This document shows positions 1 through 44,884 of a stretch of 44,884 nt of DNA, one piece after another. The notes under the pieces are model-generated. The model did not search any database. It saw nothing but the letters and a program-made list of their open reading frames with translations, and was not told where the DNA came from. The DNA is from Merismopedia glauca CCAP 1448/3 (GTDB lineage: Bacteria > Cyanobacteriota > Cyanobacteriia > Cyanobacteriales > CCAP-1448): positions 1 to 44,884 of the forward strand of contig NZ_PVWJ01000030.1 in assembly GCF_003003775.1 (NCBI RefSeq). Reading direction: 5' to 3'. Numbering within the stretch: position 1 is the first letter of the stretch; each line of letters begins with the position of its first letter. Made by a program: the position numbers and the translations under genes.

Positions 1-75
1 CGAGTGCAGTGAAAGTTGCACGCTCGGTTCTGAAGGAGAGGTGTCCTAGAGTAATCCAGGCATCGACTCTAATCA
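1..75 (+). mobile_element. 3' end of a group II intron (domains V and VI), cut by the window edge
   Basis: Bases 1-30 read as domain V lacking its first few bases. CGAG (1-4) pairs with CTCG (22-25), TGCA (5-8) pairs with TGCA (17-20), a GAAA tetraloop (11-14) caps the stem, and GGTTC follows, as it does in domain V. Bases 35-70 then fold as a domain VI-like hairpin: GAG/CTC at its base, and TG-CCT against AGG-CA around an AGTAA loop. The intron probably ends near 70-75, just 5' of the next gene, but the exact splice site is inferred. Any intron-encoded reverse transcriptase would lie left of the window. Confidence 0.75.
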
Positions 76-106
76 ATTCATTATCTTGGTAACTACTGAA
101 ATAACA

Positions 107-778
107 ATGGAACCTATTCGTATCTTTCACTTTTCCGATGTTCTGTGTATTTGGGCTTATATTGCTCAGATTCGTCTGGATGAGTTGAAAACAACCTTTC
201 AAGATCGAGTTGCGCTCGAATACCACTTCGTCCCTGTCTTTGGTGTTGCTCGTGAAAAGCTGGAGAACCGATGGCGCGATCGCGGTGGCTTAAAAGGATA
301 TAGTGACCACGTTCACGAAGTTGTACAAAAGTTCGATTACATCACTATTCATCCTGATATTTGGACTAAAGTTACGCCACCTTCATCCACATCCTGTCAT
401 TTATTTCTTCATGCGATTCAAATATTAGAAGCGAAGGGATTGGTGGAGCAACAGGCATTTGAAAAAGCAATCTGGGCATTTCGGGAGGCATTTTTTACCC
501 AACTGGCAAATATTTCTGACCGCAAAGTACAATTTGAAATTGCCGAAGAGTTAAAACTTTCGATCGCTGCTATCCAAGCTCAGATTGATAGTGGTGAGGC
601 ATACGCTCAACTATCCAAGGATTTTGAATTAGTCAAAGAGCATACGGTTACGGTCAGTCCTACCCTGATTTTTAATGAAGGACGACAGAGACTCAACGGC
701 AATGTGGGCTACCGGGTCATCGAAGCTAATATTCGGGAGTTACTACACAATCCTCCCGGAGAGCAATCCTGGTGTTAG
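107..778 (+). CDS. DsbA-family thioredoxin-fold oxidoreductase (FrnE/HCCA isomerase-like)
   Basis: About 223 residues with the layout of the DsbA/FrnE/2-hydroxychromene-2-carboxylate isomerase group. The N-terminal strand motif FHFSDVLCIWAYIAQ stands where family members have DxxCPWC. There is a long helical insert in the middle, and a late segment TVSPTLIFNEGRQRLNGNVG that matches the cis-Pro strand and following helix. Only the first cysteine of CxxC is present (C-I-W-A), so a classical dithiol oxidase role is doubtful. A GST-like or isomerase role is possible. I prefer ATG 107; an in-frame TTG lies at 86. The gene begins about 35 bases after the group II intron end, so its original promoter may have been displaced. 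Confidence 0.75.
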   Translation: MEPIRIFHFSDVLCIWAYIAQIRLDELKTTFQDRVALEYHFVPVFGVAREKLENRWRDRGGLKGYSDHVHEVVQKFDYITIHPDIWTKVTPPSSTSCHLFLHAIQILEAKGLVEQQAFEKAIWAFREAFFTQLANISDRKVQFEIAEELKLSIAAIQAQIDSGEAYAQLSKDFELVKEHTVTVSPTLIFNEGRQRLNGNVGYRVIEANIRELLHNPPGEQSWC

Positions 779-958
779 AAATCTTGCGTTAATGGAAAGC
801 TGCGATCGCAATCCAACCTACTTGATCGTCAAAATTAATCTTCAAGCAACAAATTCACCCCGATCTCACACATTAGCTTGTCCTATCATGACACTGATGC
901 TGGCTTCGTTTAGTCTCAGCTTATATATGACACATTTGCTGGAGTTGCCACCCAAAAA

Positions 959-1525
959 CTAAACATAATCTTCCCACTCTGAATCATTACTCTCTTCTTC
1001 CACATAGTTAGAAGGATCGTTGGCGGAATAATTAGGGTAGGTGTGAGAAACTAATCGATTAGCATCTGAAGGGCGACGAGTTTTTGGTAAACGCTCTAGG
1101 GAATTGGGAAGAGTCTGCTTACTGGGTGGGAGACGCTCTAGCTCTCTTTGGGAGGCGATATTGGGAGCATTAAAAGTTTTCCAAGCAGCTTTGACACCAC
1201 TCCACAAACTACGAGTCCCAACTTGGACTTTTTGCGCTTGCTGTTTAGCACCGACAACGGAGCGATCCACTTGTTTGACTACTTGAGTGGCACTTTTGAC
1301 ACCTTCATTCACTTCATCTGTCAGATCGCTAATCTCTAGTCCTGTGAGGCGGATGGCTTCCAAGGTGGGTGGTAGTTCGCGGTTTAAAGTATCAAACAGC
1401 TTTTCCGCACTTCTCGCTGCACGAGCCAATTCCTGCAACGCTGGGAGCGCCGCTACCAAAACAGCCGTTAAACTTGCTGCAACTAATAGTATCGATAATC
1501 CTAGCCAGAAAATTGGTTCAGTCAC
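959..1525 (-). CDS. DUF948-like membrane-anchored protein
   Basis: A 188-residue protein with one N-terminal membrane segment (about residues 5-28) followed by a long amphipathic helical stretch, then a hydrophilic, acidic tail ending in NDSEWEDYV. The helical part has the spacing of DUF948 proteins, which are often annotated as general stress proteins. It lies 16 bases after the YtxH-like gene on the same strand, so the two are probably co-transcribed. No catalytic motif is visible. A scaffold or envelope-stress role is only a guess from the family. Confidence 0.7.
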   Translation of the reverse strand: MTEPIFWLGLSILLVAASLTAVLVAALPALQELARAARSAEKLFDTLNRELPPTLEAIRLTGLEISDLTDEVNEGVKSATQVVKQVDRSVVGAKQQAQKVQVGTRSLWSGVKAAWKTFNAPNIASQRELERLPPSKQTLPNSLERLPKTRRPSDANRLVSHTYPNYSANDPSNYVEEESNDSEWEDYV

Positions 1526-1541
1526 TACCTTGAACTTAAAT

Positions 1542-1886
1542 TTAGTACTCAGATGCCCTTAAAGAAGAATCTTGAGGTGAAATATCAGGATTTTTGAGGG
1601 ATTGCCGTTCTTGCTGACTAGCTCTAATTCCGGCGGCGATCGCCACTTGAAGCCGATTTAGGGTTTCATCCCAGTTACGCAGGGCTGATTCTGAAATGCG
1701 ATCGGCTTGAATTTGCATGGTAGTAGACAAATCTTCCGCGAGATCGGGAAGAGCCTCGACAGATTTCTTGACAAATTGTTTAGTTTGTCTACTACTGCGA
1801 GGAGAGACTAATAAACCTGCCATAGTCCCTAGCACTGTCCCTGTAACCATTCCAATAATAAAAGCTCCCGTATTTGATTTTGACAT
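1542..1886 (-). CDS. YtxH-domain small membrane protein
   Basis: 114 residues. The N-terminus has the glycine-rich single-helix pattern of YtxH proteins: GAFIIGMVTGTVLGTMAGLL followed by SPRSSRQTKQFVKKS. The rest is charged helix. YtxH and DUF948 proteins often occur side by side in bacteria, and the next gene downstream here is DUF948-like. The function is unknown; a general-stress association is known for the Bacillus relatives. ATG start at 1886. Confidence 0.75.
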   Translation of the reverse strand: MSKSNTGAFIIGMVTGTVLGTMAGLLVSPRSSRQTKQFVKKSVEALPDLAEDLSTTMQIQADRISESALRNWDETLNRLQVAIAAGIRASQQERQSLKNPDISPQDSSLRASEY

Positions 1887-2026
1887 TATTTCTGGTTTAA
1901 GTGGTTTTTCCTGGGCTGTTGTCTTAAAGCTAACCTCAAAGTTAACCTCTTGTCTTATAGTTGTAAAGTAATTTCGTAACTCAATCTACTCCCAGTTCTT
2001 GGTTTTGTTTAGTAGCAATTTGCTTG

Positions 2027-2362
2027 TCAGTAACTACGAGGACGATTTCGCCGCACCACCCCCCAAAGTTTGGTCGGTTGGGATTGAGTTAATAGTAATC
2101 GGTTTAGCAGCGATAAAAATTGGTAAGCTCTTAGCAGCTTAGGTTCCATTTGTTGATATCCAATGCGTGATCGCCTTGTTGCTTGTTGTCCTTGCAAAAT
2201 TGCTTTTGGTGCAGGATAGAGAACTTCATGGGTTTGTTTTTCCACCATTTCTAAAGATTTAGCCATATTAGTTAGTGTCGGCTTGAGTTTAATGAAAAAC
2301 CAAGCGGCTGCCAGACAGATGAGAGCGATCGCACAATTTATACATACAACTATGACAATCAT
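2027..2362 (-). CDS. small membrane protein coupled to bioB
   Basis: 111 residues: one N-terminal hydrophobic segment (about residues 2-24), then a helical stretch (THEVLYPAPKAILQGQQATR) and a basic C-terminus ending NRPRSY. The start ATG overlaps the bioB stop by one base (TAATG), which predicts translational coupling to bioB. The helix after the membrane segment resembles the DUF948-like protein two genes downstream, but I do not recognise a family with certainty. No enzyme motif is visible. Confidence 0.6.
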   Translation of the reverse strand: MIVIVVCINCAIALICLAAAWFFIKLKPTLTNMAKSLEMVEKQTHEVLYPAPKAILQGQQATRRSRIGYQQMEPKLLRAYQFLSLLNRLLLTQSQPTKLWGVVRRNRPRSY

Positions 2363-3351
2363 TAACGCAACTTCTGACTTCTGACTTCTGACTTCTGACT
2401 TATTAATCCTAGCTGTTCTAACATTTGAGCATCTGCATCTAATCCTGGATTGGGGGTTGTGAGTAAGCGATCGCCTGTAAAAATGGAATTAGCTCCAGCT
2501 AGAAAACATAATGCCTGTTCTGCTAAACTCATGCTGCGACGACCAGCAGAGAGCCTTACAGTAGCCTTGGGAATCGCAATTCGAGTCGTGGCGATCGTCC
2601 GCACCAACACCAAAGGATCGAGAATCGGTAAATCCCCGAATGGCGTTCCTTCTACAGGTACTAAAGCATTAATTGGCACCGATTTGGGTTGTGGATCTAG
2701 ATTAGCTAAAGTATGAATTAACTCGATCCGATCTAAATCCGTTTCCCCCATCCCCACAATTCCACCACAACAAACCTCAATTCCCGCCGCAGCTACCGCT
2801 TTAATTGTCTCTAATCGGTCTTGATAGGTGCGAGTCGTGATAATTTCGGGGTAAAACCGCGCAGAAGTGTCTAAATTATGGTTATAGGCAGTTAAGCCAG
2901 CCTCTGCTAACTTTACCGCTTGATCTGGGCGCAGCATCCCCAACGTGACACAAGCTTCCATCCCCAAATCTACAACTTGTCTGACCATTTCTAGGACTTG
3001 CTCAAATTGCACCCCATCTGGTACTTTTCTCCAAGCCGCACCCATACAGAAACGAGATGAACCGTTGGCTTTAGCTGCTTGAGCCTGCTCTATGACATCA
3101 TCTAAAGGTAACAGCCCATAATTTTCAACCTCAGTCTCATAACGCGCACTTTGAGGGCAATACTTGCAGTCTTCAGGACAATTACCCGACTTAATATTAG
3201 CCAAAGTGCATAACTGCACGGCATCTGGTTCATGATATTGACGATGCCATGATTGCGCCTCAAACACCAAAGCCGTCAGAGGTTGCTGATATATTTGTCG
3301 AACCTGCTCTAGAGAAATCAATTCCACACCCACTAATAAGCTGTCACGCAT
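2362..3351 (-). CDS. bioB: biotin synthase
   Basis: Radical-SAM enzyme that inserts sulfur into dethiobiotin, the last step of biotin synthesis. The [4Fe-4S]/SAM motif is [13 protein letters not shown] (Cys58, Cys62, Cys65). Other BioB hallmarks are [15 protein letters not shown] and the late arginine segment [11 protein letters not shown]. At 329 residues the length is normal except for the last dozen residues ([12 protein letters not shown]), which are encoded by a tandem heptamer repeat rather than conserved sequence. The stop overlaps the start of the next gene (TAATG). No other bio gene is nearby, which is common in cyanobacteria. Confidence 0.97.
2370..2402. repeat. tandem heptamer repeat TGACTTC, 4.7 copies
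   Basis: Four full or near-full units of TGACTTC (2375-2402, the last ending in A) are preceded by a partial ACTTC. The array lies inside the bioB coding region and makes up its last codons. It is a cyanobacterial STRR-type short tandem repeat. The same unit recurs at 14020-14047. Confidence 0.95.
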
Positions 3352-3558
3352 TTAATTTACAAAGTTGAGATTAAAGAAGGGAAAGAAAGATGCAATTTTT
3401 ATTGGCACAGCAGCTTAGAAAATCAACGATTATCTTGACATAGTAGTGAGTAGTTAGTGAAAGGCTAGATAAAATAATTAATCTCTTCTACCAATTCTCT
3501 TCTAATGAACCACAAAGGCAGAATTAAACACAAGTAATTTTTAGGAGCAGGTTTGTAG

Positions 3559-3616
3559 GGGCGGGTTTAGCAGATCTATTTTCATATTACAGATAGATAT
3601 CAAACAAAACCCGCCC
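3559..3616. repeat. inverted repeat in the hisG-bioB gap
   Basis: GGGCGGGTTT (3559-3568) and AAACCCGCCC (3607-3616) form a perfect 10-bp inverted repeat around 38 bases. The loop is too long for an ordinary intrinsic terminator. It looks like one of the GC-rich dispersed repeats of cyanobacterial intergenic DNA. The rest of the gap (3352-3653) is AT-rich and includes a copy of a 26-base dispersed motif at 3392-3417. I see no gene in it. Confidence 0.8.
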
Positions 3617-3653
3617 TCTTGGGATCGAACTCATCAAATGCGATCGCAACTAA

Positions 3654-4307
3654 CTAGCTACCAACCTTAGCCAAAGCGGCTATATCTCTCATTTTAGCCA
3701 CTAAGCTGCTGAGATTACCAGTATTTAGGCGGTAGCTAAGAGGATGAGCAATTAAACGAGCGCTACTAGTAAATAGTTCTTCAATTTCCACCAACCCATT
3801 TTCTTGCAAAGTGCGCCCAGTAGAAACTAAATCTACAATTGCCTCAGACATACCTGTAATTGGTCCTAACTCTACCGAACCATAGAGAGGCACAATTTCT
3901 ACTGGTAAATCTAGATTATGAAAATATTCACGAGCGCAACGGACAAATTTAGATGCAACTCTACCGTGAGGTGGTAGTTCTAGGGCTGAGCGGTAGGGAC
4001 TAGACTGTTTGACTGCTACTGAAAGGCGACATTGACCAAATTCTAGATCGGCTAGATGAGCAACTTGGGGTTGTTTTTCCCGCAAAACATCATAACCGAC
4101 TATTCCCAACTGTGCTTGACCATATTCTACATAAACAGGGACATCTTGTGCCCTGACTAGTAAAGCTTTAGCACTACTATGAGGATCTTGGATTTGTAAT
4201 TGGCGATTAGTGGAATCCAGAAAAGCACTAAAATCGAGTCCCACTGCTTGTAGCAAGCGGATACTATCTTTTAAAAGTGCCCCTTTAGGTAAAGCAACAG
4301 TAATCAT
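3654..4307 (-). CDS. hisG: ATP phosphoribosyltransferase, short form
   Basis: First enzyme of histidine synthesis: ATP plus PRPP gives phosphoribosyl-ATP. The N-terminus [15 protein letters not shown] is typical, and the PRPP-binding segment near residues 145-165 ([18 protein letters not shown]) is clear. At about 217 residues it is the short HisG form, which lacks the C-terminal regulatory domain and needs the HisZ subunit, not present in this window. I chose ATG 4307; an upstream in-frame TTG at 4328 would add seven residues that the family lacks. It is transcribed alone, with no his neighbour. Confidence 0.95.
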
Positions 4308-4417
4308 GAGTAGCCTGGAGGTAGACAATTAGTGCCTTAATTAGTTAAGCGCAGTTTTTTAAAAAAGTGAAGCACTACTAATATGCCGCAGCACTCAGGA
4401 ACTAGGACTCACTTGTC

Positions 4418-5677
4418 TCAATTAATTGAGTGATTCTCTGTAGTCTTTTTTTGAGAACGAAGGCGGCGGTAGCGAGCAGTAGCAACCAAACTACCCAATC
4501 CAAAAAGTGAACCGATAATTGAAGAAGGTTCGGGAATCGGTTCGATTGGTTGATCTGTGGGAGTCATCAGAAAAGTATGAAACTCACCTTCAAAATAACC
4601 ATTTCCTAGTATTTTACCATCATCGTTGATTTGAAGTACCTCTAAGCCAGACCAACCAGAATTTATTGGCAGAAGTCTTTCTAACGAGATCATGCTATCT
4701 TCTTCCCACAGAAAGGCATACTCAGACCCATCTGCGGTTTGTGATTGACCAATTATTTGACCATCTTCATTAATATCGGAGGCATAAGTATAATTACCAC
4801 CGAGATCGCCTAAATCTCTCATCCCTTCTTCTGACCACAGGAAACTATGGTAAAACCCATCTGTGGTATATGATTGACCAATTATTTGACCCGTTTCGTT
4901 CATGTCGGAGGCATAGCTATAATTACCACCAAGATGACCTAAATCTCTCATCCCTTCTTCTGACCATAAAAAAGCGCGGGCATATCCCTCTGGAGTATAT
5001 GAAGTCCCCGCTACTTGACCATTTCCGTTGATTTTGCGGGCAAAGCTATCATTACCACCAAGATGACCTAAATCTCTCATGCCCTTTTCTGACGATAGAA
5101 AAGCACGGGAATATCCCTCGGAAGTGTATGATGTACCCACTACTTGACCAGTTTCATTCAGGTCAGAAGCAAGGCTATCATTACCACCAAGATGACCTAA
5201 ATCTCTCATGCCCTTTTCTGACCACAGAAAAGCACGGTAAGAGCCATCTACTGTATTTGATGTCCCTGCGACTTGACCATTTCCGTTGATTTTACGAGCA
5301 AAGCTATCTTTACCACCAAGAGTGCCTAAATCTGTTAGCTTACCATTCAAGGATCGGAAAGCTCGGGAATACCCGTCGGCGGTATCTGATTGACCTACTA
5401 CTTGACCAAATTCGTTCAGGTCAGAAATAAGGATATTATGACCGCCTAGAGTGCCTAAATCTGTTGGTCTACCATCAGACCACAGAGCCGCACGTCCGTT
5501 AGATATACCTGCAACCTGCCCAGAATTGTTGATCTTGAATCCTTGAAAAGCACCAGTAGCACTCAAATTAGTAATTCGATGTAAATTGAATGCACTTGCG
5601 GCTGAGATGCTGCTCAATATAGCTGTTGTTACGCTTAAGATCGTTACTGACAGATGATTGATCGCATATTTTTTCAT
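4418..5677 (-). CDS. HAF-repeat extracellular protein with PEP-CTERM sorting signal
   Basis: A signal peptide (MKKYAINHLSVTILSVTTAI, cleaved near SAASA) is followed by six DLGxLGG units spaced about 44 residues apart, each followed by NexGQVxGxS and an AFLWS segment. This is the HAF-repeat pattern, probably a beta-propeller-like fold. The C-terminus carries a PEP motif (PIPEPSSIIG), a hydrophobic stretch and a basic end (ARYRRLRSQKK), the signature of exosortase substrates. ATG 5677, 17 bases after the penicillin-binding protein gene, gives the signal peptide; a start at 5725 would put a poor leader in front. Likely processed by the cyanoexosortase at 18967-19824. The biological role of HAF proteins is unknown. 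Confidence 0.88.
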   Translation of the reverse strand: MKKYAINHLSVTILSVTTAILSSISAASAFNLHRITNLSATGAFQGFKINNSGQVAGISNGRAALWSDGRPTDLGTLGGHNILISDLNEFGQVVGQSDTADGYSRAFRSLNGKLTDLGTLGGKDSFARKINGNGQVAGTSNTVDGSYRAFLWSEKGMRDLGHLGGNDSLASDLNETGQVVGTSYTSEGYSRAFLSSEKGMRDLGHLGGNDSFARKINGNGQVAGTSYTPEGYARAFLWSEEGMRDLGHLGGNYSYASDMNETGQIIGQSYTTDGFYHSFLWSEEGMRDLGDLGGNYTYASDINEDGQIIGQSQTADGSEYAFLWEEDSMISLERLLPINSGWSGLEVLQINDDGKILGNGYFEGEFHTFLMTPTDQPIEPIPEPSSIIGSLFGLGSLVATARYRRLRSQKKTTENHSIN

Positions 5678-5693
5678 GACAAAATTTCCTAAA

Positions 5694-8345
5694 TTATTCC
5701 TTGTCAGAACGAGAGCTACCAGCACTGCCCTTTGGCTCGTGGTAGGTGCGGGTGCGCGTCGATCGCTTGGCTTCTGATGAGGATGACTGCTGAGTTCGGG
5801 TGCGACTTCTAGTAGGAGTTTTCCGTTCAGTGACTGGAGAAGTGCTAGTAGATTTGCGGGAAGAACGAACGCGGCGCTTGGTTGGGGGTTTTTCTGTTGT
5901 CGGTGGTTCTGCGGTTTTTACTCTAGCTTTGCGACGAGAACGTCTAGTTTCTGCGGGTTTATCCGAGTTATTTTCAGCTTTTTCCGTCTTCTTGCGGCGA
6001 GACTTGCGATTTTCTGGTGGATTGTTGGTAGTTTCTTCTTGAGTCCGAACCCGGCGACGGCGAGAACGTTTGGTTTCAGTGCGATCGCCTGATGTTTTTT
6101 CAGTTGTCTCTTCTGGAGTCCGAACCCGACGACGGCGAGAACGCCTGGTTTCGGTTTGATTGTCGTTTGTCTCTTCTGTAGAGCGCACAACACGACGACG
6201 AGTACGTCTGGGGCGCTCTGATTGGGCTGTGTTAGCTTCTACTGGTTTGGGTGTATCTTCTTCGTTATCTGAAGCTGTCTTGGGTTCGTCTTGAGGAGTT
6301 TCTACAGCTTTAGGTTTAATGGGTTCTACTTCAATTAAAGCTTCTCTTCCTTCCAGCTTTTCAGGACGTTTGGGGAAATCTTCGGGGGGGATTTCCTTAA
6401 CTACTGGTTCCATAAATTTATGCCAGGTTTCGGCGGCGCTGCTACTAGCTCCCCAGGTGGGTTTGTTGTCATCGTTACCGAGCCAAACTCCTGTCACTAG
6501 TTGGGGAATATAGCCGACAAAGAGGAGATCGCGGGCTTCATCAGAGGTGCCTGTTTTACCTGCTACTTGGCGATCGCCTAACCTGGCTTTTTGTCCTGTA
6601 CCTTCATTAACTACAGCCCTTAGCATCCAAGTCATAATGGCTGAAGTATCTTCATCTATGGCTTTTTGAGAAGATATTTTATCTTGATAGATTACTTGCC
6701 CTTTTTGGTCAATAATGCGCCTAATGGCGTGAGGTTTGACATGAACGCCTTTATTTGCCAAAGTACCGTAGGCACTGGTAAGTTCTAGCAAGTTAACTTC
6801 TGAACCTCCCAATGCCAGAGAGTAAGTGGGTTTTAAGTCTGATTCAATCCCCATTTTTTTGGCAGTTTCAATAGTTGGGTTCCAGCCTACATCTAGTAAG
6901 ACTTTCAGCGCGATGACATTGACTGAATCTACCAATGCATCTCGCATCGAAATCCAACCAGAATAACCCTCGCTAAAGTTTTTGGGTTGGTATTCATCAA
7001 CTTTTACCGGTGCGTCTAGGTAACTGCGATAAGGACTGTATCCGGCGGCGATCGCAGTTGTATAGACAAACATCTTAAAGGTAGAGCCAGGTTGCCTTTG
7101 CGCTTGCGTAACTCGATTGAATTGATTGTCTCCAAAGTTTTTCCCCCCTACCATCGCTTCAATTTGCCCGTTACGGGGGTTAATTGCGACTAGAGCGGCT
7201 TGAGAGAAATTATCTTCTTTACCTCGCTCTTGAATAATATTATTTACTGCTGTTTCCGCTTGGGATTGCCACTTGGGATTGAGTGTAGTTTCTACTGTCA
7301 GTCCCCCAACCTTTAACACCTCTGGGGAGACATATTGAGGTAATTCTTGTTGAATAAATTGAGTAAAGTAGGGCGCTTGCTGTTCTAACCGTTTGGGACG
7401 ACTGGAATTGACTAATATTGGTTGCTTTTTCGCGTTCTCTGCTTCAGAAGCGGTAATGTAACCTGATTCTTGCATTCGCGCCAAAACCAAGTTGCGACGT
7501 TGCAAAGCTGACTTAGGGCGATCTACGGGAGAAAACTGACTGGGGGAAGCTGGTAAAGCTGCTAGCATTGCCATCTCTGGGAGTGTCAGGCGGTCGATGG
7601 GCTTACTAAAGTACACCCAGGCTGCATCAGCTATGCCATAGGCTCCTTGACCTAAATAGACCAAATTCAGATAACGTTCTAGGATTTGCTCTTTTTTTAA
7701 CTCTCCCTCAATCTTTTGAGCCATCCTAAATTCTCTGAGTTTGCGCCAAATGTTGCGCTCTTGGTCGAAAAAAACCATTCGCGCTACTTGCTGGGTAATG
7801 GTACTACCACCTTCGACGACATCTTTGGCTTGCAAGTTAGAGAGTACGGCTCGCAAAATTCCTTGATAATCAACTCCTTCATGTTGATAAAATCGGCGAT
7901 CTTCGGTGGCAATAAAAGCTTGGAGCAAAGGTTTGGGAACTTGGTCTATTTTAATTTCTTCTCGGGTTGCATCTCCTATTTGCTTGATAATAGTACCATT
8001 AGCCGCCTTAATCGTTAGAGTTTGCGGACGGGTGTAGTTAAGAACTTCTTTGGCAGATTTGGGTAAACTATTTTCTAGGGCTAACCAACCAGCACCGAGA
8101 GCGATCGCTCCTGTACCGACACTCAATCCCAATAATTTGAGCATATATCGAGAGTAAGGGCGACTGGGGAGCAAAAACAACAGGGCTTTGACTGGTAGTT
8201 TCCACAAATATCCCTTTTTAGGAGGTGCTGAAGCTTTTTGCTGGCTTCTGCGTTTTCTTTTCAGTCTTGGTGGAGCAGGCGCTCGATCTTCTTTGCGTTT
8301 AGGCTTACCTGCTGTGTCCTTGAGTTTAGGAAAATATTTAGGCAC
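5694..8345 (-). CDS. class A penicillin-binding protein (transglycosylase/transpeptidase), PBP1A-like
   Basis: Bifunctional peptidoglycan synthase of the inner membrane. Counting from the GTG start at 8345: basic cytoplasmic N-terminus, membrane segment (about 68-90), and a transglycosylase domain with the catalytic Glu in ATEDRRFYQHEGVD (E148), GGSTITQQVAR and the ERYLNLVYLGQGAYG segment. The transpeptidase domain has SxxK STFK (S421), SVN (S474) and KTGTS (K597). From about residue 660 on there is a tail of roughly 220 residues, very rich in Arg, Lys, Ser, Thr and Glu and built of imperfect repeats (RRSRRRRVRT followed by EETT). The GTG start has AAGGAG five bases upstream; a longer reading from TTG 8441 has no such site. 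The gene sits 17 bases ahead of the PEP-CTERM gene. Confidence 0.93.
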   Translation of the reverse strand: MPKYFPKLKDTAGKPKRKEDRAPAPPRLKRKRRSQQKASAPPKKGYLWKLPVKALLFLLPSRPYSRYMLKLLGLSVGTGAIALGAGWLALENSLPKSAKEVLNYTRPQTLTIKAANGTIIKQIGDATREEIKIDQVPKPLLQAFIATEDRRFYQHEGVDYQGILRAVLSNLQAKDVVEGGSTITQQVARMVFFDQERNIWRKLREFRMAQKIEGELKKEQILERYLNLVYLGQGAYGIADAAWVYFSKPIDRLTLPEMAMLAALPASPSQFSPVDRPKSALQRRNLVLARMQESGYITASEAENAKKQPILVNSSRPKRLEQQAPYFTQFIQQELPQYVSPEVLKVGGLTVETTLNPKWQSQAETAVNNIIQERGKEDNFSQAALVAINPRNGQIEAMVGGKNFGDNQFNRVTQAQRQPGSTFKMFVYTTAIAAGYSPYRSYLDAPVKVDEYQPKNFSEGYSGWISMRDALVDSVNVIALKVLLDVGWNPTIETAKKMGIESDLKPTYSLALGGSEVNLLELTSAYGTLANKGVHVKPHAIRRIIDQKGQVIYQDKISSQKAIDEDTSAIMTWMLRAVVNEGTGQKARLGDRQVAGKTGTSDEARDLLFVGYIPQLVTGVWLGNDDNKPTWGASSSAAETWHKFMEPVVKEIPPEDFPKRPEKLEGREALIEVEPIKPKAVETPQDEPKTASDNEEDTPKPVEANTAQSERPRRTRRRVVRSTEETNDNQTETRRSRRRRVRTPEETTEKTSGDRTETKRSRRRRVRTQEETTNNPPENRKSRRKKTEKAENNSDKPAETRRSRRKARVKTAEPPTTEKPPTKRRVRSSRKSTSTSPVTERKTPTRSRTRTQQSSSSEAKRSTRTRTYHEPKGSAGSSRSDKE

Positions 8346-8670
8346 ATTGACTCCTTGAATTTGCCACTCAGCTAACTGGCAGGGACATAGACGAATTATA
8401 GATGTGGGAAGCGATCGCGCTACATACCTCACCCGTCTCAAAGTGGTGCTATTTGCTACCTGGTTGTTTTTTTTCAGCGACTCTCTGGCTTGTCAGGGTT
8501 ATTTGGGGAGGCCTCCACTTAGCAAAATGTTACCAACAAATTACAAGTATGACTATGACAAACATCTGTAATATGTGGGAGAAAATAGGTTTGATCCCAA
8601 ACTAGAATGTCAAAGCCACGAAGATCCTAAGATACTATAAATAACCCTCTTTGTTCCCAATTCTTGAGAT

Positions 8671-8976
8671 ATGAGCCAAACACCCATCCAGCCTGAAACT
8701 TCTAATAATGCAGAAAAAGTGACACCTGTGCGTAGTTTAATTGGTGCTGTCATTTCTGGTTCAATGGCAACTGCGCTTTATTTTTTGACAGCTAATATCG
8801 CCAATAATCTAGCTAGTAAGCCTCTACCTACTGGTAGTACAACCACGATTAATATTGCTGTGGCTGTACGTACCCTAGTGCTAGGAGTTGTCGCCTTGGG
8901 TACATTTGTTTTTGCTTTAGTCGCCTTTGGTTTACTAGCTTTAACAGTGCAAATGCTTTGGCAGCGATCAAAGTAA
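8671..8976 (+). CDS. DUF3082 membrane protein
   Basis: 101 residues with a short polar N-terminus, then hydrophobic segments at about 22-45 and 62-95 (RTLVLGVVALGTFVFALVAF). This is the pattern of the cyanobacterial DUF3082 family. The function is unknown. It is divergent from the penicillin-binding protein gene, with a gap of about 325 bases to that gene's GTG start (8346-8670); the gap contains HIP1 sites and no recognisable gene. The stop codon lies inside a heptamer repeat. Confidence 0.75.
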   Translation: MSQTPIQPETSNNAEKVTPVRSLIGAVISGSMATALYFLTANIANNLASKPLPTGSTTTINIAVAVRTLVLGVVALGTFVFALVAFGLLALTVQMLWQRSK

Positions 8977-8991
8977 AGAGTAAAGAGTAAA
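8972..8991. repeat. tandem heptamer repeat AGTAAAG, about 2.9 copies
   Basis: Units of AGTAAAG run from 8972 to 8991, and the third ends in T. The stop codon of the DUF3082 gene (TAA 8974-8976) is inside the first unit. The remaining gap to 9185 shows no gene. Confidence 0.85.
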
Positions 8992-9185
8992 TGCTACCCT
9001 TGGTAATCAGGAGTCAAGGCAGTATATATACGACAAAATGTCAATATACCAATAATTTTGCCTACCTACTTCAGGGTATCTCACTAGATGAAGCAACGCT
9101 ATCAGCTAATCAGCATCTAAATTGGGTATGAAAGAGATTTGGAACACAGCTATCAAACCCTCTCCTCCGCTCCTGGATTTAGTCT

Positions 9186-11000
9186 CTACTCAATTTCCAA
9201 ACTAAATGGTAGGCGCGCATAAATAGTAAAACCACTATTTATATACTTAAGAACTGCCAAATCTTTTTGAATCTTTTTGAGTTGACTATTCAAAGGAATT
9301 GGTAATTGGGTTTGAGTAGTTGCAGAATCTCCGGTTAATTGTTCCAGAATTCTTTCTTCAAAAGAACGGCTTTCTGGATATTCTTCAATGTTAAATTTAC
9401 CCTCCAACTTAGCCTTTTTAGCTGCATAATCAATCGCTCGATCTAAGCCGCCAATTTCATCAACTAAACCGAGATTTTTAGCTTCCTTGCCAGACCAAAC
9501 TCGACCTTGAGCGATTTCGGCGACTTTATCTGGCGCAATCTTCCGAGATTCAGCTACTTTAGTGATAAATGTTTGGTAAGTTCGGTTAACTTGTTTTTGA
9601 TAAATAGCTAATTCTTCGGGAGTTTTAGGACGATTAATCGCATCGATATCAGCAAACTTTGAGGTTTTAACTACATCCCAACTCACGCCATTATCGTTAG
9701 CTAGTTTCTGGATATTAGGAAGTAAACCAAACACGCCTATTGAACCCGTGATCGTACCTTTTTCGGCAAAAATGCGATCGCTATATGTAGAAATCCAATA
9801 GCCTCCAGAAGCGGCGACATCCCCCATAGACACAACTAGAGGTTTGCTTTTTTGGATCAATAACACTTCTCTTTGAATGATATCCGAACCGATCACGCTG
9901 CCGCCAGGACTATTCACCCGCAATACCACAGCTTTAACATCATTATCTAACCTAAGTTGGCGTAACTTTTTGGCAAAGCGATCGCCTCCTACTTCGCCGA
10001 TTTTACCAGTTCCGTTGACAATTTCCCCTTCTGCATATACAACAGCAATTCTGTTACCTTTAAAGCTTTTTTGACTAGATTCCTTGGATTGCTTAACATA
10101 TTCCTTGAGTTCTATACCCGCAAAACCAGTTTTTTCGTCCTTAGTTTCACTGATTTTTTGCAATTGACTCCTAACTTCGTCAACATAAGCGACTTTATCT
10201 ACTAAACCTTTCTGTTTCGCCTCTTCAGCCGAAAGTACCCCTTGAGTATCCGCTAATGTCTGTAACTGTTGAGGAGTTAATTTCCGACTAGTGGCGGTAG
10301 TAGTTAAGAATTCTTGCCACAAATCGTTTAATAAAGCTTGTAATTGTTGACGATTTTCGGGACTAAGTTGGTTCAAAAGAAACGGTTCTACGGCTGACTT
10401 GTATTTACCAACCCTGACAACTTGTACGCCAATCCCATACTTTTGCAAAGCCTTAGCAAAAAATACAGGTTGAGTACTCCAACCATTCATTTCCAGTTCC
10501 CCATAAGGGTTCATCCAAATTTGATTGGCGACAGAACTAAGATAATAATCTCGCTTTTCCATCCCCACATCGTAAGCCAAAATCTGCTTCCCACTAGCTT
10601 TAAATCTGTCTAAAGCGCTGCGGATTTCCCTTAAACTAGCTAATCCATTACCTGTTTCTGGATTGCCACCGCTACCATCGATAAACAAAGCGCTGATGCG
10701 AGAATCTTTACTCGCTTTATCTATCGCATTAACCACCTGGCGCAAACTCAGACTATCTCCAGAATCCCCAGATAATGCCGTTGCTAGTACTGTATCTCCC
10801 CCTTTAGGATTGCTATCGGTGATATTTAAAGATAAGTCAAAAATCAAGACTGACTTATTTTCCACTACAGGAGTAGTCTCTTTGAGTGAGGCGTTAACTA
10901 GTAAAAATATCAATCCAAAGGTAGCAAAACCACCAAATAATAATAATCCCAGACAACTTCCAATGGTGCTAGCTAAAGTTTGCTTCAGAAAGTTACGCAT
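9186..11000 (-). CDS. sppA: signal peptide peptidase SppA, 67K type
   Basis: Membrane-bound serine protease that degrades cleaved signal peptides; in cyanobacteria SppA1 is also tied to light acclimation and phycobilisome turnover. One N-terminal membrane segment (about 15-36). There are two tandem protease-fold repeats, as in the E. coli enzyme. The catalytic Lys is in YKSAVEPF (K201) and the Ser in DVAASGGYWIS (S398), with the NSPGGSVIGSD oxyanion segment before it. At 604 residues it has the long-form length. ATG start at 11000. It stands alone between an isomerase gene and the divergent DUF3082 gene. Confidence 0.95.
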   Translation of the reverse strand: MRNFLKQTLASTIGSCLGLLLFGGFATFGLIFLLVNASLKETTPVVENKSVLIFDLSLNITDSNPKGGDTVLATALSGDSGDSLSLRQVVNAIDKASKDSRISALFIDGSGGNPETGNGLASLREIRSALDRFKASGKQILAYDVGMEKRDYYLSSVANQIWMNPYGELEMNGWSTQPVFFAKALQKYGIGVQVVRVGKYKSAVEPFLLNQLSPENRQQLQALLNDLWQEFLTTTATSRKLTPQQLQTLADTQGVLSAEEAKQKGLVDKVAYVDEVRSQLQKISETKDEKTGFAGIELKEYVKQSKESSQKSFKGNRIAVVYAEGEIVNGTGKIGEVGGDRFAKKLRQLRLDNDVKAVVLRVNSPGGSVIGSDIIQREVLLIQKSKPLVVSMGDVAASGGYWISTYSDRIFAEKGTITGSIGVFGLLPNIQKLANDNGVSWDVVKTSKFADIDAINRPKTPEELAIYQKQVNRTYQTFITKVAESRKIAPDKVAEIAQGRVWSGKEAKNLGLVDEIGGLDRAIDYAAKKAKLEGKFNIEEYPESRSFEERILEQLTGDSATTQTQLPIPLNSQLKKIQKDLAVLKYINSGFTIYARLPFSLEIE

Positions 11001-11088
11001 AAATTGAATCAGTGAGGATTTTTTATATGTCTTGGTTTCAACTCTAGCAAACAGATGGATAACTAGAGATACTCAGGACTTCTAAATT

Positions 11089-12138
11089 CTAGTTTTTTGG
11101 TTGCAGACAATTAGAATCGCGTAACGCTGACAAATTTGCATTACCCGTGCAAAACAAAACCGTCGAGATTTCTGCCATTAATAGATCGACTCGTTCGTGG
11201 ATTGCATCTACCGATTCAGTCGCTGCTTGCAGAAAGGGTAAGGCTAATCCTGCTAAATCTGCACCTAATGCTAGAGCTTTGGCTACTTCTAAGCCGTTAC
11301 GCAATCCTCCTGAAGCAATTAAGGGGAAAGTTGGTGCTACTTCCCGAATGCTGGTAATGCAGGTGGCTGTAGGAATACCCCAATCACCAAAAGTTTTACC
11401 GAGCAGGCGTTGTTTAGAATTTTCTGCTCTTTCGCTTTCCACCATAGCCCAAGAAGTGCCTCCAGCACCAGCTACATCAATCGCTGATACCCCTGCGGCG
11501 ATGAGTTGCTGCGCCATAGGAGCAGAAATTCCATTCCCTACTTCTTTGGCAATTACTGGCACTGGCATTTCAGAGCATAATAAAGAAATTTTATCAAGTA
11601 ACCCCTTGAAATTTGTATCGCCTTCAGCTTGAATGCACTCTTGTAAAGGGTTGAGATGTAAGATTAAAGCATCAGCTTCTAGGATTTCTACCACTTTGAG
11701 GCATTGGCTCAATCCATAGTTATAATTGAGTTGCACCGCTCCAATATTGGCAAAGAGTAAAATATCAGGAGCGATCGCCCGTACCGCAAAAGTATCTGCT
11801 ACTTCTGGCTTTTCAATTATCACTCTTTGGGAACCTACACCCATCGCTAGCTTATGGTGTTGTGCTACTTCCGCTAAGCGATAATTAATGGTTTTGGCGA
11901 CTTCTGTACCTCCAGTCATGGAAGAAATTAAAAGCGGTGCATTCAGTTTTTTGCCAAAAAAGCAGGTGCTAATATCGATTTCGCTTAAATTCAGTTCTGG
12001 TAAACAACTGTGGGTAAATCGATACTCCTCAAACCCATTGCTAATATTGTGAAATTGGACGTTTTCTTCGAGACAAATCCGAATATGATCGGCTTTACGT
12101 GTTTGAGTTTCCGATGCTTTACCCGCCGACAAATCCAC
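11089..12138 (-). CDS. fni: isopentenyl-diphosphate delta-isomerase, type 2 (FMN-dependent)
   Basis: Interconverts IPP and DMAPP for carotenoid, phytol and quinone synthesis, using reduced FMN and NADPH. Family motifs are [10 protein letters not shown] near the N-terminus, ISSMTGG (FMN phosphate region), VGSQR, HLNPLQE and KEVGNGIS, then [10 protein letters not shown], and [20 protein letters not shown] at the C-terminal phosphate site. 349 residues is typical. The start codon is GTG at 12138. Cyanobacteria generally use this type 2 enzyme. Confidence 0.95.
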
Positions 12139-12261
12139 TATATTTTTATCCCTTGTCGCTGACTCGCTTTCAGTGCTTCACTATTTTAAGCGATCGGGTG
12201 GTTGAAACCGCAGCTACACAAACCAAACCCGCCAGCGCGTATTTGTATATTTACATTCAGT

Positions 12262-12282
12262 CGTTACTCGTTACTCGTTACT
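12262..12282. repeat. tandem heptamer repeat CGTTACT, 3 copies
   Basis: Three exact units of CGTTACT lie in the fni-cadD gap. The same unit in reverse orientation (AGTAACG x3) lies at 40965-40985. Confidence 0.95.
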
Positions 12283-12367
12283 TATGACTTACCAAAATGT
12301 TAAATTAATTTGGCACAGGTACTTAGCCTTCACCATATGAATATCCCCAATTCAATAGTTAACGACA

Positions 12368-13003
12368 ATGATGAAGGGAGTTATAGAATCCGCGATCGCT
12401 GGAATTACAGCCTTTGCAGCTACAAATATCGATGATGTGGCGATCTTGATGTTGTTATTTGCCAAAACAGATTCTCAATTTCGTCCCCGACATATTGTAG
12501 CTGGTCAATACCTGGGATTTACAGGGTTAATTTTGGCAAGTTTACCAGGATTTTTCGGTCAGATGGCGATTTTGCCGGTGTGGTTGGGATGGTTGGGATT
12601 AGTACCAATCGCGATCGGGATACACCATATGTTGAATCGCGAAACAGATGAAGATGCAATTCAATTAGTAAACGACCCCTCAGCCAATTCATCTAGCCGA
12701 GTCTATCTTCTCAGCGCCCCCACTTGGCAAGTAGCAGCCATCACCTTTGCTAACGGGGGAGACAACATAGGCATTTACGTTCCCTTATTTGCTCGCAGCA
12801 ATTTGGCAGGTTTAAGCGTAATTTTGGCGGTTTTTGCAGTTGCGATCGCTCTGTGGTGCTTCATTGCCAGTCGATTGACGCGCCACCCTTTAGTTGCCAA
12901 AACTTTGACCAAATACGGTCATCACCTAGTCCCCTTCGTCTTAATCGGTTTAGGAATTTTTATTTTCATCGATAGCGGAACCTATCAATTGTTGGTTCGC
13001 TAA
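12368..13003 (+). CDS. CadD-family cadmium/cation efflux membrane protein
   Basis: 211 residues with five or six hydrophobic segments. The N-terminus (GITAFAATNIDDVAILMLLFA) has the acidic NIDD motif of CadD transporters in the LysE superfamily. A second conserved region, TFANGGDNIGIYVPLFA, carries another acidic pair. CadD proteins confer cadmium resistance in Firmicutes; the substrate in cyanobacteria is not known. ATG at 12368 or, three bases later, 12371. No metalloregulator gene is adjacent. Confidence 0.85.
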   Translation: MMKGVIESAIAGITAFAATNIDDVAILMLLFAKTDSQFRPRHIVAGQYLGFTGLILASLPGFFGQMAILPVWLGWLGLVPIAIGIHHMLNRETDEDAIQLVNDPSANSSSRVYLLSAPTWQVAAITFANGGDNIGIYVPLFARSNLAGLSVILAVFAVAIALWCFIASRLTRHPLVAKTLTKYGHHLVPFVLIGLGIFIFIDSGTYQLLVR

Positions 13004-13067
13004 TTCAGTCAGTTCGATCTAGCTTTTGCCTCTCTTATCGCCTTTTTAATTTAAACGGGAGAAAACC

Positions 13068-13240
13068 ATGAAGGTAATGAGAGTTACCGAAGGTGGGAAT
13101 CCGAACATAAGGTAATTTTAGAGTTAGAAACAGCGATAGAGCCAGAATATCGCCAACGAATGGAGGGGGATCGTGTAATTGAAGAATTTATCGATGGTGC
13201 TGGCATTAAGGAACTATTGTTTAAGAAAAATCGTCTATAG
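13068..13240 (+). pseudogene. small hypothetical gene with a one-base frameshift at codon 2
   Basis: GGGAG (13057-13061) stands six bases before ATG 13068, but that frame stops after 15 codons. The neighbouring frame is open from 13055 to the TAG at 13240 and looks coding: YRRWESEHKVILELETAI, then EPEYRQRMEGDRVIEEFID. It has no start codon of its own before the ATG at 13160. Restoring one base right after ATGAA would join the start to this frame and give a 57-residue protein. So either the gene was recently broken or there is a sequencing error. I do not recognise the family. Its end overlaps the convergent gene by 20 bases. Confidence 0.5.
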
Positions 13241-13790
13241 CGTAACGGGCTATAGCTAAACTCAAGCGTGCCTTTTCAATTTCGGATAATTCAATCCAAG
13301 GAGTTTCGTTAATTCTGGGAACCAAACTTTCAATCGAGACAACTTCATCCCGCATACTATAAGCTAACGGGCGGGCTAATACCAATAAATCTTCTGTTCC
13401 CCAATGAGGTAAAAGTTCGGCAACGCATTCGACTAATTGATCCGCCAAAGAAACATTAGCTGCTGTTACCGCCTTAGCTTTCTGAGCAATAATCTCTAAC
13501 CAACCTTGAGGAACTAAATTAGCAAACCTTTGACTTACAGATTCTTTGGCTGTAGGAAAGCAGTTATCGAGTTGAGAAAAAAATCGATTTGATCGCAGTT
13601 CGATTTCATCTTCCGACCATTCTTCCCACTGAAACTCTGTATCTACATCACCAAAGTATGCTTCTGCTGGTGCTGTTTCCCAAGGATATATCTCTGCTTC
13701 TCTCTCTAAAAGCATTTCTAGCATTTCTGCTTGAGTTTGCGCCCATCTATCGTCAGCGCTATTAAAAGAAATTGATTTGTGTGCCATCAT
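13221..13790 (-). CDS. conserved hypothetical acidic protein
   Basis: 189 residues, soluble and strongly acidic in the first half (FQWEEWSEDEIEL), with no signal peptide or membrane segment. The second half is helical, with LVECVAELLPHWGTEDLLVLARPLA and a final SEIEKARLSLAIARYAI. I do not recognise a domain. The N-terminus doubles ATG (MMAHKS). It lies 259 bases downstream of the CHAT-FHA gene on the same strand and could be a distant part of its transcript, but the gap contains a repeat array and nothing shows a functional link. Confidence 0.6.
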   Translation of the reverse strand: MMAHKSISFNSADDRWAQTQAEMLEMLLEREAEIYPWETAPAEAYFGDVDTEFQWEEWSEDEIELRSNRFFSQLDNCFPTAKESVSQRFANLVPQGWLEIIAQKAKAVTAANVSLADQLVECVAELLPHWGTEDLLVLARPLAYSMRDEVVSIESLVPRINETPWIELSEIEKARLSLAIARYAIDDFS

Positions 13791-14019
13791 ATTGCCTCTG
13801 GGGGGTTGTCAATTATTCACTTAATGTACCTGCTTATTTTGTAGCTACAGTTGCATTTGACCTAGTTCCGTAAGCTTGAAGATTCTATTTTCTGATTTAC
13901 TTCTTTTGACTGATATTTTCGGCAACCTATCTCCGTATTTTGACTTAGTTTATACCCCAACCGATAGATCGAGATTCCCTATTTTTTCAATTTTCTCTTC
14001 AATTCCCCGTTAAAATTAC

Positions 14020-14047
14020 TGACTTCTGACTTCTGACTTCTGACTTC
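14020..14047. repeat. tandem heptamer repeat TGACTTC, 4 copies
   Basis: Four exact units end two bases before the last codon of the CHAT-FHA gene (stop at 14050). It is the same unit as in the bioB tail. The rest of the gap 13791-14019 holds no recognisable gene. Confidence 0.95.
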
Positions 14048-14049
14048 GT

Positions 14050-15714
14050 TTAACCTGATTCTGTAGTTGGGTAGTCATATGTGATGAATTCTAGCGTCTG
14101 ACCTTGGGTACTACCGAACTTTAATTTGGTTCCTGAAGGTAAGGGAACTTCTTGATTGTTGATTTTTTGCCATCCCCTTTCACTCCAAATAAAGGTGCCA
14201 AACCGAGAGAAATCACGGAGATAATAGAGTGATTCTGGCCCATATTCCCGATAAATAATTTCTGCGTGTTCTTGAGAAACCCATTGTTCGTTAGAGATGA
14301 CTACATCATTTGTATCATTACGAACCCGACCCAGCCTAATCCTTCCTTGACGAACTGCCCAAACTGTATTGGTTCCGTCTGTAGAACGCAAACAAGCATC
14401 AGGAATTCTGTTGGTATTAGTAATAGGTTTAATCGGTAAAACCGTCGGTATTTCCGTAATCCTATTAGTTTCAGGTTTCTCTTCTTGCCGAGTTGGATTT
14501 TTCACCAATTCCCCATCAAATTCTGGGTGCATATACAAAACTGGTAAAGTCCAAGCTGGCTGGTTGAATTTATAAAGAGTCAGTAGTTGTTGTCTAGCTA
14601 TAGCTACAGCTTGATCGATGGGCATTCTTTCGCGCAAAGCTTGAGCAAATGTTTGAATAAAGCTTAACGCCTCTTCATCAGCGATAGAGTCCCGCATCCC
14701 TAAAACGGCTGGGACTCCATGATGAATCAAAACTTCCGCTAAACTACTACGGGGGATCGCTTTTTGCCGTTCTTCATCTGGTTGCGCTCCCCAACAGGCA
14801 TTGAGGACGGCTAATTTAACCTGGCAACTCACTAAAGCTTGGGCTAGTTCAGTGCCGTTAATTGTGGCATCAGGGCTTAAATAGAGTAAACCACCATCAG
14901 GAGCGGTAGTTCCATGACCTGCATAGAATAAAACATTATATTTTTTAGTATTTAAGGCATTGAGTAACTCGGCTCGACTCGGTTGCAGTAAAGGTTCTAC
15001 CCTACAGGGAACTAGGTTGGGAGAAATGTAGCTAGGTAAACCTAAATCTGATTGGCTTTGTAAAATCCCTGATAATGCGGTAGCTTCTTTTTGCAGTTTT
15101 AATTTGGCAGTCAAACCAGAGTTGGAGTCAATATCTTTGCCCAAAACTAAGAGTACATTTAACGCCAAATCGGAAGTAGATAGCTTCAGCGACTCCACAT
15201 CACTGGTAGTGCGGCTAAACAAAATTTGGGGCGCTAGGGAAATTGCTGGCGTTCCTGCTTGTTCTTGCATTATTTCCCAAGGAAGGGGAATTAAGTCAGG
15301 ATCGCGAATTTCCAAACGCAGGCGCAATGGTTGATTTTTTCCACTGGCAAAACCTCTACTTTGGGCTAGACAGTTTTGAATCACGCCTGTAAATAGCCAT
15401 TGCCACAAGTTAATCCCCAAAGTCTGCATCAAGCGACTAGTATAAGGTAATTGTTCCCCAGCACTAGAATTTGGGTTTGGGGGGAATGTTGCGGCTGATT
15501 GGGTGACGTGATGGACAAATGGGACGTGGGGTAAACCTCGCGATTTGAACATTTGTTGCCAATGCACCCAGTTTTGAGTCAATGCTTCTGACCAGTTACA
15601 GTCATAGAGGACGTGACCGCCAAGGAAAGGGGCTTTAACTACCCGAATGGCAAAGTTATCTGCCCCAATTTGTAGGCGATCGATTGCTAACCAGAGGCAG
15701 GGATTTTCAGACAT
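14050..15714 (-). CDS. CHAT-domain caspase-like protein fused to an FHA domain
   Basis: 554 residues, soluble. The CHAT protease domain covers about residues 125-395. Its catalytic pair is visible as His267 in VLFYAGHGTT and Cys307 in LAVLNACWGA, and HHGVPAVLGMRDSI follows as in the family. After a linker rich in Pro, Thr and Ile (400-440) comes an FHA domain (about 450-545) with its phosphothreonine-binding residues: GR in RLGRVRND, S-x-x-H in VSQEHAEI, and RFGTF. CHAT proteins are caspase relatives used in bacterial regulated proteolysis. The FHA half predicts recruitment to a Thr-phosphorylated partner. The substrate is unknown. The first 120 residues match no domain I recognise. ATG 15714. 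Confidence 0.9.
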   Translation of the reverse strand: MSENPCLWLAIDRLQIGADNFAIRVVKAPFLGGHVLYDCNWSEALTQNWVHWQQMFKSRGLPHVPFVHHVTQSAATFPPNPNSSAGEQLPYTSRLMQTLGINLWQWLFTGVIQNCLAQSRGFASGKNQPLRLRLEIRDPDLIPLPWEIMQEQAGTPAISLAPQILFSRTTSDVESLKLSTSDLALNVLLVLGKDIDSNSGLTAKLKLQKEATALSGILQSQSDLGLPSYISPNLVPCRVEPLLQPSRAELLNALNTKKYNVLFYAGHGTTAPDGGLLYLSPDATINGTELAQALVSCQVKLAVLNACWGAQPDEERQKAIPRSSLAEVLIHHGVPAVLGMRDSIADEEALSFIQTFAQALRERMPIDQAVAIARQQLLTLYKFNQPAWTLPVLYMHPEFDGELVKNPTRQEEKPETNRITEIPTVLPIKPITNTNRIPDACLRSTDGTNTVWAVRQGRIRLGRVRNDTNDVVISNEQWVSQEHAEIIYREYGPESLYYLRDFSRFGTFIWSERGWQKINNQEVPLPSGTKLKFGSTQGQTLEFITYDYPTTESG

Positions 15715-15837
15715 TACCTGTTTGTTGAACTCACAGTTGGAACTGTATGGTTTTTTTACCAGTCTACCTAGTCTTTGGCTGTGTGGTATCGTTAATTTTT
15801 CGTGAGTAGTCAGATACTTTAGAGTAGCATTTCCGAA

Positions 15838-17106
15838 TTATTTCCCCAAAATTTTGCTAAACAAAGACAAGTACCGTTCAGCTTGTAGTTGTAAGGTAAA
15901 CTTTTTGAGGGCACTAGCGCGAGCCAGATAGCCTAACTTCTGACGGCGCAAGGTGTCGTCTAACACCCAGCTAATTCCTGCGGCTAAGTCTTGCACGTCG
16001 AAGGGAGAAGCTAAATAGCCATTGATTTGATGTTCGACAATATCTGCAATTCCAGTATCAGCAAAAGCTACTACAGGGGTTCCGCAAGCTAATGACTCGG
16101 AAGCGGTTTGTCCAAAGGCTTCTTCCATTGACGGTACTACTGTAACATCAGCTGCAGCGTAGATGAGGGCGAGACTCACATCATCATAAAATCGCCCCAA
16201 ATAATGGGCTGTCCAGCCATGATGTCGGGTGGTTGATTGCGAGTCAGCCACCCCAAAAAATACCAGTTCTACTGGCTTTTCTGGTTGGGTTTGAGGGAAC
16301 TTTTGTAAAGCACCATAGAGTAGATGTAATCCCTTTCTGCGATCAAAAAAAGACCCGCTATCGGCTCCAAATAAAATTAGATGTTTATCTTGAGGTAAAT
16401 TCAGAATTTTTCTGGCTATCTCTTGAGGAATTGGTTGATAAACATCGGTATTTAGTCCGTGGGGAATGACTTCTAAAGGCAGATTTTGACCTAAAGAACT
16501 TTGTCTGATGGCTTGGGCTAGCCAATAACTAGGTGCTACTAAAGTTAAATTAAGATCGGGGTAAATTTTGGCTTTGCGCCGCCAAATCCAATGAGATAAA
16601 TCCCACTGAGTTTGACTGGAAAGATGAGGGCAATTGCCACAGCTTTTAGTATAGCGATCGCATTGCTGGGGATAGTGACAGCCGCCAGTAAATACCCAAA
16701 AGTCATGTAAAGTCCAAACTAAAGGTTTTTTTAGTCGCGCTAAGGTTTCAATTTGTAAGTAGCCGTTACTCACCCAGTGCAAACTAATTATATTAGGATT
16801 TAATTGAGCCACTCCCTGTTGAATCTTATCGGGAAACCACTGCGGAGAAAATATCCCTCCTTGGCGATGGGGATAAAAAATGAGTGGTAATCGATTCATC
16901 ATAGGTGCCATCTTTGATAATAAAGATGTCTGAGTCATGACTGTGCGATCGCCACTCATTTTGGTATGTACCAACATTTGAGAAGGTACATCTAGGTTTT
17001 TTAAACCTTGATGAAGACGATAAGCTGCACGGGCTGCACCACCATTAATATCCGATGTGGTAATAATTAGGGGATTGATTGCTGCTGGAGGGTAATCATT
17101 GCCCAT
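15838..17106 (-). CDS. GT4-type glycosyltransferase
   Basis: 422 residues with the GT-B fold. The N-terminal acceptor domain begins TTSDINGGAARAAYRLHQGL. The middle segment holds two Cys pairs (YPQQCDRYTKSCGNCPH), seen in a subgroup acting in exopolysaccharide synthesis. The C-terminal donor domain has LILFGADSG and the E-x7-E motif EEAFGQTASESLACGTPVV. It transfers a sugar from a nucleotide donor; specificity cannot be read from sequence. It is divergent from the exosortase cluster starting at 17356, which suggests the same polysaccharide pathway. Confidence 0.88.
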   Translation of the reverse strand: MGNDYPPAAINPLIITTSDINGGAARAAYRLHQGLKNLDVPSQMLVHTKMSGDRTVMTQTSLLSKMAPMMNRLPLIFYPHRQGGIFSPQWFPDKIQQGVAQLNPNIISLHWVSNGYLQIETLARLKKPLVWTLHDFWVFTGGCHYPQQCDRYTKSCGNCPHLSSQTQWDLSHWIWRRKAKIYPDLNLTLVAPSYWLAQAIRQSSLGQNLPLEVIPHGLNTDVYQPIPQEIARKILNLPQDKHLILFGADSGSFFDRRKGLHLLYGALQKFPQTQPEKPVELVFFGVADSQSTTRHHGWTAHYLGRFYDDVSLALIYAAADVTVVPSMEEAFGQTASESLACGTPVVAFADTGIADIVEHQINGYLASPFDVQDLAAGISWVLDDTLRRQKLGYLARASALKKFTLQLQAERYLSLFSKILGK

Positions 17107-17355
17107 GCAGAGGATTTCCTAGAAAATGTTTCATATATTTGTATATACTATTGTGATAAATCTTGGCGAGATTTGCTAATTTTTGGGAAGAAGGAAGAGG
17201 GAAGAGGGCAAGCTATGCTAACCTGTAGGGCACAGAAGAGAGAGCAAATCAGCAATTTTTATTGACATAACAGCTTACTTGAAATTAATAATTTAGATAA
17301 GTTTGCCCAAAAATAGGATATTTTTATCGTTGTTTAACAAATTAAAATAATCTGA

Positions 17356-18606
17356 ATGTCACGAGTCAAACCAGAAAATAGATTGATGCTATTTGATTTA
17401 TCAATCTATGGTCATCACCCTACTTACATTCGCTATCTAATTAACTATTGGCAGGAAAATGAGTTATCTGGAAGCTTAGATATAGTTGTAATTCCCAAAT
17501 TTTTGGAAGTGCATGGTGAGGTAGTAGAATTACTAGAAAAAAAGCCCAATTTCTCGATAAAATTTGTGTCAATCTCCTTGGCTGAAGCTGCCAATTTAAA
17601 TTTCACTAAATCTTCGTTTAAAAGAAACATTCGTTATTTCCAGGAATGGGCAATATTATGCAAATATGCTCGTTTATTATCAGCAACACATTGCTTAGCC
17701 ATGTATTTTGATACTTATCAACTACCCTTATTTTTGGGTAGTAAACCACCTTGTCAGGTATCAGGAATTTATTTTAAACCAACTTTTCACTATCAATATT
17801 TAACCCCAACATCTTCTAATTGGAAACAAAAACTACAAGAATTTAGAGAGAAATTTATCCTCGCTAATATTCTCAAAAATCTGCAATTATCAACTTTGTT
17901 TTCTCTAGATAATTATGTAATTAAATATCTAGATAGATTTCCTAATGCAGCTAAAGTCATTCCCTTACCAGATCCAATCGCCACGACTCAGGTTAAAGTA
18001 ACCTCAGTAGATAATTTGCGAGAAAGACTAGGTATCGATCCAAATATCCAAATATTTCTAGTATTTGGGGCTTTAACACCTAGAAAAGGCATTAGTGAGT
18101 TACTCGAAGCGATTAGTTTACTGAGTGAGGAATTGTGCGATCGCTTTTGTTTACTATTGGTAGGAGAAGCTAGCCTGGAAAATCAAACCCAGTTTCTCTC
18201 CCAAATTGCCAATCTTCAACAGCAAAAACCAATCCAAATTATCTCCCATTTTGAGTTTGTCGGCGAGTCGGAAGTCCCGATTTACTTTCAGTTAGCAGAT
18301 TTAGTTTTAGCACCCTATCAGCGTCATGTGGGGATGAGTGGTATTTTACTACTAGCCGCAGCAGCAGGTAAACCTGTTTTGAGTTCAGATTACGGTTTAA
18401 TGGGACAAGTAGTGAGGGAATATCAATTAGGAATGGTAGTAGATGCTGGTAACCCAGAGGCGATCGCTCAGGGGTTGACCAAATTTCTGTTACATTCAGG
18501 AGATGTAATTGGCGATCGTTCCCAAATGTCAGCTTTTGTCGCAGCGAATTCTGCTGAACGGTTTGCAGAAGTTATTTTCCATCGTATTTTGTCTCATGAA
18601 TCTTAA
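17356..18606 (+). CDS. GT4-like glycosyltransferase, first gene of the exosortase cluster
   Basis: 416 residues. The N-terminal half starts MLFDLSIYGHHPTYIRYLIN. The donor half has FLVFGALTPRKGISELLEAI, a typical GT4 strand-turn with the Arg-Lys-Gly pair. The region where GT4 enzymes carry E-x7-E reads APYQRHVGMSGILLLAAAAGKPV, so the first Glu is missing; the enzyme may be atypical or inactive. The stop lies inside the next gene, which starts at 18596, so translation is probably coupled. Confidence 0.8.
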   Translation: MSRVKPENRLMLFDLSIYGHHPTYIRYLINYWQENELSGSLDIVVIPKFLEVHGEVVELLEKKPNFSIKFVSISLAEAANLNFTKSSFKRNIRYFQEWAILCKYARLLSATHCLAMYFDTYQLPLFLGSKPPCQVSGIYFKPTFHYQYLTPTSSNWKQKLQEFREKFILANILKNLQLSTLFSLDNYVIKYLDRFPNAAKVIPLPDPIATTQVKVTSVDNLRERLGIDPNIQIFLVFGALTPRKGISELLEAISLLSEELCDRFCLLLVGEASLENQTQFLSQIANLQQQKPIQIISHFEFVGESEVPIYFQLADLVLAPYQRHVGMSGILLLAAAAGKPVLSSDYGLMGQVVREYQLGMVVDAGNPEAIAQGLTKFLLHSGDVIGDRSQMSAFVAANSAERFAEVIFHRILSHES

Positions 18607-18949
18607 TTTGGATGCCTGGATTTTAGTATTTATAGCTGGAATAAATACTTGTATTGGCAATTTATTCCTGAAAAAATCTCGTTTAGTAGCGACAGATCAA
18701 AGTCTATTTTCCCTATTGTTTTCCCCTTGGTTTATTGGGGGGTTGATATTTTTTGGAATTAACGTCATCATCTTTACTAAGTCCTTAGATAAGTTACCTG
18801 TTTCGATTGCATATCCAGTCTTGGCTGGTTTGGGTTTTTGTCTTTTGGCTATTACCGGAAATTTACTATTCGGGGAACGTCTAGCAGGGAGTCAATTGTG
18901 GGGAGTAGTTTTAATTTTGGCAGGAATTATTATAGTTTCTCGTTCTTAA
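18596..18949 (+). CDS. SMR/EamA-like four-helix membrane protein
   Basis: 117 residues with four hydrophobic helices and the small-multidrug-resistance layout. The end is VSIAYPVLAGLGFCLLAITGNLLFGERLAGSQLWGVVLILAGIIIV in outline, with the conserved GxxL and FGERL turn. ATG 18596 overlaps the previous gene by 11 bases. Within polysaccharide clusters, SMR-like pairs such as ArnE/ArnF flip lipid-linked sugars. That role fits the neighbours but is inferred; a general drug exporter is the alternative. Confidence 0.75.
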   Translation: MNLNLDAWILVFIAGINTCIGNLFLKKSRLVATDQSLFSLLFSPWFIGGLIFFGINVIIFTKSLDKLPVSIAYPVLAGLGFCLLAITGNLLFGERLAGSQLWGVVLILAGIIIVSRS

Positions 18950-18966
18950 ACTAGAATTAATAATTA

Positions 18967-19824
18967 GTGGCGATGTTCAAACTTTATATTAATTCAATTC
19001 ATCTAAATCAACTAAATACATGGCTATTAATAATTGGTGGGGGCTTAGTCCTAAACCATCTTAGTTTAGTCTGGAAAGTTGACCAAGATGAATTGCTAGG
19101 AAATAGCTTATTACTTTGGGTGGCTGTTTGTTTATTAATTTGGAAAAAACGCCATCTTCTAAATTTTAATAGTCAGCCATTTTCTACCAGTATTGGTCTA
19201 TTTCTAGTTAGTTTTATTCTAGTTAGAAGTAGTTCAATTACTGAGACTAACTTCTTTGTCCGCCTTTCTCCCGCAATTTCTTTAGTTGGGTGGAGTTTAT
19301 TAGCATCAGGAATTAGAGGCGTTCAACAATATGTTAAAGAGTTGTTGATTTTGTGCTGTTTAATATTAAACAGTACTTTTATGTCTCATGTATTTAATAT
19401 CTCAGCCGTGACAGCTAAATTTGCTGGTTATTTATTATGGTATTTAGGGTTTCCAGTTACTTTACAAGGAGTAAATATAATTTTACCGACAGGTAGTGTT
19501 GAAGTCAATTCTGGATGTTCTGGTTATACAATTATTTTGCAACTTTTAGGGTTGTCAGTTGTCTTTTTAAGTATGTTTCCTAACCCCCCCATTCAGAAAA
19601 TTATTCTGCCTTTAAGTGCTATGATCATTGGATTTTTAGTGAATATTGCACGAGTAGCATTGATGACTATTTTAGTAGCAGCTAATCAAAAAGAAGCCTT
19701 TCTTTATTGGCATCAAGCAGATGGCTCTTTAATCTTTTCAGGGATTGGAGTTGCCATTTTTGCATCGTTATATCATTTTTTAAATCGCCATAATGAGATA
19801 GAAGTTACAGAATCAGAAACATAA
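18967..19824 (+). CDS. cyanoexosortase A
   Basis: Polytopic membrane cysteine protease/transpeptidase that cuts PEP-CTERM signals from secreted proteins. 285 residues with about eight hydrophobic segments. The catalytic set is visible: Cys184 in VNSGCSGYT, Arg229 in NIARVAL and His249 in YWHQADGSLIF. Upstream, LPTGSVEV and downstream layout agree with the cyanobacterial exosortase A subgroup, and the next gene matches its known companion. The start is GTG 18967 or ATG 18973. A candidate substrate with a PEP-CTERM tail is encoded at 4418-5677. Confidence 0.9.
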   Translation: MAMFKLYINSIHLNQLNTWLLIIGGGLVLNHLSLVWKVDQDELLGNSLLLWVAVCLLIWKKRHLLNFNSQPFSTSIGLFLVSFILVRSSSITETNFFVRLSPAISLVGWSLLASGIRGVQQYVKELLILCCLILNSTFMSHVFNISAVTAKFAGYLLWYLGFPVTLQGVNIILPTGSVEVNSGCSGYTIILQLLGLSVVFLSMFPNPPIQKIILPLSAMIIGFLVNIARVALMTILVAANQKEAFLYWHQADGSLIFSGIGVAIFASLYHFLNRHNEIEVTESET

Positions 19825-19828
19825 TTTA

Positions 19829-20515
19829 GTGCTTATGATTAGCTGGCATCAAATTCGATTCGGTTTATTAGTTTTTACTGGTTGCAGTCTTTTGATCTTC
19901 CTTGGTAAATCTATTTTTTTCCCTCATGTAGCTAATCAAGAAAGTATTTCTAAATATACATTTCCAGATCGAATTACTTTAGCTGGATGGGAACCTTTGG
20001 ATAGTCAACCTTTAAACAATAAATATCCCCAACCACCAAAACTCGTTTCTAGTCGAGTTTATCAATACCGCCAACAAACCATTACCCTGACGATTGAAAT
20101 GCGTTATACCGTAGAAAAAGGGGGGAATTTGATAGAATTTGTGAAAGAGTATACCCCTTCTCAAATTTCATCTTTAGGGACTGCGGCTAGAGAAGATCGT
20201 TATCAAGAATCAACTGGTTTTTATACCTTATTTACTAGTAATAACCAAGCTTATCTAGTCAGTTGTATTAATCCCCGTGGTAGTAGTACTATTACCGCCC
20301 AACAATTTAATAGTAATCGTTACAAATACGATCTAGAATTACCTAGACTAGTGAGTTGGCTGATGGGTACAGAGAATCTACGGGATTTACGTTGCTTATG
20401 GACACAGCTATCAATACCTCTCCAGAAATTACCTCAAAAGAAAGCTTATTCGCTACTAGAATCAGCTTGGATTGAGTGGTATAAATGGTGGTATCCTCAT
20501 TTTCCCAAAGTATAA
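19829..20515 (+). CDS. cyanoexosortase A system-associated protein (EpsI-like)
   Basis: 228 residues with one N-terminal membrane helix (about 8-25), then a periplasmic domain. The order LAGWEPL, then VYQYRQQTITLTIEMRY and a late SWLMG..LRDLRCLW is typical of the EpsI-like proteins encoded next to exosortases. It starts four bases after the exosortase stop (GTG 19829 or ATG 19835), so the two are co-translated. Its mechanism is unknown; it is believed to assist the exosortase or the linked polysaccharide pathway. Confidence 0.82.
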   Translation: MLMISWHQIRFGLLVFTGCSLLIFLGKSIFFPHVANQESISKYTFPDRITLAGWEPLDSQPLNNKYPQPPKLVSSRVYQYRQQTITLTIEMRYTVEKGGNLIEFVKEYTPSQISSLGTAAREDRYQESTGFYTLFTSNNQAYLVSCINPRGSSTITAQQFNSNRYKYDLELPRLVSWLMGTENLRDLRCLWTQLSIPLQKLPQKKAYSLLESAWIEWYKWWYPHFPKV

Positions 20516-20555
20516 TCTACCAGATTCTGAAAAATCTTAATTATCAATAAATTAT

Positions 20556-21221
20556 ATGGATAGACAAGTAGAAAAACCACAGACTTTTATTAATCTACTA
20601 CGTCCCATCGGTTATGGACTATTACTGTTAGTTGTATTTGATGCGATCGCTATTCTAATTCCTCCCAAATTCTTTAGTCCTACCTGGGAATTTAATACTA
20701 TTGGTAACTTAGTTAACCGAGTTCCATTAATATTATTAGGATTTGGGACAATTTTTTATGGGAGTCACGAAGCTAAAACTAAAAAAGATAAAATTGTTTG
20801 GCAATTTTGGCGCTGGTTAACATTAATAGTAGCCACTTTGTTTTTACTCATGGCACCTTTACTAGTGGTTAATTCTTTCCGAATTAAAAATCAAACAGAT
20901 ACTCAAGTTACCACCGAAGTTACTCAACAGTTAACCCGTTTAAATCAATTAGAAAATCAAGTAAAAGCGGGGAGTTCTCTTGATGTTAAAAATAGTATTT
21001 TACAAATAAATCCTCAACTAGACTTAAATAACAAAACTCCTGATGAGATCAAAATTCAGCTTTTAAAAGAGATTGCTTCCAGCAAACAAAATGCTAGGCA
21101 AACTGTCGAACAAAAATGGCAAGCTAACCGCCTAGAACTTACTAAAAATACGGTAAAATGGTTTATGGGAACTATTGTAGCGGCAACTTTGCTATTCTGG
21201 ATTTGGCGTTTTACTGCTTAG
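20556..21221 (+). CDS. HpsJ-like membrane protein
   Basis: 221 residues. There are hydrophobic segments at about 17-36, 52-66 and 87-108, a periplasmic or cytoplasmic coiled-coil-like stretch (TEVTQQLTRLNQLENQVKAG and beyond), and a last membrane helix (about 200-218). This matches the HpsJ family, found in hormogonium-polysaccharide loci and next to cyanoexosortases. A structural or assembly role in polysaccharide export is inferred. It follows the exosortase companion by 40 bases and precedes a glycosyltransferase by 11. Confidence 0.75.
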   Translation: MDRQVEKPQTFINLLRPIGYGLLLLVVFDAIAILIPPKFFSPTWEFNTIGNLVNRVPLILLGFGTIFYGSHEAKTKKDKIVWQFWRWLTLIVATLFLLMAPLLVVNSFRIKNQTDTQVTTEVTQQLTRLNQLENQVKAGSSLDVKNSILQINPQLDLNNKTPDEIKIQLLKEIASSKQNARQTVEQKWQANRLELTKNTVKWFMGTIVAATLLFWIWRFTA

Positions 21222-21232
21222 GAATTTTATGT

Positions 21233-22384
21233 ATGTCGCAGCCACAAATTAATCATGAAATCAAAATTGCTTGGCTATTAACTTCAGGATTTTATTACTG
21301 GCATCCTATGTTAAGCGCCCTCAGTAAGATATTTCCGAAAACCAAAGTTTTCACTGCTACATGGAATGGCTTCGCCGCAGGATTTGAAAATTCATTTGTG
21401 GTCGATTTTGTAGGTGAAAGAAAAGAGATTTTTTTAAGTAAAGGGAAAAGTCTCTACGGAAATAAATTTACTTATCTATCGCCAAATATCCTCCCTAAAC
21501 TATTAGCCTTTCGACCAAATGTCATCTTTTCTAACTCATTTGGCATATGGACTATAATAGCCTTACTATTTAAACCAATAGGTAAGTGGCAAGTTGCGAT
21601 CGCTTATGAAGGTAGTTCCCCAGGTGTAGATTATCGTAATTCTGTCACTAGGTTATTCCTGCGCCGCCAAATGGTTAAATTAGCCGATGCTTGTATTAGT
21701 AATAGTCAAGCAGGTAAAGCCTATTTAATAGAAGTTTTGCAAGCATCTCCTATTCAAGTTTTTGCCCATCCCTATGAAGTTCCATCTTTAACAACTCTAA
21801 CTCAAGCTAAACCCATACCAGAATTAGAACAATTACCACATCCCATATTTCTATTTATTGGTAGTACTATTGCCCGAAAAGGTTTAATTCTGTTACTGGA
21901 AGCTTGCACTTACTTACAACAACAAGGAAAAGATAACTATACTCTTTTAATAGTAGGTGATGGGGAGCAAAAGTCAGAACTAGAAGCATTTTGCGACCAA
22001 AACAAATTGACTAAATGCGTCCGTTGGATTGGCAGAGTCAATTATGATGAATTAGGGGCCTACTTAACCTGTGCTGATGTGTTCATCTTACCAACTTTAG
22101 AAGATACTTGGGGAGTTGTAATTTCAGAAGCAATGATCGTAGGCAAAGCCATTTTATGCTCTAAATTCGCTGGTGCTGTCGAAATGATTCAGGATGGAGA
22201 AAATGGCTATAGTTTTAACCCGAACAATGTTCAAGAATTAAGTGAAAAAATGATTAAGTTCATCGACAATCAAGAACTAGCCGCAATCATGGGGAAAAAA
22301 TCTCAAGAAATTATGAAGCAATATACTCCAGAAGCGGCTGCTAACTTAATGTCTCAAGTAGTAGAGTCAATTTTGAAATTCTAA
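21233..22384 (+). CDS. GT4-type glycosyltransferase, last gene of the exosortase cluster
   Basis: 383 residues from ATG 21233. It has a GT-B fold with a donor-site strand FLFIGSTIARKGLILLLEA (Arg-Lys-Gly) and an intact E-x7-E motif, EDTWGVVISEAMIVGKAIL. Motif SSPGVDYRNSVTRLFLRR in the acceptor half is seen in polysaccharide glycosyltransferases. A longer frame exists back to 21158, but that part overlaps the HpsJ-like gene and reads as non-coding sequence. Sugar specificity is unknown. Confidence 0.85.
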   Translation: MSQPQINHEIKIAWLLTSGFYYWHPMLSALSKIFPKTKVFTATWNGFAAGFENSFVVDFVGERKEIFLSKGKSLYGNKFTYLSPNILPKLLAFRPNVIFSNSFGIWTIIALLFKPIGKWQVAIAYEGSSPGVDYRNSVTRLFLRRQMVKLADACISNSQAGKAYLIEVLQASPIQVFAHPYEVPSLTTLTQAKPIPELEQLPHPIFLFIGSTIARKGLILLLEACTYLQQQGKDNYTLLIVGDGEQKSELEAFCDQNKLTKCVRWIGRVNYDELGAYLTCADVFILPTLEDTWGVVISEAMIVGKAILCSKFAGAVEMIQDGENGYSFNPNNVQELSEKMIKFIDNQELAAIMGKKSQEIMKQYTPEAAANLMSQVVESILKF

Positions 22385-22410
22385 ATCAAAATTGGCATCA
22401 AAACTCTTAC

Positions 22411-22824
22411 TTACACCTCACAATTTCCACTCTGACAACCAATTGGATAGGGAGAATTATAGGTGCTAGAACGCTTTCCAAATAGTTGATAGCGATTGTC
22501 GCGGATTTGTTCGTAAAAGCGATCGCCTACCCACTTTACACCAGGTAAACCTCGATAGGCGCTAACTAACCCAGATCCTGCTGGTAATAGTCTCGCAATT
22601 TCTTCAGCAGCATCACTTCCTTGCCATCTAGTTTGAGGATCTTTACCATCAATTAAAATCATGCCCATTTCGCAATCTTGGGCTGTAATTCCAAACCGAG
22701 TTAAAGTCACTTCATCTTGCATTGGTGCATATGTAAATAACTTGCCTTGATCCAACTTTTCTAACTGTTGAACTAAGGTGACGCACAAATTACAATTACC
22801 GTCATAAATAACATAGTAAGTCAT
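22411..22824 (-). CDS. DCC-family thiol protein (DUF393)
   Basis: 137 residues. The N-terminal DCC signature is YDGNCNLCV (Cys11, Cys14), a predicted thioredoxin-like redox pair. The middle shows GSDAAEEIARLLP and the end has further cysteines (IGCQSGNCEV). It overlaps the HxlR-type regulator gene by ATGA, so the regulator and this protein form one operon. Several DCC proteins are annotated as thiol-disulfide oxidoreductases, but the reaction is unproven. Confidence 0.85.
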   Translation of the reverse strand: MTYYVIYDGNCNLCVTLVQQLEKLDQGKLFTYAPMQDEVTLTRFGITAQDCEMGMILIDGKDPQTRWQGSDAAEEIARLLPAGSGLVSAYRGLPGVKWVGDRFYEQIRDNRYQLFGKRSSTYNSPYPIGCQSGNCEV

Positions 22825-23222
22825 AAGAAGTCAGAAGTAAAAGAGGCTTTATCAGAATCATCGTATATTTTTGAAGAATCGAGTACATAATTCCTAGTTT
22901 GTAAATAGTGAATTCCCCAATTATGCATGGCTTCTAAAACTGGTTGTAAAGTCGTTCCTAATTCAGTGAGAGAGTATTCAACTTTAGGGGGAACTTGAGC
23001 ATAAACTTCTCGATGAATAATGCCATCTGCTTCTAATTCTTTAAGTTGTTGAGCTAGCATTTTGTGAGTAATTCCCACTAGATTGCGTTCTAACTCTCCA
23101 AATCTTTTCACCCCATCGCTCAAGTCTCTTAAAATTAAAACTTTCCATCGACCAGCGATTACCTTAAGAGTTGTTTCTACAGTACAGCTAATTTGATACG
23201 TTTGCGATTCGGTTAAATTCAT
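22821..23222 (-). CDS. HxlR-family transcriptional regulator
   Basis: 133 residues with a winged helix of the MarR/HxlR type. The HxlR signature starts at CTVETTLKVIAGRWKVLILRDL and continues with KRFGELERNLVGITHKMLAQQL and YSLTELG. The N-terminal cysteine (Cys13) stands where HxlR redox sensors such as YodB carry their reactive Cys, so a thiol or quinone response is plausible. The last codons (SFTSDFL) are encoded by a partial TGACTTC repeat. It is divergent from the nitroreductase gene. Confidence 0.88.
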   Translation of the reverse strand: MNLTESQTYQISCTVETTLKVIAGRWKVLILRDLSDGVKRFGELERNLVGITHKMLAQQLKELEADGIIHREVYAQVPPKVEYSLTELGTTLQPVLEAMHNWGIHYLQTRNYVLDSSKIYDDSDKASFTSDFL

Positions 23223-23244
23223 AGTAACTTTTAGGTAACTAAAT

Positions 23245-23263
23245 TACTAATAAGTACATACTT
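23245..23263. promoter_or_regulatory. candidate HxlR operator upstream of the regulator gene
   Basis: Two overlapping dyads lie 23-41 bases before the regulator start: TACT-AATA-AGTA (23245-23256) and AAGTA-CA-TACTT (23252-23263). HxlR proteins such as YodB bind TACT/AGTA-type inverted repeats near their own promoters. The site is inferred from symmetry and position only. Confidence 0.4.
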
Positions 23264-23595
23264 TACACTTTCAGATTATTTGAATTAAGCTAATATTTAA
23301 AGCCAATAAATTGGGGCAAAATTTTCCTAGCCTCCAAAGCTAAACCAGAATAGATCGAAATCTTCCCGATCCGGCAAAAATATCTAAAGCATAAGACTTA
23401 AATATAACAGCCAGATTGAGGCGTTGAAATCTAACTTTTGGCGAGTCATAGGCGATCGCTAATTCCGTTCGTTTTGGTACGTTCCCCACTAAATAAGATG
23501 AAAGCAAATCTGTAAATTCATGTTGTTAAACTAATTATTAAGGCTAACACAGCCAAAAATTGAGAAACTCAAGCGATCGATTCAGGAGCAAAGCC
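23264..23595. other. remaining HxlR-nitroreductase intergenic region
   Basis: AT-rich divergent promoter region with one HIP1 site (23453-23460). No RNA gene or reading frame is evident. The nitroreductase ribosome binding site AGGAG is at 23584-23588. Confidence 0.5.
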
Positions 23596-24201
23596 TTGGA
23601 TAAACCAGCCAATAATCAGTATCCCATTCATGAACTACTCCAAAAACGGTGGAGTCCTCTAGCTTTTTCCGAGCAAGCAGTTGAAGCAGAGAAAATCTGT
23701 AGTTTGTTAGAAGCTGCTAGATGGTCTGCTTCTTGTTTTAACGAACAACCTTGGCAATATATTATCGCTACCAAAGATAATCCGACTGAATTTGCCAAAT
23801 TGCTGAATTGTTTGGTAGAAGCTAACCAAGAATGGGCGAAAAATGCTCCTGTATTGATGTTATCTGTAGCTAGATTGCAATTTACCAAAAATGGCAAAGA
23901 TAACAAACACGCTTGGCACGATGTTGGTGCAGCTAGTAATAGTTTAACCATTCAAGGGATGGCTTTGGGGCTATACGTACACCAAATGGGTGGGTTCGAT
24001 CCGCAAACAGCGAGAGAAACCTATGGGATTCCTGAAGGATACGAACCAGTAGCGGCGATCGCTTTAGGTTATCTCGGCGATCCCCACGCACTTTCAGAAA
24101 AGCTCCAAGAGCGAGAATTTGCAGACCGTCAGCGCCTATCTCTAGATAGCTTCGTCTTTACCGGAAAATGGGGCGAAACATCCCCAATCTTCAATTCCTA
24201 A
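23596..24201 (+). CDS. nitroreductase-family FMN oxidoreductase
   Basis: 201 residues. The family N-terminus RWSPLAFSEQAVEAEKI leads to EAARWSASCFNEQPWQYI, where FMN-contacting residues lie. HDVGAASNSLTIQGMALGLYVHQMGGFD and the C-terminal AAIALGYLGDP complete the fold. It reduces nitro compounds or quinones with NAD(P)H. I chose TTG 23596 because AGGAG stands seven bases upstream and the family starts near here; an upstream TTG at 23560 lacks such a site. It is divergent from the HxlR regulator, which probably controls it. Confidence 0.88.
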   Translation: MDKPANNQYPIHELLQKRWSPLAFSEQAVEAEKICSLLEAARWSASCFNEQPWQYIIATKDNPTEFAKLLNCLVEANQEWAKNAPVLMLSVARLQFTKNGKDNKHAWHDVGAASNSLTIQGMALGLYVHQMGGFDPQTARETYGIPEGYEPVAAIALGYLGDPHALSEKLQEREFADRQRLSLDSFVFTGKWGETSPIFNS

Positions 24202-24260
24202 ACTAGAACTCTTCCCAAAGGATTTTAGCGCTCTATCCCCTCTCCCTTCTTCCTTAACCC

Positions 24261-24962
24261 ATGACTTACACCATCCACCACAGCGACAAACGGGGTTCCA
24301 CCCAAATTGACTGGTTAGATAGCCGCCACACCTTCTCTTTTGGTCACTTTCGCGATCCTCATCGGATGGGATTTCGCGCTTTGCGCGTCATCAACGACGA
24401 TCGCGTCAATCCAGGAGGGGGTTTTGCTCCCCACAGTCACCAAGATATGGAAATTATCACCTATATTCTAGAGGGTGAATTGGAACATAAAGATAGTTTG
24501 GGTAACGGCGCGGTAATTCGTCCAGGAGAGGCTCAAATCATGAGTGCCGGGACAGGGATTACTCATAGCGAGTATAACCCTTCTTCGACCAATCCAGTCC
24601 ATTTGCTGCAAATCTGGATTCTTCCTGATACTCAAGGGTTAGCTCCCAGGTACGATCAAAAAGAATTTCCCTTAGCTGAAAGAAGGGGTAAACTCCGCGC
24701 GATCGCGGCTAAAGATGGACGAGACGGTGCTGTAATCATTCACCAAAATGTAGACTTGTACGTTGCGGTTCTCGAATCCAACGAAACTGTCACCCATCAA
24801 CTACAACCAAATCGCCATGCTTGGCTACAAGTAGGAAAAGGAGAAGTGAATTTAAATGGTCATAATTTACAAGCAGGTGATGGTGTAGCGATTAGCAACC
24901 AGCCACAAATCGAAATTTCTACAGGTACAAAGGCAGAAATTCTCTTATTTGACCTAGATTGA
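24261..24962 (+). CDS. pirin-family protein (YhhW-like)
   Basis: 233 residues forming a bicupin. The metal-binding set is His58, His60, His102 and Glu104, in APHSHQDMEII and TGITHSEYNP, the same spacing as E. coli YhhW, a quercetin dioxygenase. The N-terminal segment SRHTFSFGHFRDP is also typical. It follows the nitroreductase by 59 bases on the same strand. A role in detoxifying aromatic or oxidised compounds fits the context but is not shown. Confidence 0.92.
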   Translation: MTYTIHHSDKRGSTQIDWLDSRHTFSFGHFRDPHRMGFRALRVINDDRVNPGGGFAPHSHQDMEIITYILEGELEHKDSLGNGAVIRPGEAQIMSAGTGITHSEYNPSSTNPVHLLQIWILPDTQGLAPRYDQKEFPLAERRGKLRAIAAKDGRDGAVIIHQNVDLYVAVLESNETVTHQLQPNRHAWLQVGKGEVNLNGHNLQAGDGVAISNQPQIEISTGTKAEILLFDLD

Positions 24963-25017
24963 TCCATATATCTGTCTTGAATTGTGGGATAGTCTGTCAA
25001 GTTTAAATAGATTCCCT

Positions 25018-25045
25018 GTAGGGGCGCAATGCATTGCGCCCCTAC
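25018..25045. repeat. perfect 28-bp palindrome in the pirin-kinase gap
   Basis: GTAGGGGCGCAATG (25018-25031) is followed directly by its exact complement CATTGCGCCCCTAC. Such GC-rich palindromes are dispersed between genes in many cyanobacteria. It could form a hairpin ending the pirin transcript, but there is no T tract. Confidence 0.9.
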
Positions 25046-25171
25046 CCAGATTTGTCGCATCTCCAAGGTGAATCGGTATTATAAAATTGTCGATCTCTAC
25101 CCCTCAAAACAATTTGATTTTGTAATGAAATTTGCGGGAAAATAGAGACAAGCAGTCTCCTCTCTACCACC

Positions 25172-26887
25172 ATGCAACTTTGGCAACCCAATCAATCAAT
25201 TCAAAATGGTAAATACATCATTGAAAAACCGATTGGAAGTGGCGGATTTGGGATTACTTACAAAGCCAGAGACACCTATTTAGATCGATTAGTCGCCATC
25301 AAAACCCTCAACCCCCAGCGACAACTAGAAGCGACTTTTGCCACAGAACACCAGAAATTTGTCACCGAAGCCCAACGTTTAGCCAGATGTCCTCATCGCT
25401 ATATCGTACCCATATATGACCTGATTCAAGAATCAGGGTTGTATGGGATGGTGATGGAATATGTAGCTGGAGAAGATTTAGCCAGTCATATCGAAAATCG
25501 GGGCGTGTTTCCTGAAGCAGAAGCTATAGCTATTATCGAGCAAGTTGGTGAAGCCCTGCAATTTATCCATGATGAGATTAGATTACTGCATCGAGATATC
25601 AAGCCCCATAACATTATTTTACGCCCTAATACCAAATTACCAGTCTTAATCGATTTTGGACTAGCCCGTGAATTTGAGTTAGGTAAATCTCTCAGTTTGA
25701 CAGATCAGAAAACTCCTGGCTATGCACCCCCAGAGCAATACGATAAACGGGGTAAATTTGGGGCTTATACAGATGTTTACGCTTTATCTGCCACTCTATA
25801 CGTTTTATTAACTGGAAAGCCGCCGTTACCAGCGATTTATCGAGATCAAGTGCCTTTAGCCGAACCCAAGCAGCACAACCCGAAAATTAGTGACAGGGTG
25901 AATCAAGCAATTATGAAGGGGATGGAATTATTACCCCAAAAGCGCCCTCAGTCAGTTAAAGAATGGTTGGATTTGCTAGGTAAACCTACTACTAAACAAT
26001 CCGATTCAAATGCAGTTGTTTTAAAAACATTTCAATTTGAGGTAGTGACTTTAAAAGTTGAAAAAAGAGGATTATTTGGTATCAATACTGCTTTAGTGCA
26101 GTCTAAAACCACCAAGCAAGCAGAATACTTTACTGAAGACTTGGGTGGAGGGATAACCCTAGACATGGTATCGATACCTGGTGGTACATTTATGATGGGT
26201 TCGCCAGCAGGTGAAGGATATGATCATGAGAAGCCGCAGCATCAAGTTACTATTTCACCCTTCTTCATGGGCAAATTTACCGTGACTCAGGCACAATGGC
26301 AAGCTGTAGCCAAATTCACCAAAATTGACCGCGATCTCAAACCAGACCCCTCATGGTTTAAAGGAGCCAATAGACCTGTAGAATCGGTATCTTGGGACGA
26401 TGCAATGGAATTTTGCGCTAGGTTATCTCGCCATACAGGGCAAAGCTATCGTCTACCTAGCGAAGCGGAATGGGAATATGCCTGTCGTGCGGGAACTACA
26501 ACACCATTCCATGTTGGGGAAACGATAACCACAGATTTAGCTAATTATAGAGGTGAGGATACATATGGTTCGGAACCAAAAGGAATTTATCGAAAACAAA
26601 CAACATATGTAGGTACGTTTCCAGCTAATGCATTTGGTTTGTACGATATGCATGGCAATGTGAACGAATGGTGTGCTGACGCTTTGCATAAAAATTACGA
26701 TGGTGCGCCAACAGATGGCAAAGCTTGGGGAAATGGCGAAAATATGGCTATTTCTGTGTTGCGGGGCGGTTCTTGGTACTTCTCTCCTAATGGCTGTCGT
26801 TCCGGTTGCCGTGGCAGTAATGAGCGCGACAACGGCTACAGTCAACTCGGTTTTCGCGTTGTATTCGTTCCTGGCAGGATTTTTTAG
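25172..26887 (+). CDS. Ser/Thr protein kinase fused to an FGE/SUMF1-like domain
   Basis: 571 residues. Hanks-type kinase at about 15-265: glycine loop GSGGFGITYKA, Lys44 in VAIKTL, HRDIKPHN (Asp142), DFG (161-163) and the APPEQYD activation segment. After a linker of some 55 residues the C-terminal half is a formylglycine-generating-enzyme/C-type-lectin fold: MVSIPGGTFMMGSP, TQAQWQAVA, RPVESVSWDDAMEFC, YRLPSEAEWEYACRAGT, HGNVNEWCAD and GFRVV. The paired active-site cysteines of true FGE are not at their place (the region reads NGCRSGCRGSNERD), so this half is likely a binding module or EgtB-like remnant. There is no membrane segment. Kinase-FGE fusions recur in cyanobacteria. Confidence 0.93.
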   Translation: MQLWQPNQSIQNGKYIIEKPIGSGGFGITYKARDTYLDRLVAIKTLNPQRQLEATFATEHQKFVTEAQRLARCPHRYIVPIYDLIQESGLYGMVMEYVAGEDLASHIENRGVFPEAEAIAIIEQVGEALQFIHDEIRLLHRDIKPHNIILRPNTKLPVLIDFGLAREFELGKSLSLTDQKTPGYAPPEQYDKRGKFGAYTDVYALSATLYVLLTGKPPLPAIYRDQVPLAEPKQHNPKISDRVNQAIMKGMELLPQKRPQSVKEWLDLLGKPTTKQSDSNAVVLKTFQFEVVTLKVEKRGLFGINTALVQSKTTKQAEYFTEDLGGGITLDMVSIPGGTFMMGSPAGEGYDHEKPQHQVTISPFFMGKFTVTQAQWQAVAKFTKIDRDLKPDPSWFKGANRPVESVSWDDAMEFCARLSRHTGQSYRLPSEAEWEYACRAGTTTPFHVGETITTDLANYRGEDTYGSEPKGIYRKQTTYVGTFPANAFGLYDMHGNVNEWCADALHKNYDGAPTDGKAWGNGENMAISVLRGGSWYFSPNGCRSGCRGSNERDNGYSQLGFRVVFVPGRIF

Positions 26888-27046
26888 CCCTTTGTTCTTG
26901 GGCTGAGTTTCGACAAGCCCTTCTTCCTATTTACCCTCGCGCGCAGCGCGTCATTTTTTGGAAAAAAAGGGCATAATACCCCTAAAATGCGCCCAACCTA
27001 TCTACAGGGACAGCCCAGAGGGCTATCCCACAAGTCACTTAGAAAT

Positions 27047-28510
27047 ATGAACCAGCCTTATTACCTACCAACACTAGGTTCAAACCATAAAGCCAAACAA
27101 GTGGCTGCTAAGGCGCAAAAGTTTGTCCCCGCTTACAGAGACTTTCTGCAAAGTCAGGGGATAGCAATAGGAAATAATTGGGATAAATTGCCATTAACTG
27201 ATAAAAAATCGTACTTAATGGCCTACAAATACCCCGAATTGCTAGGAAACGATTCTGACCAAATCTTAGCTTTCTTTCGCTCTTCAGGTTCCTCTGGGAA
27301 TCCTTTTTACTGGTCTTATCTGAAATCTAGTAGCCGTTTTAGCGTGCTGGGGATTAGAATTTTCCTAGAACGAGCTTTTGCTATTCATCAGAAAAAAACC
27401 TTAGCAGTTGTGGCTTTGGGATTAGGTAGTTGGCTAGCAGGAGACTATTTTTCTGCTTTGTTAAAGAGTTTGGCAATGCGATCGCGTTACCCTTTTTCTG
27501 TAGCGACACCAGGTAATGCTCTTGCTGATGCGATTCAACTGATTGAAGTCACAGAATCACTATTCGAGCAAATCGTCATCTTGATTGTACCATCGGCGAT
27601 CGCTCATCTTCATCTCAAGGCTAACCAACTAGGTAAAAACCTACCTCTAGAAAAACTGAGATATATCGTTTTAGGCGAATCTTTTCCTGAAAGCTTACGC
27701 AGCTACCATCAAAACAAAGCACATATTTCGGAAAATCAACCATTCATGTTTTCCATGTATGGCAGTACAGATACAGGTGGTTTGGGGGTAGAATCACTCC
27801 CTACAGTTTGCTTAAGAAAACTTTTCAGCAATAATCAAGCTCTAGCCGCAGAAATCGGGATCGAGCAGCCAATTCCCGCTTTTTTTCATTCTATAGCTAG
27901 AGATGCTTTTCTAGAAACAATAGATGGTCATCTTTGCATAACTAGATGGCAAGGAATTCCCCTAGTCAGGTATCAAATTTATGACAAAGTTAACTTCTAC
28001 CATTGGAAAAAGCTTAAAGCCACCATACTTTCTTCTCCCAATTTACAACCAGAAGATGGACCATTAGTTAAAATAATTACTTCAGCTAGTAACTGGCTAC
28101 CCAATCTAATTGCAGTTACCGGAAGAACAGACAATTGCCTGGTTTTTGGCGGTACAAATCTGACAGAATATATGCTTGATGCCGTCATTACATCGACAGA
28201 TTTGCGATCGCTTCTCACTGGTTTGTATCAAGCTAAAATTATTTATGAAGCAGACAAACAGTTTCTGTATTTAGACTTGGAAACTCATCTCAATATTGAA
28301 ATTAACTCTGAGTTAGAAGATCTAGTTTATGATTCATTGGTTCAATCTTTAAGTGAAATTGAACCTTTGTTTGCTAGCGATTACCAAAATCTTTATATTC
28401 ACTGGGATAAAGAACCCAGCCAACGAGTATTAAGATTAAATTTTATCCCTTACCCAGCATTATCTCAAGCCACAGAAAACCAAATTAAGCAAAGAGGAAT
28501 TATTTACTAA
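27047..28510 (+). CDS. adenylate-forming enzyme of the LuxE/PaaK type
   Basis: 487 residues from ATG 27047. The phosphate-binding motif FFRSSGSSGNPFYW is typical of LuxE and phenylacetate-CoA-ligase-type ANL enzymes. Further signs are YIVLGESFPESLR, FSMYGSTDTGG (acyl-adenylate pocket) and VTGRTDNCLVFGG near the hinge to the small C-terminal domain. It activates a carboxylic acid as an acyl-AMP; substrate and acceptor are unknown. An in-frame ATG at 26987 would add 20 residues encoded by a dispersed inverted repeat, so I exclude it. No carrier protein or reductase lies nearby. Confidence 0.78.
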   Translation: MNQPYYLPTLGSNHKAKQVAAKAQKFVPAYRDFLQSQGIAIGNNWDKLPLTDKKSYLMAYKYPELLGNDSDQILAFFRSSGSSGNPFYWSYLKSSSRFSVLGIRIFLERAFAIHQKKTLAVVALGLGSWLAGDYFSALLKSLAMRSRYPFSVATPGNALADAIQLIEVTESLFEQIVILIVPSAIAHLHLKANQLGKNLPLEKLRYIVLGESFPESLRSYHQNKAHISENQPFMFSMYGSTDTGGLGVESLPTVCLRKLFSNNQALAAEIGIEQPIPAFFHSIARDAFLETIDGHLCITRWQGIPLVRYQIYDKVNFYHWKKLKATILSSPNLQPEDGPLVKIITSASNWLPNLIAVTGRTDNCLVFGGTNLTEYMLDAVITSTDLRSLLTGLYQAKIIYEADKQFLYLDLETHLNIEINSELEDLVYDSLVQSLSEIEPLFASDYQNLYIHWDKEPSQRVLRLNFIPYPALSQATENQIKQRGIIY

Positions 28511-29289
28511 GATTTATCTAGACTAGCACCACAAATTTTACAGAAAATCGCATCAATATCATGAGGAGAAAACCCACAAACAGGACAGATACTTGTTACT
28601 TGATTCGTAGTTTTAATAAACTGTTTAATCAGATTAGCAAGCTGAGTGGGAATTAGGGCTATACCTGTCAAAATCATTAAAACTGTCAGGAGGCGACCAA
28701 CCTCAGAAATTGGAGTTACATCTCCAAACCCAACTGTAGTCATGGTTACTACTGAAAAATAAACTGCATCCAAAAAAGTCTTAAAAACCTTGCCATTAAC
28801 TGGATGTTCTACTTGATAAATCAAACCAGAATAAACAAAAATAATGGCAAATAAGGTAAAAATAATTCTGGCAAAGATAATAGTATCTTCTTTAGTAACT
28901 AATCCGAAAAAAGTTTTGCCTTCAATGAATCTAATCAAACGTAAAATTCTAAACCATCTAAATATTCGTAAGTAACTCACATTAACCAGTCCTAAAAAAT
29001 AAGGAACTAGTGCTAGCAAATCAATAATTGAATAAATACTGAAGATAAACTTAATTTTGCGATCGGCACACCACAATCTAATAATATATTCATAAGCAAA
29101 CAAAACTAAAATAGTAAAGTCAATGACTTCAAAATCCAACCTAACATATTCAGGAATTGGGTAAGTTTCAGCTACGAAAATTCCCGAAGATAATAAGACT
29201 AAACTAGTAATTAAAAGATTGATAGTTCTCCCAATCGGAGTTTCAATGTCTTCTAAGTAAAAAGCAACTTTTTTCCTAAATGACTCCAT
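28507..29289 (-). CDS. voltage-gated-type potassium channel with C-terminal zinc ribbon
   Basis: 260 residues. There are six hydrophobic segments of the ion-transporter fold. An S4-like helix has regularly spaced arginines (YLRIFRWFRILRLIRF). The selectivity filter is TMTTVGFGDVTP, a K+ filter. After the last pore helix comes a double CxxC zinc ribbon (Cys235, Cys238, Cys250, Cys253: CPVCG and CKICG) at the cytoplasmic end, in place of the RCK domain of many bacterial channels. Its stop overlaps the convergent adenylate-forming enzyme gene. Confidence 0.92.
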   Translation of the reverse strand: MESFRKKVAFYLEDIETPIGRTINLLITSLVLLSSGIFVAETYPIPEYVRLDFEVIDFTILVLFAYEYIIRLWCADRKIKFIFSIYSIIDLLALVPYFLGLVNVSYLRIFRWFRILRLIRFIEGKTFFGLVTKEDTIIFARIIFTLFAIIFVYSGLIYQVEHPVNGKVFKTFLDAVYFSVVTMTTVGFGDVTPISEVGRLLTVLMILTGIALIPTQLANLIKQFIKTTNQVTSICPVCGFSPHDIDAIFCKICGASLDKS

Positions 29290-29391
29290 AATATATAAGT
29301 AAGTTAGTTGACTAGAAGGCGAAAAATATTGAAAAGCGATCGCCTGACCATTTTGATTAATATTGAAGATATTTTTTCACACGCAACCTGA

Positions 29392-29886
29392 ATGAAACCA
29401 GATCGAATTTCTCCAAATCTAGATCAAGAATCTGTTTGGGATTATCCCCGTCCTCCCAGATGCGAACCAACACCTAAACATCTAAAAATCATCTTTAATC
29501 AACAAATAATTGCCGATAGTCATCAGGCTTACCGAGTTTTAGAAACTAGTCACCCGCCAGTCTACTACATTCCTCCCAACGACATCAAAATGGAGTATTT
29601 GCAGTCAACTTCCCAAGGTTCATTCTGTGAATGGAAGGGACGAGCAATTTACTATCATCTCCAAGTGGGAGATAAACGAGTTACCAACGTTGCTTGGTCG
29701 TATCCTCAACCAAATACCAGATTCGCGGCTATAGCCAATTATGTTGCCTTTTATCCCCAATACATGGATGCTTGCTACGTCAATGACGAATTAGTTCAAC
29801 CGCAACCAGGTGGATTTTATGGAGGTTGGATTACTAGCGATATCGTTGGGCCATTTAAAGGCGAACCAGGAACTTGGGGATGGTAA
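29392..29886 (+). CDS. DUF427 protein
   Basis: 164 residues, soluble. The family pattern is clear: PPRCEPTPKHLKIIFN, VLETSHPPVYYIPPNDI, GSFCEWKGRAIYY, VAWSYPQP and ANYVAFYPQ near the end. DUF427 is a small beta-rich fold of unknown activity. ATG 29392. It is divergent from the K+ channel gene, with 102 bases between the starts. Confidence 0.88.
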   Translation: MKPDRISPNLDQESVWDYPRPPRCEPTPKHLKIIFNQQIIADSHQAYRVLETSHPPVYYIPPNDIKMEYLQSTSQGSFCEWKGRAIYYHLQVGDKRVTNVAWSYPQPNTRFAAIANYVAFYPQYMDACYVNDELVQPQPGGFYGGWITSDIVGPFKGEPGTWGW

Positions 29887-29894
29887 GTAGCTGT

Positions 29895-29918
29895 GCCAAA
29901 TTTTATTTAAAATTTGGC
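29895..29918 (+). terminator. 24-bp hairpin 8 bases after the DUF427 stop
   Basis: GCCAAATTTTA (29895-29905) and TAAAATTTGGC (29908-29918) form a perfect 11-bp stem with a two-base loop. Position favours a transcript end, but the T tract after the stem is missing. The sequence also matches a dispersed CTGTGCCAA motif. Confidence 0.5.
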
Positions 29919-29920
29919 TA

Positions 29921-29953
29921 AGTAAGGAGTGAAGAGTGAAGAGTAAGGAGTAA
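29921..29953. repeat. tandem heptamer repeat AGTRARG, about 4.7 copies
   Basis: Units read AGTAAGG, AGTGAAG, AGTGAAG, AGTAAGG, then a partial AGTAA. It follows the hairpin downstream of the DUF427 gene. Confidence 0.85.
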
Positions 29954-29957
29954 TAAG

Positions 29958-29976
29958 TAGACCTCTTGCATAAGTC
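29958..29976. repeat. solo copy of a mobile-element end
   Basis: TAGACCTCTTGCATAAGTC is identical, in reverse orientation, to 41097-41115, the right end of the 186-bp element between radA and rpaB. No partner end is visible within several hundred bases, so it looks like a remnant. Confidence 0.7.
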
Positions 29977-30089
29977 CGATATTTCTGGCGTATCGGGATA
30001 TGCGCTGCGCGCAGCCTGCAGCTACGGGAGTCGGGAATGGGGAATCGTTTCCAGCACTAAGGAGTTAGATTTCTCTGATTAATTAAAAA

Positions 30090-30779
30090 GTGTCTCAAAC
30101 CTTTAGCATGAAACAATATTGCTTTAGTTTTGCAAAAGGTCTAATGAAATATTACGAGCAATACGCCCAAGTTTTTGAGCCAGAATACCTCAGTCAGTTG
30201 CAAGGTCAAATTTTGGCGTGTCCTTATTTTGCTGTTAATAATTTGAATCGGGATTTTGTGGGTACAAAAGGGTTTTCGGTGGTCTTTAGGCGCAGTCATC
30301 TAGCTACAGTTGAGCAACGCTTTCCCTACTTTCGTGACTACTTAAATCGAGCTTTACAGCCAGAATGCAATGCTTTTTACCTCAATCCTTTGCTCCTCAA
30401 ATCTGGTTCTCGCGTCGATCCACACATCGATCGCTCGTTGCGTTCCTACTGTAAAACAATTGAACCACCTACTGTAGTCAGTGTGTTGTATGTTACAGTT
30501 CCCCAAGACTTAGAAGGAGGAGAGTTGGTATTGCGATCGCCAAAACGCCAAGTGGGAAAAATTTCTCCTCAAACCAATACTCTCCTGTTGTTCCAAGGGG
30601 ATTTGACTCATTCAGTCAACCCCGTCACTAGTGCGACAATTCGCCTTAGTTTAGTGTGCGAACAGTATAGTTTAGATGAAATCCAACTGCGGGAAATTCC
30701 AGAGTTTCAGATCGAGTCGCGAGTCACCTTAACAGACAATCTGAAGTCGAAAAAACAAACGGTGAAACTAAAGCGGTGA
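30090..30779 (+). CDS. 2-oxoglutarate/Fe(II)-dependent oxygenase-like protein
   Basis: 229 residues from GTG 30090 (ATG 30108 is an alternative). The double-stranded beta-helix core holds the iron triad His112 and Asp114 (DPHIDRS) and His174 (GDLTHSV), and Arg185 (TIRLSLVC) for 2-oxoglutarate. The spacing agrees with prolyl-hydroxylase-type oxygenases. The segment LEGGELVLRSP before the second His is also typical. The substrate is unknown. It lies about 200 bases upstream of the RNA-binding protein gene on the same strand. Confidence 0.8.
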   Translation: MSQTFSMKQYCFSFAKGLMKYYEQYAQVFEPEYLSQLQGQILACPYFAVNNLNRDFVGTKGFSVVFRRSHLATVEQRFPYFRDYLNRALQPECNAFYLNPLLLKSGSRVDPHIDRSLRSYCKTIEPPTVVSVLYVTVPQDLEGGELVLRSPKRQVGKISPQTNTLLLFQGDLTHSVNPVTSATIRLSLVCEQYSLDEIQLREIPEFQIESRVTLTDNLKSKKQTVKLKR

Positions 30780-30838
30780 CTGGGTTTAGTGGTGATGCAC
30801 AGATTTTTTTGAGGATCGCGATCGCTACTGTTTTCAGG

Positions 30839-30847
30839 TGCTATAAT
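30839..30847 (+). promoter_or_regulatory. extended -10 promoter for the RNA-binding protein gene
   Basis: TGCTATAAT is a perfect extended -10 element. No good -35 box stands at the usual distance, as is normal with an extended -10. Transcription would start near 30854, giving a leader of about 120 bases. Confidence 0.5.
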
Positions 30848-30975
30848 TCTTATTTGAGAATAAGTAATCGGTTGTAGTGTTTGTTGCTCGTATTGACGTT
30901 TTTTCCGCGTTTGGTATTGACAAGCTCCTCTCCGAAATCTAACTCTCTACACCCCTACGGTTTTGGAGTCGTTCT

Positions 30976-31293
30976 ATGTCTATTTATATTGGTAACCTAT
31001 CTTACCAGGTTACAGAGGAAGACCTAACTTCCGTCTTTGCAGAATATGGTTCAGTGAAGCGCGTTCAGCTTCCTACCGATCGCGAAACTGGTCGGATGCG
31101 TGGCTTTGGTTTTGTCGAAATGGGTTCAGAAGCAGAAGAACAAGCCGCCATTGACGCTCTAGATGGAGCAGAATGGATGGGTCGCGCTCTTAAAGTTAAT
31201 AAAGCCAAACCTCGCGAAGATAGAGGCTCTTTTGGTGGTGGTGGCGGTGGTGGTCGTCGCGGTGGCGGTGGCAACTTCTCTCGCAACTACTAA
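30976..31293 (+). CDS. glycine-rich RRM RNA-binding protein (Rbp family)
   Basis: 105 residues. One RRM domain: RNP2 IYIGNL (residues 3-8) and RNP1 RGFGFVEM (42-49). A short Gly/Arg tail (SFGGGGGGGRRGGGG) ends the protein, as in the cold-inducible cyanobacterial Rbp proteins. They bind single-stranded RNA and act in cold adaptation and mRNA localisation. A strong promoter-like element, a leader of about 120 bases and an intrinsic terminator flank it, so it is probably a single-gene transcript with leader-based control. Confidence 0.95.
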   Translation: MSIYIGNLSYQVTEEDLTSVFAEYGSVKRVQLPTDRETGRMRGFGFVEMGSEAEEQAAIDALDGAEWMGRALKVNKAKPREDRGSFGGGGGGGRRGGGGNFSRNY

Positions 31294-31323
31294 GATCTAG
31301 TCTTTAGTAAACTTGTAGTACAG

Positions 31324-31350
31324 CCCTATCCTTATTTAGGATAGGGTTTT
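31324..31350 (+). terminator. intrinsic terminator of the RNA-binding protein gene
   Basis: CCCTATCCT (31324-31332) and AGGATAGGG (31338-31346) form a 9-bp stem with a TATTT loop, followed by TTTT. It lies 30 bases after the stop. Confidence 0.92.
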
Positions 31351-31368
31351 ACTTTAAGTCGTAAATAA

Positions 31369-31836
31369 ATGTCTAAATCAAAAAATAAGCCGACAGGTTC
31401 AATTAAACTTCTTTATGATGGACAGTGCCCTTTATGCTTGCGGGAAGTCCATTTCCTAGCTAAAAAAGATGCAGGTCAAGGAATAGTAGAATTTGTAGAT
31501 ATTGCTGATGATAATTACTCTCCTGAAGCTAATGGAGGGGTTGATTTTGAAACAGCAATGGGAAGGATTCATGCGATTTTACCAGATGGCAGAGTGATCC
31601 AAAATGTTGAGGTTTTTCGGCAAATCTATGAAGTTTTGGGGATGGGATGGGTTTACGGTTTGACTAAGGTTCCAATTATTGGGGCAATAGTTGACAAAAT
31701 ATATGAAATTTGGGCAGATATACGTTTAAAAATGACTGGTAGACCAGATTTGAAAACCATTGTAGCCGAACGACAACAGCGTTTAGAGATGAAGCGATCG
31801 CAACTTAGTGAATGTGACTCTCGTTGTCGAATTTAG
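31369..31836 (+). CDS. DCC-family thiol protein (DUF393), second copy
   Basis: 155 residues. The DCC signature is LLYDGQCPLCLREV (Cys20, Cys23). The following FVDIADDNYSPEANGGVDFETAMGRIHAI and VEVFRQIYEVLGMGW match the long DUF393 subgroup found in plants and cyanobacteria. The C-terminus adds SECDSRCRI. It differs from the DCC protein at 22411-22824 and is not its recent duplicate. It begins 19 bases after the Rbp terminator. Confidence 0.85.
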   Translation: MSKSKNKPTGSIKLLYDGQCPLCLREVHFLAKKDAGQGIVEFVDIADDNYSPEANGGVDFETAMGRIHAILPDGRVIQNVEVFRQIYEVLGMGWVYGLTKVPIIGAIVDKIYEIWADIRLKMTGRPDLKTIVAERQQRLEMKRSQLSECDSRCRI

Positions 31837-31862
31837 GTAAGTCAGTTAGATCTGGTTAGGGA

Positions 31863-31891
31863 GTAGAGACGTAGCAGTGCTACGTCTCTAC
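31863..31891. repeat. 29-bp hairpin repeat between DCC and ABC genes
   Basis: GTAGAGACGTAGCA (31863-31876) and TGCTACGTCTCTAC (31878-31891) are exact complements with one base between. Near-identical hairpins are dispersed in other cyanobacterial genomes. Confidence 0.92.
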
Positions 31892-31975
31892 AGGTTTAGG
31901 GAATTTTTGATCTTAAGGACAGGTGTAGTGTAGATTTAGCTTCTAGACAACTTTGAAAACTTGGGGTGTGAGAGT

Positions 31976-33697
31976 TTGAAACAGCGATCGACTTACTGGG
32001 AGTTAATCTCTTATATTCGTCCCCAATCGTTCACAGTAGTTAAGGGCTTTATCTGTATAGTTGGTTATGTCATTGCTACTCTCTCATTAATTAATTTAGC
32101 AGGTAAATTAGCTCCACCTTTTGGACAAGGGGATGTGGAAGCGATCGCTAAACTTTCGGGAATTACGGCGTTAGTATTTCTGATTCGGGGCTTGTTTCAG
32201 GCTGGTCAAGATATATTTATGGTTAAAGCCGCTTTAGAAGTAGCTTTAGCCTTACGAAATAAAGTTTACGCCCATTTGCAAAGATTAAGTTTAACTTACT
32301 TTGAAACAGCCAAGGCTGGAGATTTATCTTATCGCTTGACTGAAGATGTAGATCGTATTGGAGAAGCAGTCAATAAATTTTTTCACGACTCTATCCCCTG
32401 CATCTTACAACTGCTGGCGATTCCAGGTTACATGATTTACTTGAATTGGCAGCTTACTCTAGCTACGGCGATCGTCGCGCCGTTAATGGGGACTTTAATT
32501 GCCGTATTTGGCGAAAAACTCCGCAATTATTCGGCTAAAAGTCAAAATCGCATCTCCAATTTATCAGCCATTTTGACCGAAGTATTTAGTGGAATTCGGA
32601 TTATTCAAGCTTTAGCCGCCGAAGATTATGAAATTGCCAAGTTTAGCCGCGAAGCCGAACAAACTCTCCAGGCGAAATTTTCCGCAGAACGGCTCAAAGC
32701 GATTCAAATTCCCATAGTTGGTTTTTTAGAAGCTCTCAGCGCGCTATCTTTAATTTTAGTCGGTGCATGGCAAATATCTACAGATAACCTAACTGTACCA
32801 GCCTTTTTCAGCTATTTGACCGCAGCCGTACTCTTAATCGATCCCATCTCTCACCTCACCAGTAACTACAACGAGTTTAAACAAACCGAGGCTTCTGTAG
32901 ATCGGGTCTTTGAATTATTAGCAATTAAACCCCAAATTAAGGAAAAACCAGGAGCTTTAGCTTTACCTCCAATCACAGGTAAAGTAGAGTATCGTCAGGT
33001 CAATTTTGCTTATGGGGAAGCCCCCGTGCTAGAAAACCTAAGCTTGATCGCTCATCCTGGAGAAGCGATCGCCTTAGTGGGAGCATCAGGTGCGGGTAAA
33101 ACTACCATCATTAACCTGCTAATGCGGTTTTATGACCCCATCCAGGGAAAAATCCTACTAGATGGCATAGATATTAAAGATGTGACTTTACACAGCTTGA
33201 GGAGGCAAATCGGCATCGTTCCGCAAGAAACTACGCTCTTATCCGGGAGTATTGCCGAAAATATCGCCTTTGGTCAAGCAGAGTTTGATTTAGCTCAAGT
33301 AGAAGCCGCCGCCAAAATTGCTAACGCCCATCAATTCATTTCCCAATTTAGTCAAGGTTACTACACCTGGGTGGGAGAAAGGGGAGTGAATCTATCGGGG
33401 GGACAAAGACAGAGAATCGCGATCGCTCGTGCTGTGTTTCTCAATCCCCGTATTTTGATTCTAGATGAAGCCACATCGGCTCTAGACTCGGAATCGGAAG
33501 CTTTAGTCCAAGAAGCGTTAGAGCGAATTATGCCAGATCGGACAGTATTTATTATTGCTCATCGCCTAGCGACAGTCCGTCGCGCTGGCAGAATTATAGT
33601 TTTAGAAGCTGGAAAAGTTATTGAATCTGGGAATCATGAGCAACTATTAGCCAAAGAAGGGAAATATGCTGGTTACTACGCTCAACAATTTCGGTAA
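31976..33697 (+). CDS. ABC exporter, fused membrane and ATPase domains (MsbA/MDR type)
   Basis: About 573 residues. The membrane domain of six helices takes up residues 1-315. The ATPase domain has Walker A GASGAGKTT, Q-loop VPQETTLL, signature LSGGQRQR, Walker B ILILDEATSALD and switch His in IIAHRL, all intact. It probably works as a homodimer exporting lipid or another hydrophobic substrate. The start is uncertain: TTG 31976 has a GTGAG upstream, and TTG 31961 would add five residues. Its end overlaps the convergent histidine kinase by 16 bases. Confidence 0.92.
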   Translation: MKQRSTYWELISYIRPQSFTVVKGFICIVGYVIATLSLINLAGKLAPPFGQGDVEAIAKLSGITALVFLIRGLFQAGQDIFMVKAALEVALALRNKVYAHLQRLSLTYFETAKAGDLSYRLTEDVDRIGEAVNKFFHDSIPCILQLLAIPGYMIYLNWQLTLATAIVAPLMGTLIAVFGEKLRNYSAKSQNRISNLSAILTEVFSGIRIIQALAAEDYEIAKFSREAEQTLQAKFSAERLKAIQIPIVGFLEALSALSLILVGAWQISTDNLTVPAFFSYLTAAVLLIDPISHLTSNYNEFKQTEASVDRVFELLAIKPQIKEKPGALALPPITGKVEYRQVNFAYGEAPVLENLSLIAHPGEAIALVGASGAGKTTIINLLMRFYDPIQGKILLDGIDIKDVTLHSLRRQIGIVPQETTLLSGSIAENIAFGQAEFDLAQVEAAAKIANAHQFISQFSQGYYTWVGERGVNLSGGQRQRIAIARAVFLNPRILILDEATSALDSESEALVQEALERIMPDRTVFIIAHRLATVRRAGRIIVLEAGKVIESGNHEQLLAKEGKYAGYYAQQFR

Positions 33698-36324
33698 ATC
33701 AGTCGATCTTGTAAGGGCAGTTTCACCACACAAGTCGTCCCTTTTCCGACTTCACTGGCGATCGCAATATTACCTTGATGTAAGTCTACGCATTTTTTGA
33801 CCACGACTAATCCTAATCCCGTACCAGGAATAGTGCGGACATTCTTCCCTCGATGAAAAGGTTCAAATAACTGTTTTCGATCTTCACTGGGAATACCAAT
33901 TCCTCGATCGCGGATTTCTAAAAGAACTGCATCTGACAAAAACTCCAACCGCAGCCAGATATTACCTCCTTCGGGTGAATACTTCACTGCATTTGAGAGT
34001 AAATTGGACAAAATTGAATGCAACAACTTGGCATCAAGGTAAACAGGCGTTGATTCACCCTGGCAGATAAAGTGAAGAGGATGCCGATCTCCTACACTGA
34101 GGCGCATTTCTTCAATAAAATTACTGCATAGAGTTGCCAAGTCTAATTGAGTGGGATTAAATTCTAGTTTTCCAGCTTCGGCTCGATTGATAGTCAAAAT
34201 ATCATTGAGCATTTGCACCATATTCTTGACCGCATCTTGAATTCGATGTAGGTTTCGCAGCCTTTTTTCGGGTTTATCCCATTCATCTTGGCAGTTTTCT
34301 AGGACTTGGGCTGCTGCTAGAGCCGTACTCAGTGGAGTGCGAAACTCATGGGATGCCATAGAAAAGAAGCGAGTTTTCAAAATACTGAGTTCTTTTTCCC
34401 GTTCCAGAGCCGATCGAATTTCATCTAGTCGCTTGCGTTCTGTAATATCGCGAGCATTAACAATAATCTGGAGGTTAGCAGCACTATCCATGAATGGTTG
34501 ACCGATCGCTTCTAAAATCCGCCAAGAACCGTCTTGATGGCGATAGCGAAATTCAATTGGGCGCGTCAGTTCTGGGTTGGGAATAGTATTAGTGAGGCGA
34601 TCGCCTGTGGCGATGGAGTCATCTGGGTGTACAGGATCGATCGCATTGCTACCCACTAGTTCTACCACTGAATATCCTAATATCTTTTCGACTGAAGGAC
34701 TAACGTAACTAATTGTCCCATCAGCCTCAAGAATCATAATGATATCTAAAGCATTTTCAATTAGAGAGCGAAAGCGTTCTTCGCTTTGACGTAAAGCTGT
34801 CTCAGCTTGTCTGCGCTCAGTGGTGTCGCGCTGGATCGCAATCCAGTGGGTGTAGCAACCATTGCGATCAGCTACAGGAACTATACTGAATTGATTCCAA
34901 AATTCGGAACCATCTCGACGATAGTTGATCGCTTCAATCGTAATTGATTCCCAGCGTTCCAGTGCTGTCCGCAGTTTGCTCAGTTCTGCCCGATCTGTTT
35001 TCGATCCCTGCAAAATCCGAGGTGTTTTTCCCAAAACTTCTGCTAATGTATAACCAGTAATGCGGGTAAAAGCTTCGTTAACATAGAGAATTCGCGGTCC
35101 TGGTTCGTCAATCGGGTTAGCCTCGGTAATTACTACTCCATCATTAATGTTGATGGCGATAGATTGCAGGAGTCGTACCTGTTCTTCCTGCTGCTTTTGT
35201 TCTGTCAGATCGGCAATCACGGCTACCATACCAGTAATCTGACCCTCGCTATCGTGTAATGGAGCAGCCGAGAAGATCGTATCAATGGCAGTGCCATCTT
35301 TTTGCTGGCGACGGAGTTCAACCTGTGAATAAGTAGTTCCGTGTAAAACACTTTGTCTTAGGGTGCGATATTCTCGATCGCAATCGCCTAAAAAAATGGG
35401 GTTGGGGCAATCTATCACTTCTGTTTCGCTCCAGCCAAACATCCGTTCTGCCGCAGGGTTCCAGATCTGGACGCGATCTTCTAGATCGACTGTAAAGATG
35501 GCACGAGGGGAGGCGGTAATCAAAGCTTGTAAGGTGTGGTTTGTCTGACGCAAAGCGGCTTCAGTACGTTGACGTTCGACAATCTCTGCTCGTAATGAGG
35601 TATTAGCTTGGGCTAATTCTTCCGTGCGTTGTTGCACCCGTAATTCTAGTTGAGCGTTGAGTTGTTGGAGTTGTTTGTAGAGTTCTGATTGTTGAATGGC
35701 GATCGCTACTTGGGTTGCCAGTTGTTTCATCAACTCGACTTCCCAATCTTCCCATTTTCGCTGACAGCTACACTGATGAGCAATCAATAATCCCCACAGA
35801 TAGGGAGTTGAAGTTTGAGGGTTTTCTTGCCGATGCTGCTGGATAATTGGCACGACTAACTTTGCTTGCACCCCAAATTGTTTCACAAAGTCTGCTAAAC
35901 AAGGCTCTACATCAGCTTGTTCTATATTGGTAATCGTGCGGGTTTTACCAAGAGAGTAGGCTTGATGATACTCCTGGGGAAACACTTCTGGGGGAAATGT
36001 TCGATCCATAATTCTGGGGAAAGGATCTAATACTGTTTCGTGAATCGCACTACCAGTTCCATCTTCCCACAGGCGATAGATCAAAACGCGATCGGCTTGG
36101 AGAAACGGCTGGACTTCCTCAACTGTGGTGGCTAGCACTTCATCTAAATCTAAAGATTGACGAATGTGCTGAGCGATTTGATTGACTAACCTTTCGCGAT
36201 CGGTTTGCTGTCGCAACACCACTTCGGCTCGTAATCGCTTAGTCACTTCCTGTTGGAAATAACAGTACGCTGCGACTACCAGTAAAACCCCTAAGCCAAT
36301 GACTATGGACAGTAAATTTGTCAC
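33682..36324 (-). CDS. hybrid-free sensor histidine kinase: membrane helix, GAF, three PAS, HisKA, HATPase
   Basis: 880 residues from GTG 36324. One membrane helix (about 5-24). Phytochrome-like GAF domain (about 44-215) with LWGLLIAHQC and with Cys142 (VEPCLADF) where bilin-binding GAF domains keep their attachment Cys. PAS domains lie near 260-375, 385-505 and 512-630; the second has GKTPRILQG where LOV domains have GxNCRFLQ, so it lacks the flavin Cys. HisKA has His658 in FSMASHEFRTPLS. The ATPase has NLLSNAVKYSPEGG, DRGIGIP and GTGLGLVVVKK. No receiver domain; an OmpR-type regulator lies 1.8 kb away. Confidence 0.93.
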   Translation of the reverse strand: MTNLLSIVIGLGVLLVVAAYCYFQQEVTKRLRAEVVLRQQTDRERLVNQIAQHIRQSLDLDEVLATTVEEVQPFLQADRVLIYRLWEDGTGSAIHETVLDPFPRIMDRTFPPEVFPQEYHQAYSLGKTRTITNIEQADVEPCLADFVKQFGVQAKLVVPIIQQHRQENPQTSTPYLWGLLIAHQCSCQRKWEDWEVELMKQLATQVAIAIQQSELYKQLQQLNAQLELRVQQRTEELAQANTSLRAEIVERQRTEAALRQTNHTLQALITASPRAIFTVDLEDRVQIWNPAAERMFGWSETEVIDCPNPIFLGDCDREYRTLRQSVLHGTTYSQVELRRQQKDGTAIDTIFSAAPLHDSEGQITGMVAVIADLTEQKQQEEQVRLLQSIAININDGVVITEANPIDEPGPRILYVNEAFTRITGYTLAEVLGKTPRILQGSKTDRAELSKLRTALERWESITIEAINYRRDGSEFWNQFSIVPVADRNGCYTHWIAIQRDTTERRQAETALRQSEERFRSLIENALDIIMILEADGTISYVSPSVEKILGYSVVELVGSNAIDPVHPDDSIATGDRLTNTIPNPELTRPIEFRYRHQDGSWRILEAIGQPFMDSAANLQIIVNARDITERKRLDEIRSALEREKELSILKTRFFSMASHEFRTPLSTALAAAQVLENCQDEWDKPEKRLRNLHRIQDAVKNMVQMLNDILTINRAEAGKLEFNPTQLDLATLCSNFIEEMRLSVGDRHPLHFICQGESTPVYLDAKLLHSILSNLLSNAVKYSPEGGNIWLRLEFLSDAVLLEIRDRGIGIPSEDRKQLFEPFHRGKNVRTIPGTGLGLVVVKKCVDLHQGNIAIASEVGKGTTCVVKLPLQDRLIYRNC

Positions 36325-36370
36325 ATTGACGCATCCAGATCGTTAAAAAGCAGAGGAGCAGGGGAGTTAG

Positions 36371-36703
36371 CTAAATACGTTCATCAAATCGAGTGCGAAA
36401 GCTGCCGTATTTTAGCCAATAAAGTTTTAAAGCATGATTCTTAGGATACAAGCTGGCTCTAGCTCGATACAAAACGACTTGACGATGATCTCCTATCCAA
36501 ATTTTGCCAATCGAATCCACCGCAATTAACGTTCCGCCCAAAGCTTTAATACACGTACTAAAACGCTCAATAGTTGTGTAATCTACCGTTTCAAACAGAA
36601 AAAAGTGTCCAGAACAGATTAAATGGCGGCTGCGAATCCAGGATTGCAACTTTTTTTGAGCCGTTGGTGGCAACATGACAACGTGGTCTAGGGTAAGACT
36701 CAT
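36371..36703 (-). CDS. conserved hypothetical small protein
   Basis: 110 residues, soluble, no signal peptide. It starts MSLTLDHVVMLPPTAQKKLQ and contains three hydrophobic strands (GHFFLFETVDY, GGTLIAVDSIGKIWIGD, RQVVLYRARAS). The C-terminus is aromatic and basic (KLYWLKYGSFRTRFDERI). I do not recognise the family. It lies 46 bases upstream of the histidine kinase start on the same strand, which suggests a shared transcript; no function can be given. Confidence 0.6.
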   Translation of the reverse strand: MSLTLDHVVMLPPTAQKKLQSWIRSRHLICSGHFFLFETVDYTTIERFSTCIKALGGTLIAVDSIGKIWIGDHRQVVLYRARASLYPKNHALKLYWLKYGSFRTRFDERI

Positions 36704-37008
36704 GTTTGTGCAAAAGCAGTTGACAAGGGTGACATTTGATGGGAAATCTAAGAAACTAGCCTAGCGTTAGAGATAGTGAAAGTTTTGCGCTGCTAAAACG
36801 CATCTAATGAGAGAGATTTAAATTAATTTAAACCCCTGTGGGACTTTGCCCTGAGCCGTTCGACAGGCTCACGGTTTAACTTGTCGAAGGGTAGGCATCT
36901 TGCCTACCCCATTTATACACTAGATCCGCAAGAGCGTTATCCCAAAATGGAACTACATTTTATTTTCCGATTGGAAGTTATCGAGGATACTTGACCGCCT
37001 CTAGCCAA
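36704..37008. repeat. repeat-rich gap upstream of the small hypothetical gene
   Basis: The gap holds three inverted structures and no gene. A 16-bp palindrome TTTAAATTAATTTAAA is at 36817-36832. GAGCC and GGCTC around CGTTCGACA-like sequence occur near 36853-36870, of a type widely dispersed in cyanobacteria. A 9-bp stem GGGTAGGCA/TGCCTACCC with a TCT loop is at 36889-36909; this could end the rod-linker transcript coming from the right. Confidence 0.7.
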
Positions 37009-37776
37009 TTAAACTACCTCAGTAATACTGACAATCTTGCCAGAAGTGCGATTAATTCGCTGAATTTGGGAAGTCATGTTATCGCCTGCTACCAGGTAGG
37101 TCGTGGTGCTAGACCGACGAGGACTATCAAACTTGGAACCTTGCACCAGAATCTTAAAGGTTTTTTGGTTAGCTTCCCCAGATCCGCCTAGATTTGTGCT
37201 TGCAGGAGCAATCTTATTACTGGTGTTGGTAGCAACTGCATAAAGTAGATTAGATGATTTCACAGCGCTGCTCACTTGGGAATTCCCTCTATCTAGGGCA
37301 AACATCCGGTTATAAGTGACTTGGCTTTGTCCAGTTTCAGTCATAGCACCGCGATTGTAGGGTACTAAGTTTTCTCCAAATGTACTTTGATACTCGTCAC
37401 TATCAATGTAGGAATCAATTTCTGCGTCATATCCCTGTTCGATACAGCGCACAATATGCTCAGAAATTTCTGCCTGAGACTGAGGAGGACGACCTAGGAA
37501 ATGCATAAAGTTCAACTCCACAAAACGATAGGGAGCGCATTTCTCAAAATATCTAGAGCGGTAAAAATCAGACTTACCCACTGTCCGGACAAATTCACGT
37601 ACAGATAAAGAGCGATCGCTTAACTGAGATTCAGCCACTACCAAGCGTTCGCTTTCCATGACGTGAGGATTTCCTAAAACCTGTCTATAAACCGCCCTAA
37701 TCACCGAGTCCACATCTTCTTGAGAACTGCTTGACCAAAGTTCTAGTCGATTAGAATTGATAACTATACTGCCCAT
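37009..37776 (-). CDS. phycobilisome rod linker polypeptide (CpcC/PecC/CpeC type)
   Basis: 255 residues. The linker domain (PF00427 type, about 17-145) shows VIRAVYRQVLGNPHVMESERL, SVREFVRTVGKSDFYRSRYF and FLGRPPQSQAEI. A CpcD-like domain (about 195-250) ends the protein: KTFKILVQGSK and TTTYLVAGDNMTSQIQRINR. This two-domain layout is that of rod linkers joining phycobiliprotein hexamers. No cpc, pec or cpe operon is around it, so the exact partner cannot be named. GGAG eight bases before ATG 37776 supports the start. Confidence 0.9.
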   Translation of the reverse strand: MGSIVINSNRLELWSSSSQEDVDSVIRAVYRQVLGNPHVMESERLVVAESQLSDRSLSVREFVRTVGKSDFYRSRYFEKCAPYRFVELNFMHFLGRPPQSQAEISEHIVRCIEQGYDAEIDSYIDSDEYQSTFGENLVPYNRGAMTETGQSQVTYNRMFALDRGNSQVSSAVKSSNLLYAVATNTSNKIAPASTNLGGSGEANQKTFKILVQGSKFDSPRRSSTTTYLVAGDNMTSQIQRINRTSGKIVSITEVV

Positions 37777-38110
37777 TAAAATTCTCCATTTATCACAAAT
37801 TTAATAGATTGCACAGAGGCTACTCTGGCGATCGCACCACTGTCTCAGTCAATTCTTTACTTTTAAAAGAGGGCATCAATACCTCTAATTGAGAATCCCA
37901 TATTTAAGGTAAGGAAGTTGGTCAGAAAATGGTAAAGAAATCGGAAAGAATTAGTATGCTTCATAAATCTTAAAGATCTGCAATGTTTTGAGAGGAATCT
38001 CTGTGCCACGATTTTCTAGCTGTAGGGAGTGTCCAAAGTATGCTAATAAAGGGTAGTAGAGAAGTAAAACTTGACACCTCTACTTTTTACCTTCCCAAAA
38101 CCTCTCTGCT
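37777..38110. other. divergent promoter region between rod linker and response regulator
   Basis: 334 bases with one HIP1 site and no gene or RNA structure I can recognise. It must hold the promoters of both genes. I looked for paired light-responsive boxes and saw only a single TTGCACA near 37809. Confidence 0.4.
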
Positions 38111-38788
38111 ATGAGGATTCTCCTAGTTGAAGACGATCTCCGCCTAGCCGAAACGTTGGCAGAAGCCCTTACCGACCAGCGCTATGTGGTTGATATTGTG
38201 ACTGATGGGGAAGCGGGATGGCAGCAAGCAAAAATGCTGGATTACGATCTGTTGCTGTTAGATCTCATGTTGCCAGAATTGAATGGGATTGAATTGTGTC
38301 ATCGAATGCGATCGCACGGTTACAGTTTACCTATCCTCATGCTGACCGCCTGTGACACCATCACTGATGAAATTAACGGACTTGATGTCGGTGCAGATGA
38401 TTATGTAGTCAAACCTGTAGATTTACAAAAGCTATTTGCTCGGATTCGCGCTTTATTGCGTCGGGGAAGTGCTACATCACCCCCTATATTGGAATGGGGT
38501 CAATTGCACCTCAATCCCAGCACCTATGAAGTTAGCTATGGACAAAACCCTATTCATCTCACACCTAAAGAGTACGGACTGTTAGAACTGCTATTACGTA
38601 ATGGTCGCCGCGTCCTCAGCCGTAGTGTGATTATCGAACACGTCTGGTCATTAGAGTCCCCACCAGAAGCACATGCAGTCAAAGTTCACATTAGGGGACT
38701 CCGCCAAAAACTGAAAGCTGCTGGAGCCTCTGAAAATATAATAGAGACAGTTCATAGTATGGGCTACCGTCTCAATCAACTAGATTAA
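38111..38788 (+). CDS. OmpR/PhoB-type response regulator
   Basis: 225 residues. The receiver domain has acidic residues in LLVEDD, the phospho-acceptor Asp51 (LLLLDLMLPELNG), MLTAC and VVKP. The winged-helix domain starts near 128 and has LTPKEYGLLELLL, and VKVHIRGLRQKL as recognition helix. It is divergent from the rod linker, and the histidine kinase at 33682-36324 is close enough to be its partner. That pairing and a target in rod composition are guesses. Its end overlaps the convergent GNAT gene by four bases. Confidence 0.92.
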   Translation: MRILLVEDDLRLAETLAEALTDQRYVVDIVTDGEAGWQQAKMLDYDLLLLDLMLPELNGIELCHRMRSHGYSLPILMLTACDTITDEINGLDVGADDYVVKPVDLQKLFARIRALLRRGSATSPPILEWGQLHLNPSTYEVSYGQNPIHLTPKEYGLLELLLRNGRRVLSRSVIIEHVWSLESPPEAHAVKVHIRGLRQKLKAAGASENIIETVHSMGYRLNQLD

Positions 38789-39294
38789 CTACGCTCAAAC
38801 TCTTGGCTCAAATCAGTTAGTGCCTGACCAGTTAACCGAAATACAGTCCACTCACTCATAGGGACAGCACCTAGTTTTTGGTAGAAAGCGATCGCTGGCT
38901 GATTCCAATCTAACACCGACCATTCCAACCTACCGCAATTGCGTTCTGCTGCCAGCTTAGCCACAGAACTGAGCATTGCTTTTCCGATCCCTTGACCCCG
39001 CATTTCTGGCTTAACATACAAATCTTCCAAATAAATACCAGAGCGTCCCAAAAAAGTAGACATATTGGCAAAAAATACCGCAAAGCTGACAGGTTTCCCT
39101 TGATAGTAACCTAAAATAGCTTCTGCTACTTTCTTGTCTCCAAACAAGGATGCATGAAGAATCTCTTCTGTGGCTACTACTTCATGAGTCAACTTCTCAT
39201 ATTCAGCCAGTTCTTCGATCAATTCCAACAATATAGGAACATCACTAGGTTGAGCAAAACGAATTTCAAAATCGGGAATCTTGGTTTGGATCAT
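38785..39294 (-). CDS. GNAT N-acetyltransferase, SSAT-like
   Basis: 169 residues. The GNAT fold carries EDLYVKPEMRGQGIGKAMLSSVAKLA, the acetyl-CoA loop (RGQGIG), then CGRLEWSVLDWNQPAIAFYQKLGA, the pattern of spermidine/spermine and diamine acetyltransferases. Substrate preference is not settled by sequence; polyamine or thialysine are the usual options. It starts 17 bases after the stop of radA on the same strand. Confidence 0.88.
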   Translation of the reverse strand: MIQTKIPDFEIRFAQPSDVPILLELIEELAEYEKLTHEVVATEEILHASLFGDKKVAEAILGYYQGKPVSFAVFFANMSTFLGRSGIYLEDLYVKPEMRGQGIGKAMLSSVAKLAAERNCGRLEWSVLDWNQPAIAFYQKLGAVPMSEWTVFRLTGQALTDLSQEFERS

Positions 39295-39310
39295 GCAAAT
39301 TATCCCATTT

Positions 39311-40921
39311 TCATGGTTTCACCGGAAATAAGTTAATTCCTTTGCCCTTACCATCTACAGATGGTTTAGAGTTGGGTGGAGTAGGTTCAAAAAAATCGGT
39401 ATCATCATCGTCCTCCTCGGATAAGTCGGGTAAATGGGAGGGGGAACCATGTTGGGGGGGAATTGCTGCGGTAATTGCTTCAATTACTTTGCCAACTTGA
39501 ATGATTTCTAACCCCAACTCGCCAAAGTTTTGCCCTTTAGGGACAATCGCTCGTTTAAATCCTAGTTTAGCGGCTTCTTTAAGCCTGAGTTCCATTTGCG
39601 AAACCGAACGGATTTGTCCTCCCAAACCGACTTCCCCGATAATAACAGTAGTAGCATCGACGGTGCGATCGCGAAAGGAAGCGACTAAAGCTATAGCTAT
39701 CCCCAAATCTACGGCTGGTTCTTCTACGTTTAACCCCCCCACAGAAGCCACATAAGCATCTAGCTTTGATAAGGGTACTCCCACCCGTTTTTCTAAAACT
39801 GCCAAAATCTGCAACAATCGATTGTAATCTACACCAGTCGTCGAACGTCGAGGAGAAGCATAACTAGTGGGACTAACTAAAGCTTGCAACTCAACTACAA
39901 TGGGACGAGTCCCTTCGCAAGCTACCACTATAGCCGTTCCTGGGACGACATCTTCTCGATTACCTAAAAAGAGTTCTGAGGGGTTAGAAACCTCTCGCAA
40001 ACCCCTGTCAATCATTTCAAATACCCCAATCTCATGGGTAGCACCAAAACGATTTTTCACCGAACGCAGTAGCCTATGGGAAGCAAAGCGATCGCCTTCA
40101 AAGTACAATACCGTATCTACCAAATGTTCTAATACCCTAGGACCGGCGATCGCCCCTTCTTTAGTCACGTGTCCCACAATAAATAAAGTAATATCATCCC
40201 GCTTCGCAGTTTGCATCAAAGCTGAAGTACATTCCCGCACTTGAGTGACTGAACCCGGCGCAGAAGGTAAAGATGGGAAATAAATAGTCTGAATACTGTC
40301 AATTACCGCTATATCTGGCTTAAGAGATTCTAATTCCTTTAATATTTCTTCTAAATCGGTTTCGGGCAACACATAGAGACTAGGTTCTGCATCTCCCGAA
40401 GGCGATCGGGGGGCTTTTTTTGCCGACTCAGCCTCATTTTCTGCTTCTTCCTCCATCAAAGGCGGACAAACACCCAAACGGGAAGCCCTTAGCTTTACCT
40501 GCTGACCCGACTCTTCTGCACACACATATAATACCCGATGGCGATTTCCTAAACCATTAGCCACTTGCAGCAATAAGGTTGATTTTCCAATCCCTGGATC
40601 GCCACCAATCAAAACTAAAGAACCAGGAACTATTCCCCCACCTAAAACTCGGTTTAACTCTCCATAACCAGAACACCACCTAGGCTGCTCTCTATCTGTT
40701 ATCTCCTCAAATTTCAGAGAATATCTAGGTTTGGCTCCAGATTTAACCCCATTACTCCGGTTATTCCCTTGCCAACTAGCGCGACTAGGAACCGCACCAG
40801 GAGCAGCAGTCACTTTTTCTTCGAGAGTATTCCAGCTATTGCAAGCAGAACATTTCCCCATCCATTGAGGGGAAATTTCTCCACAGGCGTTACAAATGTA
40901 TTCGGTGCGTGGCTTAGCCAT
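39311..40921 (-). CDS. radA: DNA repair protein RadA
   Basis: Branch-migration ATPase that helps RecA in recombination. The N-terminal zinc finger has Cys10, Cys13, Cys24 and Cys27. Walker A GGDPGIGKST (106-115), the RadA motif KNRFG, and a C-terminal Lon-protease-like domain follow. 536 residues is longer than E. coli RadA. Part of the extra length is an acidic insert after RLGVCPPLM (EEEAENEAES and following), and part is a tail with EEDDDDTDFF. ATG 40921. The start lies nine bases from a mobile element end. Next to rpaB, as in other cyanobacteria. Confidence 0.96.
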   Translation of the reverse strand: MAKPRTEYICNACGEISPQWMGKCSACNSWNTLEEKVTAAPGAVPSRASWQGNNRSNGVKSGAKPRYSLKFEEITDREQPRWCSGYGELNRVLGGGIVPGSLVLIGGDPGIGKSTLLLQVANGLGNRHRVLYVCAEESGQQVKLRASRLGVCPPLMEEEAENEAESAKKAPRSPSGDAEPSLYVLPETDLEEILKELESLKPDIAVIDSIQTIYFPSLPSAPGSVTQVRECTSALMQTAKRDDITLFIVGHVTKEGAIAGPRVLEHLVDTVLYFEGDRFASHRLLRSVKNRFGATHEIGVFEMIDRGLREVSNPSELFLGNREDVVPGTAIVVACEGTRPIVVELQALVSPTSYASPRRSTTGVDYNRLLQILAVLEKRVGVPLSKLDAYVASVGGLNVEEPAVDLGIAIALVASFRDRTVDATTVIIGEVGLGGQIRSVSQMELRLKEAAKLGFKRAIVPKGQNFGELGLEIIQVGKVIEAITAAIPPQHGSPSHLPDLSEEDDDDTDFFEPTPPNSKPSVDGKGKGINLFPVKP

Positions 40922-40929
40922 AAATATAT

Positions 40930-41115
40930 TAGACCTCTTGCAAAACTTAAGACGTATCGATTGGAGTAACGAGTAACGAGTAACGATTAAGAAAATTAGT
41001 TCCCATCTTTTAGCAATTAAACCATTGCTTAACGACTTTTATGCAGTTTTATGCGGTTAATTAGCGAAAAATGAGGGCGAAACCTCTTCAATTTCTGACT
41101 TATGCAAGAGGTCTA
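40930..41115. mobile_element. 186-bp MITE-like element between radA and rpaB
   Basis: TAGACCTCTTGCA (40930-40942) and TGCAAGAGGTCTA (41103-41115) form 13-bp terminal inverted repeats. The inside is non-coding and contains AGTAACG x3 (40965-40985). The right end extends as GACTTATGCAAGAGGTCTA, identical to the solo end at 29958. No transposase is present, so it would move in trans, if at all. I do not see a clear target duplication. Confidence 0.65.
40965..40985. repeat. tandem heptamer repeat AGTAACG, 3 copies
   Basis: Three exact units inside the MITE-like element. It is the complement of the CGTTACT array at 12262-12282. Confidence 0.95.
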
Positions 41116-41219
41116 TTGTTAAATATCCTGAAACCAGCTTTAGCTTTTTAGCAACCCCAAAAGTATTAGAAACAATAGCTGAAGGAGATGTCAACAATCT
41201 CAACGAGATGATATCTTAA
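41116..41219 (+). pseudogene. possible 3' remnant of a coding sequence
   Basis: Right of the element, one frame reads IVKYPETSFSFLATPKVLET and IAEGDVNNLNEMIS, then TAA at 41217-41219. It looks like protein sequence but has no start, since the open frame runs back into the element. It may be the tail of a gene cut by the insertion. No family recognised. Confidence 0.3.
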
Positions 41220-41276
41220 CTATTAGGATCAAAAATTAATGTTTAGTAAAACAAGTCACAGGGAGCATTGAGAAGT

Positions 41277-42005
41277 TTGGAAAGCCACAAAGAAAGAATT
41301 CTCGTGGTAGACGATGAAGCCAGCATTCGCCGGATTCTGGAAACTAGGCTATCAATGATAGGCTATGATGTCGTAACTGCCGCAGATGGTGAAGAAGCGT
41401 TAGATATATTTCGCAATGCTAACCCCAGTCTTGTAGTTTTAGATGTAATGATGCCGAAACTAGATGGTTATGGTGTCTGTCAAGAATTACGCAAAGAGTC
41501 AGACGTTCCCATTATAATGCTTACAGCTTTGGGTGATGTGGCAGATCGCATTACTGGCTTAGAGTTGGGCGCAGATGACTATGTAGTCAAACCCTTTTCC
41601 CCAAAAGAGTTAGAAGCCCGCATCCGCTCAGTTTTACGCCGAGTAGATAAATCAGCAGCTACAGGAATTCCTAGCTCTGGTGTTATTCAAGTTAGTAACA
41701 TAAAGATTGATACTAATAAACGCCAAGTCTATAAAAATGATGAGCGCATCCGCCTCACAGGGATGGAATTTAGCCTTTTAGAACTACTAGTGAGTCGTTC
41801 TGGTGAAGCTTTTTCTCGTTCGGAAATTTTGCAAGAAGTCTGGGGTTATACCCCTGAACGCCACGTAGATACACGGGTGGTTGATGTCCATATTTCCAGA
41901 TTGCGCGCCAAACTAGAAGACGATCCCAGCAATCCAGAGTTAATTTTAACTGCCAGAGGTACTGGTTATCTGTTCCAAAGAATTATCGATCCAGATGAGA
42001 ATTAA
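41277..42005 (+). CDS. rpaB: response regulator RpaB (Ycf27)
   Basis: OmpR-type regulator that represses high-light genes and supports photosystem genes, working with the NblS/Hik33 kinase. From TTG 41277 it is 242 residues: ILVVDDEASIRRILETRLSM, phospho-acceptor Asp56 (VVLDVMMPKLDG), ADDYVVKPFSPKELEARI, and a C-terminal winged helix with VWGYTPERHVDTRVVDVHIS. This receiver and recognition helix are nearly invariant in RpaB. An in-frame TTG at 41268 would add three residues; I chose 41277 because RpaB proteins begin at the ExHKE segment, and because Asp56 then has the number I recall for RpaB. The upstream region contains the MITE-like element. Confidence 0.95.
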   Translation: MESHKERILVVDDEASIRRILETRLSMIGYDVVTAADGEEALDIFRNANPSLVVLDVMMPKLDGYGVCQELRKESDVPIIMLTALGDVADRITGLELGADDYVVKPFSPKELEARIRSVLRRVDKSAATGIPSSGVIQVSNIKIDTNKRQVYKNDERIRLTGMEFSLLELLVSRSGEAFSRSEILQEVWGYTPERHVDTRVVDVHISRLRAKLEDDPSNPELILTARGTGYLFQRIIDPDEN

Positions 42006-42124
42006 CTGGAAACGATTTATTACAAGAGCTTACTGTATTAAAGCTATTAGTGTCACCAACTCGATAAAATACTAGATGCTTCCGGAAATCCTTTGAGCAA
42101 GTCATCTAATATATGGGTAAGATA

Positions 42125-42138
42125 TAGTCGATCGACTA
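42125..42138. promoter_or_regulatory. 14-bp palindrome upstream of the cyclic-di-GMP gene
   Basis: TAGTCGATCGACTA is a perfect palindrome ending 25 bases before ATG 42164. Position and symmetry fit an operator, but no regulator is known to me for it. Confidence 0.35.
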
Positions 42139-42163
42139 AAATATTGATATCCTAGGAATAAAG

Positions 42164-44884
42164 ATGAGGGTATCTAGGCGAATTAATCAGTTATTTGATT
42201 CTCTATTTACTAGGAATGCTCCTTTAGGTAGTAGAGATCTACTAATCGTTCAGCGATTGATGCCCACTTTAGCAAGTGGGGTCATTTTGGTTTGGATAGC
42301 TGGTTTTTATACGGTCACCGCTACAATTTTAGAGGGTAGCGTTGCTAGAATTGAAAACTTACAGAGTCATAGACAAACAGAACGAGTTGTTACCGATTTG
42401 TCTGAGGAATTAAATAAGTTAGACAAACTGGTGGGAGATTACTCTCAATGGGATGCAACTTATGATTTCATGCAAACTGCAAACCCAAGTTATATTACTT
42501 CAGATTTGGGTTCAGTTTTAGATTTCTTTCAACTCAACTTAATTGCCTTCATCCGTCCTTCGGGAGAAATCATCTATGGGACTAGTTATATTGTTGAAAA
42601 AAAGCAAAAAAAACTCATAGATGCCGACTTATCGGTTTATTTACAACCAAAATCTAAATTACTGCAAAAACTGAAACTAAATAAGAGTCACCAGGGATTG
42701 ATCCAACTGCCGCAAGGGATCATGCTAGCAGTAGCACGCCCAATCGTAACTAGTGAAGGGAAAGGTCCAATCCAAGGAACATTAGTGATGGGACGCTACT
42801 TAAACACTAATTACTCCCAACAAATTGCCAAAAGACTCGGAGTTAAGTTTGAATTGCGATCGCTCCCCAAATTCCGAATCCTGGGAGATAAAAAGATTGA
42901 TATCCAGCAGATAGAGCCGTATCCAAAGGTTATTTTCCACCCTCTAAATCAAGAAGAATTTGCCTCCTATACTAGACTCAAAGATATTAATGGTGAGTCA
43001 AATTTACTTCTAGAAGTTAAAAGTCCCAGAATCACTTATCAACAAACTCAACTGAGTTTGCACTACTTAAAAATTTCCCTAGTTGGTTTAGGATTAGTCG
43101 CTTGGGGCATCGCATTATTTTTAATTACTAAATTATCACAATATTTACACCAGCGCGATCGCATCCAAACAATCCTATCGGAAAAACAAGAAGCTCTGTT
43201 TCAAGAAAAAGAACTAGCCCAGATCACTTTACAATCTATTGGTGATGGGGTAATTGCTACTGATGCAATGGGAAAAATTAATTCCATTAATCCTGTAGCC
43301 GAAAAGCTGACTGGGTGGGACGCAGATCGAGCTAAAGATTTACCCCTAGATGAAGTTTTATCTATCTTAGACGAACAGACTGAACAGCCTGTGCGAAATC
43401 TCTTAGACAGAGTGTTGCAAGGTACTTGTGCAGTCATCACTCCTATCAGTAGCTATGTCCTCATTGGTCGTAATGGAGAAAAGTTCGATATCGATCACTC
43501 CATCGCCCCAATTTGTGACAGTGCAGGTCGCCTGATGGGTGCAGTAATTGTGATCAGGGATGTGACTCAAGCTAGACATCACTCTCGGCAATTATCTTGG
43601 CAAGCAAGTTACGATCCTTTAACTGGATTGATCAATCGCAGAGAGTTTGAGCATCGTTTAGAACAGGCTTTATGTAGTGCCAAAGCCGAAAATCAGGAAC
43701 ACTGTCTTTGTTTCCTAGATCTAGACCGCTTTAAAGTCGTCAATGATACCTGCGGTCATTTAGCTGGGGATGAACTACTTCGTCAGATTAGTCTTTTGTT
43801 AAAAAGCCAAGTTCGCAAAACAGATACTGTAGCCCGTTTGGGTGGGGATGAATTTGCTCTGTTACTGTATCAATGTTCGGCGCTGAAAGCTCAAGAACTA
43901 GCCCAGCAAATTTGTCAAAGAGTAGAAACATTCCGGTTTCTTTGGCAAGAAAAAGCCTTTAGTTTGGGGGTTAGTTTAGGCTTAGCAGTTATTAATCAAG
44001 ATACTCTTGATTTCCATAGTGTTTTGCTAGCAGCAGATCGGGCTTGTTATGTAGCAAAACGTCGTGGTAGAGGAGGTGTAGAAGTCTACCATCCAGATAC
44101 TTCTTCCATCAGCGATAAAGATACTCAAGTCCATTGGGAAAGCCTTCTCAATCAAGCTTTAGTCGAAGATCGTTTTCAGTTGTACTATCAGCTAATTCGT
44201 TGCTTGAAATCACCAGCAGATTCGGGAGAGTTTTATGAAGTCTTAGTTAGATTAGTAGACAGAGATAATAATTTACTATTACCAGCAGCATTTATGCCTT
44301 CTGCGGAACGTTATCATCTAATGAGAGAGATCGATAGGTGGGTGATTGAGCATTTGTTCGCCTCTCAAAAGCAACATTATCAGGAAGTTTGGCAAAATTA
44401 CCAGCAGCAAGGTAAAAAATGCTTATTTTCAATCAACTTATCGCTGGAGACGATTAATGATAGTACTTTCATTTCTTTTTTAGAAGCACAAGTAAATATA
44501 CATAATATTCCCACAGAAATAATTGGTTTTGAAATAGCAGAAACCATAGCAGTAGGAAATTTAAGTCAAACAGTTAAAGTCGCCCAACAACTAAAACAAA
44601 TGGGATTTAGTTTTGGTTTAGATAGGTTTGGTGGAGGTATATCTTCTTTTGGATACTTGCAAAACTTACCTGTAGACTTTATCAAAATAGATGGGGGATT
44701 AATTGCAGGAATTTTAGAAGATCCAGTAACTCTAGCTATAGTTGAGTCAATTCAACGAATTGGGGAATTAATGGGCATTAAAACTATGGCTGAATTCGTC
44801 ACTAATGATGCAATTACAGAAAAGATCGTGGAAGTGGGCATAGATTATGCTCAAGGATATGGAATTGCAGAACCCCGTCCATTG
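42164..44884 (+). CDS. membrane CHASE4-like/PAS/GGDEF/EAL cyclic-di-GMP protein, 3' end cut
   Basis: 907 codons are open to the window edge, with no stop. Membrane helices near 36-58 and 300-325 frame a periplasmic sensor of the CHASE4 type (LDKLVGDYSQWDATYDF). A PAS domain (about 345-465) follows: ITLQSIGDGVIATDAMGKI. The GGDEF domain is intact (residues 560-564, RLGGDEFALL) with an inhibitory RxxD site (RKTD) just before it. The EAL domain has EVL in place of EAL (Glu692) and DR in place of the metal-binding DD pair (820-821), while KIDG, AEF and QGYG are kept. So diguanylate cyclase activity is likely and phosphodiesterase activity doubtful. Confidence 0.9.
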   Translation, partial: MRVSRRINQLFDSLFTRNAPLGSRDLLIVQRLMPTLASGVILVWIAGFYTVTATILEGSVARIENLQSHRQTERVVTDLSEELNKLDKLVGDYSQWDATYDFMQTANPSYITSDLGSVLDFFQLNLIAFIRPSGEIIYGTSYIVEKKQKKLIDADLSVYLQPKSKLLQKLKLNKSHQGLIQLPQGIMLAVARPIVTSEGKGPIQGTLVMGRYLNTNYSQQIAKRLGVKFELRSLPKFRILGDKKIDIQQIEPYPKVIFHPLNQEEFASYTRLKDINGESNLLLEVKSPRITYQQTQLSLHYLKISLVGLGLVAWGIALFLITKLSQYLHQRDRIQTILSEKQEALFQEKELAQITLQSIGDGVIATDAMGKINSINPVAEKLTGWDADRAKDLPLDEVLSILDEQTEQPVRNLLDRVLQGTCAVITPISSYVLIGRNGEKFDIDHSIAPICDSAGRLMGAVIVIRDVTQARHHSRQLSWQASYDPLTGLINRREFEHRLEQALCSAKAENQEHCLCFLDLDRFKVVNDTCGHLAGDELLRQISLLLKSQVRKTDTVARLGGDEFALLLYQCSALKAQELAQQICQRVETFRFLWQEKAFSLGVSLGLAVINQDTLDFHSVLLAADRACYVAKRRGRGGVEVYHPDTSSISDKDTQVHWESLLNQALVEDRFQLYYQLIRCLKSPADSGEFYEVLVRLVDRDNNLLLPAAFMPSAERYHLMREIDRWVIEHLFASQKQHYQEVWQNYQQQGKKCLFSINLSLETINDSTFISFLEAQVNIHNIPTEIIGFEIAETIAVGNLSQTVKVAQQLKQMGFSFGLDRFGGGISSFGYLQNLPVDFIKIDGGLIAGILEDPVTLAIVESIQRIGELMGIKTMAEFVTNDAITEKIVEVGIDYAQGYGIAEPRPL

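Follow-up and report, generated by a model that had tools for sequence, protein, structure and literature searches.

A CHAT-FHA protease of Merismopedia glauca, paralogous to HetF and inherited with a PatU-like partner: a candidate second switch of the HetF-PatU-HetZ type

What might a predicted caspase-like protease joined to an FHA domain do in a cyanobacterium, and which protein would it cut? The question is raised by a minus-strand gene in a 44,884-nucleotide stretch of DNA from Merismopedia glauca CCAP 1448/3 (contig NZ_PVWJ01000030.1), referred to below as the window. An earlier note, made from the letters of the window alone, had proposed that the gene encodes a CHAT protease fused to a phosphothreonine-reading FHA domain and acting in an undescribed signalling or death pathway. 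The features on which the analysis turned were as follows:

14050..15714, minus strand: CHAT-FHA protease gene, by sequence a HetF paralogue; a single intact 554-aa ORF with exactly these coordinates
15442..15714, minus strand: N-terminal module, residues 1-91, conserved across 140 orthologues
14500..15441, minus strand: HetF-like CHAT domain, residues 92-405 (Pfam CHAT, NCBIfam HetF and fold match)
14914..14916, minus strand: codon of the predicted catalytic His267 (140/140 orthologues; aligned with His in 20/20 HetF sequences)
14794..14796, minus strand: codon of the predicted catalytic Cys307 (140/140 orthologues; aligned with Cys in 20/20 HetF sequences)
14446..14457, minus strand: linker motif Thr420-x-x-Pro423 (TEIP), a candidate phosphothreonine site
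14065..14406, minus strand: FHA domain, residues 437-550, with the pocket Asn replaced by Phe
13221..13790, minus strand: partner gene, 189 aa, YPW motif at residues 35-37, by profile comparison a PatU homologue

The proposed fusion was borne out, as both domains of the ORF scored above their Pfam cut-offs: CHAT (PF12770) at residues 101-382 with E 8.8e-23 (81.6 bits, cut-off 24) and FHA (PF00498) at residues 460-534 with E 4.2e-9 (37.2 bits, cut-off 20.7). The predicted catalytic residues lie where they had been placed, His267 within AGHGT and Cys307 within NACWG, and both were invariant in an alignment of 140 distinct orthologues, with no loss of the pair among these homologues. An AlphaFold model of the protein (mean pLDDT 73.4, pTM 0.49, residues 149-175 of low confidence) was similar in fold searches to SAVED-CHAT 8tl0 over residues 181-404 (Z 18.0, rmsd 3.0, 182 aligned) and to many FHA domains over residues about 436-550 (Z about 13 to 15). 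The CHAT part of the model also resembled residues 765-991 of the transmembrane anti-sigma factor DdvA (8rw5 and 8rot, Z 13.8 and 13.6). Searching the PDB by sequence with CHAT-FHA returned FHA domains and no CHAT protease match; rows for UL130 and ribosomal L30 in the same search were taken as chance. A strong match to the protein (E 1.4e-84 or better) was obtained in 87 of 386 cyanobacterial genomes, which indicates that CHAT-FHA is more than a chance fusion. Just past its stop codon, at 14020-14049 of the window, a 7-base unit occurs four times in tandem and opens the gap between the CHAT-FHA and partner genes. A promoter and terminator scan was given no weight (4 promoter-like sites against 8.0 expected and 6 terminator-like sites against 4.1).

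HetF is a divisome and differentiation protease of Anabaena; in filamentous cyanobacteria it governs how cells divide and specialise, and PatU and HetZ likewise have roles in cell division and differentiation. The NCBIfam model of HetF (NF045509) matched CHAT-FHA at residues 92-414 (E 1.9e-50), the 172 bits covering the CHAT part only and falling short of the 1200-bit cut-off for full-length HetF. The N-terminal 120 residues, which had been regarded as unknown, accordingly shrink to about 91, HetF-like sequence beginning at about residue 92. This shorter module, whose predicted structure comprises three strands, one helix and a tail of low confidence, keeps W49, W52 and F56 in at least 99% of the 140 orthologues and is absent from the aligned HetF sequences.

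CHAT-FHA and HetF are alike in their CHAT domains, which are about 34% identical, and in their aligned His/Cys pair, found in all 20 HetF sequences compared (all from the best-matching family, f6). They differ in that CHAT-FHA carries an FHA domain where HetF has its C-terminal transmembrane and TPR parts, and in the extra N-terminal module of ~91 residues. Within the M. glauca genome, which gave 18 CHAT hits in total, the HetF model matched two places only, namely the CHAT domain of CHAT-FHA and a separate protein resembling the C-terminal half of HetF, so that this search yielded no HetF that includes a protease domain. The second, stand-alone protein (contig C34, L159:1234-2346) is without a protease domain and shows, by eye, a membrane-like segment. 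A FastTree tree was built from 10 of the 20 HetF sequences (all of family f6), CHAT-FHA and 8 other CHAT domains, taken from the 18 hits in the genome; it set these 8 apart from CHAT-FHA plus HetF, the split having a local support of 1.000. Judged by its sequence, the CHAT half of the protein is a paralogue of HetF, and not HetF itself.

This kinship bears on the pathway that had been proposed. Its signalling half is supported; nothing was found that points to death. The specific ties to HetF, PatU and HetZ count against a cell-death or anti-phage protease comparable to the CRISPR-linked CHAT proteases, a reading that we consider highly improbable. Its CHAT fold is indeed shared with SAVED-CHAT and Csx29 (Z 18.0 and 13.3), and PADLOC, run on this protein, gave a weak match to BovA (E 0.0017, 15.5 bits). 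However, CHAT-FHA has no SAVED or CRISPR part and has other partners, those recurrent neighbours to which a name could be given (e.g. ndhM and peptide deformylase) are not defence genes, and strong matches to the protein number about one per genome, their distribution being patchy, though family-wide.

Gene neighbourhoods extending 6 kb from CHAT-FHA were compared at 121 loci, which fall into 51 groups when sorted at about 72% identity, some of the contigs being short. A gene for a protein of ~200 aa, here called the partner, was present at 94 of these loci (34 groups), downstream in 91 and upstream in three, and lay within 400 bp in 90; at the remaining 27 loci it was not found near CHAT-FHA. 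Standard searches with the partner encoded in the window gave nothing within E 0.1 in Pfam and a single chance-like match in NCBIfam (E 0.1), and its relatives yielded scattered weak Pfam matches (best DUF3090, E 0.0019, in 2 of 45). The model of the partner is all-helical (mean pLDDT 81.6) and had no PDB match at E<=0.001 in a fold search; a PDB search by sequence produced weak matches only, the best being a designed helical bundle (E 0.00075).

A profile of the partner did, in two genomes, weakly match one gene (E 1.9e-4 and 5.4e-4), and HetZ adjoins it in the one genome that was read. PatU sequences, named by their position beside HetZ (NF037963, 657 bits), were collected from 65 loci, with HetZ adjacent in 62. 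Alignment of the two families with hhalign gave a probability of 93.2% (E 3e-7 for a single comparison) over 140 columns at 21% identity. When 1604 ORFs were searched at E<=0.01, the partner model recovered 29 of the 65 PatU sequences, the PatU model recovered 40 of the 94 partners, and neither picked up HetZ or any other ORF outside the two families; in control searches none of 220 and 225 shuffles reached 1e-3. From these profile comparisons the partner is homologous to PatU. The homology with PatU/PatU3 extends over ~140 columns and includes the [YF]PW motif, whereas the partner is the shorter protein and adjoins CHAT-FHA, not a HetZ gene. A number of f6 genomes have a PatU match with stops, in keeping with the division into patU5 and patU3 that has been described for Anabaena (PMC12288457, excerpt). 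In the open-access literature searched, neither a CHAT-FHA protein nor any kinship of the partner with PatU was described, and the CHAT-FHA system is apparently undescribed.

The inheritance of these genes was followed across the 386 genomes as raw genome counts, in which kinship was considered only by noting mixed families. CHAT-FHA and the partner occurred together in 86 genomes, CHAT-FHA alone in 1, the partner alone in 3 and neither in 296. The corresponding figures for HetF and PatU were 76 with both, 1 and 1 with either alone and 308 with neither, and those for CHAT-FHA and HetF 73 with both, 14 with CHAT-FHA alone, 4 with HetF alone and 295 with neither. Like HetF, CHAT-FHA is co-inherited with a PatU-type protein, the partner being present in 86 of its 87 genomes. 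Both pairs were found in 72 genomes, the new pair only in 12 (M. glauca included) and the HetF-PatU pair only in three, so the two pairs separate as units; the 12 genomes with the new pair only have neither PatU nor a HetF with protease domain. In some genomes with both genes of the new pair, such as G143, G312 and G211, the partner is distant or on another contig. Three genomes (G005, G123 and G207) have the partner without CHAT-FHA, and in two the genes that normally flank CHAT-FHA are in place: at L220 (G005) and L221 (G207) the partner is kept and CHAT-FHA is gone from between otherwise conserved neighbours, apparently by loss. Either the partner can stand alone in these genomes, or the losses of CHAT-FHA are recent.

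The third member of the putative set is a HetZ-family protein. M. glauca encodes a single one, HetZ-related protein 2 (NF037965), which scored 568 bits over a cut-off of 400 and is the only HetZ-family match of the genome, but lies on a contig other than that of CHAT-FHA. A search of 50 genomes with the related model NF037964, in which a low-scoring HetZ-family protein was counted, found this kind of protein in 21 of 21 genomes with CHAT-FHA and/or the partner, in 0 of 3 with HetF-PatU only and in 0 of 26 with neither, these 29 negatives being those of NF037964 only. Of the sequences from the 21 genomes, all 15 examined (15/15) were identified as NF037965, and each of 14 further genomes that have both pairs (14/14) encodes the protein over cut-off. 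Taken together, HetZ-related protein 2 was present in 35 of 35 genomes with either gene of the new pair and in 0 of 29 without, among 64 genomes that were chosen and not random. No function for it was seen in the literature searched.

Could the three genes be mere clade markers with no shared function? They are concentrated in the same orders, as such an explanation would have it, but we judge it very improbable. The genes of the new pair are present or absent jointly even inside families: f5 comprises 8 genomes with both, 1 with CHAT-FHA only and 8 with neither, the partner being far away or on another contig in several, and f10 has 1 genome with both and 2 with neither. Linkage of CHAT-FHA and partner at 94 of the 121 loci and the separation of two homologous pairs as units also speak against it, as does the contrasting behaviour of a neighbour, the FHA-PrsW protease, which was also found where the pair is not, in families f24, f25 and f29.

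The paralogy with HetF, the invariant catalytic pair, the homology of the partner with PatU and the co-inheritance of three genes together argue for a second switch of the HetF-PatU-HetZ type. In the known system, PatU3 is reported to be a cleavage substrate of HetF and to limit HetZ (PMC12288457, excerpt). By analogy, CHAT-FHA would be an active caspase-like (CHAT) cysteine protease in which the FHA domain takes the place of the HetF membrane anchor and TPR parts, and its main substrate would be the PatU-like partner encoded downstream. As in HetF-PatU3-HetZ, the partner would restrain a DNA-binding regulator of the HetZ family, HetZ-related protein 2 being the most likely one; cleavage of the partner would release this regulator, and the FHA domain would gate the protease. 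We consider this reading probable on balance; in it we infer protease activity, the partner as substrate, regulator binding, phosphobinding and the direction of the switch.

The same tight co-inheritance would suit a complex equally well, and the partner might instead be a subunit, adaptor or inhibitor of CHAT-FHA, with the true substrates elsewhere, for example in the divisome, as may hold for HetF. The helical model of the partner is consistent with such a role, and FtsI is an interaction partner of HetF (PMC8406250, excerpt). Nevertheless, the homologue of the partner in the sister system, PatU3, is a reported substrate, and HetF and PatU share this pattern of co-inheritance, so that we regard a non-substrate partner as unlikely and retain the partner as the presumed target of cleavage.

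How the putative protease would be controlled depends on its FHA domain, whose binding residues had all been thought present. Three of them are: Arg463, Ser480 and His483 occur in the window protein and in 128, 138 and 136 of the 140 orthologues, respectively, and all three occur in 124 of the 139 orthologues whose sequence extends this far. The fourth is not, as the Asn position of the NGT motif is Phe505 in the window protein and mostly aromatic in its relatives (Tyr in 91, Phe in 31, Trp in 5 and Asn in 11 of the 140). Arg463 is lost in 11 of the 139 orthologues reaching it, where it is replaced by Ser, Met or Phe. In the FHA domain of DgcB, the equivalent pocket Asn (N97) bonds the bound peptide (PMC6733907, excerpt). 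The pocket of CHAT-FHA is, going by its residues, atypical.

These replacements would be expected if the FHA domain had become a docking domain that no longer reads phosphothreonine, the protease being controlled by partner binding or by expression alone. We hold this to be doubtful, given that 124 of 139 orthologues retain all three of Arg, Ser and His and that a gene for a PP2C phosphatase is the commonest upstream neighbour found. We prefer an FHA domain that reads phosphothreonine and thereby steers or gates the protease, possibly through a threonine of CHAT-FHA itself, in cis or on a neighbouring subunit. A Thr-x-x-Pro motif lies between CHAT and FHA in 139 of 140 orthologues, at the exact aligned columns in 138, and is surrounded in the window protein (residues 409-429) by a stretch with pLDDT <50; the linker outside Thr420-x-x-Pro423 is mostly variable and of low confidence. 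No conserved T-x-x-P was seen at the matching place in the 20 HetF sequences. DgcB offers a precedent: the Thr that its FHA domain recognises lies in the tail of the same protein and the residue at +3 is important, as is also the case in GarA and OdhI (PMC6733907, excerpt). CHAT-FHA resembles these proteins in having an FHA domain beside a conserved Thr in a low-confidence stretch, and differs in that its effector is a protease, its motif is in a linker and its pocket Asn is replaced. Thr420-x-x-Pro is a candidate phosphothreonine site. The link of the motif to FHA reading is weakened by its persistence in orthologues without Arg463, and since the motif keeps a constant spacing from CHAT, 15 residues long in 124 of 139, it may be structural.

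The neighbourhood survey that had been recommended for CHAT-FHA genes did reveal a conserved phospho-signalling neighbour, which was a phosphatase and not a kinase. A PP2C phosphatase gene was found at 55 of the 121 loci (28 groups), upstream in 50, and its product would oppose the phosphothreonine signal. It is absent from the M. glauca locus, where a glycosyltransferase gene occupies the place often held by the phosphatase, and was not found within 6 kb at 66 of the 121 loci, some of them on short contigs. The best PP2C relative elsewhere in the genome (contig C118, 50% identity) adjoins a kinase. In Anabaena, prpJ is all1731, and a prpJ mutant is without the major heterocyst glycolipid (PMC6161253, excerpt). 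By gene order, the upstream phosphatase in Anabaena may be PrpJ and CHAT-FHA may be all1730 of Anabaena PCC 7120, which we offer as a guess. The gene all1729 appears in the filament table of PMC2821919 (excerpt) and was later dropped from the core by its authors.

A Hanks-type kinase 10 kb away had been put forward as support for control by phosphorylation. The window does encode such a kinase, fused to an FGE-sulfatase domain (25172-26887, plus strand). The genome has 53 Pkinase matches, 52 of them over cut-off, and any given gene would therefore be expected to have a kinase within 10 kb in about 20% of cases; with the window kinase domain as BLAST query, a kinase-like ORF was found at only 4 of 120 orthologue loci, with flanks of up to 8 kb. 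The proximity is that of a chance neighbour and no evidence, and the link was rejected. Another recurrent neighbour combines an FHA domain with a PrsW-type intramembrane protease and was seen at 37 of the 121 loci (18 groups; L042:10895-12289 and 36 others), nearly always on the opposite strand, with a copy in M. glauca at C16:10027-11466. The NGT motif is present in the four FHA-PrsW sequences compared. This protein is wider in range than CHAT-FHA, and an obligate place for it in the system was rejected. NdhM and peptide deformylase genes were found at 35 (16 groups) and 20 (12 groups) of the 121 loci, respectively.

HetF, PatU3 and HetZ have been studied mainly for their part in heterocyst formation. 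The genes hetZ and patU also occur in heterocyst-less cyanobacteria, where they have been suggested to act more generally (PMC2821919 and PMC11298460, excerpts). A complete second HetF-PatU-HetZ circuit, gated by threonine phosphorylation and with a PrpJ-type PP2C phosphatase as its off-switch, is a tentative proposal to which we give somewhat less than even credence. If it were true, the new circuit may serve cyanobacteria that have no HetF circuit at all, as the 12 of 386 genomes with the new pair only suggest. A parallel and separable set would mean that a module of protease, inhibitor and regulator was duplicated as a unit. PrpJ-type phosphatases, which have been linked to heterocyst maturation, would gain a candidate pathway, and through this set caspase-like proteolysis in bacteria would be linked to threonine phosphorylation.
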